In this document: piece after piece, positions 1 through 64,000 of the stretch
How positions within the stretch are numbered: the first letter of the stretch is position 1
Layout: every line of letters begins with the position of its first letter
Assembly (NCBI GenBank): GCA_018396705.1
Contig: JAGTQZ010000003.1
Span: forward strand, 1 to 64,000
Length of the DNA: 64,000 nt
From: Candidatus Bathyarchaeota archaeon
Lineage (GTDB): Archaea > Thermoproteota > Bathyarchaeia > Bathyarchaeales > Bathycorpusculaceae
Direction of reading: 5' to 3'
Made by a program: the position numbers and the translations under genes
Notes under the pieces: model-generated
What the model saw: the letters and a program-made list of their open reading frames with translations, nothing else
Database searches by the model: none
Told to the model about the DNA's origin: nothing

Positions 1-1305
1 CATAGGCTTAGGTGGATTCTGATTTTTGAGGCTTTATTCGCCGGAGTTTATGTCTCATTGACAAGGGGCTTATTTGTCATTTATTTAGCTTCGCTGAGGC
101 AGAGCGTTGAAGAAATATCTTTTGTGGTGCTTGCCTCGTCCACGGCGTCATTTGTTGTTGGCGTCTTAATTTATAAAAAGCCATCATTCATCACGAGGGA
201 CGTGAAACTTAAGCTTGTTTTCTTCCATGCTCTGGAGAGGGTTATTTGGCTCTTAATGCCTTTAACTGCAACTGGTTTGCTTATTTTTTTGTTATACGCA
301 ACATGCCTTGTCTCTTCATCGATCATAAGCATATTCCTGGCCTTTGCCATTTACGGCTCTTTAGACGAAGATATGATAAGAGATGTCACTGCCAAGAGAT
401 CTGCTGCAAACGGCATTTCAAGCATTTTAGGTTTTGCTCTGGGAGTGTTCCTATTGGCGTTCCTAACGTCAGAAGCCAAGTTCAGCTACATTTTTCCGTT
501 TGGAGCACTTTTGGGCCTTATCTCCACGTTGCTATTGGGGTTTCTTGACCTATCCCACTTGGAAGGAAAACAATTTCCAAAAGCGACAGAACAGCCCGAA
601 AAAATTTTCTCAACCTCCACATTCTTTGTAATTTTAATGGCTTCAAGTAACCTAATGGGGTTAATATGGGCGCCTTACGTTATGAATTATCTTGGTGGGC
701 CTGATTTTTTGGCGGCATCAATGAACCTTGCTGGAACCATCTCAAGTGTTGCTGCTTCGCTCTATTGGAGAAAAAGAACATTCAAAACACTTCGCATTAG
801 CCTCGCATTAAACACTCTTGGACCAGCCATCATTTTGGCAACACCCTGGCCCCATATACACCCAGCCATTAACGTTTACACCTCCTTCACGTTTACTGGA
901 GCAAACTTTTTGGGAACATTCCTTTTCGCGAGATATAACAAGTGGTTTGGAGCTGTAAAGTCAAGTGTTTTATTGGCAGTATTAGGAAGCTTGGCACAAC
1001 TGACTGCTGCCTCCATGGGAATGTTTGCGAAACAAAACTTTATGGTAGGCTTTTCTATGGCTTTAGCCGTGAAAGCCGCCGCAACAGTCATAGCTTTAAT
1101 CATCATTCCAGAAGTGGCTGTCGTTCCCGAAGACGTTGCCAGGACATATTCACAAGTTTTATACAACACCAGCTTAACCGGATATAGAATGAGCGTTGAA
1201 ATTTCAAAAGAAACAATACTGACAACGTTAAGACTATTGGCCCTTTCATTAGTCATAGTGGCGCTTTATTTAATTTATCGCGTTCTATGGATATTAATAG
1301 GTTAG
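1..1305 (+). CDS. Major facilitator-like membrane protein, 5' end outside window
   Basis: The reading frame is open to the left edge, so the true start lies before the window; the first internal TTG is at 58. The visible part (about 434 residues) is almost wholly hydrophobic, with roughly ten or eleven predicted membrane segments and a polar central loop near residues 180-200, which is the usual shape of an MFS permease with two six-helix halves. No substrate signature is recognisable. The gene ends 60 bp before the next membrane protein on the same strand, which has its own TATA-like promoter. Family assignment rests on topology rather than on a named motif, so other polytopic transporter families remain possible. 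Confidence 0.65.
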   Translation, partial: HRLRWILIFEALFAGVYVSLTRGLFVIYLASLRQSVEEISFVVLASSTASFVVGVLIYKKPSFITRDVKLKLVFFHALERVIWLLMPLTATGLLIFLLYATCLVSSSIISIFLAFAIYGSLDEDMIRDVTAKRSAANGISSILGFALGVFLLAFLTSEAKFSYIFPFGALLGLISTLLLGFLDLSHLEGKQFPKATEQPEKIFSTSTFFVILMASSNLMGLIWAPYVMNYLGGPDFLAASMNLAGTISSVAASLYWRKRTFKTLRISLALNTLGPAIILATPWPHIHPAINVYTSFTFTGANFLGTFLFARYNKWFGAVKSSVLLAVLGSLAQLTAASMGMFAKQNFMVGFSMALAVKAAATVIALIIIPEVAVVPEDVARTYSQVLYNTSLTGYRMSVEISKETILTTLRLLALSLVIVALYLIYRVLWILIG

Positions 1306-1329
1306 AGACACATTTAATAAGCGAACAAA

Positions 1330-1338
1330 ATTTATAAT
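1330..1338 (+). promoter_or_regulatory. TATA box upstream of the 1366 gene
   Basis: An A/T-rich TTTATAAT element is centred about 30 bp before the TTG at 1366. With archaeal spacing (TATA about 25 bp before the transcript start) the mRNA would be leaderless or nearly so, which supports the TTG as the start. Confidence 0.5.
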
Positions 1339-1365
1339 ACAACGCTCTAAAATGAGGCTCCTTCC

Positions 1366-2052
1366 TTGGCGGACAAAAACCTCTTTGAAATACTGCAAGA
1401 AATACTTGCGCAAGTAGCTGCAGAAACCATACATCTTCTTCCTAAAATATTCATAGCCTTAATTGTTATCGTCATAACCCTCTTGATAATTAAGGTTTTG
1501 AACATAGGTTTTCGAAAACTATTGAAACTCGCAAAATTGGACGCCATGTTTAAACAGTTCACCGGCTTCACATTACCTTTCTCGCTTGATGGCCTCATAA
1601 TATTCCTAGCCGACCTAGGCATAGTCTTAATCACCATTTATGGCCTAGTTAACCTTTTCCTAGGCCCGCAATATCTGCAGTTAATAAGCAACGGAATATA
1701 TTACGGTGCCCGCGTTGTAAGCATAGTCGTTATTGCAATTATCATATTCGCGATTTTCAATATGCTCATCAGCAAAGTTAAAGTTGATACCCGCCTGAGA
1801 AGCTACGCAATGGTCATAGTCCTAATATTAATTACCGCGATGTTGATCGATATAACAGCGCTGAGCGACCAAGTAAAAAACGCGTTAACATTAGGGTTAT
1901 CCATAGGAGTAGGAATAGCCATAGGTGTTTTCGCAATATGGTTTTTCTTCCATGAATACCTCGACAAAAGTTTTAAAATTGAAAGCTTTACCAAACCATC
2001 AGAGGAAACTCAAGTCCCAAAAGACGTGAAAAGTGATCCATGGAACAGCTAA
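1366..2052 (+). CDS. Polytopic membrane protein with MscS-type TM-helix repeats
   Basis: This 228-residue protein starts at TTG. It has about five hydrophobic helices (near residues 25-45, 65-95, 100-130, 145-165, 170-195) and a short polar C-terminal tail. The arrangement resembles the conserved TM-helix repeat proteins related to small-conductance mechanosensitive channels, but the cytoplasmic MscS beta domain is absent, so a channel role is only a guess. It is preceded by its own TATA box and is monocistronic as far as can be seen. Its last 54 bp may overlap a short opposite-strand frame. Confidence 0.7.
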   Translation: MADKNLFEILQEILAQVAAETIHLLPKIFIALIVIVITLLIIKVLNIGFRKLLKLAKLDAMFKQFTGFTLPFSLDGLIIFLADLGIVLITIYGLVNLFLGPQYLQLISNGIYYGARVVSIVVIAIIIFAIFNMLISKVKVDTRLRSYAMVIVLILITAMLIDITALSDQVKNALTLGLSIGVGIAIGVFAIWFFFHEYLDKSFKIESFTKPSEETQVPKDVKSDPWNS

Positions 2053-2223
2053 ATCTTTTGAGAAAAATGCGGGTAAAGGCGTTGATAACATGCTTGTTGC
2101 TAATGAAGAAAGAGCAAGGCCCATACAAAAAGCGTAGGGATTTTCAATTTTCAGTTTTTCCTTAATCCTTATCCCATTCAACAATTTCGACGCTAGAGAT
2201 AACCCCCGATAGGTGAAGTCCAA
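1999..2223 (-). CDS. Possible small hypothetical protein downstream of the nucleotidyltransferase
   Basis: A 74-codon frame begins at a TTG 18 bp after the stop of the nucleotidyltransferase/phosphotransferase gene on the same strand, so it could be the last gene of that operon. The composition is protein-like (charged N-terminus, hydrophobic middle), but no family is recognised and the 3' end runs antisense into the 1366-2052 gene. It could equally be chance. Without it, 2053-2241 would be a 189 bp intergenic gap. Confidence 0.3.
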   Translation of the reverse strand: MDFTYRGLSLASKLLNGIRIKEKLKIENPYAFCMGLALSSLATSMLSTPLPAFFSKDLAVPWITFHVFWDLSFL

Positions 2224-2241
2224 AGTTTTCTCAATTCTTAC

Positions 2242-3612
2242 CTATAAAGTTGTTCTCTTATCTAAAGCATGTAAATGCACAGAAGCCCTATAAGCGTATA
2301 CTACAGCGGTTAGGGCTGAGTGCACCATTATTGCTAACAGCGAATGGAGTGGCACTCCTAAGAGGACGCCTAAAAGGATGTAGATGTTGTAGATGTTCCT
2401 TCTGCCCGCGATTCTCCTGAAGGCGCGTTCGAACTTTCCATAAACGTCTAAGCTTATGCCGGTTGCTCTGCTGAATTGGTCATAGCAAAATCTGTAGAAT
2501 GCAATAAACATGATGGATATGGAAGCATATATTAGGGGAAGCAGGCCCTCACTTTGGCTTAAGAACAATGCAAGGGCTATCAACCATGAAAATTCGTATA
2601 ACATGTCAAATGGATGCTCCATAAGCCCAAGTTTTGTTGAGCATCCACGTATTCGCGCTAACTTTCCATCTAAGCCGTCGATAATACCAACTACAAATGT
2701 TAAGAGGGATCCTAAACCCAAATGGCCAGACAAAAATAGGTATGTAACAAACCATGCAAGAATGTTTGTGAGTATGGTTAGTCTATTTGGGGTTATGAAC
2801 CCCCACTCCGAAACGTAATAGAGAATGGCGTTTTCTATGGGTCGGTTAAAGTAATGAGCCACAAAATCCGAAGCTCCACGCCTTTTCTGCGAGTTCTCGA
2901 CGATTAACCTTTTCGCGCGATGAAAATCATCTTTTGTGTCCACATCCACCCACCAGTGCCCGGTTACATCAACAACTTGTGCGTCTCCGTTCTGTGCGGC
3001 GATTCTAATGCAGTCTGAAAGCTCTGACATCCCTTTGCTGGCAGCCTGTCTTGCATATTCAAAAATTTTTGGGGAACAGAGGAAAAGCCCAGTATCGATT
3101 GCAACGTTTGATTGGTTAAATTTTTTACCTATGTCGAAGATTAAGCCATCTTTTTCAAGAACTTTTGTGTGGTCCTCTGGCACTTTCTCAACAGCCAAAA
3201 CAACAGCACTGTCAATTTTGCTTCTAACAAGTTTTTTAGGAATTTCTGGATCGAAAACATGATCGCTCATGCAGAGCAAGAAATTATGTTTAAAAACTTC
3301 TTCTGCGGCCAGTAAGGAGTAAAGGTTGCCCTTTTTCCAGTTTTCAACTACTATATAATAAATTTCAAGTCCTGCATAATTGTCGCCGATTTTCTGACGA
3401 ACCAGATCTCCTTTATAACCAATAGCTATCCATACTTTCTGTACTCCAGCTTCCTTAAGGCCTCGAAGAACCCTACCAATCAAAGGTACCCCTGCAACTT
3501 GAAGAAGGGGCTTCGACTCTGCGCAATCTCTAAGCCTACTTCCCTCTCCCGCAGCTAAGACCAAAGCTGAAACTGAAAGTCGCTCCCCTTCTCCCAATAA
3601 TAAATCCTCCAA
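2242..3612 (-). CDS. Bifunctional NTP transferase / CDP-alcohol phosphotransferase
   Basis: The 456-residue protein joins two enzymes. Residues about 15-245 form a sugar-phosphate or alcohol-phosphate nucleotidyltransferase, with the signature LAAGEGSRL near residue 20 and SKPLL after it. Residues about 260-450 form a membrane CDP-alcohol phosphotransferase domain with several hydrophobic helices and the DGKLAR core near residue 311. The same order is known from archaeal and thermophilic IPCT-DIPPS enzymes that make CDP-inositol and then di-myo-inositol phosphate, and from related polar-lipid enzymes; the substrate cannot be read from sequence. The second half of the CDP-alcohol motif is altered: after the conserved Gly come L-M-E-H-P-F-D, one residue shorter than the usual spacing and with Glu in place of the first catalytic Asp. 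Activity of that domain is therefore uncertain. Confidence 0.85.
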   Translation of the reverse strand: MEDLLLGEGERLSVSALVLAAGEGSRLRDCAESKPLLQVAGVPLIGRVLRGLKEAGVQKVWIAIGYKGDLVRQKIGDNYAGLEIYYIVVENWKKGNLYSLLAAEEVFKHNFLLCMSDHVFDPEIPKKLVRSKIDSAVVLAVEKVPEDHTKVLEKDGLIFDIGKKFNQSNVAIDTGLFLCSPKIFEYARQAASKGMSELSDCIRIAAQNGDAQVVDVTGHWWVDVDTKDDFHRAKRLIVENSQKRRGASDFVAHYFNRPIENAILYYVSEWGFITPNRLTILTNILAWFVTYLFLSGHLGLGSLLTFVVGIIDGLDGKLARIRGCSTKLGLMEHPFDMLYEFSWLIALALFLSQSEGLLPLIYASISIMFIAFYRFCYDQFSRATGISLDVYGKFERAFRRIAGRRNIYNIYILLGVLLGVPLHSLLAIMVHSALTAVVYAYRASVHLHALDKRTTL

Positions 3613-3878
3613 TGATAGCGAGGCATTAAATTATGCGCAAATTCACTTTAAAACTCTTGCCATTTTCATAGATTCAGACAATAAAGATGTTTGAACAATA
3701 CTATAAATGCCTTCAACTTTTTAAAGAAATCTATAGAATTTCTGTTAGTAACGTCTAAAGGCATTCCTTGTCTTTTTATAGACCAACTTTTATTAGAACT
3801 TAGGGTTTTTGGCGTATCAGTTCTTAAGCTCTACGTCAAGACCCGGCCTGATAAGCTAATTAAAGTCCCACTGCTAAG

Positions 3879-4049
3879 TCAAATTGAACGGCGCATTTTG
3901 TGTCCTTTTTTCCAATACTCTATGAGTTCGAGTATAACGTCTTCCAAGCTCCTGGGCTTTCCATTTTCTGATTCAAGGGCTCCTCTAATTTTTACAAGTT
4001 CCTCTCTGGTGCTTTCATAAATCTGTATTGATGTTCTTTTTCCAGGCAA
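3879..4049 (-). CDS. Small ribbon-helix-helix type protein (56 aa)
   Basis: A 56-codon gene starts at TTG 4049, 10 bp after an AAGAGG Shine-Dalgarno-like stretch. The protein has a short basic strand (KRTSIQIYESTREEL) followed by two amphipathic helices (LVKIRGALES; SLEDVILELIEYWKK), the pattern of MetJ/Arc/CopG ribbon-helix-helix DNA-binding proteins and of VapB-type antitoxins. It is transcribed divergently from the 4171 gene, and the intervening 120 bp contain repeated TATGGA/TCCATA half-sites that could be its operator. No toxin partner follows it. Its role as an autorepressor or element-maintenance regulator is inferred. Confidence 0.7.
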   Translation of the reverse strand: MPGKRTSIQIYESTREELVKIRGALESENGKPRSLEDVILELIEYWKKGHKMRRSI

Positions 4050-4080
4050 TGTTACACAGCCTCTTAATTTTTGATGCTAT

Positions 4081-4153
4081 TATGGAATGCATATATTTAA
4101 TGTTTTCCATAGAAAAGTTTATATGTTCTTATGTAATCTATGGATAACATGGA
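4081..4153. promoter_or_regulatory. Divergent promoter region with repeated TATGGA half-sites
   Basis: Between the small ribbon-helix-helix gene and the 4171 gene, the hexamer TATGGA or its complement occurs at 4081-4086, 4106-4111 and 4139-4144. The last two extend to a perfect 8 bp inverted pair, TCCATAGA at 4106-4113 and TCTATGGA at 4137-4144, with centres 31 bp apart, about three helical turns. A/T-rich TATA candidates for both directions (AAATATAT near 4092-4099, TTTATAT near 4118-4124) lie among them. Repressor binding here would affect both genes. Confidence 0.45.
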
Positions 4154-4170
4154 TTACATGGACGTGAGAT

Positions 4171-4728
4171 GTGTTGAGAGAAACAGAGAACAAATTTAAA
4201 ACTACTGTCGCAAAGCTCCATGGCACGCAAGATTACAATGTAATTTCCTCGCTAAACATGAACCAGCTTAAATTGTCTATTGCTTTGGAGCTTAGGTCGG
4301 AGGGATTTAACAAGGTATTTCTTGATAAAGTGTTTGAAGCCTTTGGGAGGAAAGTGAGGGTTCATGTGTTTGCTGAGGATGAGCTTGGGGAATGTTTGGC
4401 GGTTATATGTGTTAATAAGGTTGGCGGACTTGATCCGGTTGGATTGTCAGATGCTGTTGAAGCTGTTCAGAGGGCTTTGGGAGAGGACGGTGATGTTGCT
4501 ATAGCAATACCCATAAGCCTGCTTGACAAGGCTGGGGGAATCTTTGGCATTACCCGTAGAATGTTTCTTGTCGACGGAGAGCTGAGGGTTTGGACGCATC
4601 TGCGCGATAACGCCTACACAGAAATGATTAAGCGTATAATGTTAAGCCAGCGCCAAGACAGCGCGTCCGACGACAAGGATGACATACAACAAAGTTGTGG
4701 ATGGGAAGGCTTAGGCTACGTCACTTAG
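4171..4728 (+). CDS. Hypothetical protein of accessory region
   Basis: This 185-residue protein starts at GTG and I do not recognise its family. Residues about 35-125 look like a compact alpha/beta fold with alternating hydrophobic strands (VRVHVFAED, CLAVICVNK, VAIAIPISLL); the last 25 residues are polar and probably disordered. It is followed after 12 bp by the PD-(D/E)XK-like gene, so the two are probably co-transcribed from the promoter at about 4118. The strand arrangement would be compatible with a degenerate nuclease-like fold, but no catalytic triad is visible. Confidence 0.65.
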   Translation: MLRETENKFKTTVAKLHGTQDYNVISSLNMNQLKLSIALELRSEGFNKVFLDKVFEAFGRKVRVHVFAEDELGECLAVICVNKVGGLDPVGLSDAVEAVQRALGEDGDVAIAIPISLLDKAGGIFGITRRMFLVDGELRVWTHLRDNAYTEMIKRIMLSQRQDSASDDKDDIQQSCGWEGLGYVT

Positions 4729-4740
4729 GAGGACGAAACA

Positions 4741-5532
4741 TTGAGTCGACTGGACGAAACTCCCAAACTCTTAGCCTTGCAGGATCAAAAGCTATCCTTC
4801 GAACAATTAAGAATTTGGCTGGATAATATTTGCAACAACGTAGCCATAAAGTATGGACTTCTAACGCCTTCTGGAAAGCCTAGAAAAGCCTTCGTGCTGG
4901 ACACGCTGCTAAAATATTCTTGTCGAGGCTGCATCAGGAAAGCTTTACAACATCCAGAGGCTGACGACAGGGCGGACGCGCTTTACGTTCAGAACCATTT
5001 GTTAGCTGTAGGGCTACTAGTTGAAGCTCTGCGGCAAACGTTTGAGGCAGGATGCTTAAACCTCGAGATTGAGCAAGAGGTGGACGGCGTTTTCGGCAGG
5101 CCTGACGTAACTGTTAAACCTACAATGACAGGCGTTTTAGTTGAGATAGAAGATCTCGAAATCATTATTGAGGTGAAAACTGGCAGAGGGTTCTCGTACA
5201 GCCAGCTCATTAGATACTGGCTGGAAAGGCCAAACTCCATTTGCGTCATTTGGCGGGTAATACCAAACCAGGTTTTAGTGATAGATCCAAACAAGCATCA
5301 CTCCATACTTGAGCTTTGTTTAATCGCGGCGATAAGGCGTGGCATAGATATCCTCAACAGCAAAAATGAGGAATGTAGACATAACCCCACACGAAGCATG
5401 GGAACCTGTATCGTTGACGCGCAGAATGTTTTGGACTCTTACTTTGATTCCATGCAAAAATCCCTCCCGAAAATCGTGAGAACAGTCCGACAAATAGTGC
5501 AGCATCATTTACATGCAAAACCAGTTAGATAG
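4741..5532 (+). CDS. PD-(D/E)XK nuclease-like protein
   Basis: The 263-residue protein carries GRPDV near residue 119 followed, after a short beta hairpin, by IIIEVKTG near residue 140, which matches the D...ExK metal site of the PD-(D/E)XK superfamily (RecB/Cas4-like). A following SYSQLIRYW segment matches the Q-x-x-x-Y type helix seen in Cas4/RecB nucleases. The N-terminus (about 1-110) is helical with two cysteines. No cysteine set for an Fe-S cluster is evident. It sits second in a two-gene operon, upstream of a serine recombinase, consistent with a mobile-element nuclease; its target is unknown. Confidence 0.7.
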   Translation: MSRLDETPKLLALQDQKLSFEQLRIWLDNICNNVAIKYGLLTPSGKPRKAFVLDTLLKYSCRGCIRKALQHPEADDRADALYVQNHLLAVGLLVEALRQTFEAGCLNLEIEQEVDGVFGRPDVTVKPTMTGVLVEIEDLEIIIEVKTGRGFSYSQLIRYWLERPNSICVIWRVIPNQVLVIDPNKHHSILELCLIAAIRRGIDILNSKNEECRHNPTRSMGTCIVDAQNVLDSYFDSMQKSLPKIVRTVRQIVQHHLHAKPVR

Positions 5533-5620
5533 AATCCTGTGCGACGAGAGGCGAGAGATTGAGACCAGCACCTGAGGATGTTGCCACATTTTTGCACGAA
5601 TGGACTCATGGAGGAGTAAT

Positions 5621-6547
5621 ATGAACAAAGAGGATGCAAGAAGACCTCTGTTTGCAGCAATATATGCGAGGACATCATCCGCGAATCAGAAGTGCAACTA
5701 TAGCATTGAGGGACAGGTTGCCCAGTGCTGGGATTACTGCCGTCGGAGGAACTGGATTGTTCGCTATGTTTTCATTGATGAGTGCCAGAGTGGTGGAACC
5801 GTTGAGAGGCCGAAGTTCCAGCTTATGCTTGAGAAGGCAGAGAAAGGCGAAATAGACGTCATAGTCTTCTGGAAGCTCGATCGATTCTGCAGGTCATTGG
5901 TGGACTTAGTTAACATTGAACGTATGCTGAGAAGCTGGGGTGTTGGATTATGTAGCGTCACAGAGTTCATCGACACAACAACGCCTGTTGGAAGGTTCAA
6001 TTTTAGGAATATAGCGTCTGTTGCCGAGCTGGAGAGGGAGCTTATTGGCGAGCGAGCGAGGCTCGGCCTACACGCCCTAGCGCGGGAGCTAAAGTGGCCT
6101 AACCCGCATCCACCTCTAGGCTACGATAAAGCGGAGGATGGTAGGCTAGTGGTAAACGCTGAAGAGGCCGAGCTTGTGCGAAGGATATTCAAGATGTATC
6201 TTGAGGAAGAATCCATGGCGCAGGTTGCCTACCGATTGAACGCGGAAGGTGTTAAAACTAAGAGGGGTGGCGAGTGGACTGCGAGGACTGTGAGAGACAT
6301 ATTAACAAACGGGCTATACGTGGGGAATTATAGAGTTGCCGGCATAAACCAGCATGTTGCTGAATACGCTATAATCGATAAGGACCTGTTTGATAGAGCA
6401 CAACATGTTAGGCTAAGGTTTAGAAGAGGAGAGGGGAAGAGGCCTCCCATGCCCCCGGATAGAAAGGCTGCGAAGGTCGAGAGGTTCATCCAGAAGGTTC
6501 GTGAGACTCTTAGAAAAGTTGGAGTTCTAGGTCTTGGAGGTGATTAG
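5621..6547 (+). CDS. Serine recombinase (resolvase/invertase family), element-encoded
   Basis: The start at ATG 5621 is chosen because GGAGG lies 6 bp upstream; an in-frame ATG at 5600 has no such site. The 308-residue product begins with the catalytic YARTSS motif (nucleophilic Ser), then a resolvase domain to about residue 145 (FWKLDRFCRS, R-rich E helix ELERELIGERARLGL), and a 'recombinase' domain (PPLGYDKAEDGRLVVNAEEA onward). It is shorter than most large serine recombinases and lacks a C-terminal zinc ribbon. It overlaps the Shine-Dalgarno site of the downstream TFB gene, so the two are probably translationally coupled. It would catalyse integration, excision or inversion of the element. 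Confidence 0.92.
   Translation: MNKEDARRPLFAAIYARTSSANQKCNYSIEGQVAQCWDYCRRRNWIVRYVFIDECQSGGTVERPKFQLMLEKAEKGEIDVIVFWKLDRFCRSLVDLVNIERMLRSWGVGLCSVTEFIDTTTPVGRFNFRNIASVAELERELIGERARLGLHALARELKWPNPHPPLGYDKAEDGRLVVNAEEAELVRRIFKMYLEEESMAQVAYRLNAEGVKTKRGGEWTARTVRDILTNGLYVGNYRVAGINQHVAEYAIIDKDLFDRAQHVRLRFRRGEGKRPPMPPDRKAAKVERFIQKVRETLRKVGVLGLGGD
6536..6544 (+). promoter_or_regulatory. Strong ribosome binding site of the TFB gene
   Basis: GGAGGTGAT is a near-perfect anti-Shine-Dalgarno match 6 bp before ATG 6551 and lies inside the last codons of the recombinase gene, fixing the TFB start and suggesting coupled translation. Confidence 0.8.
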
Positions 6548-6550
6548 AGA

Positions 6551-7378
6551 ATGCAGACGCAAGTCGTGGTGAAAGAGCAGGTAGACAAGTATAAGTGCCC
6601 GTACTGTGGGGCCAGCGCCATACAGTTTATTGAGAAGCACCCCGTTTGCGCTGATTGCGGTCTCGTAATAGACCAAGCAGGCCAGGTAGAAAATGATCAG
6701 CCTAGAAGAGGCAGGATGAGGAAGAGGGGCGAGCAGCACATTCTGCCAGACTGCATGGACATAAAGGCCTTCATCGATTTTCTCGGGTTTTCGGATTCTG
6801 TGGAAGAAAACATGGCACGGACTATAGCGTCAATAATTAATGTGGCGGGAAAGCTGGACTTAGGCGATGATGTTGTAGAGACTGCCATAGATATCTATGA
6901 GGACGTTGCTAAGAAGTGTACGTTTAAGGGTAAGAACATTAAGGTTCTGAGTGCGGCGATAGTGTATGCGGCCAGTAAGAGGACTGGAAAGGCGTGCGGA
7001 TTACGCGAAATAGCCAGAACCACTAGGATTAAATCAAATAGGATCTTCAAGTGCTACAGGTTCATCCTAGATAAACTTGGATATAATGCAAAGTACCCGT
7101 CAATCGAGGGGTATGTTGCACGCATCTGCGATAGGTTAGCACTAAATGCAAGCGTAACAGATATAGCAAAGAAGATAGCTGTGACCGCAAAAGATTGTGT
7201 GCAAGTGAAAGCTGCTCCCTCAAGCTTAGCTGCAGCGTCTATTTACATATCTTCGACAATAATCGGTAATAGGATAACCCAAAGGGAAATAGCAAACGTT
7301 GCAGGAATAACGGATGCAACCGTTAGATCCACATATAAGGATATTATCAAAAAACTGCAGGTTGTCTTAATGATATAG
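6551..7378 (+). CDS. tfb: Transcription initiation factor IIB (TFB), divergent, element-encoded
   Basis: The N-terminus has a zinc ribbon (CPYC near residue 15 and CADC near residue 32). Two cyclin-like repeats follow, about residues 80-170 and 175-270, with signatures such as AAIVYAASKRTG and SLAAASIYISS. This architecture is that of archaeal TFB, which bridges TBP-DNA and RNA polymerase. At 275 residues it is short: the usual B-reader/linker between ribbon and core is reduced to a basic segment (RRGRMRKR). It lies between two serine recombinase genes and is translationally coupled to the first, so it is probably carried by the element and may redirect host RNA polymerase to element promoters. 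That role is inferred. Confidence 0.9.
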   Translation: MQTQVVVKEQVDKYKCPYCGASAIQFIEKHPVCADCGLVIDQAGQVENDQPRRGRMRKRGEQHILPDCMDIKAFIDFLGFSDSVEENMARTIASIINVAGKLDLGDDVVETAIDIYEDVAKKCTFKGKNIKVLSAAIVYAASKRTGKACGLREIARTTRIKSNRIFKCYRFILDKLGYNAKYPSIEGYVARICDRLALNASVTDIAKKIAVTAKDCVQVKAAPSSLAAASIYISSTIIGNRITQREIANVAGITDATVRSTYKDIIKKLQVVLMI

Positions 7379-7381
7379 AAA

Positions 7382-8608
7382 TTACCCCCAGGTGGGGGAG
7401 GCACTATAATCAAATAGAGAGGTTTGAACGCTTCTTTTGGGTTGTTGTTCCGTCCGTTGCTTTGATGATTGCTGGGTTTGTGGAATAAGATTTGTTGACT
7501 GGATCCTGTTTTGCTCGCTGAGTTTTTCCAGCATTCGTTTTGTCGGTATCCTAAATTGAGCATTGCACTTATTACATTTATAGACTTGCTGCAGGGTTGA
7601 ATTCTCAAATCTAGAACCATTTCTAGTCAGAATGCCACCGCATCTCCTATGATGAAGCTCTGCAACTTCATCTATGAAATCTAAAAGCGAGACATCATAT
7701 ACTTGTGTTAGTTGTGCTAATGTACTGCTTTTCTGCTGTACCGAGCCATTTATATTGCTACTGTTATCGTGCATAAAAGACCTACATTTTTCAAATGTTG
7801 CATCATCAATATAGCGTAAGGACCCGTCAATTACAGTTTCACCTAAAAATGAGGGGTGACCGACGTATACTGGATCAGAGAGCACTCGCTTAATCACATC
7901 CCTACTTAGGGGCCTATTTAGCACCGCATTATATTTATTGGTGATTTCCTTTGCTACCCTGCTATACGACTTATACTTAATGAAGAGATCAAAAATGTCT
8001 TGAATTATTGGGCCATATCCTGGAATTTTCTCTATCCAGCCATCGCCACTTCTGCGATAGCCTAGCGGAATGGGTTTATTCCATTTCTTTTTTTTGAAAT
8101 TCTGGATCTTGCTAGCATTAGCACGCTCAGCCCTGCGTTTGTTTTCACTCTCTGCCACATAGCTTTCCATGACGAAAAGCATTATGTCGGCTAGATCCTT
8201 GGTGCCATAGGTTCTGTCCGGCGTGCGGATCAAGCCACCATCCTTGCAGAATCTAAGGAAGAAGAATAGCGAATCTTCGCACTCTCTTCCTATTCTGTCT
8301 ACATGTGTAACCCAGAGCTCATCAATTTCCTTCTTCTCCCGCAGTTCCATTATTTCCTTAATTTTCCTGTTGTCAAAGTCCTCTCCGCTCACACCGGGAT
8401 CAATAAACCAGTAGATTTTGGATGGCTTATGCTTCTCCTTAATAGCTTCAAGCCTCTCTTTTTGAACCTCGAGACTTAACCCCTCTTTAGCCTGTTTACT
8501 CGTGCTAACTCTCAGGTACGCGGCTACACGAGGCCCATTGCCGCCAAACTCCTCAACCCAAAACTCCTTACCAAATGGATTTGCCTGATAAAACTTATCG
8601 ATCGTCAA
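7382..8608 (-). CDS. Large serine recombinase
   Basis: The catalytic region YLRVSTSKQ lies near residue 35 of the shorter form, followed by a resolvase domain, a recombinase domain (PLGYRRSGDGW onward) and a cysteine-containing C-terminal ribbon (RRCGG and CNKCNAQF). The open frame extends to 8842, but its first 78 codons cross five GTATGAT repeats and translate to a repetitive hydrophobic stretch, so I place the start at TTG 8608; the exact start is uncertain. The gene converges on the TFB gene with only 3 bp between them. It is only distantly similar to the 5621 recombinase and probably belongs to a separate insertion event. Confidence 0.85.
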   Translation of the reverse strand: MTIDKFYQANPFGKEFWVEEFGGNGPRVAAYLRVSTSKQAKEGLSLEVQKERLEAIKEKHKPSKIYWFIDPGVSGEDFDNRKIKEIMELREKKEIDELWVTHVDRIGRECEDSLFFFLRFCKDGGLIRTPDRTYGTKDLADIMLFVMESYVAESENKRRAERANASKIQNFKKKKWNKPIPLGYRRSGDGWIEKIPGYGPIIQDIFDLFIKYKSYSRVAKEITNKYNAVLNRPLSRDVIKRVLSDPVYVGHPSFLGETVIDGSLRYIDDATFEKCRSFMHDNSSNINGSVQQKSSTLAQLTQVYDVSLLDFIDEVAELHHRRCGGILTRNGSRFENSTLQQVYKCNKCNAQFRIPTKRMLEKLSEQNRIQSTNLIPQTQQSSKQRTEQQPKRSVQTSLFDYSASPTWG

Positions 8609-8628
8609 CTGAAAGGCTAGGAACAGTA

Positions 8629-8791
8629 GGTATGATGTCGGTGCGATACAACAAGTGGTAATCTCATGAAAGTATGATGTTAGAGTGACAAAAAGAAGCA
8701 AGTATGATGTTAGTGCGACTGCCATAATTAAATTGCGACAGCTTTTTAAGGAACGTATGATATGAACAGCCAAGGCAGTCCGTATCATACG
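8629..8791. repeat. Cluster of GTATGAT repeats upstream of the serine recombinase
   Basis: The core GTATGAT occurs directly at 8630-8636, 8672-8678 and 8702-8708, the last two within a longer shared sequence AGTATGATGTTAG. A fourth copy at 8755-8761 forms an inverted pair (CGTATGAT / ATCATACG) with 8784-8791. The array covers the region where the promoter of the leftward recombinase should lie. It could be a repressor operator, a recombinase accessory site or iterons of a plasmid origin; the sequence alone does not decide. Confidence 0.6.
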
Positions 8792-8849
8792 AAACTTAAA
8801 AATCCTTCGAAAATTTATTAAAGCCGACATTGTTCTGCTCATCCCAGAT

Positions 8850-8916
8850 TTACTGTTGTCTAATATCAGTATAACTGAAGAAAAGATATAAGTGTTACTG
8901 TTGTCTAATATCTGTA
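8850..8916 (+). promoter_or_regulatory. Two 22-bp dyad operators flanking a TATA box
   Basis: TTACTGTTGTCTAATATC followed by AGTA or TGTA occurs at 8850-8871 and 8895-8916, 45 bp apart. The first copy is itself a dyad (TACTG at 8851-8855 with CAGTA at 8867-8871). A TATA-like AGATATAA lies between them at about 8884-8891, so the second copy would cover the transcript start of the winged-helix gene at 8935. This geometry suggests autorepression. Confidence 0.6.
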
Positions 8917-8934
8917 CAATAGGTGATGTGAAAG

Positions 8935-9648
8935 GTGTTCGACGTTATAAGTCTTGATGATGTGGATCGAAAGATCATTTTAGCGATAGGTGATGGAGAA
9001 GTTAGTGTTTCAGAGATGATTAAAAAGGCTGGTTTGTCCCGGCAGTCTGCTTACACACATTTGGAGAAGCTTATTGGGCTCAAATTAATTTTACAAAGAA
9101 GGGGAGGTTTTCCAAGGACTCGTATGCTAAGGCTTTCCGAAGAGGGATTAAAAGTTTATGAAGAACTTAGAAGGGTTGCGTCTGCAGGGCAAACCGGATC
9201 CGCTGGACTAGATGTATTCAGAACGTTGCTTAGGGAACGTTGTAAAACGCTTAAATACATGGCTCCATTATTGGAAGAATCTTTCGCTAAGGCTTACGCT
9301 CAATATTTGGCGGCCTCTGCAACATTGGGCTTCATCATCCCCATGTCCAAAGAAATTTTGCAGAAAATAGAAGGCTATGCCGAATCCCTTGTCGAGGGAA
9401 TGGACATCGCTATTTACCCAAAGCCACAATCAGCTACAGAAGAAGAAGCCGTTGGAAAAGCGGCTCTGGAACTTTTAGAACGCCTATTTAAGGATAAAGA
9501 ATTTAGAGAAAGAGTTGCTCAAACCGATAAATTGACCTTCATCCTCAGTTTAGATTTAAGCAAAATTAACGAACCTGCACAAGTAAAGGGCCAAATATTA
9601 TTCTGGGCGTTGGTCTACGAAGGCTTACATAAGGAAGGCAAAATCTAA
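8935..9648 (+). CDS. Winged-helix transcriptional regulator
   Basis: The 237-residue protein starts at GTG 8935. Residues about 5-75 form a MarR/ArsR-like winged helix (VSVSEMIKKAGLSRQSAYTH as helix-turn-helix, then a basic wing RRGGFPRTRMLRL). Residues 95-235 are helical and of unknown family, perhaps for dimerisation or ligand sensing. Its promoter carries two copies of a 22 bp dyad, so it probably regulates itself. It lies between the serine recombinase and the integrase and is presumably the element's control gene. Confidence 0.75.
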   Translation: MFDVISLDDVDRKIILAIGDGEVSVSEMIKKAGLSRQSAYTHLEKLIGLKLILQRRGGFPRTRMLRLSEEGLKVYEELRRVASAGQTGSAGLDVFRTLLRERCKTLKYMAPLLEESFAKAYAQYLAASATLGFIIPMSKEILQKIEGYAESLVEGMDIAIYPKPQSATEEEAVGKAALELLERLFKDKEFRERVAQTDKLTFILSLDLSKINEPAQVKGQILFWALVYEGLHKEGKI

Positions 9649-9755
9649 TACTCTTCAGTAACCTACTACATTTATGACCATCCGTCGCTGTAACTTCGTT
9701 ATGCTTTCATACCCACATTTTTTAAGTTTAGACGGTCTAAGCTCTTGGTGTCAAT

Positions 9756-9908
9756 GTGGCAAGCGACGAGTACGTTCTAGTAAAAAGAACAGACCTTGAA
9801 AGGATGCTCATGGAAATTCAGGGGATCAAAGCTATTGTTGCTGAAGAGGTTCGCCTTTCCCGCCTAGAAAAGAATAAACCATCTGCTCAAGCCTCTCCAA
9901 GCGCTTGA
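9756..9908 (+). CDS. Small coiled-coil protein (50 aa), overlapping integrase 3' end
   Basis: A 50-codon frame starts at GTG 9756, about 26 bp after a TTTAAGTTTA TATA-like element, so the mRNA would be leaderless. The product (MASDEYVLVKRTDLERMLME at its start) looks like the small helical proteins common in archaeal mobile elements. Its last 77 bp are antisense to the integrase gene. The promoter spacing and protein-like composition favour a real gene, but there is no homology evidence here. Confidence 0.45.
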   Translation: MASDEYVLVKRTDLERMLMEIQGIKAIVAEEVRLSRLEKNKPSAQASPSA

Positions 9909-11064
9909 GGATATCCTCCAACCTTTCCACCCTTTTTTCTTCCGTTTCAAATGCTAGCCTTGCGTCTAGAATGTAGCCGCAGAAGCTGCATCGGACGCTG
10001 TCGGGCGAATTTCTTTCTCTACATCGTGGACATTCCACAGCCCTTAATACACCGTCCGTCTCGTCCTTCTTCCTTATTCCATGCAGTTCCAGCACGGCAT
10101 CCTCAATGTCTCTTGCTGAGAAGTGGACGTACCGCCTTGCCATGCGGGATCCCTGAACCCATCCGGCGAAGTGCTCAAGCCTCGATTCCGTAAATACCTT
10201 AGCGAGGTTTGTGAGTGTTGTGTGGCGGAAAAGGTACGGCCAAACATCTTTTTTCACACCAGCCTTTTCCGCCAATTTTTTAATGAGCTTCCTCAGGTAA
10301 TAATAGCTTACCTTACCATTCTTCGAGTTGTTTCCAAGCGCAACCCACAATGGGGCGTTGACGTCGCCTTTCAGCGGGTGCTTCTGCAGCCATTCCAGCA
10401 AGGGTTTGAAGCTTGCGACAAGCGGTATGCGCTTTAACCCTGTTTTGCCAACAGCTGTTATGAGGCAGTATTGGCTGTTGAAGGATACGCTTCCAACCTT
10501 CATGGACAACAGTTCACTAGGCCTGAGGGCTGCCTCGAAAAGGATCGATATCATGGCTCTGTCGCGTTCGTTCTCAGCAGCAGCCATCATCGCCTTCACC
10601 TCATCAATCGTTAGCAGCGATTCAGGCCTAACCCTTGAATCCTTATCGTCTCTGCTTCTAACGCTGAACCACGCTACTTCAGGAGGTACAGGCGTTTTCT
10701 TAGCACAACTCCCACATTTAGCATATTGAACAACCTTCCTCACAACAAGCCTCAAGTCATCCTTAGTCGAAGTTTTATACGGCTGACTCTCTATCCACGC
10801 AATAACCCGTTCAACGCTCTTCCTCGAGGCGTGGCGAGGATCAAATGGGCATGCCTTAAATAGGGTGCACAGGTGATTGGCATACTTCGCAATCCTACCT
10901 TTAGATAGACCTAAGGCTTGCAAGTGATCGATGAAGTCCAACAACAGCTCCGAATATGGCAGGCTCCTCAGCCTTCGCTTAGCACTCTCAACCCTCTTAT
11001 GGTAATCATGTATATCGTACATCTCAACTACAAAGGAGCTTGTAGACTTTAAAATCGGGGGCAT
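9832..11064 (-). CDS. Tyrosine recombinase / integrase with C-terminal zinc ribbon
   Basis: The 410-residue protein has a SAM-like N-terminal core-binding domain (about 20-120) and a tyrosine recombinase catalytic domain (about 150-330). Catalytic elements are visible: ALRPSELL (Arg I), VGKTGLKRIPL (beta-hairpin Lys), PYLFRHTTLTN (Tyr in place of the first His, Arg II, as in other archaeal integrases), GWVQGSRMARRYVH (Trp/His box and nucleophilic Tyr). Residues about 345-370 form a zinc ribbon (CPRC...CSFC). Its start lies 30 bp from the 3' end of tRNA-Gly, the usual position for an integrase that uses the tRNA as attachment site; the element should extend to lower coordinates. No second copy of the tRNA 3' end was found. 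Confidence 0.92.
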   Translation of the reverse strand: MPPILKSTSSFVVEMYDIHDYHKRVESAKRRLRSLPYSELLLDFIDHLQALGLSKGRIAKYANHLCTLFKACPFDPRHASRKSVERVIAWIESQPYKTSTKDDLRLVVRKVVQYAKCGSCAKKTPVPPEVAWFSVRSRDDKDSRVRPESLLTIDEVKAMMAAAENERDRAMISILFEAALRPSELLSMKVGSVSFNSQYCLITAVGKTGLKRIPLVASFKPLLEWLQKHPLKGDVNAPLWVALGNNSKNGKVSYYYLRKLIKKLAEKAGVKKDVWPYLFRHTTLTNLAKVFTESRLEHFAGWVQGSRMARRYVHFSARDIEDAVLELHGIRKKDETDGVLRAVECPRCRERNSPDSVRCSFCGYILDARLAFETEEKRVERLEDILKRLERLEQMVYSFLGGKGEPLQQQ

Positions 11065-11093
11065 GGAAAGCGCACCAGAACTAGAGGTACTGG

Positions 11094-11188
11094 TGCGGCC
11101 GCCGGGATTTGAACCCGGGATCGCAGGCTTGGAAGGCTTCCACCGCTGTTTCGGCGACTGTGTCCTAACCAGACTAGACGACGGCCGC
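11094..11188 (-). tRNA. tRNA-Gly (anticodon TCC) with intron in the anticodon stem
   Basis: Read on the minus strand, the acceptor arms GCGGCCG and CGGCCGC pair, the D arm is GTCT/GGAC, and the T arm is CCGGG-TTCAAAT-CCCGG. After removing 20 nt (11138-11157), the anticodon arm is CAGGC-CTTCCAA-GCCTG with anticodon TCC. The 3' CCA is encoded (11091-11093). The mature length is 75 nt including the discriminator A. The intron interrupts the 5' strand of the anticodon stem between positions 29 and 30. The integrase gene starts 30 bp beyond the 3' end. Confidence 0.92.
11138..11157 (-). other. Non-canonical tRNA intron (20 nt, position 29/30)
   Basis: The transcript of this segment, TCGCCGAAACAGCGGTGGAA, can fold as a six-pair hairpin (TCGCCG with CGGTGG, two wobbles) closed by AAACAG, giving a relaxed bulge-helix-bulge at the exon borders. 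Removing it is the only way to obtain a complete glycine anticodon arm. Confidence 0.8.
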
Positions 11189-11242
11189 GCCTTTTTATTA
11201 GCTACTCTCTGATACGCTATAGTGGTTAGGTAAATTTTTATC

Positions 11243-11962
11243 TTATTCGCTTTTCGGTTTCAACAGTCGTTTTTCATGGGCTGGTTTCGGCTTAAAGCTT
11301 CCACGAAGTTTGGGTTGGGCTGCCCTGGCCTTTTCAATGTTTTTTAGTCTTGCATAGAGTTTTGCTATTTTTGTCTTAGAAGGTTTTCGTTTCGTGAAAA
11401 CCCGCGCTGGCGGCGGTGTGAATGGGTTCCGCTGTTGTTGGTCAGCTTTTTTCTTCTCTCTTTCAGGTTTGGCTACTTGCCGGGTTCTTATTCTCTGGAA
11501 GACCACGTAAGCCTCTTTTAAGTTTACCTCCACAACTTTCCATCCAGCATCAAGCCAGGCCTTTGCGTGGGCCGTGTCGGGCGTGTTCTTCCACCATTCT
11601 GTTGAACGATAAGCCCCCAAGGGCAGATTATCTCCGATTATGCCGTCTATTTGGGCGAATGAAAGCCTAACTGTGTCGGTGAAGGTTGCCCTAAAACGAA
11701 GGTAACGTGTTAGAGCCTCGTACTTGTTTTTGGTTCTTGGAGAAACTGTTTTCCTTGCACAGTGCAGGCATAACGGCCTTCCAGCGTCGCTTGTGGCAAC
11801 GTCTGGAACCATACAGTCGAGGCAGAAAGTTTTGCCGCAGCGTTGACAACGCTTAAGATAGCTTATGGGAAGCACTCGCCCGCAAAGCTTGCATTCATCT
11901 TTAAGAGGCAATTTGAACCACTCTTTTGTAAGGTGTATGTAAGAGTTTAGATTACGCCTCAT
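11243..11962 (-). CDS. Zinc-finger protein with DUF7662-like domain
   Basis: The 239-residue protein begins with a cysteine-rich module (about 22-70: CKLC, CQRC, CLDC, CLHC) resembling B-box/FYVE-type treble-clef fingers. Residues about 80-160 (YEALTRYL, LSFAQIDGIIGDNLP, WWKNTPDTAHAKAWLDAGW) resemble the DUF7662 domain found in bacterial and archaeal proteins of unknown function. The C-terminal 75 residues are lysine/arginine-rich and likely disordered, which suggests nucleic-acid binding. It is just beyond the tRNA-Gly, outside the presumed element. Function unknown. Confidence 0.75.
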   Translation of the reverse strand: MRRNLNSYIHLTKEWFKLPLKDECKLCGRVLPISYLKRCQRCGKTFCLDCMVPDVATSDAGRPLCLHCARKTVSPRTKNKYEALTRYLRFRATFTDTVRLSFAQIDGIIGDNLPLGAYRSTEWWKNTPDTAHAKAWLDAGWKVVEVNLKEAYVVFQRIRTRQVAKPEREKKKADQQQRNPFTPPPARVFTKRKPSKTKIAKLYARLKNIEKARAAQPKLRGSFKPKPAHEKRLLKPKSE

Positions 11963-12151
11963 TTTAGCCTAGCGGTTGTCCAAGGTGAGGCAATGTTCTT
12001 AAACTTAATATTATATTTATGACAGAACTAAAGAACTTATGCCTTACAAGCAGTGGTTTTTACTGTTGTTATAGAGCATTAAGTAAAAAATCTTATATCG
12101 TTCTATATGCTATAATTATACCGCAAATTATCCCTTAAAATAGGGTTTAGA

Positions 12152-13621
12152 ATGCTACCCAGAATTGAAAACACATTTAACGAAAACAGTTTAAGAAAAC
12201 GTCTCATCCCTACTGGTATTGAAGGGATCGACGCTGTTCTCGGGGGGCTTTCCAAAGGGTAGTTTGATTGTGTTGGCTGGTTGTCCCTGGGCTGGCAAAA
12301 CCGTCTTTTCAGCCATATTTCTTTATCACGGGTGTGTAGATCATGCCGATAAAGGTGTTTACGTAAGTTTTGCTGAAAGCAGAGAAGCCTTTTATGAGAA
12401 CATGGAAAGTTTCGGTTATGATTTTAAAAAGCTTGAGGAAAATGGGAAGTTTCAATTTTTAGATCTTTTAACCGTTAAGGAGGAGGGCATCTCAGCGGTT
12501 ATTGAGCAAATTTTTAAAAGAAGTATCTGAGTTAGGAGCGAAACGCCTTGTTATAGATTCATTTTCCGCTATGGCTCAAGCATTCAAAGACCCCCATGAA
12601 GTAAGAGTGTTTTTACACACCATTCTAGGAAAGATTTGTAGAATTCAAGAATGCACAACTATAGTGGTTATAGAGAACCCCTATGAATGCAATAACATGG
12701 TTCTTGGCATCGAAGGATTTGTCGCCGATGGCATAATCATTCTCAAAAGAAGCTTTCTGGAACGAAGATTACTAAGGGAACTTGAATTTTTCAAGATGAG
12801 GGGAACACCAATCCAAGAAACAAATTTAATTTTCACGCTTAAAGGTGGCTTCAAAGCATTTACACCCTTCAAATTCAAGCTGATCAATAATCCGCAAAGG
12901 TTCCAACCACAACCGGACACCGCCTGTTTCTATTCCACAGGCTCGCCTAGCCTCGATGAAATGCTTGGAGGAGGCTACCCAAGAGGCTCATCAGTTCTTA
13001 TTGAAATTGATAAGCAAGTCTCAAGGCTCCAATACCAGCTCATAGCGTCTCCGACAATTTCAAACTTTATCGCTCAAGGGAAAGGCGTAATCATCATTCC
13101 CTCAGGAGGAGTAGACTGCAACCTTATCAGAAAGAAGTCTGAAGAAGATGGTTTAAAAGTTGACGAGATAAATAGTCTCATGAGAATATGTATTAGAGAC
13201 CATCCTGGAATTAAGCCAGAACCAAACGTGTTGACTTTTAAGGGAGAGAATGTTTTAGAGGACTACAAGAGATACATGGAGATTAAGCAAGAATTGATGG
13301 AGAGAACAGGGCAGCCACTGCTAAGCATTATAGGGGATAGACCCGCTTATAGATACTTACGGCGTTAAGGCGGCGATTTCTACCTTGAAAATGGATGTCA
13401 CATGGATAAGAGAATATGGAGGCTTAGCCATAATTCTTCTCAAGCCAGGTTACCCTCAAGTAGCTAAAATTCTCAGCGCACTCGCAGATGTACATCTAAA
13501 AATTACACGTAAATATGGGACAGTGCTTGTCTACGGTATAAAACCAAGAACAAACCTTTATGCCCTCGAAGTGGACACGTCAAAAAGTTATACCATGCCC
13601 AAACTCACACCAATAATCTAA
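12152..13621 (+). pseudogene. KaiC/RecA-superfamily ATPase, broken by three frameshifts
   Basis: A single ancestral protein of about 488 residues can be followed through three frames. It starts at ATG 12152 (LIPTGIEGIDAVLGG), shifts at a G6 run near 12240-12245, continues with a Walker A (GCPWAGKT near 12288), shifts at a T5 run near 12512-12517, and continues with RLVIDSFSA (Walker B-like). The second KaiC domain (GSPSLDEMLGGGYPRGSS) lacks a GKT loop. A last shift occurs at a G4 run near 13333-13336, after which the C-terminus continues to 13621. Each shift is explained by one extra base in a homopolymer. KaiC-like proteins with one degenerate domain are common archaeal signalling or regulatory ATPases. 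Either a pseudogene or sequencing error. Confidence 0.8.
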
Positions 13622-13662
13622 ATGTGCGGGAAAAAAGGTAAATCTAACTTTTAGAGTGAGTG

Positions 13663-15144
13663 TTAGCCCTTAACCACCGCCAGCGGAACGAGTCTGGCAA
13701 CTTTTGTGGCTATTCCAACTTTATGGCTTACGTCCGCAACGATGTCCACGTTTTTGTATGCTGGATCCGCTTCTTCCGCTAATACCACGGCGCTTGCCGC
13801 CCGAACGGCTATACCCCTCTGTTCTAGGCTTCGTTTAACGTCTCCACCGAAGAACCTTCGTTTAGCTGCAGCGCGACTCAACATTCTTCCAGCGCCATGA
13901 GCTGTAGAGCCAAAGCTTATCTCCATAGCCTTTGGGGTACCCACTAAAAGCCACGAGCTTGTTCCCATACTTCCCGGGATTATTACGGGCTGACCCACGC
14001 TTCTATAGTCCGCTGGAATTTCTGGATGCCCAGGTGGAAAAGCTCTTGTGGCACCTTTCCGGTGAACCCAAACCTTCTTTTGTTCACCGTTAACCTTGTG
14101 AATTTCGATTTTGGCAATATTGTGAGCAACGTCATACAACAGTTTTAAGCCAAACTTTTCCGGATCTTCTTTGAAAACTTGCTGAAAACTTTGCCTAACC
14201 CAGTGCATTATGGCTTGACGGTTCACAAAGGCGTAGTTTACGGCGCAAGCCATGGCCTCATAATAGTCTTCAGCCTCATTGCTGGTTCCAGGGGCGCATG
14301 CCAACTCCCGGTCGGGAAGGACAATTTTGTATTTGTGGACGGCGCGTTCCATAACCCTCAAATAATCCGAGCAGATTTGGTGGCCGAAACCCCTTGAACC
14401 ACAGTGAATCATTACAGTCACTTGGCCTTCATGTTCTATTCCAAAGGCTTTGGCGGTTCTTGGGTCGTAGATTTTGTCAACTTTTTGGATTTCAAGGAAA
14501 TGATTTCCAGAGCCCAAAGTGCCTATTTGTGGCAGTCCACGGTTTTTAGCGTTTGTTGAAACCTTGTCTGGATTAGCATTCTTCATGCACCCCCTCTCTT
14601 CACAGTGTTCAGCATCCTCGTCCCATCCGAGTCCTTGGTCTATGGCCCATTGAACACCTTCCATAGCAAGCCTGTCCAAATCATGGATTGTCACTTTGAA
14701 GTCTTTACGTCGGCTTCCTAAACCACATGGAACATTTTCGAAAATGGCGTTTGCCAACTGAGCAAGCTTTGGCCTGATGTCCTGTTCTGAAAGGTTTGTT
14801 ATCAAGAGACGGACACCACAGTTAATGTCGTAGCCTACACCACCCGGACTTATGACGCCTTCCTCATAGTCTGTCGCAGCTACGCCGCCAATTGGAAAAC
14901 CGTACCCCTCATGACCGTCGGGCAACGTTATGGAGTACTTGTATATTCCGGGTAAATGGGCGACATTAGCGCACTGTTCAAGGGTTCTATCTGTCTGCAT
15001 TTTCTCTAATAATTCCTTGTTAGCAAAAATAATCCCCGGGACTTTCATTCCAGGCTTATATTTTGGAATGCGCCAAGTGTAGTCGTCAATTTTTTCGAGA
15101 GGAACTTTTTCAGACGGTGGTCGACCTTCTCCTTCTTCACCCAT
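13663..15144 (-). CDS. rtcB: tRNA-splicing ligase RtcB
   Basis: The product (about 493 residues) is full length for RtcB, the GTP-dependent RNA ligase that joins tRNA exons after intron removal. Key parts are visible: GGVGYDINCGVRLL (metal-binding Asp and Cys), HCGSRGFGHQ, SMGTSSW, and HGAGRMLSR, which holds the guanylylated His. No intein is present. I prefer ATG 15144, which has GGTGA 5 bp upstream, over the in-frame GTG at 15153. The gene for its activator archease is 2.5 kb away, and a tRNA with an intron lies 2.5 kb to the left. Confidence 0.97.
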   Translation of the reverse strand: MGEEGEGRPPSEKVPLEKIDDYTWRIPKYKPGMKVPGIIFANKELLEKMQTDRTLEQCANVAHLPGIYKYSITLPDGHEGYGFPIGGVAATDYEEGVISPGGVGYDINCGVRLLITNLSEQDIRPKLAQLANAIFENVPCGLGSRRKDFKVTIHDLDRLAMEGVQWAIDQGLGWDEDAEHCEERGCMKNANPDKVSTNAKNRGLPQIGTLGSGNHFLEIQKVDKIYDPRTAKAFGIEHEGQVTVMIHCGSRGFGHQICSDYLRVMERAVHKYKIVLPDRELACAPGTSNEAEDYYEAMACAVNYAFVNRQAIMHWVRQSFQQVFKEDPEKFGLKLLYDVAHNIAKIEIHKVNGEQKKVWVHRKGATRAFPPGHPEIPADYRSVGQPVIIPGSMGTSSWLLVGTPKAMEISFGSTAHGAGRMLSRAAAKRRFFGGDVKRSLEQRGIAVRAASAVVLAEEADPAYKNVDIVADVSHKVGIATKVARLVPLAVVKG

Positions 15145-15209
15145 TAGTTTCACCCTAACCGATTAAGAGAGAAAGCCAAATATAAGGAATATCTGCGCAT
15201 ACCAACAAA

Positions 15210-16127
15210 TTATAGGGATATTCCAAAGTTTTTAACGTACTCAAAAATTCCAGACACACTTACAGCAAAAGCGGTTTCACTAAAAACCCTATGTACTTTC
15301 GCATATTCAAGGGCTTTTTTGACAGTTTCATCACGTTCAATAATTTTTTGGCGTATCATGTCTAGGCTCTGACCTCTTTCCAAAGCTTCTTTTGCAATAC
15401 TAGCCCAAAGCCTAAGCTGTTTAGCATAAGCTTGAAGTTTTTCCAAGGCGTTTCCTGCTTTGCCAAAGTGCGTGTAATACAGGGTTGAGGGATTCAAGTC
15501 CGCCATTTTCTCCAGAGAAGCCAGCGCCATGTCCAAACGGAAAGGCGCTGGGGTTGTTGGAACAACGATGTCAATATCGTTTAGATACATTCCGGCAGCG
15601 TCGCCGGTGAAAATACTGTTGCTTAAAGGCTCATAATAGCTTAAATGGTGCGGGGCATGCCCAACAGTTTCCAGAACTTTAAGGGCGACACCGCCTCCAA
15701 CGTCTAGCACCATGCCATCTTGCGCCTCCATTATTCTGTCGGGGGGAACTGGTTCGGGTTTACCATAAGCTTCAGCTACAAGTCCAAGAACAAATCGTGT
15801 TTGTTGCCAAAGCTTTTCAGGATTTATAAGGTGAGGTACCCCGCGTTCGTGCACCACCAGTTTTGCTTTTGGAAAACGTCTAAGCACAGGTCCAACTCCT
15901 CCAGCGTGATCTATATGTATGTGGGAGACAGCAACATATGATACTTCATCGGCCTTGATGTTTAACTCCTCCAAAGAGTGAAGGAGGTTATGAACTGAGG
16001 ATATTGGGCCGGTCTCAACAATTGCCGTCTTTTCACCTCTCAAAATGTAGCTGGCAACAAAATTCCGCACACCAGCAACTTCAACATCAACCATACAGAT
16101 ATGCTTATCAACCTTTACCACGGTCAT
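15210..16127 (-). CDS. MBL-fold metallo-hydrolase
   Basis: The 305-residue protein contains the metallo-beta-lactamase signature SHIHIDHAGG near residue 68, followed by further metal ligands in GHAPHHLSYY, TGDAAG and YTHFG, an order typical of class B hydrolases, glyoxalase II and related enzymes with a dinuclear zinc or iron site. A helical C-terminal extension (about 230-300) follows. The substrate is unknown. It starts at ATG with GGAG 9 bp upstream, and lies 66 bp upstream of rtcB on the same strand, so co-transcription is possible. Confidence 0.88.
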   Translation of the reverse strand: MTVVKVDKHICMVDVEVAGVRNFVASYILRGEKTAIVETGPISSVHNLLHSLEELNIKADEVSYVAVSHIHIDHAGGVGPVLRRFPKAKLVVHERGVPHLINPEKLWQQTRFVLGLVAEAYGKPEPVPPDRIMEAQDGMVLDVGGGVALKVLETVGHAPHHLSYYEPLSNSIFTGDAAGMYLNDIDIVVPTTPAPFRLDMALASLEKMADLNPSTLYYTHFGKAGNALEKLQAYAKQLRLWASIAKEALERGQSLDMIRQKIIERDETVKKALEYAKVHRVFSETAFAVSVSGIFEYVKNFGISL

Positions 16128-16311
16128 TTTCTAAGCTCCTTTTCGTCCTAAGTGAAGTTTTAGATGGCAGACACTAGCTTTAAACATTTTTGGCAAGTTT
16201 CACAAGTCAATGAGTTGTCGATGTTGGCGTTCGTTGAGTGATTTGATGGCAAGTTTTATCTATACAATCCTAGAAAGATTTAATCCGCCAAGAATTGGCA
16301 TGGTGAGGAGT

Positions 16312-16713
16312 ATGGGTGAAAAGCCGACAGCTGCTTTTGCTCTTTCACTGGTTGCAGGCATCCTAATACTGTTAAGCGGAATATTTAGTGCAATAGTTGC
16401 CATAATCGGCGGAGCAATAGTCGGAATGGTTCCGGGCTTTGGATGGCTTGGAGGCTTAATAATGATCATGGGAATTCTTGGATTCATATTTGGAATAATC
16501 GTGATAATTGGCGCCGTCATGATAAACAGCGGAGAACGAGAAAGAGTAAAAACAGGCTCAATCATCGTGCTCATTTTCTCAATCCTAAGTCTACTTGTAA
16601 GCGGCGGAGGTTTCTTCATAGGCTTCATTCTAGGCCTTGTTGGAAGTATATTAGGTCTAACATGGAAACCTCCGGAGAAACCCCAGCAACCCCAGCAACC
16701 ACAACCAACCTAG
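16312..16713 (+). CDS. Small four-helix membrane protein
   Basis: The start at ATG 16312 is favoured by GGTGAGG just upstream; the frame is open further 5'. The 133-residue product is glycine/isoleucine-rich with four membrane helices (about 9-35, 40-70, 85-105, 108-122) and a short proline/glutamine-rich tail at the C-terminus. The overall shape resembles DUF4064-type small membrane proteins. No function can be assigned. The following 223 bp to adk contain no recognisable gene. Confidence 0.65.
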   Translation: MGEKPTAAFALSLVAGILILLSGIFSAIVAIIGGAIVGMVPGFGWLGGLIMIMGILGFIFGIIVIIGAVMINSGERERVKTGSIIVLIFSILSLLVSGGGFFIGFILGLVGSILGLTWKPPEKPQQPQQPQPT

Positions 16714-16936
16714 CCGAAATCTCCTCCCAATTTTTCTCTCTTTCACCTTTTAGACGGAGCAAATCGCTTCTGCATTGGACGTGCTGTTTTAATGTTGAAT
16801 TCATAAACGATTTAACTAAAAGTTAAGTCGAAATTGAAAATGTCCACCATTCTCTTCAAGCAGAGGAATGGTTACAGTAATGTTTAAAAAATAAGGACGC
16901 CTTTACAGATAGAGTTCTCTAAAGGGCGGAAAAGGT

Positions 16937-17593
16937 ATGGTTAACCTCATAATCTTTGGTGCGCCGGGATCTGGGAAGGGGACATATGCTTCAAGGCTTA
17001 GAGAGAGGCTTAAAGTTGAAGTTATTGCTACAGGAGACCTTTTTAGAGACATGATAAAAGCAAACACGCCTATTGGTAGAAAAGTCAGAGAGTATGTGGA
17101 AAAAGGTTTGCTCGTTCCAGATGACATAACCCTAGAGGTTTTAAAACAAAACCTATCCAAAATCCCCAAGGACAAGGGTTTCATCCTTGACGGTTACCCC
17201 AGAACAGTCTGGCAGGCCGAAGCTCTAGACAAAATCGCCAAGATAGACGCGATAATACATCTTATCGTGCCAGAATGGATAATTGTTGAGCGCTTATCTT
17301 CGAGGCGCATATGCCAAAACTGCGGTGCGATATACAACCTCTTATTCCTAAAACCGAAAAAGGACATGATATGCGACAAGTGCGGTGGCCCTTTATATCA
17401 ACGTTCAGACGACACTCCGGAAGTTATTAAAAAACGCATAGAAGTCTACGAGAAACAAACACAGCCGCTCCTAGATTATTATAAAGGTAGAGGCGTGCCG
17501 TTTGTGGAAGCTAAATGCGAAAAGCTTGAAACTCCACCAGAAGCTGTCGTTGAAGAAATATTGAAGGGTTTGAAGAGGCTGAACCTTGCTTAA
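16937..17593 (+). CDS. adk: Adenylate kinase
   Basis: This 218-residue enzyme catalyses ATP + AMP to 2 ADP in the cytoplasm. Visible features are the P-loop GAPGSGKGT at residue 8, the AMP site (TGDLFRDM, DGYPRT with catalytic Arg), and a long-form LID with a zinc site (CQNC near residue 130, CDKC near 150). It is of the bacterial-like long type rather than the trimeric archaeal AdkA type. ATG start with AAGG upstream. It converges on archease with a 4 bp overlap of stop codons. Confidence 0.96.
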   Translation: MVNLIIFGAPGSGKGTYASRLRERLKVEVIATGDLFRDMIKANTPIGRKVREYVEKGLLVPDDITLEVLKQNLSKIPKDKGFILDGYPRTVWQAEALDKIAKIDAIIHLIVPEWIIVERLSSRRICQNCGAIYNLLFLKPKKDMICDKCGGPLYQRSDDTPEVIKKRIEVYEKQTQPLLDYYKGRGVPFVEAKCEKLETPPEAVVEEILKGLKRLNLA

Positions 17594-18027
17594 ATGTCAA
17601 GAATAAATTTTACAGTAACTTTATCCTTCCCTTTTATGATTTCCATTTGATGATAAGTAACGGCTTTAACACCAACCTTCTGCACGTGTTTTTCAGGGTT
17701 AAATTTTTCACCCAAAATCTTGGCTTTAATTCTGAAAATGCCGTCGCTCCTGCTTAATTCTAAGATTTTAAACCTTGAGTAAAGCATGCCGTCGACTTCC
17801 GCCTTGACGAGAAGCGACTCAAGCCAATTATAGAGTAGGGCGTATTCATCACCGGCTGAAACCTCAATGTAATCTTCAATTTGCGGTTTCACTTTTTCCA
17901 CATCAGTCATAACGTCAAACATGGCAACAGCAGCATTTTCAAAAGCCTCAGTCAAGTCCTGTCCGTAGGCTGCTATATATGCGTCCGCCATATGTTCCAA
18001 GAAAGTGTAGCCTTTTCCATCCTTCAT
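17590..18027 (-). CDS. Archease, RtcB cofactor
   Basis: The 145-residue product matches archease in length and features (FLEHMADAYIAAYG at the N-terminus, a conserved Asp-containing GDEYALLYNWLESLL, and the C-terminal VKAVTYHQM). Archease speeds multiple turnover by RtcB and binds metal at its acidic site. The frame is open for 23 more codons upstream, but the start at ATG 18027 gives the family length. Its presence near rtcB supports a functional RNA ligase system in this genome. Confidence 0.92.
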   Translation of the reverse strand: MKDGKGYTFLEHMADAYIAAYGQDLTEAFENAAVAMFDVMTDVEKVKPQIEDYIEVSAGDEYALLYNWLESLLVKAEVDGMLYSRFKILELSRSDGIFRIKAKILGEKFNPEKHVQKVGVKAVTYHQMEIIKGKDKVTVKFILDI

Positions 18028-18199
18028 AGCTCTCTCTAAGATTATAAAATTAAACCATTTAAACCTGTTTGTCCGAAACCTTCCAGTAAAAAGCATAGGA
18101 GATCAGTTCACCAATTATTATTCGTCGCTGGCAACAGTAGTTCCTCTCTGCAAAAGCAAAATGTTAATTGAAATAAAAATCGGAAGGAACGCGGCTTGC

Positions 18200-19243
18200 T
18201 TAGAAATACTTTGGAATTTTCTCTACAGCGGCCACTGTTAGTCTTATGGTGTTTTCTAAATCTTTTATGCTTGCAATGGATGTTGGGCTATGAATGTAAC
18301 GTGTGGGTACCGATATAACTCCGCTTGGAACCCCCTCTCTTGTTAGTGCTATGCGGGCAGCGTCGGTTGAACCAGGCAACCCCGTCTCAAGCTGATAGGG
18401 GATATCATTTTTTTCAGCGGCCTCTACTAAAAGCCGCAGAACTTTTGGATGCGTAATCAACCCCATATCTGAAATTTCTATTGCTGGACCTTTACGCAAC
18501 TTTATTGGGGCTTCCACCTCTTTTACGCCCGGGACGTCGCCGGCCACTGTCACGTCGATAGCTATTCCAACATCTGGGTATATGCCGAAGGCAGCCACTG
18601 TGGCTCCTCTCAGACCAACTTCTTCCTGCACTGTTCCAACGGCGTAGATGGTGCATTCTGTTTCCTTCAACATTTTCATAGTTTCAACCATAACCGCACA
18701 GCCCACACGGTCGTCGAAAGCCTTCCCCATAACAACGTCGCTCCCCAATTTAGCAAATGTTACTTCAAAGCTCACGGGGTCGCCTATTTTTACGCCCATC
18801 TTTTTGGCTTCTTCCTGATTTTCTGCACCGATGTCTATGAAAAGCTCATCGTAAGTTAACACTTTTTTGCGTTCCTCCTCCTTCTGTATGTGTGGTGGTT
18901 TAGAGCCAACAACCCCACGTAACGGGCCTTTCTCTGTATGAACTATCACTTTTTGCGCCAGCAAAATGCGGTCGTCTATCCCGCCTATCTTCGTGAATTG
19001 TAAAAAGCCGTCTTTGGAGATTGTTTTCACGAAAAGCCCAATTTCATCCATGTGGGCGGCCAGCATGACTTTCGGCGCGTTCTTCTCGCCCTTTTTTATG
19101 CCTATTACATTTCCAAGCTTGTCTTCCGAAATCTCATCCACATATGGCTTCAGCAAATCCCTCATTATTTTTCTAACTTCGTCTTCCCTTCCAGCCACTC
19201 CGCAAGCGTTTGAAAGTTTTTCCAGAGTTTCAACAACAGCCAC
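18200..19243 (-). CDS. M42 family metallo-aminopeptidase
   Basis: This 347-residue protein has the dinuclear metal site of M42 peptidases: AAHMDEIG (His, Asp) near residue 63, KAFDDRVGC (bridging Asp) near 178, QEEVGLRG (catalytic and metal Glu) near 210, IDVTVAGD (Asp), and RYIHSPT (last His). Such enzymes form dodecameric tetrahedral (TET) aminopeptidases that trim peptides released by the proteasome. Length and motif order are normal for the family. The start is ATG. Confidence 0.95.
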   Translation of the reverse strand: MAVVETLEKLSNACGVAGREDEVRKIMRDLLKPYVDEISEDKLGNVIGIKKGEKNAPKVMLAAHMDEIGLFVKTISKDGFLQFTKIGGIDDRILLAQKVIVHTEKGPLRGVVGSKPPHIQKEEERKKVLTYDELFIDIGAENQEEAKKMGVKIGDPVSFEVTFAKLGSDVVMGKAFDDRVGCAVMVETMKMLKETECTIYAVGTVQEEVGLRGATVAAFGIYPDVGIAIDVTVAGDVPGVKEVEAPIKLRKGPAIEISDMGLITHPKVLRLLVEAAEKNDIPYQLETGLPGSTDAARIALTREGVPSGVISVPTRYIHSPTSIASIKDLENTIRLTVAAVEKIPKYF

Positions 19244-19350
19244 ACGTTTCTCCCCCTAAATATGGAAAGGACATTCTAAAACTTTATATTAACATCTTTG
19301 GTATTAATAAAACTGCACTGAATTATAGGTTTAACTGCTTGCCTTTAAGG

Positions 19351-19968
19351 GTGAAAAATCAACAATTGGAAAGTTTCCTTAAAAGGGTCTCCAAGAAAAT
19401 TAGGATTTACCTCCATGTTACAAAGGCCAGCGGAATAGCCAGAAGATACTTTATCATGAACGGTTTCGACGGAGCCATGACCGTTTTCGGCATAGTTTTA
19501 GGCTCATGGATAGCAAGAGTTTCAAAACCGGAACTCATCCTTTTGGCGGGTTTCGGCGCATGTCTCGCTATGGGAGTTTCAGGGTTCTTCGGCGCATTAA
19601 TGGCTGAAAAAGCTGAGAGAGAACGTCACCTAAAAGAGATGGAAGAAGTCACAAAAAATCGTGTAGACCCCCTACATTACAAGGCCGCCCGCTTCGTTGT
19701 AATTTATGTAGCCTTAATAGAGGGTTTATCACCAGCCATCACAGCGGCAATCCCGCTTTCACCCTTCATCCTTGCATCCACGAAGCTTATAACAATTTTT
19801 AATGCTTATGTGTTCTCTTTGATGCTTTCCATGACCACACTGTTTCTTCTAGGCATATACTTGGGCAGAATAGCAAAAGAAAACGGTTTGCTTTACGGTG
19901 TAGCAATGCTTGCTGTAGGCGCTTTAACAGCGGTGATAATACTCGTAACCCAACTGTTAATGGCTTAA
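19351..19968 (+). CDS. VIT1/CCC1-type membrane transporter
   Basis: The start is placed at GTG 19351, which follows TAAGG; an open frame extends to 19210 and antisense into the M42 gene. The 205-residue protein has the VIT-family pattern: first helix with GFDGAMTVFGIVLGSW, second with GVSGFFGALMAEKAERER (the metal-binding cytoplasmic helix follows), then three more helices near the C-terminus. Homologues move iron or manganese out of the cytoplasm. Specificity cannot be read here. Confidence 0.8.
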   Translation: MKNQQLESFLKRVSKKIRIYLHVTKASGIARRYFIMNGFDGAMTVFGIVLGSWIARVSKPELILLAGFGACLAMGVSGFFGALMAEKAERERHLKEMEEVTKNRVDPLHYKAARFVVIYVALIEGLSPAITAAIPLSPFILASTKLITIFNAYVFSLMLSMTTLFLLGIYLGRIAKENGLLYGVAMLAVGALTAVIILVTQLLMA

Positions 19969-20037
19969 TAAAATCAATGTATAGTAAAGGTTATTTAAAG
20001 CCGCAGAATATTGAAGCCTATTAAAACGGAAGGTTAA

Positions 20038-20733
20038 TTGGAGATGCGTACAACACAGAGAATTGCTTTAACCGCTATCTTTGCAGCCTTACATGCCGTT
20101 TTATATCTGCCAGAAGGCCCTTGGCGAAGCTTTGTTATATATCTAATGCCCATCGAGGGCATTGTGCTGGGGCCTTCAATTGGGTTTGTTTCAGCCTTGA
20201 TTGGAAGCGGAATTGCAAGGTTAATTAAACCAAGCATCTGGTGGATGTTTGGTCTGATTGCTGAACCAATAGGGGTTGCAGCCGCCGGCTTTTTAGCAAA
20301 AGGAAGGTGGAAAGAAGTGCAACTTGTTTATGGCGTAATGTTGGGTGCTTACTTCCTTCATCCTTACGGAAGAATGCTTCCCTTATGGACAGTTTTGGAT
20401 CTTTTAGCGGCTTTCGTAATTGTTTATCCAGCCTCAAAAATGGGTAAGTGGGTTTGGAAGGAGCAAACCAAAAAGTTTACGGTTGCTTTATTAATAATTG
20501 CTTTTGTAAGCACTGTTGCAGACTCTATGACAAGAGTTTTCTTACTCGTTCCATGCAGGTACTATGAGGTTTTAGGCCTCACGTATGATGTCTTAGCCTA
20601 CGAATGGTTTATTCCAGGAGCGGTAGGTTCATACATAGAAGATTGTCTTGTAAGCATCACAACACTTATTGCTGGTGCTCCATTGCTGCTAGGTCTGAAG
20701 AAGATGTTAAGCCTCAAACAACCACTGTCATAA
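20038..20733 (+). CDS. Membrane protein, ECF transporter S-component-like
   Basis: The 231-residue protein has about six hydrophobic segments. Its N-terminal TQRIALTAIFAALHAVLY with a following short loop and gly-rich helix (GPSIGFVSALIGSGIARLI) is typical of substrate-binding S components of energy-coupling factor vitamin/metal transporters. TTG 20038 is the first start; ATG 20044 in the same frame is equally possible. No EcfA or EcfT gene is adjacent. The substrate is unknown. Confidence 0.65.
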   Translation: MEMRTTQRIALTAIFAALHAVLYLPEGPWRSFVIYLMPIEGIVLGPSIGFVSALIGSGIARLIKPSIWWMFGLIAEPIGVAAAGFLAKGRWKEVQLVYGVMLGAYFLHPYGRMLPLWTVLDLLAAFVIVYPASKMGKWVWKEQTKKFTVALLIIAFVSTVADSMTRVFLLVPCRYYEVLGLTYDVLAYEWFIPGAVGSYIEDCLVSITTLIAGAPLLLGLKKMLSLKQPLS

Positions 20734-20769
20734 AATTTTGCTGCAGTGAGTAAAAAATAAAAACGGAGG

Positions 20770-20994
20770 TTATTGCGGCTGAGATTGTTGTTGTGGTGAT
20801 TGCTGCTTTTTAAGTTCCAGATGTTCCGTCAGTAGTAAGACACCTTCGATTATGAGGAATATGCCAAGTATAATTCCAACAAGAGCTGGTATGATTATAA
20901 TAAGAATGCCGAAGATTATGCATAGGATAGCTAGTACCGGCTTTGACACAGTTATGCCTATTTTTTTAAGGCCTTTCTCAACAACTTCTGTCAA
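20770..20994 (-). CDS. Small two-helix membrane protein
   Basis: The 74-residue protein has two hydrophobic helices (about 18-38 and 40-56) and a glutamine-rich tail at its C-terminus. The pattern resembles DUF3096-like small archaeal membrane proteins. Its low-complexity Q/P tail is similar in style to that of the 16312 protein. Function unknown. Confidence 0.6.
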   Translation of the reverse strand: MTEVVEKGLKKIGITVSKPVLAILCIIFGILIIIIPALVGIILGIFLIIEGVLLLTEHLELKKQQSPQQQSQPQ

Positions 20995-21123
20995 CTTTTT
21001 CCACTCTCCCAGATGACAATCATTTGGATTTAACAGGAAGGAATATTTAAACCATTTGAGTTAAAACACATATACAATCTATGGGAGTATATATTCATCT
21101 GAATGTTTGGAAGGTGAAGGCGT

Positions 21124-22140
21124 TTGGAACAGCGCAAAATAATGTCTCTCGGACGTTCTTCGCTGGTTATTTCACTTCCAAAATATTGGACGGAGCTAAA
21201 TGAGTTAAAACAAGGAGATGTTGTTTCCATAGCAATGAACAGGGACCGTTCCCTAGTCATTTTTCCGGGTGCGCGCAAAGAGCGAGAGCCAGCCAAAATA
21301 ACGCTTCACATCGAATCGGATAGGGATATCTCCTACATTGTTCGAAGCATCGTTGCATGTTATCTTAATGGTTACTCCCAAATCAAACTGGTTTCAGACA
21401 AGTTTTTCACAGTGCCACAGCAGAAGGCCATTCGCCGGATAGCGCAAATGCTTTACATGCGAATAATGGAAGCAGACACAAAAGAGGTGCAGATTGCAAC
21501 TCTTATAGACGAATCTAAAGCCTCAATTGAAACTGGAATCAATAGAATGTATAAAATATCAAGCTCTATGTGTCGAGACGCCTTTAACGCCCTAAAAAAT
21601 CAAGATGCCGCCCTTGCAAAATCCACTTACATAATAGATGATGAAGTAGACCATTTCTCATATTTCCTCTTGAGGCTTATACGTAGGGCAATCATTGACT
21701 CCACGTTAGCTAACCAGCTTGGCGTGGAGCCCATTGAATGTTTAGACTATCAGACTTTAATCCATCGCATAGAACAAATTTCAGATCAAGCTGCGAATGT
21801 TGCCAAACATGTGGTTATGTTGAATGGAGCTGGAAAAAATTTCTCAGAACCATTGCTTGAAAAAATGTTTTCAGCTGGATGTGATGCATTAGCTCTTTAC
21901 AATAAGGCAGTAAACACTTTCTTCGCAAAAGATGTTAAAAGCGCCAACGAAGTCATTGAAAATAAGGCTATTATAGAAAAATTAGACAGAGAAATTGCGT
22001 CTCTAGCCTTCTTAAAGGAGAAAGATACAGAGGTTATCTGTGCTAGCTGTTCGATCAGAGACAGCATTCAGCGCATAGCTGAATACTCCGCAGACATAGC
22101 AGAGATTACAATCCATCAGTCTTTTAAGCCGCCTGACTAG
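21124..22140 (+). CDS. PhoU-domain phosphate uptake regulator with SpoVT/AbrB domain
   Basis: This 338-residue archaeal regulator has an N-terminal AbrB/SpoVT-like DNA-binding fold (about 1-50: RKIMSLGRSSLVISLPKYW, then LKQGDVVSI), a linker, and two PhoU helical bundles (about 130-220 and 225-335) with acidic metal-binding motifs such as DDEVDHFSYF. Such proteins are often found near phosphate ABC transporters, but none is visible here, so the target is unclear. It starts at TTG 21124. Confidence 0.88.
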   Translation: MEQRKIMSLGRSSLVISLPKYWTELNELKQGDVVSIAMNRDRSLVIFPGARKEREPAKITLHIESDRDISYIVRSIVACYLNGYSQIKLVSDKFFTVPQQKAIRRIAQMLYMRIMEADTKEVQIATLIDESKASIETGINRMYKISSSMCRDAFNALKNQDAALAKSTYIIDDEVDHFSYFLLRLIRRAIIDSTLANQLGVEPIECLDYQTLIHRIEQISDQAANVAKHVVMLNGAGKNFSEPLLEKMFSAGCDALALYNKAVNTFFAKDVKSANEVIENKAIIEKLDREIASLAFLKEKDTEVICASCSIRDSIQRIAEYSADIAEITIHQSFKPPD

Positions 22141-22150
22141 GTAGTCCTAT

Positions 22151-23863
22151 CTAGCTTTTCTTTTCCTTTGATGGATAGCTTACAGTTACGGCGATTTTTG
22201 ACGCTGAAATTTCGCCTCTCAGTATTCTCCGTGCCAGCTCCATTGCATAGTTGTAGTTGTAGACTGTCCCTTTACCGTTCCTTCTAGCTTCCTTTAGGAT
22301 TTCGCGTTCAAGCTTGTATTTGAGCCTTCCAATGGTTAGTGGGCCTATGCCGAAAATGCCGGGAGCGAATTCTCTCATGTCATCGTCAAGTTTCATTCCT
22401 TCTACGCCCAAGGGGGGAACTGCATTGACGTCCGCTATCACCTTAACGAATTTGACTTGGTTAAGCATATCCTTTGTTACCAAGCGAACTCCTGCGACTC
22501 CTGCGCACAATATAACGTCGGAGTTGTTTATGATTTCAACTTTCTTCTCTGGTGTCGGGGCAAAGATGCCTTTAACTTCTACTCCATATTTCTCGCGAAG
22601 CAAACTAGACAGTTTTGCAACATATTCGTCTCCATCTTTTCTATCAGGGTTTGGACTCACGATGGTGACTTGGCAGCCAAGCTTAGCCAACAAAATCGCG
22701 GCAACCCTACCGACAGCACCCGTGCCGAAAACTGCAACCCGCTTGTCTTTTAGGTTTCCAAGTTTGGCCTTTGTTATTGCATCTTCAACTTTAGCCACCA
22801 TTGCTGTGGCTGTTGTATACGCGCCAGCTGGATCGATTATGGTGTTGGCTTGAAATGGTGGAAACATAGTTTCGCGTACAACCTTTAAAACTTCTTCAGC
22901 TTTTTCCATGTCTTTACCGCCGATGAGGAAACATGTACGCTTAACTCCTTTCGGATCTCTGGAGAAAATGGCGTCCTGCACGATTCTTTTGGCTTCTTCT
23001 GGAGTTACGTTCTCGTAGGGCACAACCACATTGAATCCTGCATCATAAGCCATGCAAATGTCGAAGGGGCTGGCTCTTTTATCCGTGTCCAAGAAGAAGA
23101 GAATGTAAGGCGCCTCTTCAGGGGACGTTTTAATAACGGGTTTAACTTGAATCTGCATGGACTTAAGCAGATCCTCAATTTCCGCCATCGACGCTTTCTC
23201 CTTTGTGAAGGCCAATTTTTTAGTAGGTTGTATGGTTTCCACGTCCACATCCACCGATTCTAATAGTTTTTTGACGCCATTAACATGTTCTGGGCTTGAT
23301 ACGTGTAGGCATACGATTTCTGCCTTATCTATTTTTCTAGCATTTTCAAGAATTCCCATGGCAATCCAGCTTTCTCTAACCGAAAACTTTGCCTCTTTTT
23401 CTGCCTCTTCGATTTCCTGTTGCAGACACTGTCCGTAAGCTATTAGGTACTCTCTTTCAGCACTGTTTTCCGGCAGTTCCTCGATAGCTTTCAATATGCG
23501 GTCTCTGAGTTGTCTCTTCTCGTCCAGAAGTGAAGCTACATATCCACGGGCGTTTTCGTCCATGTCCACGGCGAAGAATGGGACGTTATATTTGAGGCTT
23601 ATCTGTGCAAGTACATTGTTCTCTGTGAACTCTTTGACTGAGCGGTTTCCCAACTCCTCAGTTACAAAGTCTGGCTTAACTTCGTCTATTAGTTTTTCAA
23701 AAAATTGGCAGAAAGCAATTGAAGGCTTAAACCTCGATGATAGGATGTTTTTTGGCGCATTGTTTTGTGGTTCCACTATCCAGAAGGGCTCGCTGTACTC
23801 TTTTTCGATTAATATGACCTTTAATTTCTTTCCTTCAAGTGGTGTTATTTCAAGTGTTTTCAT
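22151..23863 (-). CDS. MtdB-type methylene-H4MPT dehydrogenase fused to an N-terminal domain
   Basis: The start at ATG 23863 has GGTGA upstream. The C-terminal part (about 275-570) resembles the NAD(P)-dependent methylene-tetrahydromethanopterin dehydrogenase MtdB: FFLDTDKRASPFDICMAYDA at its start, DPAGAYTTATAMV, and the Rossmann loop VFGTGAVGRVAA. The N-terminal 250 residues are extra. Parts of this region (VTEELGNRSV; ESWIAMGILEN then VNGVKKLLES) recall TraB/PrgY-like proteins, but only weakly. The enzyme would interconvert methylene- and methenyl-H4MPT with NADP. It lies 90 bp downstream of the F420-dependent Mtd gene on the same strand, so both could share a transcript. Confidence 0.85.
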   Translation of the reverse strand: MKTLEITPLEGKKLKVILIEKEYSEPFWIVEPQNNAPKNILSSRFKPSIAFCQFFEKLIDEVKPDFVTEELGNRSVKEFTENNVLAQISLKYNVPFFAVDMDENARGYVASLLDEKRQLRDRILKAIEELPENSAEREYLIAYGQCLQQEIEEAEKEAKFSVRESWIAMGILENARKIDKAEIVCLHVSSPEHVNGVKKLLESVDVDVETIQPTKKLAFTKEKASMAEIEDLLKSMQIQVKPVIKTSPEEAPYILFFLDTDKRASPFDICMAYDAGFNVVVPYENVTPEEAKRIVQDAIFSRDPKGVKRTCFLIGGKDMEKAEEVLKVVRETMFPPFQANTIIDPAGAYTTATAMVAKVEDAITKAKLGNLKDKRVAVFGTGAVGRVAAILLAKLGCQVTIVSPNPDRKDGDEYVAKLSSLLREKYGVEVKGIFAPTPEKKVEIINNSDVILCAGVAGVRLVTKDMLNQVKFVKVIADVNAVPPLGVEGMKLDDDMREFAPGIFGIGPLTIGRLKYKLEREILKEARRNGKGTVYNYNYAMELARRILRGEISASKIAVTVSYPSKEKKS

Positions 23864-23953
23864 TGTTTCACCTAGTATTAAATGGGGATGTCGATGATAT
23901 ATACTTATTCGAAATACCATATATACATATTAATAGCGTATATACTAGAAGAG

Positions 23954-24805
23954 TTAGCGGAAAACTTCTTCGAAAATTGGGGAATCCATTAAGCGTTCTT
24001 TGATTTTCAGTTTGCCCTCCTTTGAATGGGGCCTCCTAACAAGGGAATCCGCATACTTTTCTATTTCTCTGGCTTGCTCGGCAAGATTGGAGGCTACCTC
24101 CGCGATTTCATGGGCGCATGCAACCAGTAGAATGTATTTTTCCTTTTCCTTCTCCATGAAACAAGCCCTAGTGTTTATTTCTGCAACTTTCTTTGTCAAT
24201 TCATAGGCTGCCATAGCTTTTGCAAGGGCGTATGGATTCCTAAAATCAGAGTTATCCCTAATAGCATCCGTGTCAATAATCAATCTTGGAAGTTCAAAGG
24301 TTAAGCCTTCCTTGCAACATTGAATAACTCGATCAATTTCCTGCTGAATTATTTTGTAGACACCGGTAACCGCCAACACTTTTATTATATTCGAGTTAAA
24401 AATCGCCATTTCAGTCGGATCTAGGAATTCTTTTCTCGCACCTATTAACGGGTCGCCCATAACAATTATGTAGCCGAAACCTTGTGTTTCAAACTCCTCT
24501 TTTAGGCGTTTTCCAGGAGCATCGGAAACGAATATGCTTGGAATTTTCCTTTCCAAAAGCATTTCTCTAGCCTTTTTAGGCCCCTGAACCGCCGGGTTCG
24601 GTGAAATAAATATCAGGAAATCAGGGTTGAAATCGAACATTTTTGGCAAAGCTTCTTCTACCTCTTCCGCCAGCATTTTCGCTCCAGTCGTTACAGTTCG
24701 AACGCTTATGTCCTCTCTGTCCGCCAACTCGTCCAAAAGGAGTTCAAACAAGGGAGCCGTTCCAATGTTGCCGCATTTAAAGACGCCAACTTTAACCTTC
24801 TTCAA
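23954..24805 (-). CDS. mtd: F420-dependent methylene-H4MPT dehydrogenase
   Basis: This 283-residue protein is full length for Mtd. It shows the family's N-terminal KVGVFKCGNIGTAPL, the central SPNPAVQGPKKAREML, SDAPGKR, GDPLIGARKEFLDPTEMAIFN cut into conserved blocks, and a helical C-terminus. Mtd reversibly reduces methenyl-H4MPT with reduced F420 in the cytoplasm, part of the archaeal methyl branch of the Wood-Ljungdahl pathway or of methanogenesis. CofD, an FrhB-like protein and Mch lie within 5 kb, which fits. The start is ATG. Confidence 0.96.
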   Translation of the reverse strand: MKKVKVGVFKCGNIGTAPLFELLLDELADREDISVRTVTTGAKMLAEEVEEALPKMFDFNPDFLIFISPNPAVQGPKKAREMLLERKIPSIFVSDAPGKRLKEEFETQGFGYIIVMGDPLIGARKEFLDPTEMAIFNSNIIKVLAVTGVYKIIQQEIDRVIQCCKEGLTFELPRLIIDTDAIRDNSDFRNPYALAKAMAAYELTKKVAEINTRACFMEKEKEKYILLVACAHEIAEVASNLAEQAREIEKYADSLVRRPHSKEGKLKIKERLMDSPIFEEVFR

Positions 24806-24994
24806 AGGAATGCACCCTAAGGATTAAAGCCGGTACCAGAAAAACCATATTTAGAAAACACTGTTTATAAGCGTTTCAGAAGCTTACTCCGCCATTCTGC
24901 TTTTATTAATGGAGGCCCCAACAATAATAAGCATAATAGATTGATTGTTTTAATATGTAAGGTTGACAGCACAGATAAAAATCTCAGATTTATC

Positions 24995-25681
24995 TCAAAA
25001 TTTTGCTTTGTGCCAAAAATTATAACTGCATATTTCGTCTAAATCTTTTCGTTGTGGAGGTTTAGGTTTCTCGTCTGGATATCCCATGATAATCATTGCT
25101 TGAGGCTCGATTTTGCGAGGTAAACCAAGAGCCTTTCTTATAGCTTTTTGACAGAATAGTGGAGCGCAAATCCAGCATGCTCCAAGTCCAAAATGATGAG
25201 CAAGAAGTAATAGGGTTTGGACATATGCTGCAACACTTTGCACAGCCATCATATATTCTGCCCTTTGTCTTCTTTTGTCCGGGTATTTGTGCATGTCCTC
25301 CATCGTTAAGCATGCAATGATGACAACGGGGCTTTTTGTGATCCTTTCAAAACTTTCAATCCTAACCATTTCTTTAGCTTTATCTTCTGGAACACCATCT
25401 CCCAGTAAGTCCAAGAGCCAAGCTTTCCCCATTTCGTTGGCAAGTTTTAACTTAACTTTTTCATCATCAATTATAATACAACGCCAGGGCTGAGCATTAT
25501 GTGCCGAAGGTGCCCACCTAGCTATGTCAAGAATTAGGTTAATCATGTCGCGTGAAATTTTATCATTCTTAAATTTTCTAATACTCCTTCGGGTTTTTAC
25601 AGTTTCAATTACATTCAATGTGCTGGCCCCACCACCTGATGTCTGGGACGACTTCATCGAAGTTAGTTTTATATGCGGCAA
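24995..25681 (-). CDS. Nitroreductase-family flavoprotein
   Basis: The 228-residue frame contains RRSIRKFKND (FMN phosphate contacts), ARWAPSAHNAQPWR, and the C-terminal GLPRKIEPQAMIIMGYPDE typical of nitroreductase-fold FMN enzymes. In archaea, relatives include FbiB-like F420 ligase domains and various NAD(P)H:flavin reductases. The first 25 residues may not be translated: a TTG just before NVIETVKTRRS gives a more usual N-terminus. The redox partner is unknown; location among F420 genes is suggestive only. Confidence 0.9.
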   Translation of the reverse strand: MPHIKLTSMKSSQTSGGGASTLNVIETVKTRRSIRKFKNDKISRDMINLILDIARWAPSAHNAQPWRCIIIDDEKVKLKLANEMGKAWLLDLLGDGVPEDKAKEMVRIESFERITKSPVVIIACLTMEDMHKYPDKRRQRAEYMMAVQSVAAYVQTLLLLAHHFGLGACWICAPLFCQKAIRKALGLPRKIEPQAMIIMGYPDEKPKPPQRKDLDEICSYNFWHKAKF

Positions 25682-25726
25682 TTATTAGAATGTTTATAAA
25701 AGCCTTAGAAAAGGAGACGTAAGTAA

Positions 25727-26227
25727 TTGGAAAAGTTCTCAACTAGGCTAATTGCGGTGATAGTGGTTCTAAGCGCTTTAGGAAACATTTTAGGTTACTT
25801 CTCGATAAAATTACCCTCTGCACCCGGCACGACTGTCGAGTTTCATTTGTCAGTTCTGCCTTCTTTGCTTCTTGCAGTTTCAGTTGGATCCGTTTCTGGA
25901 GCGATAACCGGTTTACTAAGTCTAATAATGGCTACGGTGCGTATAGGAAACATATTTATACCCTTTGGAAACGCGTTGCTTGCCGGTATAGCCGGACTCT
26001 TTGCACAAAGACTCAAGTTTTCGCCTCCAGTAAGCGGGGCTTTAGCTATGATCCCCTACACGCCTTACATATGGCTAGCATGCATGGTCTACAATGTTCC
26101 GCAAGCAGTTATAGCTTTTATAATTACTAAGGCCTTCATAGAAGTTTTGATTTCAGGGACGATCATCGAGCTAATATTACGTAGACACGAAATCAAAAGT
26201 TTTCTTGAATCGCTCAAATTTAAATGA
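25727..26227 (+). CDS. ECF transporter S component
   Basis: The 166-residue protein has five or six hydrophobic segments. Its first helix contains RLIAVIVVLSALGNILGY, and a gly/ser-rich SVGSVSGAITGLLSLI follows, a pattern typical of small S components for vitamins such as biotin or thiamine. It starts at TTG after GGAGAC. It is 58 bp upstream of cofD on the same strand, and no ATPase or EcfT gene is nearby, so it would have to share a module encoded elsewhere. Confidence 0.75.
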   Translation: MEKFSTRLIAVIVVLSALGNILGYFSIKLPSAPGTTVEFHLSVLPSLLLAVSVGSVSGAITGLLSLIMATVRIGNIFIPFGNALLAGIAGLFAQRLKFSPPVSGALAMIPYTPYIWLACMVYNVPQAVIAFIITKAFIEVLISGTIIELILRRHEIKSFLESLKFK

Positions 26228-26285
26228 GAAGAAAACATGAGAGAAAGACGCAAATCATAAGGTAGCTTTAAGAGGGGGAGTTGTT

Positions 26286-27212
26286 TTGGGAAATGTTGTG
26301 GCCTTAGCTGGTGGTGTTGGAGCTGCAAAGTTCTTACGAGGGCTTGTAAAAATTATTCCCCCTCAAAACGTTGTAGTAGTCGGCAATGTGGGAGATGATG
26401 TCGAACTCTACGGCCTGCATATAAGCCCGGATCTAGACATAATAATGTATACGTTAGCCGGAATTGTTGATGAATCAAAGGGATGGGGCATCGCAGGTGA
26501 CACCTTCCACTGTCTTGAAATGCTCGGAAGGTTGGGGTTTGAAACGTGGTTCAAACTTGGCGATAAGGACTTGGCCATACACATTATAAGGACAAAAATG
26601 TTGAAAGAAGGCTACCCCCTATCTCAAGCTACAGCCCAGCTTTGTAAAATGCTTGGAGTTAAAGCAAAACTAATACCTATGAGTGACGACCCGGTCCGCA
26701 CAAAAGTTCAAGCGGGTGATTTACTTCTCGACTTTCAGGAGTACTTTGTTAAAAGAGGAACCATGGACAATGTAACAAACGTGTTTTTTGAAGGAGCTAA
26801 AAAAGCTAAACCTGCGCCAGGCGTAATTGAAGCCATAATGGAAGCTGAACGCATAATTATCTGTCCCAGCAACCCAATCTTAAGCATAGCGCCAATCCTT
26901 TCAATTTCGGCCATAAAAAAGGCCTTGGAAGCTTCAAAGGCGCTCATTGTAGGCATAAGCCCCATAGTCGGCGGAAAAGCGCTTAAGGGACCAGCGGATA
27001 GGGTTATGGCAAGTATGGGTTTTGAAGCCTCAGCATATGGTGTAGCCAAGTTCTATGGAAAAATCTTAAAGCACTTTATAATTGATGAAATTGACATTGC
27101 ACACAAAAAACGTATAGAAAACCTTGGAATAAAAGTCACCACAACTAACACAGTAATGAAAAGCATTGAAGACGCTATCAGCCTTGCCAAAGTTGCTATG
27201 GAGACAAAGTAA
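26286..27212 (+). CDS. cofD: 2-phospho-L-lactate transferase CofD
   Basis: This 308-residue enzyme transfers a phospholactyl (or related) group to Fo, the penultimate module of coenzyme F420 synthesis. The sequence shows the family signatures LAGGVGAAKFLRGL at the N-terminus, VGNVGDDVELYGLHISPDLD, and CPSNPILSIAPIL plus GISPIVGGKALKGPAD further on. Length is normal. It starts at TTG after GGGGG. Its presence indicates the cell makes F420, consistent with Mtd and the FrhB-like gene. Confidence 0.96.
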   Translation: MGNVVALAGGVGAAKFLRGLVKIIPPQNVVVVGNVGDDVELYGLHISPDLDIIMYTLAGIVDESKGWGIAGDTFHCLEMLGRLGFETWFKLGDKDLAIHIIRTKMLKEGYPLSQATAQLCKMLGVKAKLIPMSDDPVRTKVQAGDLLLDFQEYFVKRGTMDNVTNVFFEGAKKAKPAPGVIEAIMEAERIIICPSNPILSIAPILSISAIKKALEASKALIVGISPIVGGKALKGPADRVMASMGFEASAYGVAKFYGKILKHFIIDEIDIAHKKRIENLGIKVTTTNTVMKSIEDAISLAKVAMETK

Positions 27213-27308
27213 CACATTCATTCGGATATTGTTCTTAATAAATTCCTCATACATTGAAGCTTCCGTAATTGGCTGAGTTGGAAATGGGCTGAGTATGTGC
27301 ATGAATTT

Positions 27309-28343
27309 TCATTTAACAGCGTGTTTTTTCTTTGAAAGTTTGATTAAAAGGTTCAAGGCATTTTGCTCTGAGTTGACGTCTCGCGTTGTTATGACTCCGG
27401 CTTTTTCTGTGGCTGAAAGTAATTCTTCGCCTTTTTCTGTGCGTATAATCATGAAGGTCCAGCCTTCCAGTCCCAGCCCGCCTGCGGAGATATCTGCGAA
27501 TTCTGAGCTGAAGTCTTCGCAGAAGTGGCAGCTTTTTCTTGCGTATTGTTTTGCTTCTGCAAGGGGTATAGCCACCGTTTCAGTGTCCAACGTAACAAGC
27601 ATCTTACCTTTTATGTTAATTTTTTTGATGTGGGTCGGGTTTATGCCCAGCTTCCCGTGTATGTGATTTTCCATTAGGTCATTGTAGATGAAACATTCAG
27701 AGCACACTAATCCAACTAGAAGTTTTAACGGTGCGACATATTTTTTAAGTCCAGCTAGTTGCATCTTTCGAACCGCACGGATCTGGCAAGGTGTTCCTAC
27801 TAGCGCTATGTTGTTTTTCTTCTGTTCAACCGCCTTTGCCAGTGCAAGGATGTTTGGCGAATAGAAATATTTCGTTCCAGCTGATTGCAATATTTCTTCG
27901 GCTGTTGTTGCAAATGTTGGATATGGGAAAAACGGCTTCTCTTTGCTGCTTTTTGAAACCACTGCACCTTCTATCAAATTGTTTTTCAAAGCGAACAGCA
28001 ATAGAGCTGTCACCGCCCCACCGTCTTGACAAACCTTTAATATTTGGTTGTCCGTCGCCCGCGCCAACACCAGTCTCTTGTAGATTCCAAAGACTTCATC
28101 TGTTTTTCGCGTTCTCCCAAACGTTAAATTTTCAACATTTTGCGATGAAAACTCGTATTGCGGACATGCTTGCGCGCATATTCCACAGATTTTACATTCC
28201 TTCACCAAATTAGGTTTCTCGTTAGCATATTCTAGGCAGTTAAAGGGGCATACAAGAACACACGTGCCACAGCCAACACATCTACCAGCTTCAACAACCG
28301 CCTTGGCTATGGATTCCTCAAAGCTAACTTTAACTGGCTTCAT
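27309..28343 (-). CDS. F420 oxidoreductase, FrhB/FpoF-like, with two 4Fe-4S clusters
   Basis: The protein (344 residues from ATG 28343) has two ferredoxin motifs near residues 20-65 (CVGCGTCVLVCP; CKICGICAQACP) and then an FrhB domain (DGGAVTALLLFAL, VGTPCQIRA, GLVCSECF, then further cysteines at CHFC). Homologues oxidise or reduce F420 in FpoF, FrhB and related complexes. A TATA element about 31 bp before the ATG supports this start over the in-frame ATG at 28391. It is divergent from mch and probably passes electrons between F420H2 and ferredoxin or a partner enzyme; the partner is not in the window. Confidence 0.92.
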   Translation of the reverse strand: MKPVKVSFEESIAKAVVEAGRCVGCGTCVLVCPFNCLEYANEKPNLVKECKICGICAQACPQYEFSSQNVENLTFGRTRKTDEVFGIYKRLVLARATDNQILKVCQDGGAVTALLLFALKNNLIEGAVVSKSSKEKPFFPYPTFATTAEEILQSAGTKYFYSPNILALAKAVEQKKNNIALVGTPCQIRAVRKMQLAGLKKYVAPLKLLVGLVCSECFIYNDLMENHIHGKLGINPTHIKKINIKGKMLVTLDTETVAIPLAEAKQYARKSCHFCEDFSSEFADISAGGLGLEGWTFMIIRTEKGEELLSATEKAGVITTRDVNSEQNALNLLIKLSKKKHAVK

Positions 28344-28367
28344 GAGAGCACTTTTTAGAACCAAAAG

Positions 28368-28380
28368 AATAAATATTTTT
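28368..28380 (-). promoter_or_regulatory. TATA box of the FrhB-like gene
   Basis: On the minus strand the sequence AAAAATATTTATT is centred about 31 bp before ATG 28343, implying a leader of only a few bases. Confidence 0.5.
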
Positions 28381-28491
28381 AGGCTTCGCATGGCTACTGA
28401 CTTTCAAGCTTAAGATTATACATGGATTTTTAGCCTCCAATAGCGAAAACTCTTAAAAGAGACAGCACAAATATCAACGCTAGGTTTGAAC

Positions 28492-29475
28492 ATGTTGCAG
28501 ACGGAAACCAAACTTGAAGTAGCAGGCTACGACGAGAGGGACAAGTTTGGGCCATGCTTCATTGTTAAATCCTCAGCGGGACATACCGTGAGAGTTGCAG
28601 ACACTTTCGCTGAAATGTTTCCCCTATGGGCTGGAAGAGTGCTTATAACAGCCGACAACGAAAAATGGGCATTAACAGCCGCAGAAGTAGCCACAGGCTT
28701 CGCCACAAGCGTCATCATGGCCCCTGCAGAAGCCGGTGTAGAAAGCCTTGTTCCGAAAGATAAAACTCCGGACGGACGTGTGGGCGCCATAATCCAAATT
28801 TACAACCGCAGCCGATTCGACCTGAAAACACAGATGATGCTCCGCATAGGCCAGTGTATAATGACTTGCCCCACAACAGCGGCTTTCGACGCCCTTCCAA
28901 ATGCAAAGAGAAGGTTAAAGGTTGGAAGAAGTCTCCGCTATTTCGGAGACGGCTTTCAAAAGAAAAGTGTAATCGGTGGCAGAAAAGTTTGGCGAATCCC
29001 GGTTATGGAGGGCGAATTCATTGTTGAAGATTCTTTCGGTGCCGTTGAAGCAATCGCCGGAGGAAACTTCTTAATATTTGCGAAGGATAAAAGCGCTGGG
29101 CTGCAGGCAGCGGAAGAGGCGATAAAAGCCATAAAAAACAGCGCAATCGAAGTTATAATGCCTTTCCCAGGCGGAGTTTGCCGATCTGGCTCAAAAGCGG
29201 GCTCCTTAAAATACAAACTTAAGGCTTCAACCAACCACCCCTACTGTCCAACATTGAAGAAGGTTATTTCTGACTCTCGTCTTCCAGAAGACGTTAACTC
29301 CGTTTACGAGATAGTTATTAATGGCTTAACCGTTGAGGCCGTTAAAAAGGCAATGGGCGAGGGCATAAAAGCCGCTTTGAAAGTTCCAGGAGTTTTAAGA
29401 ATTTCAGCGGGTAACTATGGCGGGAAACTCGGCCCATACAAAGCTTTCCTAAAAGAAGTTTTAGGAATATCCTAA
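28492..29475 (+). CDS. mch: Methenyl-H4MPT cyclohydrolase
   Basis: The product (about 327 residues) is full length for Mch, which interconverts formyl-H4MPT and methenyl-H4MPT. Conserved stretches include FGPCFIVKSSAGHTVRVAD in parts, RIGQCIMTCPTTAAFD, and FPGGVCRSGSKAGS. The start is ATG 28492, with an alternative TTG at 28486. Together with Mtd and the MtdB-like protein it provides successive steps of the archaeal C1 pathway. Confidence 0.96.
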   Translation: MLQTETKLEVAGYDERDKFGPCFIVKSSAGHTVRVADTFAEMFPLWAGRVLITADNEKWALTAAEVATGFATSVIMAPAEAGVESLVPKDKTPDGRVGAIIQIYNRSRFDLKTQMMLRIGQCIMTCPTTAAFDALPNAKRRLKVGRSLRYFGDGFQKKSVIGGRKVWRIPVMEGEFIVEDSFGAVEAIAGGNFLIFAKDKSAGLQAAEEAIKAIKNSAIEVIMPFPGGVCRSGSKAGSLKYKLKASTNHPYCPTLKKVISDSRLPEDVNSVYEIVINGLTVEAVKKAMGEGIKAALKVPGVLRISAGNYGGKLGPYKAFLKEVLGIS

Positions 29476-29554
29476 CCCTTATTAGGCACCGTTTTATTTT
29501 TGGCTCTTGCACCTTTAGCTTTATAGTTGTCAAACTGAATCAAGTGAAAGAAAT

Positions 29555-30820
29555 TTGAGCGCTCCTAAAAAGAGAACATCCCTCGAACTTTTCAGGTTAA
29601 AAAAGGTACTGAGTACGCTGGCGAATAAGGAGGGGCGAGGCACAGAACTTATTTCGCTTTACATCCCGCCTGGAAAACAGATAAGCGAAGTCATGAACAT
29701 GCTTAGGGAAGAGTATGGCACAGCTTCCAACATAAAATCTACAACAACCCGTAAAAACGTTCAAGACGCCATTGTCAAAGTTCAGCAACGCTTGAAGCTG
29801 TTTAAGGAAACCCCAGAAACTGGGCTTGTAATATTCTGTGGGGCTGTTCCGCAAAACGGTGCGGGAAGCGAGAAAATTGAAACCTACGTAATTGTGCCGC
29901 CGGAGCCCATAAACATATACCTTTATCGATGTGACTCCCGCTTCCACACTGAACACTTGCAAGAAATGCTTCGTGAGAAAGAGGCTTATGGAATACTTTT
30001 AATAGATGCTACAGCCGCAACCCTTGCGATTTTGCAGGGCAGAAGACTCGAAATAGTAAGGGAGGTTACCTCCGGTGTTCCAGGCAAAACCAGAGCCGGA
30101 GGACAATCTGCCAGAAGGTTTGAAAGGCTTAGGGAAATGCGTCTCCAAGAATATTTTAGGCGGGTGGGCGAGCATGCAAACGAAGTTTTTCTACCAATAG
30201 AAAACCTTAAAGGCATAATTATCGGCGGGCCTGGTCCAACTAAATACGATTTTGAGAAAGGCGATTACCTCAACTATCAATTGAAGGAAAAGATTATTGA
30301 CACGGTTGACACCGCCTATGTAGACGAGCAGGGTGTGAAAGAAGTTGTAGACAAGGCTCCTGAAATCATGCGGAAAATCCGCTACATAGAAGAACGACAA
30401 ATCATGCAGCAGTTCCTCTACGAAATAGGACATGACACTGGTTTGGCCACATACGGCGAGGAAGCTGTAAGAAAAGCTCTGGAAACTGGCGCAGTGAAAA
30501 CGTTGTTACTATCGGAAGGCTTGGATATTGCACGTGTAACAGTGAAATGCAGCGCATGCGGCTATGAGGAACAGCAAACGATTAGAGGTCCTATGCTCAC
30601 AAGTTTTGAACAAAGCCTTGTTGGGAAACCATGCCCAAAATGTAAGGCTCCATCGCTAAGCATCACCGACAAGCAAGAGCTTATAGAAAACTTTGCTCAA
30701 CTAGCCGAATACACAAATACAGAAGTCGAAATAATATCTGATGAAACCGAAGAGGGCCAAATGCTCAAGAACTCCTTCGGCGGAATAGCAGCAATCCTAC
30801 GCTTCAAACTACATGAATAA
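29555..30820 (+). CDS. prf1: Peptide chain release factor aRF1
   Basis: This 421-residue archaeal/eukaryal class I release factor recognises all three stop codons. Domain 1 has NIKS near residue 60, domain 2 has the catalytic GGQ near residue 183 (TRAGGQSARRF), and the C-terminal domain has a small zinc-finger insertion (CSAC...CPKC) as in other archaeal aRF1. The start is TTG. It stands alone with 79 bp between it and mch. Confidence 0.97.
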   Translation: MSAPKKRTSLELFRLKKVLSTLANKEGRGTELISLYIPPGKQISEVMNMLREEYGTASNIKSTTTRKNVQDAIVKVQQRLKLFKETPETGLVIFCGAVPQNGAGSEKIETYVIVPPEPINIYLYRCDSRFHTEHLQEMLREKEAYGILLIDATAATLAILQGRRLEIVREVTSGVPGKTRAGGQSARRFERLREMRLQEYFRRVGEHANEVFLPIENLKGIIIGGPGPTKYDFEKGDYLNYQLKEKIIDTVDTAYVDEQGVKEVVDKAPEIMRKIRYIEERQIMQQFLYEIGHDTGLATYGEEAVRKALETGAVKTLLLSEGLDIARVTVKCSACGYEEQQTIRGPMLTSFEQSLVGKPCPKCKAPSLSITDKQELIENFAQLAEYTNTEVEIISDETEEGQMLKNSFGGIAAILRFKLHE

Positions 30821-30857
30821 TCTTAGCATAGAAAAGTTGTCTAGCTTACGGGTCTCC

Positions 30858-31661
30858 CTAAACCTTGTACGCCCACTTATATGTTCCGTTATCTCGCAAC
30901 GTCCATGCGTCACATCCAACTTGTCCTAGCACCCACTGGTTAGCGGTTTCATCCCAGTAATACCAGAACCAGTATTTCCATTCAGAAAATGACTCAGTAA
31001 CTCCATTAATAGTTTTTATTAAAACGTGACCAGGCTTCATCGTTGGATAATAATTATATTCTATCTTGGCCACTTGTTGAGTTAAGTCAAAAAGTGATGC
31101 CCCGGGTTTTATGGTAACGTTGTACCATGTTACAGTGTCATTTCCGTAATCGATGCAAAGGTTCACCCTAATTTCGATTTCTCTACCTATTAGGCCTTCA
31201 AGGGTCCTCGCCGTGACAACTCTTAAAAGTTCGTTAAATTCCATGAGTAATGGTTCAAATTCTCCTTTTGTTACATTTCCTTGACCCTTAAGGTTCTGAG
31301 CTGAATTCATCAAACTTTCATAGGCTTCCTTCAATTCTGGAAAACCATTAATTGTTGCTGTGTAGTTACCGCTGAGACTGGAGAGCAGTTTAACATATTT
31401 TTCAACAAGTGAGGAGCAATCTTCCTCCATCTGCATATAGTATTCCCCTAGTAGGGCGTTATAATCCCTCAATAGGCTATCCTGCCTTTCTAATGCATCT
31501 CTATATCCTTCGGCAATCTCCAAAAGGGATTGCTGTTTCTCGTCTGACTCCCTCTGGAATCTATTCATTTCCAAATAGTAGTAGGCTGAGAGACCAGATG
31601 CAATCAACGCCCAAACAAGCGTTGCCAATATTAATATGGTTAAGGTTCTTTTTTCAACCAA
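30858..31661 (-). CDS. Membrane-anchored surface protein with DUF4430-like domain
   Basis: One N-terminal membrane helix (about 7-28) anchors a coiled-coil region (about 30-125) and a C-terminal domain (about 165-267). That domain, with VNLCIDYGNDTV, INGVTESFSEWKYWFWYYWD and GCDAWTLRDNGTYKW, resembles DUF4430, a fold related to the transcobalamin/intrinsic-factor C-terminal domain. Its TTG start follows GGTGGTGA and overlaps the 3' end of the upstream ECF S-component gene by 8 bp. The pairing suggests capture of a corrinoid or similar ligand outside the cell and delivery to the S component. That is inference. Confidence 0.75.
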   Translation of the reverse strand: MVEKRTLTILILATLVWALIASGLSAYYYLEMNRFQRESDEKQQSLLEIAEGYRDALERQDSLLRDYNALLGEYYMQMEEDCSSLVEKYVKLLSSLSGNYTATINGFPELKEAYESLMNSAQNLKGQGNVTKGEFEPLLMEFNELLRVVTARTLEGLIGREIEIRVNLCIDYGNDTVTWYNVTIKPGASLFDLTQQVAKIEYNYYPTMKPGHVLIKTINGVTESFSEWKYWFWYYWDETANQWVLGQVGCDAWTLRDNGTYKWAYKV

Positions 31662-32235
31662 TTTTGTTCACCACCAATATTTTATTTGCAACCTTAGCCA
31701 TGGGAAGAAATGCTATACCAAATACAAACACATTGGATAAAACATGGATTATTGAGAAAGGTGCTCCATAAGCCATCGCAATTAATATGGCTAGGTTAAA
31801 GGGTACCCCCATTATAGCCTGGAAAACCGCATATCCAAGGTTTGTTATAAAATCATAAAGCACCGCTAAAAAGGCTCCGAGAACAGCCAGTTCTGCACAA
31901 AATTCTACGGAATGTATTCCGCGAGAAAATTTTCTGTAAAGACCCCCAACTAAACCAATTAAGGCCATGCTAGCCATTTGAAAAGGCATATTAAAACCAG
32001 CAAACCCCCACGGTGAAAGGAAACCGTTAACAAACATTACAAAACCTCCAAATATTCCACCAACGATAGGTCCAAAAATGAAACCTGTGAAAAACGTGAA
32101 GAGCGAAGTGAATTCTACATTTGGAGGTCTTGGCGACAACTGGATGACTAGACATAGGACACATAAGACACATATGAACGCTATTGTTAATGTTTTGTTT
32201 TTATTCTGTCCTTCCACGTTGGATGGATTATCCAT
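31654..32235 (-). CDS. ECF transporter S component, paired with DUF4430 protein
   Basis: The 193-residue protein has about six membrane segments, with a first helix typical of ECF S components (LTIAFICVLCVLCLVIQL), FFTGFIFGPIVGGIFGG, and GLVGGLYRKF. The order and conserved small residues resemble cobalamin-type S components. It overlaps the DUF4430 gene, so both are translated from one mRNA. EcfA/EcfT are absent from the window, so a shared energising module elsewhere is expected. Confidence 0.75.
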   Translation of the reverse strand: MDNPSNVEGQNKNKTLTIAFICVLCVLCLVIQLSPRPPNVEFTSLFTFFTGFIFGPIVGGIFGGFVMFVNGFLSPWGFAGFNMPFQMASMALIGLVGGLYRKFSRGIHSVEFCAELAVLGAFLAVLYDFITNLGYAVFQAIMGVPFNLAILIAMAYGAPFSIIHVLSNVFVFGIAFLPMAKVANKILVVNKIG

Positions 32236-32311
32236 CCAAAAAATATAAATTTTCCGCTCAACAAAACATCAAAAACGTGGAAAGAAACCACAATCGCGAA
32301 GACTTCATAAT

Positions 32312-33523
32312 TTAACGTTTCCTCAGAGGTAGCAGAAAAAGTAAAGACAAGGCTGTTGTAGAAACTGCAAGAAGGAAAGAAGACTTGAGACTCCCGGTTG
32401 TGTCAGCCATCCATCCCGCCAATGGAGGCGAAAGCATACATCCCAATCCCAAAAAGATAGTCATTAAGCCTAAGGCTGTTCCTGCATGTTCCATTGAGAA
32501 CAGATCTGATGTTAAGACTGTGTAAAGGGGCCACACTGCACCGTAACCAGCGCCATAAACTGCGGCTGAAACAGCCAATACGGCGAATTTCAAGTCTGGA
32601 AAGTTTTGAGCCAGAACCACGCCTAAAAGGCCTAAGATTGAAATGCCTCCACAGAGAAACATTGTTTTTAGCCTACCAATAAATTCGGAAAATGATGCCA
32701 GAACAAGGGTTCCCGGTATTGCTCCGACAGCAATCATACTAACGAGAAGGGAGGCATGCTCGTAACGTAGACCTATTTCCTGAGAGCCATAAGTGCTGAG
32801 GAATGTGAAAGGAATCATTATGTAGAAACCGACAAGCATATACGAAAAGCCTACAAGCCACAATTTTATATTTTTAAGTATTATAACACTTTCTCTCCAG
32901 AAGTTTTTGCCGACATTTTTACTTTGACTTCTAACATAGCCTTCTGGATAAGCTTTAAAAAAAAGCCACGCTAAAGGAGCAAGCACAAAGCTGGCTACAC
33001 TGAACATGCGCCATCCAAGCGTCCAACTTCCAATTTTTACTAAAATAGGCAAAAATATGCCAGTTGCTGCGAATCCTATTGGTGCACCCACGTTGACTAT
33101 TGCAACCGCAAATGCCCTTTTCTTAAACCATCTCTGAACAACTACGACAACTGGAACCCAGCACGCCGCGCAGCCGATACCTGCCAACATGAATGATAAA
33201 CTTGCCTCCATCAGCGTGTTAGACAAACTCATATAAAATGTGCCGGCACCAAGCGCCAACAAAAACAGCGTAACTATTTTTCTAGCATCAATGTTATCCA
33301 CCATTATACCCAGAAAAAGAGAGAAAACAGTGTAGCCAACGAAATAGGATGTGTAAATGATTCCCGCCTCAAGCTTGGAGATACCTAGCGAAGGCATCAT
33401 TTCAGGAAGCAAAATTCCATAACCATATCTAACAGAATAATGGACTAGTATTATAAGGAAGCCCACAAGCAAGATGGCGATACTTTTGCCAACAATCGCA
33501 TTTGTAGGTTTTTCTAACGACAT
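32312..33523 (-). CDS. MFS transporter
   Basis: The protein (about 403 residues from ATG 33523; the frame is open to 33577) has twelve predicted helices. The MFS motif between helices 2 and 3 is visible as GIMVDNIDARK, and helix 4-5 has the typical glycine-rich GIGCAACWVP. It resembles the organic-anion (monocarboxylate/oxalate-formate) branches, but the substrate is not determinable. It is divergent from the molybdopterin oxidoreductase gene, so the transported anion might be its substrate or product. Confidence 0.88.
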   Translation of the reverse strand: MSLEKPTNAIVGKSIAILLVGFLIILVHYSVRYGYGILLPEMMPSLGISKLEAGIIYTSYFVGYTVFSLFLGIMVDNIDARKIVTLFLLALGAGTFYMSLSNTLMEASLSFMLAGIGCAACWVPVVVVVQRWFKKRAFAVAIVNVGAPIGFAATGIFLPILVKIGSWTLGWRMFSVASFVLAPLAWLFFKAYPEGYVRSQSKNVGKNFWRESVIILKNIKLWLVGFSYMLVGFYIMIPFTFLSTYGSQEIGLRYEHASLLVSMIAVGAIPGTLVLASFSEFIGRLKTMFLCGGISILGLLGVVLAQNFPDLKFAVLAVSAAVYGAGYGAVWPLYTVLTSDLFSMEHAGTALGLMTIFLGLGCMLSPPLAGWMADTTGSLKSSFLLAVSTTALSLLFLLPLRKR

Positions 33524-33666
33524 GATAATCAAATTTATGATTTGACGCTTAAAACTTTTGGTTCTCTCCTCGTTCAAAGAATCATCTATAGACTTTATTG
33601 TTTCATAATTTTTGCATCACAGTTAAATTCAGGAAACTCCTAAATATTGCCAGAAGAGGCGAAAGG

Positions 33667-35754
33667 TTGTCTCAGAAAGACGCTTATTACACTTTCTGTG
33701 ATGGCTGCAATCAAGTACCTATGTGTGGTGTGCGTTTTCATGTTGAAGACAACATTGTTACGGAAATTGGGCCTTGGCCTAACCATCCACGCTCTTCCCT
33801 ATGTGTAAAGGCTTATACTCTGCCCCAAGTGAGGCATCATCCTCTGAGACTGCTTTATCCTATGAAGCGGACAAACCAAAAAGGTTCCAGTGACCCCGGC
33901 TGGATTAGGATTTCATGGGATGAGGCTTACACCACAGTAATCGCTAAGCTTAAAGAGATCAGGGATAAGTATGGCCCTGAGGCCGTGGTCTTCTATGTTG
34001 GCGATCCTAAGGAGCCTCGTGCAGCCGTTCAGAGGCTCTGCTATACGTTTGGTTCGCCCAATTATGCAACGGAAAGCTCTATATGTAAAAGGGCGGCAGA
34101 GCTTGCTGAGCTTTTAACTTTCGGCGTTCCACTGAGTGTCAGTCTCCCATCGCCTCAAACAAGGTTATGCGTGATTTGGGGAAGCAACCCGGCATGGTCT
34201 CGACAGTACGTTATGCTCCACTTATTGGAGGCAAAAAAACTGGGAGTGAAATTCATAATTGTCGATCCTAGAAGAACACCAACTGTAGAGAAACTTGCAG
34301 ACTTGCATTTACAAGTAAGACCAGCATCCGACGGAGCCCTCGCCCTCGCAATAATAAACACCATGATAGAAAGGGGCATCTACGATAAAGAGTTCGTTGA
34401 AAAGTGGGTTTACGGCTTTGAAGAGTTGAAAAACTATGCAAGTAACTTTACACCCGAAAAGGCTGAAAAATTAACGTGGGTTCCAGCCGACAAAATTACC
34501 GAAGCAGCTCAAATGATAGGCGACAACAAACCCGTCACATTCCTTTTAAGTGCACAGTCAACAACCCATAATAAAAATGCTGTTCAAAACCACCGGGCCA
34601 TACTTTCTCTAATAGCGTTGACTGGTTGCCTAGACGTGCCCGGTGGAGTGAGACTGCAGACGCGTGAACTTATCAGCGACTGGAGCCATGGAGACCCAGA
34701 ATTTTGTAGAAGAAACGATTTGTTTCCTATGCTTGAAGCTAAGAGGTTGGACCGCCAGATGTTTCCAGTGTGGGCGAGATACATGTTTGAGGTCCAAATT
34801 AATCTTCTGCCTGAGTATGTCAAAACCGGAAAAGTCAAGGCCATGCTTATGTGGGGTGCAAACCTTATGATGTGGCCTCAAACCCATGAATACCAGGAGG
34901 CTGTTAAAAACTTGGAATTCGCGGTTGCCATAGACCACTTTTACAGGCCATGGACCCATGACTATGTAGACATAGTGTTGCCGGCAGCCATGTGTTTAGA
35001 AAGACAAGCACCATTCGCATTCTTTGGAAAAAGAATCTACGGCCGGAAAGTTCTTAAACCCGCTGGAGAATGCAAGGAAGACTGGCAGATAGCGCTTGAA
35101 ATAGGCGTAAAACTTGGCTACGCAGAAGAATTCTGGAACGGAAGCGTCTCAGAAGCCCTTAACAGCATCCTTAAAAGGTTTGGAATAACCGTTGAAGAAC
35201 TTGAAAGAAACATTGAAAAAGGCATTGAAATACATACTCCGGAAATTGAAGCCTTTAGGAGATATGAAGCTGGGCTTCTTAGGACTGGCGGTGAACTCGG
35301 CTTTCCGACACCAACAGGGAAAGTGGAGATTTACTCTACAATTTTAGAGGAATATGGCTATGATCCTCTTCCAGTTTTCAAGGAACCCATGGAGCCCACA
35401 GAGGAATATCCATTAATACTCATAACTGGTTCCAGAGTCCCCTTTTATACCCACAGTCGTGGAAGGGAAATCCAGAGCATAAGGAAACTTATGCCCAATC
35501 CTGTTGTAAACATGAACCCCGAGGATGCAGCTCAACGGAACATATGCGAAGGTGATGACGTGCTCGTTTTCTCCCCATGGGGGAAAATAAAAGTTAAAGC
35601 CCACCTAACCACAATTATGCCTAAAGGGGTTATCGACGTTTTACATGGATGGTGTGAGGCAAACGTGAACGAGTTAGTTCCAAGAGAATTCGACCCAATT
35701 TCAGGCTTCCCACCATTTAAAGAATGCATATGCGAAGTGAAAAAACTAAACTAG
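33667..35754 (+). CDS. Molybdopterin oxidoreductase catalytic subunit (DMSO reductase family)
   Basis: From TTG 33667 the product has about 695 residues. An N-terminal cluster motif (CDGC then MC, a distant C) precedes the Mo/W-bis-MGD domains: IRISWDEAY, VIWGSNPAWSR, IVDPRRTPT, GALALAIINTMI, and a C-terminal MGD-binding domain (LITGSRVPFYTHS, VNMNPEDA, GDDVLVFSPWGKI). The likely metal ligand is Cys in ESSICKRA. No twin-arginine signal is seen, so it is probably cytoplasmic. No Fe-S or membrane partner subunit is adjacent, as in acetylene hydratase and some single-subunit members. Reaction unknown. The cluster spacing C-x2-C-x5-C is longer than the usual C-x2-C-x3-C. Confidence 0.9.
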   Translation: MSQKDAYYTFCDGCNQVPMCGVRFHVEDNIVTEIGPWPNHPRSSLCVKAYTLPQVRHHPLRLLYPMKRTNQKGSSDPGWIRISWDEAYTTVIAKLKEIRDKYGPEAVVFYVGDPKEPRAAVQRLCYTFGSPNYATESSICKRAAELAELLTFGVPLSVSLPSPQTRLCVIWGSNPAWSRQYVMLHLLEAKKLGVKFIIVDPRRTPTVEKLADLHLQVRPASDGALALAIINTMIERGIYDKEFVEKWVYGFEELKNYASNFTPEKAEKLTWVPADKITEAAQMIGDNKPVTFLLSAQSTTHNKNAVQNHRAILSLIALTGCLDVPGGVRLQTRELISDWSHGDPEFCRRNDLFPMLEAKRLDRQMFPVWARYMFEVQINLLPEYVKTGKVKAMLMWGANLMMWPQTHEYQEAVKNLEFAVAIDHFYRPWTHDYVDIVLPAAMCLERQAPFAFFGKRIYGRKVLKPAGECKEDWQIALEIGVKLGYAEEFWNGSVSEALNSILKRFGITVEELERNIEKGIEIHTPEIEAFRRYEAGLLRTGGELGFPTPTGKVEIYSTILEEYGYDPLPVFKEPMEPTEEYPLILITGSRVPFYTHSRGREIQSIRKLMPNPVVNMNPEDAAQRNICEGDDVLVFSPWGKIKVKAHLTTIMPKGVIDVLHGWCEANVNELVPREFDPISGFPPFKECICEVKKLN

Positions 35755-35828
35755 CATATTTATGGAGAACGCAAAACGATTTCCACATACTGAAATTGAC
35801 GGTTCCCTGAATCTTCTTAAATAGGTGA

Positions 35829-35902
35829 TGGACCGGGCGGGATTTGAACCCGCGACCTCCCGAGTGCAAGTCGGGCGTTCATACCACCTGAACTACCGGC
35901 CC
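35829..35902 (-). tRNA. tRNA-Ala (anticodon TGC)
   Basis: On the minus strand, GGGCCGG pairs with CCGGTCC, the D arm is GTTC/GAAC, the anticodon arm is CCCGA-CTTGCAC-TCGGG, and the T arm is GCGGG-TTCAAAT-CCCGC. There is no intron and no encoded CCA. Confidence 0.97.
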
Positions 35903-36018
35903 ACTTAGACCTCTCTATGGAGAACTGGTGAAATCGGATTTAGATATTTCGGTTGGCTGTTTTCACTATTCCTTTCCTAAAAATGTTTACATTTTAAATG
36001 AATTAGTTAAGTTAAATA

Positions 36019-36429
36019 GTGTTGGTGGAAGGTTTGGCTGAACAGTTTTCTGGAAGATTCGTTGTTCAGCGGCATCACGCCAAGCGTCTACATTACGATT
36101 TTAGGCTTGAGATGGACGGGGTTCTTAAGAGTTGGGCTGTTCCGAAGGGGCCTCCGTTGGAGTCTGGTGTTAGACGGTTAGCTGTTGAGGTTGAAGATCA
36201 TCCCTTGGAATACGTGGACTTTCAGGGTGTAATACCGGAGGGTATGTACGGCGCCGGAACCGTGGAAATTTGGGATAAGGGGGTGTACCAGTTGAAACAT
36301 AAAAGTAATAACAAGCTAGAGTTTACTTTGAAGGGTGAAAAAATGCGGGGAGAATATGTCCTTATAAAGTTTAGAGGAGAGAAAAATTGGCTTCTAATCA
36401 AAAGGAAAAGCCATAAGCTAAATTTCTAA
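36019..36429 (+). CDS. LigD-type 3'-phosphoesterase, stand-alone
   Basis: The 136-residue protein is a full phosphoesterase domain of the DNA ligase D family: [18 protein letters not shown] (metal-binding His, Asp), [26 protein letters not shown] cut into blocks, [10 protein letters not shown]. Such enzymes trim 3' phosphate and ribonucleotides at DNA ends; stand-alone archaeal forms are known. The start is GTG 36019 or a nearby TTG/GTG; TTTTAAAT at 35991 would place the transcript start close to it. Confidence 0.92.
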
Positions 36430-36452
36430 ACTATTTGAAGAGGGACAAAGGC

Positions 36453-36941
36453 ATGGTTAAGTTTGAAGTTGTAAGTATTGAGGTGCCTAAAGACTGCAAT
36501 GTAATCTTAGGCATGGCCCATTTCATAAAAACCGTCGAAGACTTGTATGAAGCCTTGGTTAACTCTGTTCCAACCATAAGGTTCGGCATAGGCTTCTGTG
36601 AGAGTTCCGGCCCATGTTTGGTCAGACACGAGGGAAACGATGATGAACTGCGGCGACTTGCAGCTGAAAAAGCTTTTGAACTTGCATGTGGCCACAGCTT
36701 TGTCATCTTTATTAAAAATGCTTATCCAATAAATGTTTTAGACAAAATTAAAAAGGTGCCAGAAGTATGCACAATATACGCTGCCACGGCAAACCCGCTG
36801 CAAGTTGTCATAGCAGAAACGGAACAGGGCAGGGGAATAGTCGGCGTAATAGACGGTTCTAGGAGCAAAGGTATAGAGAAGGAAGAAGATATCAAGGCTA
36901 GAAAAGAGTTTTTGCGAAAAATAGGCTACAAACTTGGTTGA
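36453..36941 (+). CDS. Adenosine-specific kinase family protein (DUF355)
   Basis: The 162-residue product (ATG 36453; six further codons upstream are open) has the conserved blocks of the archaeal/bacterial DUF355 family, structurally described as an adenosine-specific kinase: [38 protein letters not shown] in part, [27 protein letters not shown] in part, [10 protein letters not shown]-like. It follows the LigD-type gene by 23 bp and may be co-transcribed. The physiological reaction is poorly established. Confidence 0.9.
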
Positions 36942-37013
36942 GAAAAATAGCGGTGGCAAGGTGGAGCCGCAATGGCGAATAGAAGCCTAGTAGGGGCTAT
37001 ATGCTTAATGAGT

Positions 37014-37241
37014 TTACGTGGAGGCTACTAACGTCTGTCTCATTTCAAAGGGAGATTTTTCTTTCATTTTTTCAGCAGCGTAATCTACGAGATGCCTAAA
37101 CTGTTTCTCGGTAAGGACGTGCCGTGCTCTAGACAAAATTTCTAGGCAAATTTCCTTAAAAACAATGTCGGCACAGCTCATTTTCGCGTCGTCAATCAAT
37201 TCCTTACACGCTTGTAGGATCTGACTGTTCAAGGACTCCAC
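37014..37241 (-). CDS. Small helical hypothetical protein
   Basis: The 75-residue frame starts at ATG and encodes an all-helical acidic/basic protein with two cysteines near residue 25 and 32. No family is recognised. It is divergent from the TrmO gene with 40 bp between starts, so overlapping promoters are likely. Confidence 0.5.
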   Translation of the reverse strand: MESLNSQILQACKELIDDAKMSCADIVFKEICLEILSRARHVLTEKQFRHLVDYAAEKMKEKSPFEMRQTLVAST

Positions 37242-37281
37242 CTTGCATGAGATACATATTCTTTAAAACATTAAAATACTT

Positions 37282-37785
37282 ATGAATTCAAAAACTATAT
37301 TACGAATCCATATTATCACAAACATTAAACAGTTGAACAAATGCATAGGTTTGGATGTAAAATTGAAGAGGCAAAGCGTCATCTATTTTATCGGTTTCGT
37401 TGAAAAAGCTGGAACGGACGTGGCTAGGATAAAAATTTTCCCAGAATTTTGCAATGGACTGAAGGGTGTGGAGGAGTACTCCCATTTAATAGTGTTGTAT
37501 TGGCTGCATTTGCGCGACACCGAGGAAGACAGACGAGTGCTGCTTGTTTTTCCGAAAAGACGCGCGGTGAATGTATTGACCGGTGTTTTTGCCTGCAGAA
37601 GCCCTTCTCGTCCAAATCCAATAGGGCTTTGTGTTGTTGAACTTGTAGGGAAGGAAGATTGTACGTTAGTTGTTAAGGGGCTTGATGCCATGGAAGACTC
37701 GCCAATAATTGACGTTAAACCCTACATCCCAAAAACGGACTCTATTCCAGACGCACGTGTCCCAGAGTGGAGTCATCAAGCTTAA
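37282..37785 (+). CDS. trmO: tRNA (adenine(37)-N6)-methyltransferase TrmO family
   Basis: The protein contains the TrmO/TsaA fold signatures: GVEEYSHLIVLYWLH, GVFACRSPSRPNPIGL, and VKGLDAMEDSPIIDVKPYIP. These bind SAM and methylate N6 of t6A37 in certain tRNAs. The start is uncertain: the frame begins at ATG 37282, but the first 30 residues are not conserved-looking and a later TTG is possible. Archaeal members are usually about 140 residues. Confidence 0.9.
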   Translation: MNSKTILRIHIITNIKQLNKCIGLDVKLKRQSVIYFIGFVEKAGTDVARIKIFPEFCNGLKGVEEYSHLIVLYWLHLRDTEEDRRVLLVFPKRRAVNVLTGVFACRSPSRPNPIGLCVVELVGKEDCTLVVKGLDAMEDSPIIDVKPYIPKTDSIPDARVPEWSHQA

Positions 37786-37836
37786 CAAAAAGAAAATGAC
37801 GGAACAGTGTTAATGATTAGAAATGGTGTTTTGAAA

Positions 37837-39144
37837 TCAGTTTTCATTGCCGGCACTCTTAACTTTTTGGCTCGGTTTTTTCAGCGTTAAGGCTATAATT
37901 AGGCCTAAGGCCGACAAAGCCGCAACGTATGGGAAGATCCTTATGTATGCTCCGAGGATATCTTTAGCTTGCCCGGCAATTATGTTGCCGATAAGGGCTC
38001 CTGCACCATATGCTGTAAAGACAAGACCGTAATTGCGTGCGTAATCTTTTGTCCCGAAGAATTGTGCGGTAGCTGCTGGAGCTATTGCAAGCCACCCGCC
38101 TAGGTTAAGCCATAAAACTGCGAAGGCAAATATATAGGCTGATAGCAAGTTTGGCAGTGCAGACATTGCTAGTGAGGCTACAATAATCATTGTGAAGGAT
38201 ATTGCCGCTGTCTTTCTGGGGTCCAGCCTGTCTGTTAACCAGCCGAATATGGGGCGTCCCACACCGTTACAGAGGGCGAATGGCGCTATTAGGGCTGTAA
38301 GTAGAGCTGAAATTTCTTGCTCGCTTATTCCAATGTTGGAGGCTACTTCTAAACCGACGGGTTTTGAAACGCCGATGGCCATTAACCCAGCCAATGTTCC
38401 AATAGTGTAGCATAGCCATAATACATAGAACGTTTTCGTCCGAATCATTTCTCCTCTTTTCAAATTGACTTGCAAGGTTTCCAGTTTCCATGCAGGTTTC
38501 CAGCCGCTTGGCATCCAATTTTCAGGTGGAAGTTTGAGGAATAAAGCGGAAGCCGCTGTTAAAGCAAAAAATGTGCCTCCCAAGATTTGAAACATGGCTT
38601 GCACTCCAAACTTTGATGCTAGGAAGTCTGCTAGTGGCCCTACAATAGCTGCTGAGAAGCCGAAGCCGAGAACTGTTAAACCAACAGCTAAACCTCTTCG
38701 ATCAGGGAACCATTTCGTAGATGTTACTATTGGACAGTTGTAGGCTAAGCCAACGCCGAGGCCGCCCGCCACACCATAAAGAAAGGTAAGTGTCAATGGA
38801 GAGTTGGCGAAGGAAGCCAGGCACCATCCTAGGCCTACAAGTACAGCCCCGATGAGCGTTATTTTTCTTGGTCCATATTTCTCGATGTACCTTCCCGCGA
38901 GGGGCATGGTAAGAGCGAAGAGAAGCAAAAACACAATGAATGGAATTTGCATTTCGGTGGATGAAACTTTTAGACCGTAACCTTGTGGGGGCGTAGCTTC
39001 AAAAATCTTTTTCAAAGGAACAGAGATTACACTGTAAGCGTATATTGCTCCTAGGCAGAACATTATGATGAGGCCTGCAATGACGACGATCCATCTGCCA
39101 ACTTCCGCCTTTAAACCAAAAACTTTGAGGGGTTCGCTTGACAT
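37837..39144 (-). CDS. MFS transporter, OFA (oxalate/formate antiporter) type
   Basis: The 435-residue protein has twelve helices and OFA-type landmarks: GLIIMFCLGAIYAYSV, a following YGPRKITLIGAVLVGLGW in part, and YNCPIVTSTKWFPDRRGLAVG in part, with GRPIFGWLTDRLDPRK in the second half. It is 64 bp downstream of the Acs gene on the same strand, so it may import or export a short-chain carboxylate such as acetate. Substrate unproven. Confidence 0.88.
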   Translation of the reverse strand: MSSEPLKVFGLKAEVGRWIVVIAGLIIMFCLGAIYAYSVISVPLKKIFEATPPQGYGLKVSSTEMQIPFIVFLLLFALTMPLAGRYIEKYGPRKITLIGAVLVGLGWCLASFANSPLTLTFLYGVAGGLGVGLAYNCPIVTSTKWFPDRRGLAVGLTVLGFGFSAAIVGPLADFLASKFGVQAMFQILGGTFFALTAASALFLKLPPENWMPSGWKPAWKLETLQVNLKRGEMIRTKTFYVLWLCYTIGTLAGLMAIGVSKPVGLEVASNIGISEQEISALLTALIAPFALCNGVGRPIFGWLTDRLDPRKTAAISFTMIIVASLAMSALPNLLSAYIFAFAVLWLNLGGWLAIAPAATAQFFGTKDYARNYGLVFTAYGAGALIGNIIAGQAKDILGAYIRIFPYVAALSALGLIIALTLKKPSQKVKSAGNEN

Positions 39145-39208
39145 AACGTTTCACCACTCTTAAGGATAGCATCATGTTTGAGAAAGATGTAAATAAAAAA
39201 TATAGGGG

Positions 39209-41248
39209 TTATTTAGGTTCAAGAGCGGACTTTATGATTTCATAGGCTTTTTTCGCTTCTTCAACGGCAACGCCGTCTTCCAATGTCGTTACGTCGCCTA
39301 AAGTTGCGTTTTCAACTACAGCTCTAAGCAACCTTCTCATTATTTTGCCGCTTCTTGTTTTCGGCAGAACCTCTACGAAGGCTATAACGGCATCTGAAGC
39401 CACTATAGGCCCTATAGAAACTCTGAGGTAATTCTTCAACTCCTTTTCGAGCTCTGGACTCGGCGAGAAACCTTTCTTAAGCACTGTGAAGATCACGGGC
39501 ACCTGCCCCTTAACCGGGTCGCTTCTGCCCACACAGGCGGCTTCAGCTACTGCCGGATGCCTTGCAAGAGTTGCCTCAACTTCCGCAGTGCCTATTCTGT
39601 GACCTGCAACCTTGATAACATCGTCGGCTCTTCCAAGCACCCAAATGTATCCATCCTTGTCTTTAACTGCGAAGTCTCCTGTGTAAAAGTATAGCTTACC
39701 CTTAAATCTTGACCAGTATGCGTCGATGTATCTTTGAGGATTCTTGTATAAGGTTTCAAGCATTCCGGGCCATGGAGAGATTATTGTAAAGTATCCTCTA
39801 ACACCAGGCGGACATGGGTTACCATCGTCATCAACAACTTCTACACGTACACCGGGTATCGGGTACCCGTTGGTTCCAGGCTTCATTGGGAAGATTTTTC
39901 CGAGACCGGGGAAATGCCCGGTTATAATGTGTCCGGTTTCAGTCATCCACCATGAGCTGGTTGCTACCACATCGCTTCGACCTAGGTTTTTGAAGTACCA
40001 TAGGAAGGCTTCAGGATTTATCGGCTCGCCTACCGTGTGAATTATCCTTAACGTTGACAAGTCATGTTTTTTAACGTAGTCTTCAGGATACTTCATTAAC
40101 ATTCTAATGGCGGTGGGTGCGGTATAAAAGATTGTCACACCATGTCTCTCGATGATGCTCCACCACCTGTCCGGTTCAGGATAGTCCGGACTGCCCTCGT
40201 AGAGTATGGTTGTTAGCCCTGAAATGAGTGGCCCATAAACGACGTATGAATGGCCTGTGATCCATCCCACGTCAGCGGTGCACCAATAGATGTCATCTTC
40301 CTTGACGTCGAACAGCATTTTCATTGTGGCATATAATCCAACTGCGTAGCCGCCTACTGAGTGCTGAACAGCCTTAGGAGTGCCCGTTGTCCCGGATGTA
40401 TACAAGATGAAGGCGCTGTCCGATTCTTTTTGGCTTTCAACTGGCACGTAGGCTGTTTTCGGCACGTCGGCTATCAACTCGTGATGCCAAACATCCCTTT
40501 CCCGGTTGAACGTTATCTCGTTTCCAGCCCTCTTGACAACTATGACCTTCTCTATTTTGAGGCCTTCTTTCTCGCATATCTTTATGGCTTCGTCAACTAT
40601 TGATTTTAGGTTTATAACTTTGCCCCTTCTATAGAAGCCGTCAGCAGTCACTATTATTCTTGAACCGCTGTCTACAACACGACTTGCCAGTGCTTCAGCA
40701 CTGAAACCGCTGAAAACAACACTGTGTTCAGCGCCCAACCGTTGAACAGCAAGCATGTAGAATGGAAGTTCCGGAATCATTGGTAAATAGAAAGTTATAA
40801 TTTCCCCCTTCTTTACGCCTAACTTTTCTTTCAATGCATAGCTTATCATGTTGGATATCCTGAATAGGTCGTAATAAGTGAACTTTTTGACCTCCTTTGG
40901 TTGTTGGAGTTCACTGTCCCAAGGCTCCCCTTCCCATATAATCGCCAGCTTGTTCTTGCGTCCCTTCTGGATCTGCCAGTCAGTAGCCAAATAAGCCAAG
41001 TTAGTCTCTCCGCCAACAAACCACCTGTAGAATGGTGGCTTGCTATCATCTAGAACTTTGCTCCACTTTTTGAACCAGAATATTTCATTTGCCCATTTCT
41101 CCCACCATCTCTCGATGGCTTCCTTGCTTGCTGTGGTGCTTTCGTGGAACTTTTTGAAATCGTCTTTACTCCAAACTCTGTCTTTCCAGCTTGGTGGGAT
41201 TATGTCCCCTTCAAAGAACTCTTTATACACCTCTACACTTTGAGCCAC
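39209..41248 (-). CDS. acs: Acetyl-CoA synthetase, AMP-forming
   Basis: The 679-residue protein is full length for Acs. The phosphate loop YTSGTTGTPK, the adenylate motif SSWWMTETGH, YTGDFAVKDKDG and the C-terminal catalytic PKTRSGKIMRR with the regulatory lysine are present. It activates acetate with ATP to acetyl-CoA, AMP and PPi. The start is GTG 41248 with GAGGT 9 bp upstream. It is transcribed divergently from the ADP-forming synthetase/GNAT fusion gene, and the lysine in RSGK is the classical target of Pat-type acetylation. Confidence 0.97.
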   Translation of the reverse strand: MAQSVEVYKEFFEGDIIPPSWKDRVWSKDDFKKFHESTTASKEAIERWWEKWANEIFWFKKWSKVLDDSKPPFYRWFVGGETNLAYLATDWQIQKGRKNKLAIIWEGEPWDSELQQPKEVKKFTYYDLFRISNMISYALKEKLGVKKGEIITFYLPMIPELPFYMLAVQRLGAEHSVVFSGFSAEALASRVVDSGSRIIVTADGFYRRGKVINLKSIVDEAIKICEKEGLKIEKVIVVKRAGNEITFNRERDVWHHELIADVPKTAYVPVESQKESDSAFILYTSGTTGTPKAVQHSVGGYAVGLYATMKMLFDVKEDDIYWCTADVGWITGHSYVVYGPLISGLTTILYEGSPDYPEPDRWWSIIERHGVTIFYTAPTAIRMLMKYPEDYVKKHDLSTLRIIHTVGEPINPEAFLWYFKNLGRSDVVATSSWWMTETGHIITGHFPGLGKIFPMKPGTNGYPIPGVRVEVVDDDGNPCPPGVRGYFTIISPWPGMLETLYKNPQRYIDAYWSRFKGKLYFYTGDFAVKDKDGYIWVLGRADDVIKVAGHRIGTAEVEATLARHPAVAEAACVGRSDPVKGQVPVIFTVLKKGFSPSPELEKELKNYLRVSIGPIVASDAVIAFVEVLPKTRSGKIMRRLLRAVVENATLGDVTTLEDGVAVEEAKKAYEIIKSALEPK

Positions 41249-41286
41249 AGTTATCTACCTCGGAAGGGTTTCTGAGGAAAAACCGT

Positions 41287-41324
41287 AAAATAAATAGTTT
41301 ACGTTGATATTACGTTACGTTTAA
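41287..41324. promoter_or_regulatory. acs promoter region with TTACGTT repeats
   Basis: On the minus strand AAACTATTTATTTT (41287-41300) is a TATA-like element about 40 bp before the acs start. Next to it, TTACGTT occurs at 41299-41305 and 41310-41316 with a further ACGTT at 41316-41320, a possible operator between the divergent acetate genes. Confidence 0.4.
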
Positions 41325-41459
41325 CAAGAAACATGGGTTTTTGATTGAATATTGTTCAGTCAGGGTTTGATAGCGGAAAGAATCCCAATTTAATTTGTCG
41401 ATTGATCATGCACAACGTTTTTAATTTCAGTCGCTCATAATCCAACATGGGGGTTCACC

Positions 41460-44192
41460 CTGGTTACTATTTATCTTGAAAAAATCTTTAATCCCAAAAG
41501 TGTTGCTCTCGTAGGCGCCACCGACAGGGAGGGGTCAGTAGGGCGCACTTTAATGACAAATCTTATTGAATCAGGTTTTGAAGGGAACATTTATCCAGTT
41601 AATATACGAAAGAAAGAAGTTTTAGGTTTCAGAGCCTATCAAAGTGTAGAAGAAATACCTGAAACGGTGGATCTTGCCGTCATTGCAACTCCAGCAAGGT
41701 CGATTCCGGAAATTGTGGAACAATGTGGCAGAGCGGGAATTAAGGGCATAGTGATAATCTCCGCTGGGTTTAGAGAAGTTGGACCAGAAGGCAAGGAACT
41801 TGAGGATAAAATACTAGAGGCCAAGCGAAAGTACGACTTGCGGATAATTGGACCAAATTCGTTGGGGGTAATGCAGCCGAAAATCAGACTTAACGCTACA
41901 CTTCTAAATAGGATGCCAAAGTCAGGCAACATAGCTTTTATAACTCAAAGTGCAGCCTTGGGTGCTGCAACACTCGACTGGGCAATCCATGAAAACATAG
42001 GGTTCAGCTACTTCGTCTCTGTTGGCTCTATGATTGACGTGGACTTCGGCGACTTAATAGATTATTTCGGAACAGATCCAGAAACAAGGAGTATATTAAT
42101 GTATGTTGAAGGGATAACGGATGCCCGCAAATTTATGAGTGCCGCAAGACACTTTGCAAGAACAAAACCTATAATAGTTGTTAAGGCCGGAAGATTTAGC
42201 GAAAGTGCGAAAGCTGCTGCTTCTCATACAGGCTCTCTAACTGGGGAGGATCAAATTTACGACGCAGCCTTTAAACGTGCAGGAATAGTTAGAGTTGATG
42301 AAATATCCGACTTATTCAACTGTGCAGAAGCGCTCGGACTTCAACCGCTGCCCAAGGGCCCAAACCTTGCCATAATAACAAATGCTGGAGGCCCCGCCGT
42401 TATTGCAACAGACACCCTGATAGCTAGGGGAGGTAAACTTGCCGCTTTAAGCCCAAGAACACTTGACATGCTAAGCAGAACACTTCCGAAATATTGCAGC
42501 ATCACGAACCCTATTGACCTTCTAGAGGAAGCTAAAGCTGACCGTTACAAAGCTGCATTAGAGGCGTGTCTCAGAGACGAAAACGTAGATGGTATCCTTG
42601 TAATTTACACAACGCAAGCCATGTCGGATCCTGTTGAAGTGGCAAAGGTCATTGTTGAAGTGTATAAAGGCTGTAAATACCATAACAAGACAATTTTGAC
42701 CTCGTTTATGGGTTACGGTGCAATTGAAGAAGCAAACCGTATACTAAATGAGAATGGTATCCCAACTCACCTCACTCCGGAGCAAGCAATTAAAACATAC
42801 CTCTACATGTACCAATACAAGCGAAACCTGGAGCTTCTATACGAAACTCCAGAAGAGCTATCGGTGGATTTCTCACCACCGAAGCGTCCAATAGTTGTGG
42901 CTATGAGAAATGCAGCGATGGAAGGCCGTGAAGTCTTAACCGAGGCTGAAGCAAAAAAGGTTCTCGAATTCTATGGAATACCAGTGGTAAAAACATACGT
43001 TGCCAAAACAGCCGATGAAGCCGTACAGTCAGCGTCACAAATAGGCTATCCCGTAGCCATAAAAGTTCTTTCACATCACATAACCCATAAAACAGAGGCC
43101 GGAGGAGTCGCTCTCGACTTAAATAGTGAAAATGAGGTTAGAACCGCATTTGAGCGGGTGATTAAAGCTGCTAAAGAGTACAATCCAACTGCGGAAATTC
43201 AAGGCGTAACAGTCCAGAAGATGGTTAAAGGCCGCGGCTACGAAGTGATGATCGGTGCCAAAAAAGACAAAATCTTCGGCCCCGTTGTCCTCTTTGGAGT
43301 TGGTGGCACGGCTGCTGAGCTGTACAAGGACTATGCCATTGGCTTGCCTCCGCTAAACCAAACCTTGATCAAACGGTTAATTGAAGAGACGAAAGTTCAC
43401 CATCTACTTAACGGATATAGAGGGTTGCCGCCAGCCAACATGAAACTTCTAGAGGAAATATTGATGCAATTCTCCCAGCTACTCGTGGATTTTCCACAAA
43501 TAAAGGAGATAGATATTAACCCACTGTGGATAAGCGATAAAGAAGCTTACGTCCTAGACGCACGCATCGTCATAGATAAAGACTTGATTTTTAAAAATGT
43601 CGAACCCCATCAGCATTTAGTAATAAGCCCTTATCCCAAAAAGTATGAAACTCTCTGGAGGATGCGGGATGGAAAAACAGTGTTGCTTAGACCGATAAAG
43701 CCTGAAGATGAACCCTTATGGCTTGAAATGTTCCAGAACTTTTCCGAAGAATCAATCCGTTTCAGGTTTTTCCAAATAATAAAGGACACACCTCACGAGG
43801 TTAGAGTGAGATATTGTAACATAGACTATGAAAGAGAAATCGCAATAGTAGCTGAACTAAACGATGGAGGCCGCAGAAGAATTCTCGGAGTAGTAAGAAT
43901 AAGCCTTGAGCCTGACCGTAAAAAAGGCGAAATAGCGTTCATAATTGCAGATCCATGGCAAGGATTAGGTTTAGGAACAAAAATGGTGGACTATGCAATA
44001 GAAATTGCAAAGGAAATGGGCGTAGAAACAATATACGCAATAATGCTTCCAGACAACGTTAAAGCTGTAAATCTACTCAAAAACATGGGCTTCACAATAA
44101 AAGTTCAAGAAGACGGCAACTTAAAAGCAATCCTCAACCTCCAAGAGAAAGAGCCTAACCTACGGTACGCTTCTTTGCAGGCTACAAGTTAA
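41460..44192 (+). CDS. ADP-forming acyl-CoA synthetase fused to GNAT acetyltransferase
   Basis: The protein (about 910 residues) has a CoA-binding domain (FNPKSVALVGATDREGS), a CoA-ligase domain with the phospho-histidine segment AASHTGSLTG, an ATP-grasp domain (HKTEAGGV) and, from about residue 715, a GNAT domain with WQGLGLGTK for acetyl-CoA. ACDs make ATP and acetate from acetyl-CoA; the GNAT fusion is typical of Pat-like lysine acetyltransferases that silence Acs. Here the active His is kept, so both activities may exist. No ATG/GTG/TTG precedes the conserved FNPKS in frame; CTG 41460, 5 bp after GGGGGTT, is my best start, whereas ATG 41553 would remove the first Rossmann strand. Confidence 0.88.
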   Translation: MVTIYLEKIFNPKSVALVGATDREGSVGRTLMTNLIESGFEGNIYPVNIRKKEVLGFRAYQSVEEIPETVDLAVIATPARSIPEIVEQCGRAGIKGIVIISAGFREVGPEGKELEDKILEAKRKYDLRIIGPNSLGVMQPKIRLNATLLNRMPKSGNIAFITQSAALGAATLDWAIHENIGFSYFVSVGSMIDVDFGDLIDYFGTDPETRSILMYVEGITDARKFMSAARHFARTKPIIVVKAGRFSESAKAAASHTGSLTGEDQIYDAAFKRAGIVRVDEISDLFNCAEALGLQPLPKGPNLAIITNAGGPAVIATDTLIARGGKLAALSPRTLDMLSRTLPKYCSITNPIDLLEEAKADRYKAALEACLRDENVDGILVIYTTQAMSDPVEVAKVIVEVYKGCKYHNKTILTSFMGYGAIEEANRILNENGIPTHLTPEQAIKTYLYMYQYKRNLELLYETPEELSVDFSPPKRPIVVAMRNAAMEGREVLTEAEAKKVLEFYGIPVVKTYVAKTADEAVQSASQIGYPVAIKVLSHHITHKTEAGGVALDLNSENEVRTAFERVIKAAKEYNPTAEIQGVTVQKMVKGRGYEVMIGAKKDKIFGPVVLFGVGGTAAELYKDYAIGLPPLNQTLIKRLIEETKVHHLLNGYRGLPPANMKLLEEILMQFSQLLVDFPQIKEIDINPLWISDKEAYVLDARIVIDKDLIFKNVEPHQHLVISPYPKKYETLWRMRDGKTVLLRPIKPEDEPLWLEMFQNFSEESIRFRFFQIIKDTPHEVRVRYCNIDYEREIAIVAELNDGGRRRILGVVRISLEPDRKKGEIAFIIADPWQGLGLGTKMVDYAIEIAKEMGVETIYAIMLPDNVKAVNLLKNMGFTIKVQEDGNLKAILNLQEKEPNLRYASLQATS

Positions 44193-44261
44193 AAAATATT
44201 ATTTCTGAGAAAAAGACTTGTAAGTGTAACAGAAGCAGGAAATATAGAATCTAAGTTCACT

Positions 44262-45227
44262 TTATTTCAAAGAAGAATATAGGTGGCATGCAACCAAATG
44301 TTTGTTTCCAACATTAATTAACTCGGGTTCTTCCTTGCATTTTTCAAACACAAACGGACATCTAGTGTTAAAACGGCATCCAGTCGGCGGGTTTATTGGG
44401 CTAGGAGGTTCTCCAGGAATTACGTTCCTTTCTTTAAACCTGTTTTCAGGATCAGGGTCTGGAACAGCCTCCATTAGCGCCTTTGTGTATGGGTGTAGAG
44501 GATTTTTTATCACTTCTTTTGTCGGGCCGTATTCAACTATTTTACCGAGGTACATGACGCCAATGTTATCGGAGAAATAATTCGCCGTAGCAATATCGTG
44601 AGTTATATACATTATGCCCATTTCGTACTTTTTCTGCAGATCTCTAAGAAGGTAGAGAATTTCAGCTCTGCTGGAAGCATCAATCATGGAAACAGGTTCA
44701 TCCGCCACCAAAAATACTGGTTCAAGCACAATAGCCCTTGCGATTCCAACTCTCTGCCGTTGTCCTCCAGAAAGCATATGGGGATATTTAGGTAAAAATT
44801 CCTCCGTGGGCGTCAAACGTACATCGCTTAAAGCCTTCTGAAGGCGTTTCTCCCTTTCATCAGCGGGATAACCGTGAATAATCATTGGTTCTTCAATTAT
44901 CTGTTTTATTGTCATGTAAGGGTTCAACGACATAAATGGGTCTTGAAATACCATCTGCGCCTTCCTCCTAAACTCTTTAAGATCTTTGGCATGTGTGATA
45001 TCTCTACCCTCAAAAATTATTTTGCCAGACGCGGGTTCAACAAGTTTAAGGGCTGTTCTTCCCAAGGTGGTTTTTCCGCTTCCAGACTCGCCAACCAAAG
45101 CAACCGTCTCGCCTTTATGTATAGTTAGGGAAACCCCGTCAACGGCCTTAACCGTCAACGTTTTAAAGAAACCCTTAGCGACATGGAAGTATGTTTTAAT
45201 GTTTACAAGTTCAATAATTGCGCTCAA
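44262..45227 (-). CDS. Peptide/oligosaccharide ABC transporter ATPase (OppF-like)
   Basis: This 321-residue ATPase has Walker A GESGSGKT, signature LSGGQRQR, Walker B LVADEP with Asp-Glu and a switch His, plus the C-terminal oligopeptide/dipeptide domain with a cysteine cluster (GCRFNTRCPF, CKEEPELI), seen in OppD/OppF proteins, some with an Fe-S site. It is the last gene of a five-gene operon and lies 6 bp after the OppD-like gene. Confidence 0.95.
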   Translation of the reverse strand: MSAIIELVNIKTYFHVAKGFFKTLTVKAVDGVSLTIHKGETVALVGESGSGKTTLGRTALKLVEPASGKIIFEGRDITHAKDLKEFRRKAQMVFQDPFMSLNPYMTIKQIIEEPMIIHGYPADEREKRLQKALSDVRLTPTEEFLPKYPHMLSGGQRQRVGIARAIVLEPVFLVADEPVSMIDASSRAEILYLLRDLQKKYEMGIMYITHDIATANYFSDNIGVMYLGKIVEYGPTKEVIKNPLHPYTKALMEAVPDPDPENRFKERNVIPGEPPSPINPPTGCRFNTRCPFVFEKCKEEPELINVGNKHLVACHLYSSLK

Positions 45228-45233
45228 GGCAGA

Positions 45234-46193
45234 TCACTCATAGAGCCAACATTTAACAAGTCTTCCATCAACGTTAAATGCTGGAGGGTGATTCACCTTA
45301 CACTTTTCCATTACATATTGGCATCTTGGGTTAAATCTACATCCGGAAGGTGGATTAATGAGATCTGGAGGGGCGCCGGGAATAAATTCCGGTGTTCTAT
45401 CACCCCTTAAAAGTGGCACACATGAAATAAGTTTTTGCGTATATGGATGTTTTGGGTTAAGCAGCACCTTTTCAATGGAGCCGAGCTCCACTATTTCGCC
45501 GACGTACATGACTCCAATCTTATCGCATAAGTCGCTGGCTAATGCTATATCATGGGTTATATAAATCATGGATAGATGTAATTGTTTTTTCAACTTCTTC
45601 AGCAGATTCATTATCTGAGCTTGTATGCTCACATCAAGAGCCGATGTAGGCTCGTCCAAAATCACAATTTCCGGGTTGAGAGCTAACGCTGTTGCAATGG
45701 CAACTCTCTGTCTCATACCTCCACTGAGCTCATGGGGATACCTCTCAGTATATTCGGCTGGTAGGCCGACTAATTTGAATAACTCCTTTGCCTTTTCCAA
45801 AGCCTCCTTCTTGTCAACGTTTCTATGCACTATTAAAGGTTCGGCTACTTGAAAACCAACCTTAAGTACAGGGTTAAGGGAGTTCATAGCTCCCTGAAAA
45901 ACCAGTGATATTTTTTTCCATCTAATTTCTCTTCTAATCTCTTCCTCACTTAGAGTTACCAAATTTTTACCGTTAAATATAATGTCTCCCTCAAACTTTA
46001 CAACGTTACTTGGCAGAAGCCTTATCAGGGCGATAGCTGTGCTGGATTTGCCGCATCCCGATTCGCCTACCAGCCCCAATGCTTCGCCTTTTTCCAGATC
46101 GAATGCAACATCGTCTACGGCTTTGACTGATCCCCTAAGCGTTCCATAGTAAAGTTTAAGATTGTTCACGTTTAGGACAGCCATTATCGCCAT
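45234..46193 (-). CDS. Peptide/oligosaccharide ABC transporter ATPase (OppD-like)
   Basis: The 319-residue protein has Walker A GESGCGKSS, signature LSGGMRQR, Walker B VILDEPTSALD and the C-terminal oligopeptide-transport domain with cysteines (GCRFNPRCQY, CKVNHP). It overlaps the upstream permease gene by 10 bp, so translation is coupled. With the OppF-like subunit it forms the heterodimeric motor of the transporter. Confidence 0.95.
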   Translation of the reverse strand: MAIMAVLNVNNLKLYYGTLRGSVKAVDDVAFDLEKGEALGLVGESGCGKSSTAIALIRLLPSNVVKFEGDIIFNGKNLVTLSEEEIRREIRWKKISLVFQGAMNSLNPVLKVGFQVAEPLIVHRNVDKKEALEKAKELFKLVGLPAEYTERYPHELSGGMRQRVAIATALALNPEIVILDEPTSALDVSIQAQIMNLLKKLKKQLHLSMIYITHDIALASDLCDKIGVMYVGEIVELGSIEKVLLNPKHPYTQKLISCVPLLRGDRTPEFIPGAPPDLINPPSGCRFNPRCQYVMEKCKVNHPPAFNVDGRLVKCWLYE

Positions 46194-47614
46194 CTCCTTA
46201 GCTTCGGGTTTACAACAGGTTCAAGTCCAAGAGCTAAGAGCACGAAGGTTACCGCTGAAAAAACTATAAGAATCCCTGGAGGAAGAATCCACCACCAATA
46301 GCCAAGATAAACCGCCCCGTTTTTGAAGCCGTATTCAAGAATCTGCCCCCATGTTGGCATGCTTGGATCACCTAGTCCTAAGAAGCTTAATCCCGCTTCG
46401 GCAAGTATTGCAGATGGAGTGTAAAATATCATCTGGGAAAGTATGTAGGGGGCTACTTGTGGAAATATATGGCGCATCATGATCCTCAGCCTTGACGCTC
46501 CAATGGACACTGCAGCCTCAACGAAAGGAGCGTTTTTAATGGATAGAACCATGGAGCGGAGGATTATTGTTAAAGATGGCCAGCCGAAGGCCACCAGCAC
46601 TAGCACGATGATCCAGATTTTCCCGCCGAATATGAAGGTGAGGAGAATCAATAAAGGAAGCTGTGGAAAATTGTTTACGATGTCGGCTACTCTTTGAATA
46701 GAATCGTCCACACGGCCTCCAACATAACCGCTTACTATTCCTAGAACTGCGCCGACAACCGTTGTAATTACAGAAGTTACAAATCCTATAAGTAGAGCGA
46801 CGGGAAAACCGAAGAGCAGTCCCTGAAAGAGATCTCTTCCAAGAGTGTCGGTTCCCATTAGGCCGTAAACCCTCCCGCCAATAACAAAAGCAACCTTGCC
46901 TATGTTGTCCCTTGCATCCACAGAGTATAACACGACTTTTACATTGTACAAGCCATTTAAAGGCTGGAACGATCCGTTGACTGGTTTTCCAAAAATTATT
47001 TTTTCATAACCTATATCCATCACTTCATTTGGAGTTGCCGAGAAGTTGTATTCTGTTAAAAGAAACGAGGATAGGGAATATGCTATAGCCGTTTCGCCGC
47101 TTAAAAGGATTCTTTTAGGTTCACTTAAGTATCTCACATATGGAGATTCTTCTTCTGGAAGAGGTTTTTCAATGCTTAGCGTATACAGTGGTATCATTTT
47201 ATTATCAGGTCTTTCTATGAACAGTCTCACTGCTGGAGGGCTTGTATAGTAGGTTAAGTTTTCAAGTCTCAGAATAATAAATGTCGGAAATTGACTGAGT
47301 TTAAGTTCGTAGCTCATGACATAATTTTTTAAGTAGTATGGGCTTGAAATCTGAAGTGTTGGCGTTTCAGAGGAAATAACTGAGTGTTCAAGTAGTTTTT
47401 CTTGGGAAATATAGTTTACCCAAACAGGTTTTGCAAGTTTTGGGTTTTCAATCCAGTATCGGGGGTTACTCCAATACCTGATTCCGTAATCGAGAGGCAT
47501 AGTTGCTATGGTGAAAATGGAAACTGCAACCACGATTAATAAGAAAATAACGCCAAGTTTTGAAATATTGCTTGCCCAAAACTCGCTCAGCGATTCTTTA
47601 AGATAGCTACTCAC
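46184..47614 (-). CDS. ABC transporter permease (OppC-like) with large extracytoplasmic insert
   Basis: At 476 residues this is much longer than usual OppC proteins (about 300). Helix 1 (about 20-40) is followed by roughly 190 residues of soluble sequence before the permease core, which has the characteristic LMGTDTLGRDLFQGLLFG and EAAVSIGASRLRIMMRHIFP (coupling helix EAA loop). The insert has alternating beta strands and probably sits outside the membrane. It overlaps both neighbouring genes by a few bases. Confidence 0.92.
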   Translation of the reverse strand: MSSYLKESLSEFWASNISKLGVIFLLIVVAVSIFTIATMPLDYGIRYWSNPRYWIENPKLAKPVWVNYISQEKLLEHSVISSETPTLQISSPYYLKNYVMSYELKLSQFPTFIILRLENLTYYTSPPAVRLFIERPDNKMIPLYTLSIEKPLPEEESPYVRYLSEPKRILLSGETAIAYSLSSFLLTEYNFSATPNEVMDIGYEKIIFGKPVNGSFQPLNGLYNVKVVLYSVDARDNIGKVAFVIGGRVYGLMGTDTLGRDLFQGLLFGFPVALLIGFVTSVITTVVGAVLGIVSGYVGGRVDDSIQRVADIVNNFPQLPLLILLTFIFGGKIWIIVLVLVAFGWPSLTIILRSMVLSIKNAPFVEAAVSIGASRLRIMMRHIFPQVAPYILSQMIFYTPSAILAEAGLSFLGLGDPSMPTWGQILEYGFKNGAVYLGYWWWILPPGILIVFSAVTFVLLALGLEPVVNPKLRRWR

Positions 47615-48672
47615 TTGTATCTCACCCTTGGATCCAAAACAACGTAAAGAACTTCAAGTACAAACCTAGCAGCGATGTAGATGAGCGTATACATGTAAGT
47701 CAAAGCTAGGATTAAAGCCTCGTCCACTGCCATTATTGAGTTATAATAGAGTAGCCCCATGCCCGGCCAGCCGAAAACGGTCTCTGTAAGTATGGCTCCT
47801 CCAAGGTATGCTGGCAACGCGAGGATTAGGTTTGTTAAAATGGGAGGAGCCGCAACCCGTATTATATACCTCCAGAGGACAAGTCTTTCGGAAAATCCTT
47901 TTGCCCTAGCAGCTGTAACGAAATCCTCTTGAGCCGTGGTGATAACAATGCTTCTTGTTATGTAAATCCATGAGCCGGATAAGGCGATAACCAAAGTTAT
48001 GATTGGTAGTCCTGCATGCCAGAGAAGGTCGAGAAAACGGCCAACTGGATCCGCTGGAGGTGGTGTGCTATACATGCCTTGGGATGGGAACAGTCTGAGG
48101 TAGAAGGAGAAAATGAGGATTAAAAGCATTCCAAGCCACCATGTAGGCAGGGCGTAGGATATTGACGAGTAAAGAGATACTGTTCTGTCGAGTATGGAGC
48201 CTGGTTTCGTCGCCACTTTGACACCTATGACTAGGCCTAAAATAAAGTTTATCACCAAAACGGTTATCATTAAGAGGATTGTGTTGGGAAGTCTCTCCAT
48301 TATTATGTCTGCAACTTTTATGCTGCCGGTGAATGTTTGCTGAGTTTTTGCGTTACCGAGGTCTAAAGTGATTATTCTCAAAAGCATATTAGGCATTCGC
48401 ACGTACCATGGTTTGTCAAGGCCATATGCAACTATAAGGGTTTCCTTAATTTTTTCCATAGCTTGTTCAAGTTGTTCCGGATCTTTTATCTGAGTGGATA
48501 GCTTTTGACGGGTTGCCCTCAACTCTTCGTCCATCATGGCGCTTAGTATTTTATCGGAGAGACCCGTGGCACCCACTGTTACAACTGTTAGGATTAGAAC
48601 ACAGAAAAGAACTACCAGTAAAGTGACGCCTTTTACAGCTAAAGTTCTTGCAAGTCCCAACTTAACCGCCAA
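47611..48672 (-). CDS. ABC transporter permease (OppB-like)
   Basis: The 353-residue protein has six membrane helices, the N-terminal OppB-type domain, and the EAA-like loop TAAQEDFVTAARAKGFSER near residue 235. It starts at TTG 48672 with a TATA element (48705-48718) about 40 bp upstream, and is the first permease of the operon after the binding-protein gene. Confidence 0.93.
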   Translation of the reverse strand: MAVKLGLARTLAVKGVTLLVVLFCVLILTVVTVGATGLSDKILSAMMDEELRATRQKLSTQIKDPEQLEQAMEKIKETLIVAYGLDKPWYVRMPNMLLRIITLDLGNAKTQQTFTGSIKVADIIMERLPNTILLMITVLVINFILGLVIGVKVATKPGSILDRTVSLYSSISYALPTWWLGMLLILIFSFYLRLFPSQGMYSTPPPADPVGRFLDLLWHAGLPIITLVIALSGSWIYITRSIVITTAQEDFVTAARAKGFSERLVLWRYIIRVAAPPILTNLILALPAYLGGAILTETVFGWPGMGLLYYNSIMAVDEALILALTYMYTLIYIAARFVLEVLYVVLDPRVRYK

Positions 48673-48704
48673 TATATACTTGTTCCTTCCTAGAGGGAAT
48701 ACCT

Positions 48705-48718
48705 GAAATAAATAGTTT
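48705..48718 (-). promoter_or_regulatory. TATA box before the permease genes
   Basis: On the minus strand AAACTATTTATTTC lies between the binding-protein gene and the OppB-like gene. It matches the element before acs in 13 of 14 positions, so the permease-ATPase genes may have a promoter separate from the binding protein. Confidence 0.4.
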
Positions 48719-48747
48719 TGCCCAAAAAAGAGAAAAATGGCGGGGAG

Positions 48748-51345
48748 CTATTTTTTCTTTACAATTAACCATAAAGCGAGAATCATTGTGATCACTGTAA
48801 GCACTGCTAGGATAGCTACCACAATTGTTAGAGTATTCACCGTTGCGGTTAAGCTGGATACAGCGTTGTTTAGGCTGGTTATTGAACTAGTCAACTGTCC
48901 TGAAAGCTGGTTTATTGCGTCTAAAACCGGTTGCAGGTTTACTTCAGGTATTTCTGGGAATGAAAGCACGTCAAAGAATACTTTTGTAGTGGTTACGAAG
49001 GCAACTTCCTCGCTGTATGCCGCTATAGTTAACTCGTAGAGTCCAGGTTGCAATTTAGAAGTGAAATCTTCAGATAATTCTATGACAAATCTTGTTGCTG
49101 TTACACTTTCGGCGTTGCCTACTGCCAGAATTTCGCCGGTTATTGGATCTTTTATTAAATATTTGACGTAAAGAGGTGGGATACCGCTTAGATCCACTAC
49201 AAATGATGCTGGACTGCCGGTTACAACCGTTGGAACACCTGTTCTAATGATTTCTGGCGGTGTTGGTAGGCCATAGTACCAATCGCCCTTAGAGAATGGA
49301 TAAGTAGGATCACGGAAAGCCTTTAAAACAGCGGATTGACCTGCTGGATCAAAGCTTTCTAAGTAGAATGGGCCGTCACTAATAACCAAGTGTCCCTTTT
49401 GAGTGAACCACTGTATGGCAGCAGCATATCTAACCTGTGCGTCGTCGGCTGTGGCATACATGGTTCCCGTAACGTTAAACACGTTTGCAGGAAAGAAGTT
49501 TGTAGAGGCAAAATTCGCGATAGCATCTTTAACCATTTGTGCATGACTGTTCAAAGCTACTGAAAGCCATGGAACACCTCGTGCCTCTGCCGCGCTTTCC
49601 GAATATGCGGCGGTTCCTTCTACAAACACAACCTGGTCCATTCCTGCAAGAACTTCCCATGGATAATTACCCATGGGTGGAGTGCCACCGATTAGATCTG
49701 CGTAGTCTGCGATATAGTTCACGTCAAAGTGCCAGTAATCCAAGTACACCTCCAGTGTGTTATCAACTATTCTAAGACCCTTGATTAATGGCAGCGTCTC
49801 TGCTAGCAAAGCGGAAGTTGAAGATTCTAGTTCAGACTTTTCAGGGTCAAATGCTAATTCATAGTGTTGATAAATACTAAAGAGGATGTCAGCCCATGTT
49901 ATGGCTTGGTTGTGGTGCCATTTAGTGCCTATATACTTTGATAAGTCAAACATAACTTTACTGGTTGCTTTGACACCTGAACCAACAGCCACCCATTCGT
50001 CTTTTGTGGCGTTCCATAGAAATGCGTCAGACGGAACATCCAATTTTCCGTTAGGTCCAGCCGTTGTAACCGTGTAGTCCCATCTGAAGGGAATAGGCTC
50101 ACCGCTGAATGGGTGACGCCAGACGAATGGGTCGTGAACCGCAGCCCACATATCGCTGCTGTACACGTCATCGTGGCCTGCAATGGGGTTCCAGACGCTT
50201 GCCTCTGTCCAAATCCATCGGTGGCCAACTTTGACCTCCGTCTTCCCTGGTATATATACTTCTCTTACAGTCATCGGGGACCTCAAACCCGTACCTAGGT
50301 CATTGGTGATTCCTTTAACTTCCGTCCTTGCCGGATGGATTTCCAGTCTGGTAGCAGCCCATATACGCACAGATTCCTGAATGATCATTTCTGTTGCCCG
50401 TCTGTACAAAGAGTCCCTTTCAGCCTTGCTGGTGAAGTTCCCCATGAGTATTCGCTTTCCTAAATCATCCAGCGTGCTGTTTTCATACTGCCAATAGCCA
50501 CTTTCTCGCCAGCCTGGCATCCATGTGTACCACGGGCATCCAAACTGGTTTATAGTTGCCGAGTCATATTTGTCCAAAGCTGATTTACCCCATCCTTCAG
50601 TGTATAAGTGCCATTTTAGGTCTTTTGGGTCTGTGCCATAGATTAGTCGTATTGCTTGTCCAAAAGGCATGTATTGTCTATTCACAGTGAAGCCCATGCT
50701 TTCTAAGGCTGATGCGAGGGTATCACCTATATCTCTTCTCTCATCTTCAATACGGATAACAAAGTTTAGAGTTATGGGCTTGCCTCCATAATACCACTTT
50801 CCTTCCTGTTTAGTGGCTCCAGCCCTTGTTAATGCAGAATTTATTATGGCGGCAGCAGTTGTAGGGTCATATTTAAAGTCATATTTCGCCACAATATCAT
50901 AAATAGTTGCAAAGTCAGGATCGTATGTTGACAGAAATGTGACCATTGGAGAAGCAAACCCCTTGTATATCTGGTTCACTATATAGTCTCTATCCATAAG
51001 ATAGTTTAAAGCAAACCGCACTTCCCTAATTGAGAAAGGATTAAGCTCACCAGAAGGCGCAGGAGCCGGATTTAATATAACGTCCACAAGTCCGGCTGGA
51101 GCATAGTAGAGGGATATTTCTGGCAGACCTTTTAATGCTTCGGCTTGTGCAGGCCTCAACCCAAAAATATAGTAATCAATGTCACCAGCTTTTAATGCTT
51201 CACCAGCCAAATCTACGGGCACACTTTTGAATATTAAAGTGTCAGTTGCAGGTCCAGTCGCGTATACAGGAGCCGTTGAAGCTGAAAATGCAACAGCCGC
51301 AAACAACAGAATAAGCACCGCTATTGCCTTACTCTTTTCTCCCAT
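48748..51345 (-). CDS. ABC transporter solute-binding protein (family 5) with C-terminal anchor
   Basis: The 865-residue protein has a signal peptide (about 1-30, hydrophobic with ASTAPVYA at the end), a family 5 solute-binding domain over about residues 40-650 (LNYLMDRDYIVNQIYKG, IRVWAATRLEIHP-like segments), an immunoglobulin-like beta region (about 680-790), then a serine/threonine-rich coiled-coil and a final membrane helix with KKK at the C-terminus. The anchor holds it at the archaeal surface. Ligand: peptides or oligosaccharides; not resolved. Confidence 0.93.
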   Translation of the reverse strand: MGEKSKAIAVLILLFAAVAFSASTAPVYATGPATDTLIFKSVPVDLAGEALKAGDIDYYIFGLRPAQAEALKGLPEISLYYAPAGLVDVILNPAPAPSGELNPFSIREVRFALNYLMDRDYIVNQIYKGFASPMVTFLSTYDPDFATIYDIVAKYDFKYDPTTAAAIINSALTRAGATKQEGKWYYGGKPITLNFVIRIEDERRDIGDTLASALESMGFTVNRQYMPFGQAIRLIYGTDPKDLKWHLYTEGWGKSALDKYDSATINQFGCPWYTWMPGWRESGYWQYENSTLDDLGKRILMGNFTSKAERDSLYRRATEMIIQESVRIWAATRLEIHPARTEVKGITNDLGTGLRSPMTVREVYIPGKTEVKVGHRWIWTEASVWNPIAGHDDVYSSDMWAAVHDPFVWRHPFSGEPIPFRWDYTVTTAGPNGKLDVPSDAFLWNATKDEWVAVGSGVKATSKVMFDLSKYIGTKWHHNQAITWADILFSIYQHYELAFDPEKSELESSTSALLAETLPLIKGLRIVDNTLEVYLDYWHFDVNYIADYADLIGGTPPMGNYPWEVLAGMDQVVFVEGTAAYSESAAEARGVPWLSVALNSHAQMVKDAIANFASTNFFPANVFNVTGTMYATADDAQVRYAAAIQWFTQKGHLVISDGPFYLESFDPAGQSAVLKAFRDPTYPFSKGDWYYGLPTPPEIIRTGVPTVVTGSPASFVVDLSGIPPLYVKYLIKDPITGEILAVGNAESVTATRFVIELSEDFTSKLQPGLYELTIAAYSEEVAFVTTTKVFFDVLSFPEIPEVNLQPVLDAINQLSGQLTSSITSLNNAVSSLTATVNTLTIVVAILAVLTVITMILALWLIVKKK

Positions 51346-51481
51346 TATCTACCACCACGTCACCCCTAATGTTGCATTTCAACACTTATAATGCTTTCTG
51401 AATCCATAGGATCACCAATTCCGCTTTACAGCGTTTTCTTAAGCATTACAAACCCAACTCTACAAGTAGGTTCTGACAAAG

Positions 51482-51566
51482 TGCAGGGGGTGGGATTTGA
51501 ACCCACGAACCCCTACGGGACAGGCTCCTGAAGCCTGCGCCTTTAGCCAGGCTTGGCTACCCCTGC
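51482..51566 (-). tRNA. tRNA-Leu (anticodon CAG)
   Basis: On the minus strand, GCAGGGG pairs with CCCCTGC, the D arm is GCC/GGC, the anticodon arm is CAGGC-TTCAGGA-GCCTG, a long variable arm TCCCGTAGGGGTTC follows, and the T arm is GTGGG-TTCAAAT-CCCAC. The long variable arm and anticodon identify tRNA-Leu. No intron. Confidence 0.97.
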
Positions 51567-51904
51567 AGTTGTCGAATTTGTATTTTGTTTGGAAAGGTTT
51601 AAGAGTTGCTCTGTAAACTTATGCTTTTTGAGGTGTATGGTGTTTGCCTACGCATGGTTCGCTTTCGAAGGCTGGGAAGGTCCGGTCTCAGACGCCAAAA
51701 ATTCAACCCTTGCCCAAAAAAAGCCCAACGCCTCGATTTAGGACCAGGCGTAATTATGAGAAGCGGGTTTTGTTGCAGAGGAAGCCGGGGCAGAACTGGG
51801 TTTAATCTTCTATTTTGGCTGTTTAGCTTGTCTTGATGTTTCTGTGTTTTGGTTTTATGTTTATCTATAAGCCTTTCCAGAAGTATTTTGGTTGAAATCG
51901 CCCA
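51567..51904. other. Intergenic stretch, no gene recognised
   Basis: 338 bp between tRNA-Leu and elp3. Short frames exist but none resembles a known protein. I checked for SRP RNA and RNase P RNA core motifs and saw none. A TATA-like TTTATCTATAA at about 51856-51867 probably serves elp3. A pyrimidine-poor segment at 51650-51800 could be a decayed gene. Confidence 0.4.
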
Positions 51905-53497
51905 ATGTTGGAGGAAGCTCTTAGGGAAATCATAGAGACTTTGATGCTTATTCCTTCACCCAGCCCAAGCGATGTCAGCCGTGTTAAGATGCAGGTTGCC
52001 GCCAAACACAGGCTTGAGAGTATTCCATCAAACTCTGAGATTATTGCGGCTTTAAGGACGCTTGAAGAGAAGGCTAAGCTTTTGGATGTTTTGCGGAGGA
52101 AAGCAACAAGAACCATTTCGGGCGTTACGGTGGTGGCGATTATGACAAAGCCTCATCCGTGCCCCCAGCCTGAGCCATGCGCCTATTGTCCGGGCGGCCC
52201 ACCGTATGGGGTGCCTCAAAGCTATACTGGTTTTGAGCCCGCTGCTATGAGGGGTTTGCAGAACGCCTTCGACCCCTACTTGCAGGTGAAAAGCCGAATT
52301 GAGCAGCTTACGGCTATAGGTCACAGGGTGGACAAGGTTGAGCTTATAATTATGGGTGGAACTTTTCCAGCAATGCCAGACGACTATCAAACATGGTTTG
52401 TGAAGCGCTGTTTAGACGCCCTAAATAGTGTAGATTCGCAGAGCCTCCAAGAAGCCAAGCAGCTGGCAGAGGCAAGCCCCATCCGCAATGTTGGCATAAC
52501 CGTGGAGACACGTCCAGACTGGGCTAAGGAGAAACATGTGGACAAAATGTTGGATATGGGGGTTACACGCGTCGAGTTAGGCGTTCAAAATCCGGATGAC
52601 GCGATCTACCGGCTGGTTGGGAGAAAACACACAGTTCAAGATGTAATTGAAGCTACCCGCATATTGAAGGATGCCGGGCTTAAAATTGTCTATCATTTGA
52701 TGCCTGGTTTGCCTGGCTCAAGCATGGAGAAGGATTTGGCAGTTTTCCGCGAGATTTTCACCAATCCCGTCTATAAGCCTGACATGATTAAGATTTACCC
52801 GTGCCTTGTTTTGAAGGGCACTAAAGCCTACGAATGGTATGTGAGAGACGAGTACCAGCCCTACACAACCGAGGAGGTGGCGAGGCTTATTGTTGAAGTC
52901 AAAAAGATGGTTCCGCATTGGATTCGCATTATGCGGGTTCAACGGGACATACCGGCACCGCTCATAGTGGCAGGCGTCAAAATGAGCAATCTCCGCCAGT
53001 TAGTCCAGCATAAGCTGAAGGAGCAGGGGCTGCAGTGCCAGTGCATTAGATGCCGCGAAGTTGGGCACCGGCTATTGGCGAACGGCGTAAAACCAAATTC
53101 GGAGAAGGTGGAGATTCTGACGACGCGTTATGAGGCTTCTAAAGGCGAGGAAATCTTCATTTCCGCTGAAGATGCTGAAAACGACGTTCTAATAGGCTAC
53201 TTGCGTTTGAGGATACCATCCGAAAAGGCGCACAGACCAGAAATAAGGGCGGAGCCATGCAGCATAATCCGAGAACTCCACGTCTATGGACCACTAGTGC
53301 CGGTGGGCAAACGCCTAGCCAAAGCATGGCAACACAAAGGCTATGGAAGCATATTACTGGCTGAGGCGGAACGCATAACCCGCCAAGAATACGGCTTCAA
53401 AAAAATCCTCGTCATAAGCGCCCTAGGCACAAAACAATACTACAAACGATTCGGATATACATACGATGGACCGTACATGTCAAAAATGCTAGACTGA
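51905..53497 (+). CDS. elp3: tRNA uridine(34) acetyltransferase Elp3
   Basis: This 530-residue protein is full length for archaeal Elp3. An N-terminal helical tRNA-binding region (about 1-75) is followed by the radical SAM domain with a C-x5-C-x2-C cluster (CPQPEPCAYCPGG near residue 92) and a C-terminal GNAT domain (about 390-530, HKGYGSILLAEAE). It adds a carboxymethyl group to U34 of tRNAs using SAM and acetyl-CoA. The start is ATG. The archaeal enzyme works alone, without other Elongator subunits. Confidence 0.96.
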   Translation: MLEEALREIIETLMLIPSPSPSDVSRVKMQVAAKHRLESIPSNSEIIAALRTLEEKAKLLDVLRRKATRTISGVTVVAIMTKPHPCPQPEPCAYCPGGPPYGVPQSYTGFEPAAMRGLQNAFDPYLQVKSRIEQLTAIGHRVDKVELIIMGGTFPAMPDDYQTWFVKRCLDALNSVDSQSLQEAKQLAEASPIRNVGITVETRPDWAKEKHVDKMLDMGVTRVELGVQNPDDAIYRLVGRKHTVQDVIEATRILKDAGLKIVYHLMPGLPGSSMEKDLAVFREIFTNPVYKPDMIKIYPCLVLKGTKAYEWYVRDEYQPYTTEEVARLIVEVKKMVPHWIRIMRVQRDIPAPLIVAGVKMSNLRQLVQHKLKEQGLQCQCIRCREVGHRLLANGVKPNSEKVEILTTRYEASKGEEIFISAEDAENDVLIGYLRLRIPSEKAHRPEIRAEPCSIIRELHVYGPLVPVGKRLAKAWQHKGYGSILLAEAERITRQEYGFKKILVISALGTKQYYKRFGYTYDGPYMSKMLD

Positions 53498-53634
53498 AAT
53501 AAACGTTTACAACGAGTCCATGGTTAGATGGTTTTGGGAACCATCAAGTGTGCTGGCCCACGCTTTGCGGATTTCTTGCAATAAAGTTAAAGACAATAAA
53601 CGCCTTTTACCAGTTTAAACGCGGAGAATTTGAA

Positions 53635-54978
53635 ATGAGCGGAGGAGAAGAGCTTTCGGGATATAAGGGGTTAGCTCTTGAAATTCTCCAAAGCATTGGA
53701 GCAGAGGTTGGCGATTTAATCCGTATCACTAAGGCTGGTCAAGTGTATGAGGGCATTCTTATTCCACGCTCTGAGTATGGCGATGACCGGCATATTGTGA
53801 TTAAGTTGAGGAGCGGCTACAATATTGGTGTTCGCCTAACTCCGAACGCCAAGGTTGAGAAGGTTGGGCGAGGTGAGAAGCCGGCTTTTGTTGCTCCGCC
53901 CTTGCCTGAGCAGAATCCAGCCCTGCCAAATGTCGCCATTATTAGTACTGGTGGCACTATTGCAAGTCGTGTTGATTATCGGACTGGCGCTGTTCGCCCA
54001 GCTTTATCTGCCAGTGACTTGTACAGCGTCGTGCCAGAATTAGCCGATATCGCCCGTATTGACGCCCAAATTTTGTTCAGTCTTTACAGCGAGAACATTA
54101 CGCCAGTCCACTGGACGGAGATGGCAAAAACAGTGGCGGAAAAAATTGCTGAAAGCGTGGATGGCGTAGTAATTGCTCACGGTACTGACACTATGGGTTA
54201 TTCGGCTGCAGCCCTAAGCTTCGCCCTCCAAAACTTGCCAGTCCCAGTTGTTTTTGTTGGTTCCCAGCGTTCAGCCGACCGCCCAAGCTCGGATGCCGCC
54301 ACAAACTTGGCCGGTGCTGTTTTGGCCGCCGCTCGGGCGTCTTTCGCCGAGGTTGCAGTAGCCATGCATGAAACAGTATCTGACACAAGCATAGTGCTTC
54401 ATCGGGGCACCCGCGTCCGCAAGTGCCACACAAGCCGCCGAGACGCCTTCAAATCCGTAAACGCTCAGCCCCTAGCAAGAATAGAGGAAAACCGCATAAC
54501 GATGCTGACTGAGGACTATCAAAGGCGGGATCCCTCACGGCGGCTTGTGGTTAAGCCAAACTTCAGCAACAAAGTCGCACTCGTCAAGTTTTATCCAGGC
54601 ATGGATCCAGCCATAATAGATTGGTATGTGGATAATGGCTACAAGGCGATTGTGCTTGAGGGTACTGGATTGGGACATGTGGCTAAAAGCCTCTTCCAGC
54701 CAATTAAAAGGGCTGTGGACAAGAACGTTTTAGTGGCCATGACTTCCCAGTGCATCTGGGGACGAGTAAACATGAATGTTTATGATACTGGACGGGACTT
54801 GCTGGCGTTGGGCGTCATACCGCTTGAGGATATGCCAGCGGAAACCGCCACTGTTAAACTCATGTGGATCTACGGGCAAACAGATAACCCCAACGAAGCC
54901 AAACAGCTTTTGAAAACAAACATTGCCGGAGAATTTTCCACCCGCACCTTCTATAAGATGGAGGAAAGCAAGCCATGA
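53635..54978 (+). CDS. gatD: Glu-tRNA(Gln) amidotransferase subunit D
   Basis: From ATG 53635 (GGAG 10 bp upstream) the product has 447 residues. After an N-terminal beta domain (about 1-85), the asparaginase-like domain has IISTGGTIASRVDY (catalytic Thr), AHGTDTMGYSA, and SQRSADRPSSDAA. GatD hydrolyses glutamine to give ammonia for GatE in making Gln-tRNA(Gln). It overlaps gatE by 4 bp (ATGA). Confidence 0.97.
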   Translation: MSGGEELSGYKGLALEILQSIGAEVGDLIRITKAGQVYEGILIPRSEYGDDRHIVIKLRSGYNIGVRLTPNAKVEKVGRGEKPAFVAPPLPEQNPALPNVAIISTGGTIASRVDYRTGAVRPALSASDLYSVVPELADIARIDAQILFSLYSENITPVHWTEMAKTVAEKIAESVDGVVIAHGTDTMGYSAAALSFALQNLPVPVVFVGSQRSADRPSSDAATNLAGAVLAAARASFAEVAVAMHETVSDTSIVLHRGTRVRKCHTSRRDAFKSVNAQPLARIEENRITMLTEDYQRRDPSRRLVVKPNFSNKVALVKFYPGMDPAIIDWYVDNGYKAIVLEGTGLGHVAKSLFQPIKRAVDKNVLVAMTSQCIWGRVNMNVYDTGRDLLALGVIPLEDMPAETATVKLMWIYGQTDNPNEAKQLLKTNIAGEFSTRTFYKMEESKP

Positions 54979-56876
54979 GCGAAAAATTGAACTACGCCCA
55001 GCTGGGCCTGAAGGTGGGCTTGGAGGTGCACCAGCAGCTAGACACCTCCACTAAGCTTTTCTGCAGCTGCAAACCAGAACTCTTCAAAGAAGAGCCTGAA
55101 ATCACCTTCCTAAGGCGTTTGAGGCCAACCCAAAGCGAGCTCGGTCAAATAGACCCAGCCGCCTACTTCGAATTCCAAAAAGGCGTAAAAATTCTGTACG
55201 AGGCGAACAGCCGAACCTCATGTCTAGTAGAGATGGATGAGGAGCCCCCACACCCACTAAGCATGGAAGCCGTTGAAATAGCCATAACAGCAGCTTTAAT
55301 GATGAACGCCACACCAGTGGACGAAATTCACGTCATGCGCAAGACAGTCATAGACGGCTCCAACACGACGGGTTTTCAGCGCACATGCGTCATAGCCCTA
55401 AACGGCACAATAAAAGTGGGCGAGAAAACAGTGCCAATCCAACACGTAAGCCTAGAGGAGGACGCTGCCCGCAAAACAGACGAGGAGGGTACAACAATAC
55501 GTTACCGCATAGACAGGCTGGGCATACCCCTAATTGAAGTGGCAACAGCCCCTGTTATAAACACGCCAAAAGAAGCTGGCGAAGTAGCCCTAGCCATAGG
55601 CAAAATCCTACGTGCCACTGGAAAAGTCAAGCGGGGACTGGGCACAATACGCCAGGACTTAAACATCTCCATAAAGAGCGGAGCCCTAACAGAGATAAAA
55701 GGCGTCCAGGAACTGGAACTCATACCGCTCGTCGTCGAATACGAGGTGCAGAGGCAACTCAACCTAATAAAAATAAGCCAAGAACTGGCCGAAGCCGGAG
55801 TCCGCCCAGAAAACCTCAAGATGGAATTCTTCGATATAACAGAAGTTTTCCAAAAAACAAACTGCAAGGTAATCCGGAAAGCCATAGAAAAAGGTCAGCG
55901 AGTCCTAGCTGTGAAACTCCCCGGGTTCGCAGGTTTCCTAAAACGTGAACTCATGCCCGGCGTTCGCCTTGGAACAGAAATGGCTGACCGCGCCCGCTTC
56001 TGGGGACGGGTTGGCGGAATATTCCATACAGACGAGCTTCCAGCATACGGTATAACTCCCGAAGAAATTGAAGCCTTGAAGAGGGCGGTGAATGCCCAAC
56101 CCACAGACGCGGTGGTCTTCGTTGCAGACACGCCGGAAAACGCTGCAGACGCCCTAAAGGCTGTGCTTGAAAGAGCCAGCGAAGCCTTAAAAGGTGTTCC
56201 AGAGGAAACTCGAGCAGCAAACCCCGACGGCACAACCCGCTACATGAGACCCAGACCCGGAGCAGCCCGCATGTACCCAGAAACGGACATACCGCCCGTG
56301 CAGGTGACAGAAGAATATTTAAACAAGATTCGCCAACGCTTGCCAGAGCTTCCGGAACAAAGACTTCAGAGGCTTATGCGGGAATACAGCCTCAATCAGA
56401 AGCTAGCCCAGCAGTTGATGGATTCAGAATATGTGGAAGTCTTCGAAGAAATAGCAAAGGAAGATAAAGTCTCACCAACGACCATTGCCGCCTTCCTCAC
56501 AGAAACGCTGAAAGCGCTAAAACGGGAGGGTACACCAGTAGATAAGCTCTCAGAGGAGCGTATAAAAGAAGTTTTTAAGGCGCTTGGAAACGGAGAAATA
56601 ACCAAGGAGGCCCTTCCAGAGATTGCTGCTTGGCTGGCGAGAAACGAAAACAAAACCGTGAAGGAAGCCCTTGAAAACCTAGGCCTTAAAGTCATGTCAA
56701 AAGAGGAATTGGAAAAGCTTATAGATAAAATAATAAGCCAAAACCAGAGCTTGGTCGAGAAAAGTGGTGCAAAAGCCTTCAGTCTCATAATGGGCATGGT
56801 TATGAAGGAAGTTAGAGGAAAAGCGAATGCTGAGGTTGTCAGCGAGATAATTAAACAGAAATTAGCAAAATTGTAA
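54975..56876 (+). CDS. gatE: Glu-tRNA(Gln) amidotransferase subunit E
   Basis: The 633-residue subunit phosphorylates Glu-tRNA(Gln) and amidates it with ammonia from GatD. Seen: GLKVGLEVHQQLDTSTKLFC (GatB/E signature), the AspRS-like insertion (about 280-410), ARMYPETDIPP, and the C-terminal YqeY-like helical domain. The pair is specific to archaea and means that glutaminyl-tRNA synthetase is probably absent. Confidence 0.97.
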   Translation: MSEKLNYAQLGLKVGLEVHQQLDTSTKLFCSCKPELFKEEPEITFLRRLRPTQSELGQIDPAAYFEFQKGVKILYEANSRTSCLVEMDEEPPHPLSMEAVEIAITAALMMNATPVDEIHVMRKTVIDGSNTTGFQRTCVIALNGTIKVGEKTVPIQHVSLEEDAARKTDEEGTTIRYRIDRLGIPLIEVATAPVINTPKEAGEVALAIGKILRATGKVKRGLGTIRQDLNISIKSGALTEIKGVQELELIPLVVEYEVQRQLNLIKISQELAEAGVRPENLKMEFFDITEVFQKTNCKVIRKAIEKGQRVLAVKLPGFAGFLKRELMPGVRLGTEMADRARFWGRVGGIFHTDELPAYGITPEEIEALKRAVNAQPTDAVVFVADTPENAADALKAVLERASEALKGVPEETRAANPDGTTRYMRPRPGAARMYPETDIPPVQVTEEYLNKIRQRLPELPEQRLQRLMREYSLNQKLAQQLMDSEYVEVFEEIAKEDKVSPTTIAAFLTETLKALKREGTPVDKLSEERIKEVFKALGNGEITKEALPEIAAWLARNENKTVKEALENLGLKVMSKEELEKLIDKIISQNQSLVEKSGAKAFSLIMGMVMKEVRGKANAEVVSEIIKQKLAKL

Positions 56877-56886
56877 AGGCTTAAAG

Positions 56887-57534
56887 CTAATAGTACTTCT
56901 CTAAAGAAGCTATCTGCTCATTTATTGGCTTCAGAATTTCTCCACAGTAGGGGCAAACGTTAAACTCGGGAAGCACAGGTTTCCCGCATGTTACACAGAT
57001 TTTTGGGTGTCTCAGCTTCTCTTCAAAGCTTTTTAGCTCTTTTTTCAAATGGGTGAGTTCGGCTTTTATTTTTTCTACGCCCTCTTTGAGGGGCTGTATT
57101 TCTTTTATCTCAGCTCTTATGTTGTAGATTAGGTCTTTGACTTCTGAAAGTATTTCGTTGTTCATTTCGACGGTTTCGTTCATGACGTCTAGGATTTCGC
57201 TTTTCTCTTCTAGCAGTTGGGTTTCCACGGCGCTTTGTTTTTTGGCGTCGGATAGAATTTTGTTTAGGAAGGCTTCTACAGGGTTTTCAAAGGCTATGGC
57301 GCATGTTATTCCCCAAAAGATTATGGTGGAGAGGGCGGTGACGAGAAGGTACACGTTAGGTGTTATTGCTTGAATTTTTGCCTCGTCAACTGGGTATAGA
57401 CTTAGAAGGGTTGGCGGTTTGTTGAATATTATGGTGTTGGCTGCGTCGGCTAAGTGGGCGACTGCTATTGCTGTTATGATGCTGAAGAGCCATACGCCGA
57501 AACCTTTTTGGTCAAGTTTTCTCCCAGCGTTCAT
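56887..57534 (-). CDS. Membrane protein with coiled coil and C-terminal zinc ribbon
   Basis: The 215-residue protein has two membrane helices (about 13-33 and 60-83), a long coiled coil (about 95-175), and a zinc ribbon at the end (CVTCGKP...CPYCGE). No family is recognised. It converges on gatE with 10 bp between the genes. Confidence 0.7.
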   Translation of the reverse strand: MNAGRKLDQKGFGVWLFSIITAIAVAHLADAANTIIFNKPPTLLSLYPVDEAKIQAITPNVYLLVTALSTIIFWGITCAIAFENPVEAFLNKILSDAKKQSAVETQLLEEKSEILDVMNETVEMNNEILSEVKDLIYNIRAEIKEIQPLKEGVEKIKAELTHLKKELKSFEEKLRHPKICVTCGKPVLPEFNVCPYCGEILKPINEQIASLEKYY

Positions 57535-57644
57535 ATTGCATCGTAATATTTAATACGATATTCCCAGGGCCACAATATGTCAACACGCGTAAATTCTAAA
57601 AGGAGAACCACCACTCATATAGTGTAGTCCGTTAGGGTGAGAAG

Positions 57645-58136
57645 GTGGCGAAGCAGCCAAGCGAAGAGTTTTCCATCCGCGTAAAGGCTGGCGAATATGA
57701 GGTTGAACTTAAAGGTTCAAAAAGCGAAGTACTAGAAACCATAAGAGAGTTGCCCAATCTAATGCTAAACTTTAACAAGGCCTTTGAAAGCCTAAAATCG
57801 AAAGAGATAGCCGTGATGGCCAAGGCGTCCAGTCCAACTCCGGTGACCGTTGTCAAGGCTGAATCTCCCATAGAAAGGTACCCGAAAATTCCAAAAGTGG
57901 AAAACTGCAGCGAGGCACTCTTGCGAGTCTTGGAAAGCGACTGGGGTAAATGGCGTCCACGAACCGTTACGGAGCTGAAAGAAGCTTTAGCCGCCAACGA
58001 CATGCATTTTCCAGGGCGAACTCTGGCTGGGGACCTGTTGGCTCTTGTGCGGAAGGGTGTGGTTAGATGCTGGAAAACGGATAAGGGTTATGTCTATATT
58101 CTAGCTGAAAAGGAGGTATTAGCCCAACAGCAGTAA
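57645..58136 (+). CDS. Two-domain archaeal protein, paralogue 1 (beta domain + winged helix)
   Basis: The 163-residue product starts at GTG after GGGTGAGAAG. Residues about 8-38 (FSIRVKAGEYEVELKGSKSE) form a short beta-rich domain that recurs in three more proteins of this region. Residues about 85-155 (CSEALLRVLESDWGKWRPRT, then LVRKGVVRCWKTDKGYVYI) look like a winged helix and align with the C-terminus of the 61056 protein. First of a three-gene operon. Function unknown; DNA-binding is likely from the fold. Confidence 0.7.
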   Translation: MAKQPSEEFSIRVKAGEYEVELKGSKSEVLETIRELPNLMLNFNKAFESLKSKEIAVMAKASSPTPVTVVKAESPIERYPKIPKVENCSEALLRVLESDWGKWRPRTVTELKEALAANDMHFPGRTLAGDLLALVRKGVVRCWKTDKGYVYILAEKEVLAQQQ

Positions 58137-58157
58137 AGAGGGGATGGAGGGCACGCG

Positions 58158-58634
58158 ATGAAAAGAGTTGAAGTTCGCATAAAAGCACCTTTCGGCGAAA
58201 TAGTTGTGGAGGGCGAAACGCCCCAAGAAGTTTTAGGCCTCTTGGAAGCCTTTCCGAAAGACTTTGTGGAAAACGTTTCCAGCCTGGTGGCAAGCAAGCT
58301 TGCGCCTTCCGCAGCTGCCCAGCTTAAAGGCATAATAGAGTTCACCACCGAGGGGCCTGTGCTGATTGCTCCCCGCGAGAAGCTTACACATTACGAGGCT
58401 ATTGGACTTGTTCTATACGCTTCAGAGGGAAGACAAAACACCGCCACCCAAATTCAGAAGCTTCTTGAATCCAGCGGTGTAAAGTGCATGGTGCCGGCTC
58501 GCCTAAATGAGATGGTCAAACGCGGCCAAGTGTTTAAACCGGATCCGAAAAGGCCGGAGTTCAAGCTGACGGTTCAAGGAGAAAAATGGATTGAGGAGGA
58601 AGTCTTAGCTAAACTCCGAGGGATGATGACGTGA
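58158..58634 (+). CDS. Two-domain archaeal protein, paralogue 2
   Basis: The 158-residue product has the same N-terminal module (VEVRIKAPFGEIVVEGETPQ). A linker with LIAPREKLTHYEAIGLVLYA and a winged-helix-like end (ARLNEMVKRGQVFKPDPKR) follow; these align with paralogue 3. It starts at ATG after GGAGGGCACGCG and overlaps paralogue 3 by 4 bp (GTGA). Confidence 0.7.
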   Translation: MKRVEVRIKAPFGEIVVEGETPQEVLGLLEAFPKDFVENVSSLVASKLAPSAAAQLKGIIEFTTEGPVLIAPREKLTHYEAIGLVLYASEGRQNTATQIQKLLESSGVKCMVPARLNEMVKRGQVFKPDPKRPEFKLTVQGEKWIEEEVLAKLRGMMT

Positions 58635-59140
58635 CCAGCCAGCCGCCACTGACGGTTCACGTGAAATACGGCGACGTTGAGTACACGTTTGCCGGCAGCC
58701 TTGAAGAGGTTTGGACAGCTCTAAACAGGTTTTTCGCCGAGCATGCTCCAGCCTTTCAAATCGCCAAGGCTCTGGTTTTAAATGTTGATTTGCGGAAACT
58801 TGTGGAAGACTGTAGAGGCTTGATTGGTTTTGCAGATAATGCGCCCCATCTGCTTGTTTCGAAGGAGAAGCTTACGGACAATGAGACCTTGGCTTTGCAC
58901 CTTTTAGCCGCCCATTTAGGGTTTAGGCTTGGCATGCTAAAAACTGATGTTCTATCGCGGGAGGAGCTTCAAGCTAAGCTGGGTAAAAACCCGAAGATCA
59001 CGAGTACACGTCTCGGCGAGCTTGTAAAGGCGGAAATCGCCGAAAAAACAAGCGATGGCGGATATCGCATAACAGGGTTTGGCATTGCTCAAATGCAGAG
59101 GGAATGGCTTCCAAAAATCAAAGCGAAATTAGGCTTATAG
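58631..59140 (+). CDS. Two-domain archaeal protein, paralogue 3
   Basis: The 169-residue product starts at GTG inside the stop of paralogue 2. Its N-terminal module TVHVKYGDVEYTFAGSLEEV, the EKLTDNETLALHLLAA segment and the C-terminal TSTRLGELVKAEIAEKTSDG align with paralogue 2. It converges on the Sfm1-like gene with a 6 bp overlap. Function unknown. Confidence 0.7.
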   Translation: MTSQPPLTVHVKYGDVEYTFAGSLEEVWTALNRFFAEHAPAFQIAKALVLNVDLRKLVEDCRGLIGFADNAPHLLVSKEKLTDNETLALHLLAAHLGFRLGMLKTDVLSREELQAKLGKNPKITSTRLGELVKAEIAEKTSDGGYRITGFGIAQMQREWLPKIKAKLGL

Positions 59141-59761
59141 GCTTGACCATTTTTCGCCCTTAAACAGTTTCTCTTCATCTTTCACTATTTCGTCCGAGCA
59201 GAGGTACGCCACCAGTTTCGGGCTTATAACGGGTTTTCCATCCCGCAGCGGATAAGCATACGGCAGATACACTTCACCATACTCGTTAAGCTTCAACCTC
59301 AAGCCTTTCTTAACTGGTATAGCCTCTAACGGTGTTCCTTCGCCGACAAGCTTAGCCACGTAAACGGCTCCGTCAATGGAGAACTGCCACATGCCAATAT
59401 GGCGCACAACCGTCCCTGAAAAACGCCTCGTCAAAAGCTTTCTTGTTCTGCCCCGCGGCGGGTGGTCGCCCAAAATCCCACCCACAACGACAGCTTCCTT
59501 ACCAACAAAATCTTCAGGCTTTAATGGAAGCTCAGCCTTAGGATCCAAAACTATGACTTTTCCGTGGCTGAAAATCTCCGCCGCACCCTTCTCCTCAACC
59601 ATGCCAAACTCCGAAAGCAGCCGCCGTTCATCCGCTTCCTTAACATTTGTGAACATTAAGTGGTTTTTGCCTACAATCTCCGAGGCATGCTCATACTCGA
59701 AAAGAAGCCACTTGCCAATCTCAGGCTCCAAATGCTCAATCACAAAAACCAGTTTTGCCAT
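59135..59761 (-). CDS. SPOUT methyltransferase, Sfm1/DUF431-like
   Basis: The 208-residue protein begins FVIEHLEPEIGKWLLFEYEH, followed by LMFTNV and GGILGDHPPRGRTRKLL, the pattern of the DUF431/Sfm1 family of SPOUT-fold enzymes. In yeast Sfm1 methylates an arginine of ribosomal protein uS3; archaeal members are presumed to act on protein or RNA. The SAM-binding trefoil-knot segment is around residues 85-160. The start is ATG. Confidence 0.85.
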   Translation of the reverse strand: MAKLVFVIEHLEPEIGKWLLFEYEHASEIVGKNHLMFTNVKEADERRLLSEFGMVEEKGAAEIFSHGKVIVLDPKAELPLKPEDFVGKEAVVVGGILGDHPPRGRTRKLLTRRFSGTVVRHIGMWQFSIDGAVYVAKLVGEGTPLEAIPVKKGLRLKLNEYGEVYLPYAYPLRDGKPVISPKLVAYLCSDEIVKDEEKLFKGEKWSSL

Positions 59762-59878
59762 ACTATGTAGCCACCAAGCCCTTTGTTATATGTAGGCTTT
59801 CTCTCTTGGCCCGATGTAGTGTATTAAGATTGTTTCCTTTTTGCACCTAGCTTTTCGAGTTTTCTAAGGGCTTTTCTT

Positions 59879-60079
59879 TTAATCTTTACGGCGAACATTT
59901 GCCTTGTCCAACACTTTCATCAATTCGTCCTCGCCAGCTATCTCGTCTTTTTCCTCTATGGCTTTCTGCTCCTCGGGTGTTGGCTTCTCGACGTGTATGA
60001 GCTTTTCCACAAGTTCCTTGTAGAGAAGCCTAAGTTCCCGCAGCTCTTTCCTGATTTCCTCTAACACTTCAACGCTCAT
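59879..60079 (-). CDS. Small helical protein (66 aa)
   Basis: The 66-residue protein starts at ATG behind a TTTAAAT element and is strongly helical and charged (EEIRKELRELRLLYKELVEK). Similar small proteins sometimes pair with toxins in archaea, but no toxin is adjacent and no family is recognised. Confidence 0.5.
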   Translation of the reverse strand: MSVEVLEEIRKELRELRLLYKELVEKLIHVEKPTPEEQKAIEEKDEIAGEDELMKVLDKANVRRKD

Positions 60080-60165
60080 GATTTAAAGCCTCAAGAACAA
60101 TAATTCGCCATCACGCTTATATCCATTGTGTGTAGGTCACTTTTATCCAATTAGACGTAAACGCT

Positions 60166-60359
60166 ATGGCGTATAAACTCAAGTATGATAAGGAAGCTGA
60201 CATCCTAACCATAGTCATAGAGGGGAAGGTTAGGTTATCTATGCTGAAGAGCTAGGCGACATAGTGGTACATTTCAGCGAGGAAGGAAAGCCATTGTTTA
60301 TGGAGATCTCAGAGCCAAAAAGAAATCACAGTAACATAACAGTTCATGAAGTGGATTAA
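60166..60359 (+). pseudogene. DUF2283-like small protein, frameshifted
   Basis: ATG 60166 opens MAYKLKYDKEADILTIVIEG, the start of a DUF2283-type protein; the frame then stops. One base away the rest continues (VIYAEELGDIVVHFSEEG, ending in VHEVD) to a TAA at 60357. The shift lies in AAGGTTAGGTTATC near 60226-60238 and needs one missing base. Two short fragments make one 64-residue family member. Confidence 0.7.
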
Positions 60360-60424
60360 TCTTATGACGTTAGAAAGCAATAACACTTCTAGTCACCACA
60401 ATTTTACTAGAATGATAGATTATA

Positions 60425-61053
60425 TTGGCTTTTATAGAGTTAAGAGGAGAAAGCACAATAAAGGTATCGCGAAGAAAATCTGGGAAAGCAGACTTTTTGG
60501 GCGCTGTTTTCTTTCTTTTAGGCTATTTTCTGAGAATTTATTTAGATCCAATAATTCTTCCAAAGATTCCAGAGAATCCAGAGTTGTCTATCCAATTTTT
60601 CCGATCGCATGCCCCCCTATCAAGCTGGGGATAGAGTATACAACATCACATGGGAAGACCGATACGTGGAATATGTTGTGATGGTGCAACAAAACATGGA
60701 GAAAGCTAAATTTACGCCAATCGAAGATATCCATATAGTTTTCGATTTCAATTCCTCTGTGCTGGCTGCGCACGAAGAGGGGGAAAGTTAACATTGTCGA
60801 CTCCTTGATCCAACTTCCTTTTATGCACTTGATCGAGCCAATCGAGATTAAACCGCTTCAAGTAGTTCTTGAAATCGAAGAATTGAGACCTGAAGGATAT
60901 TACAGTTTTGTGGTAGTGGTAGACCCGTATTTTCAAGGCAGCGTCTATCGATCTGAAATAATCCCTGAAAAAACATTTTTGGATATTTACTATTATAACG
61001 CAAAAGGTGTCCGTGTGAAAAAGACAATTAGTGGCAGTATCCCAACCAGCTAG
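60425..61053 (+). pseudogene. Membrane-anchored protein broken by two frameshifts
   Basis: Three successive frames join into a protein of about 208 residues: an N-terminal membrane helix (FLGAVFFLLGYFLRIYL), then at a C6 run (60612-60617) a shift to YQAGDRVYNITWEDRY..., then at a G5 run (60779-60783) a shift to KVNIVDSLIQLPF... ending in SGSIPTS. Each shift is one extra base in a homopolymer. The extracytoplasmic part has beta-strand character. No family is recognised; pseudogene or sequencing error. Confidence 0.55.
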
Positions 61054-61055
61054 GG

Positions 61056-61460
61056 TCATGGTGGTGGTCTTTTTTGGGCGTATTGGTATCGGCGTGGTTT
61101 TCCATCTCTGGTTAGGATGCCGTCTTTAACTAGGTCTATTAGGGCGTGGGCTACGGCTGTTCTGTCGTAGTGGTATCCTCTTTTTGCCATTTCGCTGTGG
61201 ACTTCGCTTAGGGTTTTTGGCGTGGCGAACCATCCTTCTTCCCATAATTTTTGGATGATGCCTTTGCATGTTTCCGCTCTTGGCGGTGGGGGTGCATGTT
61301 CAGTGGTGGCGATGGGCGTCTGTTTGAGTTTTTCTGTTATGGTTGATAGGATGCGGTCTACTGCTGACTGCAATTGGTCTTCTTGGCATTCTATTTCGAT
61401 TTCTATTTCGCCAATGCGCATTTTTAGGCGGATGGGTGGTTTTGCGCTGTTTTGCGTCAA
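61056..61460 (-). CDS. Two-domain archaeal protein, paralogue 4
   Basis: TTG 61460 is preceded by GGTGG at a good distance and lies downstream of the shared TATA box, so I prefer it to the first in-frame ATG at 61541. The 134-residue product has the N-terminal module (LKMRIGEIEIEIECQEDQLQ), a proline-rich linker, and a C-terminal winged-helix-like domain (CKGIIQKLWEEGW...TAVAHALIDLVKDGILTRDG) that aligns with paralogue 1. It is divergent from nurA. Confidence 0.7.
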   Translation of the reverse strand: MTQNSAKPPIRLKMRIGEIEIEIECQEDQLQSAVDRILSTITEKLKQTPIATTEHAPPPPRAETCKGIIQKLWEEGWFATPKTLSEVHSEMAKRGYHYDRTAVAHALIDLVKDGILTRDGKPRRYQYAQKRPPP

Positions 61461-61505
61461 TTTTCCACCTTGTTGAATATTGAATTGCGCATCTTGTTCA
61501 TGCAC

Positions 61506-61518
61506 AACATTTATATAC
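61506..61518. promoter_or_regulatory. Bidirectional TATA box between paralogue 4 and nurA
   Basis: ACATTTATATACT contains TTTATATA forward and TATATAAAT in reverse. It is about 40 bp before nurA (TTG 61553) and about 50 bp before paralogue 4 (TTG 61460), so one element could serve both and couple their expression. Confidence 0.5.
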
Positions 61519-61552
61519 TCCTTCCGCCCACACAAGTGCATGTTGGTGAATC

Positions 61553-62647
61553 TTGGTGATTGAACAATACACTATAACAACAACACCAAAATATAATTTT
61601 CCACAAAACACCATAGACACATCGCTACCCCAACGATTCATAGAACTAAGCCTATATTCGCTGAAGCATGTGCAAAACCAAGCCATTCAAATAAAACAAC
61701 AAATTCAACAAAACCCATTCAACAACCAAGAAACCCTAGTTGCATCGCAGTTTACACCACCCACACAAGCCATACCGTTAAACCCAAAACCGGAACCACC
61801 AACCACCATAGCTGCAGTGGACACATCCAGCATAAAACTAGGCGAAACAAACAAAGGCATCATAATCGCCATCCGCGGAACCACAGTATGGAAACAGGCC
61901 AAAAACTATGCTTACCTACGCGTTGGACCCTTCATATTTCACATAACTGAGGATAATCTACAAGAAGTCTACAACACCCTTTTGAAGGCATATTTCCCGG
62001 AACAAAGCCACCAGCTATCACCGGGCTTCATACAAATCCCAACACGAATGGCAAACCTGCTGGAAAAATGGCTGCAAGCCTCACTAGTTAAAACTATAAG
62101 CAATGGCATAATTCTCTTCGACGGCTCCTTAACAGCTGGAACTGCTGACACACCGACACAGCAGTTGAAGGAGATTTTAGCTGCCGCGAGAAGTATGGGC
62201 AACACGGTGTTAGCCTTCACAAAAGTGACGACATTAAGGTTCAACGGATGCCTAATAACAGAAGCCTTTCCAGCCTACAAGCCCCCATGCCTAATAGAAG
62301 TGGCAAACATCAAACCGAAACCGCCACTAACACTTTTAGGCGAGGTTTACGTGGCGAAATTAGCCCGGGGCAACTACGCCTTCCGCCTGGACGTAGATCG
62401 CGAACTACCAGCGCAGAAACGCATAGAAGCCGTTGAACGCCTTTTAGGAAACGACTTGATAATGCAGGGCTACCCAGAAACGCTGCGGCTTGCGCACATC
62501 TTGTGCACTTTTACTGCTAACGAGGTGATTGCTATGCAACACTTCATACAACAACGCTACCGCCTAAAAATAATCGACCGCCCAGACATGCACCGGCTAC
62601 TGTTTGGACCCTTTGGGAAGGGCGAAAGCCACCATGAGGCTATATAG
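61553..62647 (+). CDS. nurA: NurA 5'-3' nuclease
   Basis: The 364-residue protein contains the NurA metal-binding motifs: AAVDTSSIKLGE near residue 90 (first Asp) and ILFDGSL near residue 188 (second Asp). A later region with LRLDVDRELP-like acidic residues fits the third. NurA trims DNA ends together with the HerA ATPase. Its gene overlaps herA by 14 bp. The first 75 residues are glutamine/asparagine-rich and unlike the core. Mre11 and Rad50 genes, often in the same operon, are not in view. Confidence 0.9.
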   Translation: MVIEQYTITTTPKYNFPQNTIDTSLPQRFIELSLYSLKHVQNQAIQIKQQIQQNPFNNQETLVASQFTPPTQAIPLNPKPEPPTTIAAVDTSSIKLGETNKGIIIAIRGTTVWKQAKNYAYLRVGPFIFHITEDNLQEVYNTLLKAYFPEQSHQLSPGFIQIPTRMANLLEKWLQASLVKTISNGIILFDGSLTAGTADTPTQQLKEILAAARSMGNTVLAFTKVTTLRFNGCLITEAFPAYKPPCLIEVANIKPKPPLTLLGEVYVAKLARGNYAFRLDVDRELPAQKRIEAVERLLGNDLIMQGYPETLRLAHILCTFTANEVIAMQHFIQQRYRLKIIDRPDMHRLLFGPFGKGESHHEAI

Positions 62648-64000
62648 GAAAGAAGGCAACATAATAGAAATTCTAAGCTTTCCAAACGAAAGCGTGGAAA
62701 AAGGCGACTATCTTCTCATAGAGGATGGGGAAGCACAAAAAGCGTTAATAGCTCAAGTTATAGACGTGCAGTTCGCCAACATACCAGGTGTCTTAGAAGA
62801 ACTGCTGCGAAGCTTACCAGACGGTGGAGGTATAATACAAGGTGAAGACGTGGACCCGCTTGAGATTGCACCCCACATAACGTATATTCAGGATTCCAGA
62901 CTTTTGATATGTAAGATCCGCGCCACCCTAGAGGGGGAACACCTAAGCCCAAGCACCTCATGGCTGCCTTCACGTTCGCAGTCCTCGGTCAAAAAACTGC
63001 CTATCCCAATGCTTCTCAAGCTGGCGAGGGTTAATGGCAACCTTCCCATAACTTTAGGCGTGACAAAGGAGAACTCGCTTTTAACTATAGACGCCACATC
63101 GCTGGATGGAAGGCTAAACATTATTACTGGCAAGAAGGAGACAGGCAAGTCGCACCTTTCAAAGCTTCTGATAACAAGCCTCCTCCAATACAAGGCGGTG
63201 GTTATCGTCCTAGACTTGAACGGTGAATACACTGGTTTAGGCTTCACGTCAGATGGCAAACGCAACGCCTACTTTAACAGGATCCACGTTCTAACACCTT
63301 CACAAAACTTCAAAGTAGCCCTAAAACAGCTCCACCTAAACGTCATCCTAAACATTCTCATCCATGCCTTGCATTTGCCAGGCACATCTACCCGCGAGTT
63401 CCGTCGAATATGGCAGTTCCTTAAAGACAAGGGATGCCTAACACTGCACGAGTTGGGCGAGGCTATCCGCAACTGGAACTGCAACCAAAACGTTAGGGAC
63501 GCCCTCTTCAGCCGCTATTATGCGCTGGTGAACTCCGGCTTCTTTACGGATAATGTGGCGGAAGCCAACCTGCTGGAGGAATGCCTATTCAAGGCTAGGG
63601 AGGAGGGGGGCGCAGTAATTATTAATTTGCGTAACACTTCGCCCATAGACCGTCAAATAGTAGTCGAATACTTGCTGGGCAAGCTTGTGGAGCTTTTGAC
63701 AAGCTGGAGGCTTAAGGCTGTTTTCCTCTTCGCTGAGGAAGCCCATCTCTATCTACGGGAAACCTACTGGGATGACATTGTAACGCGGATGCGCCACTTC
63801 GGCATATTCACCACCTTCATAACAAACCAGCCTGACACAATCCGCGAGAGCATCTACCGACAAGCAGACAACATATTCCTATTCAACTTCACCAACGAAC
63901 ATGACTTAGAAGTAGTTTCCAGGGCAGCCCGCGTGGACGCTGAAACCGTCAAATCCATAGCCCGCGACCTTCCGCCACACCACTGCCTTGTTCTGGGCAA
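62634..64000 (+). CDS. herA: HerA DNA translocase, 3' end outside window
   Basis: From ATG 62634 the frame stays open to the right edge (455 codons). A short beta-barrel-like N-terminus (HAS domain, about 1-110) precedes the ATPase core with Walker A ITGKKETGKS near residue 166, LDLNGEY, and Walker B FLFAEEAH near residue 363. FITNQPDTI and RQADNIFLFN are typical HerA motifs. With NurA it resects DNA ends during recombination. Confidence 0.92.
   Translation, partial: MRLYRKEGNIIEILSFPNESVEKGDYLLIEDGEAQKALIAQVIDVQFANIPGVLEELLRSLPDGGGIIQGEDVDPLEIAPHITYIQDSRLLICKIRATLEGEHLSPSTSWLPSRSQSSVKKLPIPMLLKLARVNGNLPITLGVTKENSLLTIDATSLDGRLNIITGKKETGKSHLSKLLITSLLQYKAVVIVLDLNGEYTGLGFTSDGKRNAYFNRIHVLTPSQNFKVALKQLHLNVILNILIHALHLPGTSTREFRRIWQFLKDKGCLTLHELGEAIRNWNCNQNVRDALFSRYYALVNSGFFTDNVAEANLLEECLFKAREEGGAVIINLRNTSPIDRQIVVEYLLGKLVELLTSWRLKAVFLFAEEAHLYLRETYWDDIVTRMRHFGIFTTFITNQPDTIRESIYRQADNIFLFNFTNEHDLEVVSRAARVDAETVKSIARDLPPHHCLVLG

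Follow-up and report, generated by a model that had tools for sequence, protein, structure and literature searches.

Archaeal iMGEs that integrate into tRNA genes carry a tyrosine integrase beside the tRNA gene and are bounded by an att repeat of the tRNA 3′ end (PMC6563490, PMC8371274). Integrated elements of Thaumarchaeota that target tRNAs and carry CRISPR arrays have already been described (PMC6563490), and intron-containing tRNA genes are known integration targets (PMC8371274). Archaeal serine recombinases, according to the latter review, have never been fully investigated. Here, we analyse a stretch of 64,000 nucleotides from a Candidatus Bathyarchaeota archaeon (the window), which spans positions 1–64000 of contig C3 of the source genome (G000), the contig starting at window position 1. 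An element at a tRNA gene in this window has a tyrosine integrase, an att repeat, a CRISPR array and an intron-containing target in common with the described iMGEs, but adds two serine recombinases (SR1 and SR2), a TFB and a nuclease (table 1).

For these additional genes, the closest comparisons lie outside the iMGEs. The pairing of different large serine recombinases within a mobile unit has a counterpart in staphylococcal SCC (CcrA/CcrB) and XisF, and in NCBIfam SR1 and SR2 are most closely related to the Ccr and XisF families. The two proteins differ in falling far below the CcrA and CcrB family cut-offs (SR1 reaches 129 bits for CcrB, cut-off 900, and 92 bits for CcrA, cut-off 700, while SR2 scores lower than SR1), in the absence of a zinc ribbon from SR1, which abuts the TFB gene, and in that their genes converge instead of forming one operon. 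The nuclease has the D, ExK and QxxxY residues of Cas4/RecB-like nucleases and fold matches to Cas4, RecE and Hjc, but lies outside a cas operon and is replaced in other hosts by a DUF2130 or Cas4-like protein. The TFB has the zinc ribbon and two cyclin repeats of archaeal TFB, but the residues that canonically follow the zinc ribbon cannot be made out by eye and the sequence is fast-evolving.

Table 1. Features of the tRNA-Gly element and its flank. Coordinates are window positions unless a contig is named.
Feature	Position	Strand	Remarks
Probable cargo: truncated MFS transporter, small membrane protein, nucleotidyltransferase/CDP-alcohol transferase	1-3612	.	synteny break
Protein without family match	4171-4728	+	C-terminus recurs at tRNA-Asp locus, C7:1-501
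Predicted PD-(D/E)XK nuclease	4741-5532	+	D122, E144xK146, Q155xxxY159
SR1 serine recombinase	5600-6547	+	resolvase and recombinase domains, without zinc ribbon
Divergent TFB	6551-7378	+	zinc ribbon and two cyclin repeats
SR2 serine recombinase with zinc-ribbon region	7382-8842	-	Resolvase 2.1e-18
Three direct repeats of ~22 nt, core GTATGATGT	8625-8718	.	5′ part of SR2
Two 25-nt direct repeats	8850-8874, 8895-8919		upstream of HTH regulator gene
Winged-HTH regulator	8935-9648	+	HTH_20 3.5e-5
Tyrosine recombinase (integrase), C-terminal zinc ribbon	9832-11064	-	Phage_integrase 1.5e-18; adjoins tRNA 3′ end
17-nt arm repeat GCACCAGAACTAGAGGT	11072-11088	+	beside integrase; also left of attR core, C9:2199-2215
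23-bp att core GGTTCAAATCCCGGCGGCCGCAC	11093-11115	-	copy at C9:2213-2235 (attR)
tRNA-Gly(UCC), ~20-nt intron at position 29/30	11091-11188	-	Rfam tRNA 44.3 bits; integration target, 3′ end = attL
DUF7662 gene	11243-11962	-	conserved chromosomal flank upstream of tRNA-Gly

The identity of the target requires removal of its intron. ARAGORN assigns the gene to tRNA-Arg(CCG), which is rejected as an artefact of the 20-nt intron; the spliced sequence is a regular tRNA-Gly(UCC), in line with the tRNA-Gly of the original prediction. An intron of about 20 nt after ACAG is common to the genus and has the same position in G018 and G049, and the same-locus homologues without it in G006, G017 and G021 read ACAGGC-CTTCCAA-GCCTGY. 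A gene for the RtcB tRNA-splicing ligase (13663–15153), syntenic in relatives, lies near this tRNA gene. Three related integrases adjoin other tRNA genes in the source genome, namely tRNA-Asp (C7:1-2500, L114), tRNA-His (C8, L113) and tRNA-Thr (C2:301112, L112). At the tRNA-Asp locus, C7:1-501 encodes, beside the integrase, a near-identical C-terminus of the 4171–4728 protein and a truncated nuclease (N-half), and this element is without SR1, TFB and SR2.

Gene order at the tRNA-Gly locus is not the same in all relatives, and four of them are without the insert. In G001 and G003, of the same genus, MscS, a small gene and rsmH come straight after DUF7662 and tRNA-Gly, and in G018 and G006 it is rsmH that comes after them. 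The MscS and rsmH genes of the source genome lie on contig C9 from position 4376 on, behind a copy of the att core and its arm. The left boundary, not found in the original prediction, is indeed absent from the window, where no att repeat occurs beyond ordinary tRNA similarity; it is located on C9, where a 23-bp copy of the tRNA-Gly 3′ end, the direct repeat that had been anticipated, is accompanied by the arm repeat. The orientation of attR fits one element running left from the tRNA off C3 into C9, and the joined half sites would form an attP whose core is flanked by inverted arms, an arrangement expected of integrase arm sites. Judged from the sequence evidence of empty sites, attL and attR, and cargo without close orthologues in the genus, this is a real insertion, as had been proposed.

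The ends of the element thus lie on two contigs with an unassembled gap, and we infer one continuous element in which C3 and C9 are joined directly. It would comprise window positions 1–11092 and C9:1-2212, a minimum of about 13.3 kb plus the gap. At the C3 end, the nucleotidyltransferase protein (2242–3612) has only weak matches, in G001–G003. The C9 part contains an integrase-like remnant and, near attR (within L044 1–1600), the C-terminus of cas1, cas2 (PF09827 2e-20) and a CRISPR array with 17 repeats, which enclose 16 spacers of 36–39 nt. The N-terminus of cas1 was not found on another contig end and the assembly has no other cas1, so the gap would hold at least the rest of this gene. Between attR and the ancestral MscS, C9 (L044) also carries a nitroreductase and an MFS gene (2339–4344). 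The nitroreductase is without a close homologue in same-genus genomes, and the segment is possibly a separate acquisition.

Pfam matches bear out the predicted set of SR1, opposite-strand SR2, TFB and a tyrosine integrase abutting the tRNA gene. SR1 matches Resolvase (1.1e-35) and Recombinase (1.8e-20); its 315 aa end after the recombinase domain, 3 bp upstream of the TFB gene, and it falls short of a full large serine recombinase, in which a zinc ribbon and coiled coil follow that domain. It retains YARTSS and the DRxxR motif, the catalytic residues of the resolvase domain. In SR2, residues R111, S113, Q117, Q127, S152, R183 and R186 are invariant across ten homologues, and the alignment shows cysteine pairs. 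By these residues, both proteins are members of the serine recombinase superfamily and are predicted to be catalytically intact. In a search of viral contigs, only general serine recombinases resembled SR1, none of them a closer relative, and the nuclease had no relative there.

SR2 begins with a hydrophobic extension of about 100 aa, although its start codon is uncertain: the extension overlaps the ~22-nt DNA repeats, which are possible binding sites, and GC3 gives no decision. Hydropathy suggests that SR2 may be membrane-tethered, which would be unexpected in an ordinary recombinase. Among SR2 proteins (the window SR2 and its homologues in L122–L127 and L129), most start with a hydrophobic extension that contains one or two TM-like segments; in haloarchaeal SR2 a conserved PLLxGLLRRD-like stretch comes next.

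The TFB matches TFIIB (PF00382) at 2e-23, with a weak zinc ribbon (6e-4), and scores 144.5 bits against the NCBIfam TFB subfamily (cut-off 384), below the threshold for a canonical full-length TFB. The protein encoded at 4741–5532 has no match in Pfam, and is read as a PD-(D/E)XK nuclease, the originally predicted assignment, because D122, E144-x-K146 and Q155...Y159 are invariant among its homologues and because of the folds that its predicted structure matches. The AlphaFold model (pLDDT 79) best matches restriction-endonuclease-like folds, Hjc/Holliday junction resolvases and Cas4, and also RecE; VIA-align gives moderate Z scores of up to 9.2, nearly all of them to restriction-endonuclease-like structures, and Foldseek alone returns no significant PDB match. 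Of two regulators proposed for the locus, the winged-HTH protein stands, and the 25-nt repeats upstream of its gene are possible operators; the product of 4171–4728 matched no family in the family searches.

The gene order nuclease → SR1 → TFB ← SR2 (the cassette) recurs in Bathyarchaeota, Thaumarchaeota and haloarchaea. Within Bathyarchaeia, G249, G132 and G131 have the same order, with SR1 homologues 52–60% identical; those of other archaea are 45–70% identical. Scanning GTDB genomes extended the list to haloarchaea, to one MAG each of Thaumarchaeota and Hadesarchaea, to a lake euryarchaeote and to a contig classed as Poribacteria, which may be mis-binned. Such cassettes are rare, near full-length SR1 being present in four of 256 genomes of the class (G000, G131, G132 and G249, with a fragment in G052); in a sample of 398 genomes of the phylum, it scored in G000 only. 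Among plasmids searched, the full cassette occurs in one record only, from the haloarchaeon Haloarcula marina. Halorubrum aidingense is another cultured host of the cassette. In Halosimplex pelagicum (L130 7302–9738), a transposase-like gene has inserted into SR1 and split it.

Altogether SR1 is present in 15 genomes, including G000 and the Haloarcula plasmid, and is followed directly by TFB in 13 of them. SR2 converges tail to tail on TFB in 10 of the 11 genomes with a TFB and enough contig; loci L119 and L129 depart from this pattern, lacking TFB or having SR2 at a distance. Over 11 loci, the identity matrices of SR1, TFB and SR2 are congruent (Mantel r 0.81, 0.84 and 0.87; p<=0.0002); the three genes have therefore stayed together. 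The slot upstream of SR1 is occupied in most loci by a PD-(D/E)XK-type nuclease, drawn from at least three families (the window's own, DUF2130 and Cas4-like), and that one family can replace another in this slot suggests that the position requires a nuclease.

The association extends to the tRNA gene. In G131 and G132 the cassette lies beside tRNA-Pro with an integrase directly downstream (in G132 it matches PF00589 at 9.6e-5, below the curated cut-off, and that of G131 is its homologue), and in the Thaumarchaeota MAG a tRNA-Leu overlaps the integrase. These three genomes and G000 share the order tRNA/integrase/SR2/TFB/SR1/nuclease, and in at least G000 and G131 a regulator-like gene separates the integrase from SR2. 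This shared order argues for one composite element family over repeated insertion, and it is possible that the cassette entered tRNA–integrase elements once, long ago. For the G131 tRNA-Pro element, the sole attR candidate within 53 kb, a 15-mer inside SR1, was rejected. Downstream of the G131 cassette (G131:C17:30700-36900, L110/L151), genes for DGQHR/DndB-like, DndC-like and DndD-like proteins and a cysteine desulfurase look, when read by eye, like a Dnd phosphorothioation set. Other cassettes neighbour Eco57I-type R-M and PLD genes (L123), SMC and a ResIII helicase (L127) or a C5 methyltransferase (L119), and the G000 element has its CRISPR array with cas1/cas2; such contexts support an involvement in the transfer or reshaping of defence cargo.

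What the cassette does, and how it came to the tRNA, can be read in several ways. The original prediction offered successive insertions into one hot spot or a composite element. Under the former, the cassette would be a serine-recombinase transposon or island in its own right, inserted into a tRNA-Gly element that was already there. Large serine recombinase families are usually mobility genes, chromosomes in which no tRNA was detected beside it, as well as the haloarchaeal plasmid, also carry the cassette, and the tRNA-Asp sister element has the end of the 4171 gene and the N-half of the nuclease with no SR1, TFB or SR2. Against this, four genomes share cassette order and orientation relative to the tRNA and integrase, neither flanking repeats nor an empty cassette site has been found (a search for direct or inverted repeats bounding the cassette in G000, G131 and G132 gave nothing convincing), and SR1, TFB, SR2 and nuclease recur together with congruent divergence. 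We regard nested insertion as unlikely and take the composite element as the better reading. The cassette might instead be cargo with a function of its own, such as a system for defence or DNA processing that employs recombinase folds and moves no DNA, and to this we would give slightly more credence, while still doubting it. The PD-(D/E)XK-type nuclease upstream in most loci, the Dnd-like, R-M, CRISPR and helicase genes close by, the possible membrane segment on SR2 and the unusual conservation of SR1 all fit such a function; both recombinases, however, keep their catalytic serines and arginines, and no PADLOC model matches the nuclease, SR1, TFB or SR2, the window's proteins giving only weak HTH matches, although a novel system could escape such models.

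Two further readings are improbable. SR1 and SR2 could form an inversion switch with TFB as its regulated output or regulator, as SR2 and its neighbour have opposite orientations relative to TFB in Halorubrum vacuolatum (L123 10637–14318) and Natronosalvus (L124 10649–14096), the segment comprising SR2 and an adjacent gene of 649 and 551 aa, respectively. No convincing inverted repeats bound this segment, however, with only a weak 19-nt pair present, and the two loci have diverged, so a single ancient inversion would be enough. It is equally hard to credit that the assembly is chimeric, with the attR of C9 derived from another strain or element and the left part of the window being ordinary chromosome. 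Ends on separate contigs and the missing cas1 N-terminus would agree with a chimera, but the break in synteny is in keeping with the att core, both ends carry the arm repeat, and the nucleotidyltransferase of the left part is matched only weakly by same-genus genomes.

The reading that we favour, at roughly even probability, is an integrative element with a conserved Ccr-like cassette, in which a pair of serine recombinases with its own TFB and nuclease would rearrange defence cargo. The element entered the 3′ end of tRNA-Gly(UCC), as attL, attR and the empty sites show, at a 23-bp core with what would be inverted arm sites, and the position of the integrase suggests that the element's own tyrosine recombinase carried out the integration. 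Comparison among archaea shows that nuclease → SR1 → TFB ← SR2 travels as a unit, which would most likely be a second, Ccr-like recombination module. By analogy with CcrA/CcrB, SR1, without a zinc ribbon, would build the synapse together with SR2, the TFB that the element brings along would drive or target transcription once in a new host, and the nuclease may process DNA ends or junctions. The cassette would then excise, shuffle or rearrange defence cargo, which in the source genome includes the CRISPR array and cas1/cas2.

A bolder proposal, which we think rather unlikely, is that the four genes form an undescribed archaea-wide system in which TFB partners a zinc-ribbon-less ‘split’ recombinase and aims it, for example, at promoters, alongside a further serine recombinase, which may be membrane-tethered, and an interchangeable nuclease. 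Open-access literature on serine recombinases with TFB/TFIIB in archaea held nothing describing the cassette, and an earlier mention elsewhere is possible.

The locus thus presents a cassette that crosses phyla with a fixed gene order, recombinases that appear catalytically intact and a dedicated TFB, in a group of enzymes that is almost uncharacterised in archaea. It gives a concrete example in which a basal transcription factor travels with recombinases, and links an element integrated at a tRNA gene with defence cargo, CRISPR included. The presence of the cassette in cultured haloarchaea (Halorubrum, Natronosalvus, Halosimplex and Haloarcula) makes it experimentally accessible.

Follow-up and report, generated by a model that had tools for sequence, protein, structure and literature searches.

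P4, a small winged-helix protein encoded in the 64,000-nucleotide window of a Bathyarchaeota genome analysed here (1.71 Mb in 9 contigs), is probably a self-regulating transcription factor dedicated to the divergent P4/nurA-herA unit, with its paralogues P1, P2 and P3 as possible partners. P4 is most likely the dedicated switch of nurA-herA because it is found almost only beside this pair, next to a conserved repeat that occurs at a single locus. How archaea control DNA-end resection by HerA-NurA is little understood. With its near-exclusive occurrence alongside NurA and the phylum-wide cis-element beside it, P4 offers a candidate open to direct testing in archaea that have been studied little. 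The HerA-NurA literature consulted, a review included, covers the enzymes and, in Sulfolobales, damage induction of the operon, and describes no dedicated regulator. Searches of open-access papers likewise brought up no account of P1–P4 or of the cis-element.

Four proteins share an N-terminal module and form two winged-helix pairs

The four Bathyarchaeia proteins are a real set, built from a common N-terminal beta-beta-alpha module and one of two C-terminal winged-helix families (P1 with P4, P2 with P3). P1 (57645–58136, + strand) and P2 (58158–58634, +) consist of the module and a winged helix, of the P4 type and the P3 type, respectively. P3 (58631–59140, +) has a middle part between the two. 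P4 (61056–61460, − strand; first called as 61056–61541) comprises the module, a linker and a BlaI-like winged helix, and contains two near-invariant motifs, GxHYDRTAVAHAL and RRYxYxQKRPP.

Profiles were built from relatives and their N- and C-terminal halves were compared separately, with reversed profiles as the control. The N-terminal ∼40 residues align between P1 and P2 (6e-7), P1 and P4 (4e-6), P1 and P3 (9e-6), and P3 and P4 (3e-5), and more weakly between P2 and P3 (1e-4); the reversed-profile controls gave 8e-4 to 0.07. Direct N-terminal alignment of P2 and P4 was not significant (0.007), and each of the two aligns with P1 and P3. The C-terminal halves align within pairs only (P1–P4, 3e-8; P2–P3, 3e-12; cross-pair, ∼0.008), and comparison of the whole profiles joined P1/P4 to P2/P3 with an E-value of 5e-7.

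AlphaFold models of P3 (pLDDT 90, confident) and P4 (pLDDT 74, moderate confidence) both show the beta-beta-alpha module, made of two 7-residue strands and a helix, with the winged helix further on. The first-pass annotation had proposed a shared N-terminal beta module and two alignable pairs of winged-helix C-termini (1 with 4, 2 with 3). The profile alignments uphold both proposals, and the common N-terminal fold is borne out for the two proteins modelled.

No known family in Pfam, NCBIfam or PADLOC passes for P1–P4. Among the PADLOC defence models, P1–P4 and NurA are without a match, and HerA matches HerA-type models and mad8. Viral contigs searched with P1 and P4 contained no relative, and a viral origin of these two was rejected.

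BlaI-type repressors are closest to the P4 winged helix. The winged-helix half resembles BlaI/MecI (Penicillinase_R, PF03965), with matches to 2g9w (E 3e-4) and 1p6r (E 0.0066). P4 itself scores 18.7 bits against a PF03965 cut-off of 22.6 bits; 25 of 87 P4 members match the family at E≤0.01, the best at 0.00065. The domain order is opposite: BlaI/MecI proteins have the winged helix at the N-terminus and dimerisation helices at the C-terminus, whereas P4 begins with the beta-beta-alpha module and ends with the winged helix. By analogy, P4 would exert adjacent, local control in a style similar to that of BlaI/MecI.

Searches of the PDB with the P3 and P4 models returned mostly winged-helix proteins at weak E-values, and no prominent counterpart of the beta-beta-alpha module. 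The top match of the P4 winged helix is that of Hop2 (2mh2, E 0.0086), a weak and generic similarity to a protein that differs in domain order and context. The best match of P3 is AspA, the centromere-binding protein of pNOB8 (E 0.011), and covers the winged helix alone. Because these fold matches are weak, kinship with Hop2 or AspA was not adopted. A very improbable alternative is that P1–P4 are chromatin-like or centromere-binding-type proteins with AspA- or RTP-like winged helices, which polymerise on DNA from a nucleation site at nurA. The AspA match, a weak RTP match of P4 and the tandem 9-bp units described below are consistent with such proteins. Set against this are the weakness of the fold matches and their restriction to the winged helix, the neighbourhood maps, which show no prominent partition-type partner around the P1–P4 genes, and the disappearance of P4 together with NurA, where a core factor would be retained.

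P4 starts downstream of a TATA box in the gap to nurA

P4 starts at TTG 61460, not at 61541, the position to which the gene had been called at first. The TTG is preceded by a Shine-Dalgarno sequence (61470–61465) and, further upstream, by a TATA box, TATATAAA (61510–61517, −), recognised by its sequence and by column conservation. The 27 codons 5′ of the TTG contain stops in the longer frame of relatives, and the DNA there is conserved and non-coding. A start at 61541 is ruled out by these stops and by the TATA box within that stretch.

The TATA box lies inside the 92-base gap that separates P4 from the divergent nurA (61553–62647, +; PF09376, 22.1 bits, cut-off 21). The end of nurA is overlapped by herA (62604–64000, +; PF01935), which continues beyond the window to about 64151; Pfam thus confirms both members of the pair named in the first-pass annotation.

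P4 recurs beside nurA-herA and is lost with NurA

Matches at E≤0.01 were found among 151 relatives for P1 (76), P2 (131), P3 (94) and P4 (105), a few of the P1 and P4 rows being cross-hits between that pair. Of 300 genomes sampled phylum-wide, 82 have P4 and 120 have P2/P3-type proteins. The set had been taken for a lineage-specific expansion, a view excluded by its occurrence in many Thermoproteota families.

Throughout the Thermoproteota genomes examined, P4 adjoins nurA-herA divergently, even where the contig is distant from P1–P3, so that the recurrent linkage expected of a NurA-HerA-associated family is seen. Each strong P4 in the regions outside the order is divergent from a nurA-herA pair; most of these pairs were recognised by profiles, some by Pfam, and those in L278, L287 and L291 by gene size, order and similarity to L276/L277. 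The same enzymes are encoded in the herA-mre11-rad50-nurA operon of Saccharolobus (Sulfolobales), which is induced in the Orc1-2-centred DNA damage response (PMC10470591). Unlike in that operon, nurA-herA is a separate unit at the mapped loci and is accompanied by a divergent winged-helix gene.

Counting strong hits only in the 151 relatives, P4 and NurA are both present in 94 genomes and both absent from 51; 4 genomes have P4 without NurA, and 2 have NurA without P4. At least four of the six discordant genomes (G021, G047, G106, G036) have a match at a contig end. P4 is adjacent to and divergent from NurA in 91 of the 94 genomes, the three exceptions being contig ends (G044, G150) and a second copy (G136). 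Genome G045 has lost nurA and retains a stub of herA, and a stop interrupts its P4 (L431:2122–2550, +). On a tree of GatD/GatE/P2, NurA differs in 13 independent pairs, of which P4 follows in 10 and opposes in none (p=0.002). Part of this co-loss follows from the adjacency of P4 and nurA, which can be removed in a single deletion.

P3, which can be far from nurA, is present in 7 of 10 NurA-positive and 0 of 22 NurA-negative genomes of genus g11, suggesting a tendency of this unlinked gene to disappear together with NurA; on the tree, co-loss of P3 and NurA was about 4 against 1 and not significant after correction for relatedness. P2, the most conserved member, is kept also in genomes without NurA. 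Genetic linkage and co-occurrence with nurA-herA were found for P4 and in part for P3. The annotated tie of the whole DNA-binding set to NurA-HerA thus holds tightly for P4 and more weakly for P3, and is not seen for P2.

P1-P2-P3 lie downstream of gatE in many genomes (after gatD-gatE in the window). This position would suit a role of P1–P3, tied to the gatD-gatE cluster, in translation or tRNA metabolism, with P4 alone concerned with nurA. Retention of P2 without NurA also fits such a role. We regard it as quite improbable, given that P3 partly tracks NurA, that winged helices suggest DNA, and that several families have P3 between gatE and P4-nurA-herA.

A TGNNCA array is confined to the P4-nurA region

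Immediately after the TATA box of P4 lies an operator-like element, TTGTGCATGAACAAGATGCGCAA (61485–61507, −), which occurs at one site only in its own genome. It contains three TGNNCA units (61506–61501, 61500–61495 and 61491–61486), at element positions 1, 7 and 16, as generally in Bathyarchaeia, where 195 units were observed against 8.8 expected. Outside Bathyarchaeia, most families have TGNNCA units that repeat every 9 bp after the TATA box (e.g., TTGCGCAAGATGTTCAACATGAACA); the 36 nt after the P4 TATA box there hold 29 units against 1.3 expected, with a spacing of 9. The array is more palindromic in families f22, f26 and f31. Enrichment extends to the nurA side (18 observed, 5.0 expected), and in some families a second array with 9-bp spacing lies there near the nurA start (L288:10104–10145).

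No enrichment was found at 265 other genes (49 observed, 63 expected), nor at P3, HerA or GatD/E. Among 1741 TATA-like windows, every one with three or more TGNNCA units is a P4 promoter, and 16 of 17 pattern matches in 19 genomes fall in the P4-nurA region. A weight matrix made from the conserved block immediately after the P4 TATA box was run over the loci compared and found 97 sites, 93 of them by a P4 start; of the other four, three are strong and lie in loci fetched via a P4 match, and one, elsewhere, is weak. The P4 promoter therefore carries a conserved, specific site that is rare elsewhere, as would that of an autoregulated local transcription factor. A regulon with many sites is ruled out by the single site in the own genome and the near absence of others in the 19 genomes.

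In archaeal promoters, a protein bound between the TATA box and the transcription start is generally expected to repress. The element lies between the P4 TATA box and the expected P4 transcription start, and binding there would therefore repress P4.

The first-pass annotation had left the choice between a regulator and an adaptor for DNA-end processing, and the conserved single-locus array favours the regulator. It is unlikely that P4, with P3 or P1, is instead a structural accessory of HerA-NurA, a DNA-binding adaptor for loading or restraining the machine at DNA ends, the array being secondary. The near-perfect co-occurrence of P4 and NurA and the tendency of unlinked P3 to go missing with NurA agree with an adaptor, and paralogues with a common N-terminal module would suit a hetero-oligomer. 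An adaptor alone, however, leaves unexplained a phylum-wide repeat array confined to P4's own promoter region, and P4 is divergent from nurA-herA, outside the operon.

A model for local control of nurA-herA

For P4 as a local regulator, the following scheme is proposed. The TGNNCA array between the TATA box and the start site of P4 would be the target of the protein's own C-terminal BlaI-like winged helix, although another paralogue or protein could bind it instead. Bound P4 would block its own transcription (negative autoregulation) and, from the same short region, would control the divergent nurA-herA transcript. The beta-beta-alpha module may mediate self-assembly or pairing with P1–P3. As homology and neighbourhood suggest, P1–P3 would be partners of P4 that, perhaps in mixed oligomers with it, tune or relieve repression.

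A more far-reaching version, which we consider rather unlikely, has P1–P4 as a previously undescribed hetero-oligomeric DNA-binding complex, assembled on the beta-beta-alpha module, that would act both on nurA-herA expression, through the 9-bp iteron array, and at DNA ends, by delivering or restraining HerA-NurA. Such a complex, if real, would be a dedicated resection-control system for much of Thermoproteota.

Other features of the P1-P3 and herA neighbourhoods

Upstream of P1-P2-P3 lies GTAAATTCTAAAAGG (57589–57603, +), present as a single copy in the genome and at the same place in relatives; it may be an unusual TATA/BRE or an operator. Between gatE and P1, a gene on the − strand (56887–57534) encodes a protein predicted to contain a coiled coil and a zinc ribbon; the protein recurs in the family, its cluster being represented in 11 loci. 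An SFM1-like methyltransferase gene (59135–59761, −; PF04252, E 2.5e-51) lies between P3 and P4, a position that it occupies among close relatives only. Tandem copies of P3 are present in several families of the order (L149, L152, L153, L154, L155 and L156). The HerA of one Thermoproteota genome (L277:5842–8352, −; 836 aa) carries an intein at the ATP-binding loop (Pfam Intein_splicing, E 6e-20).
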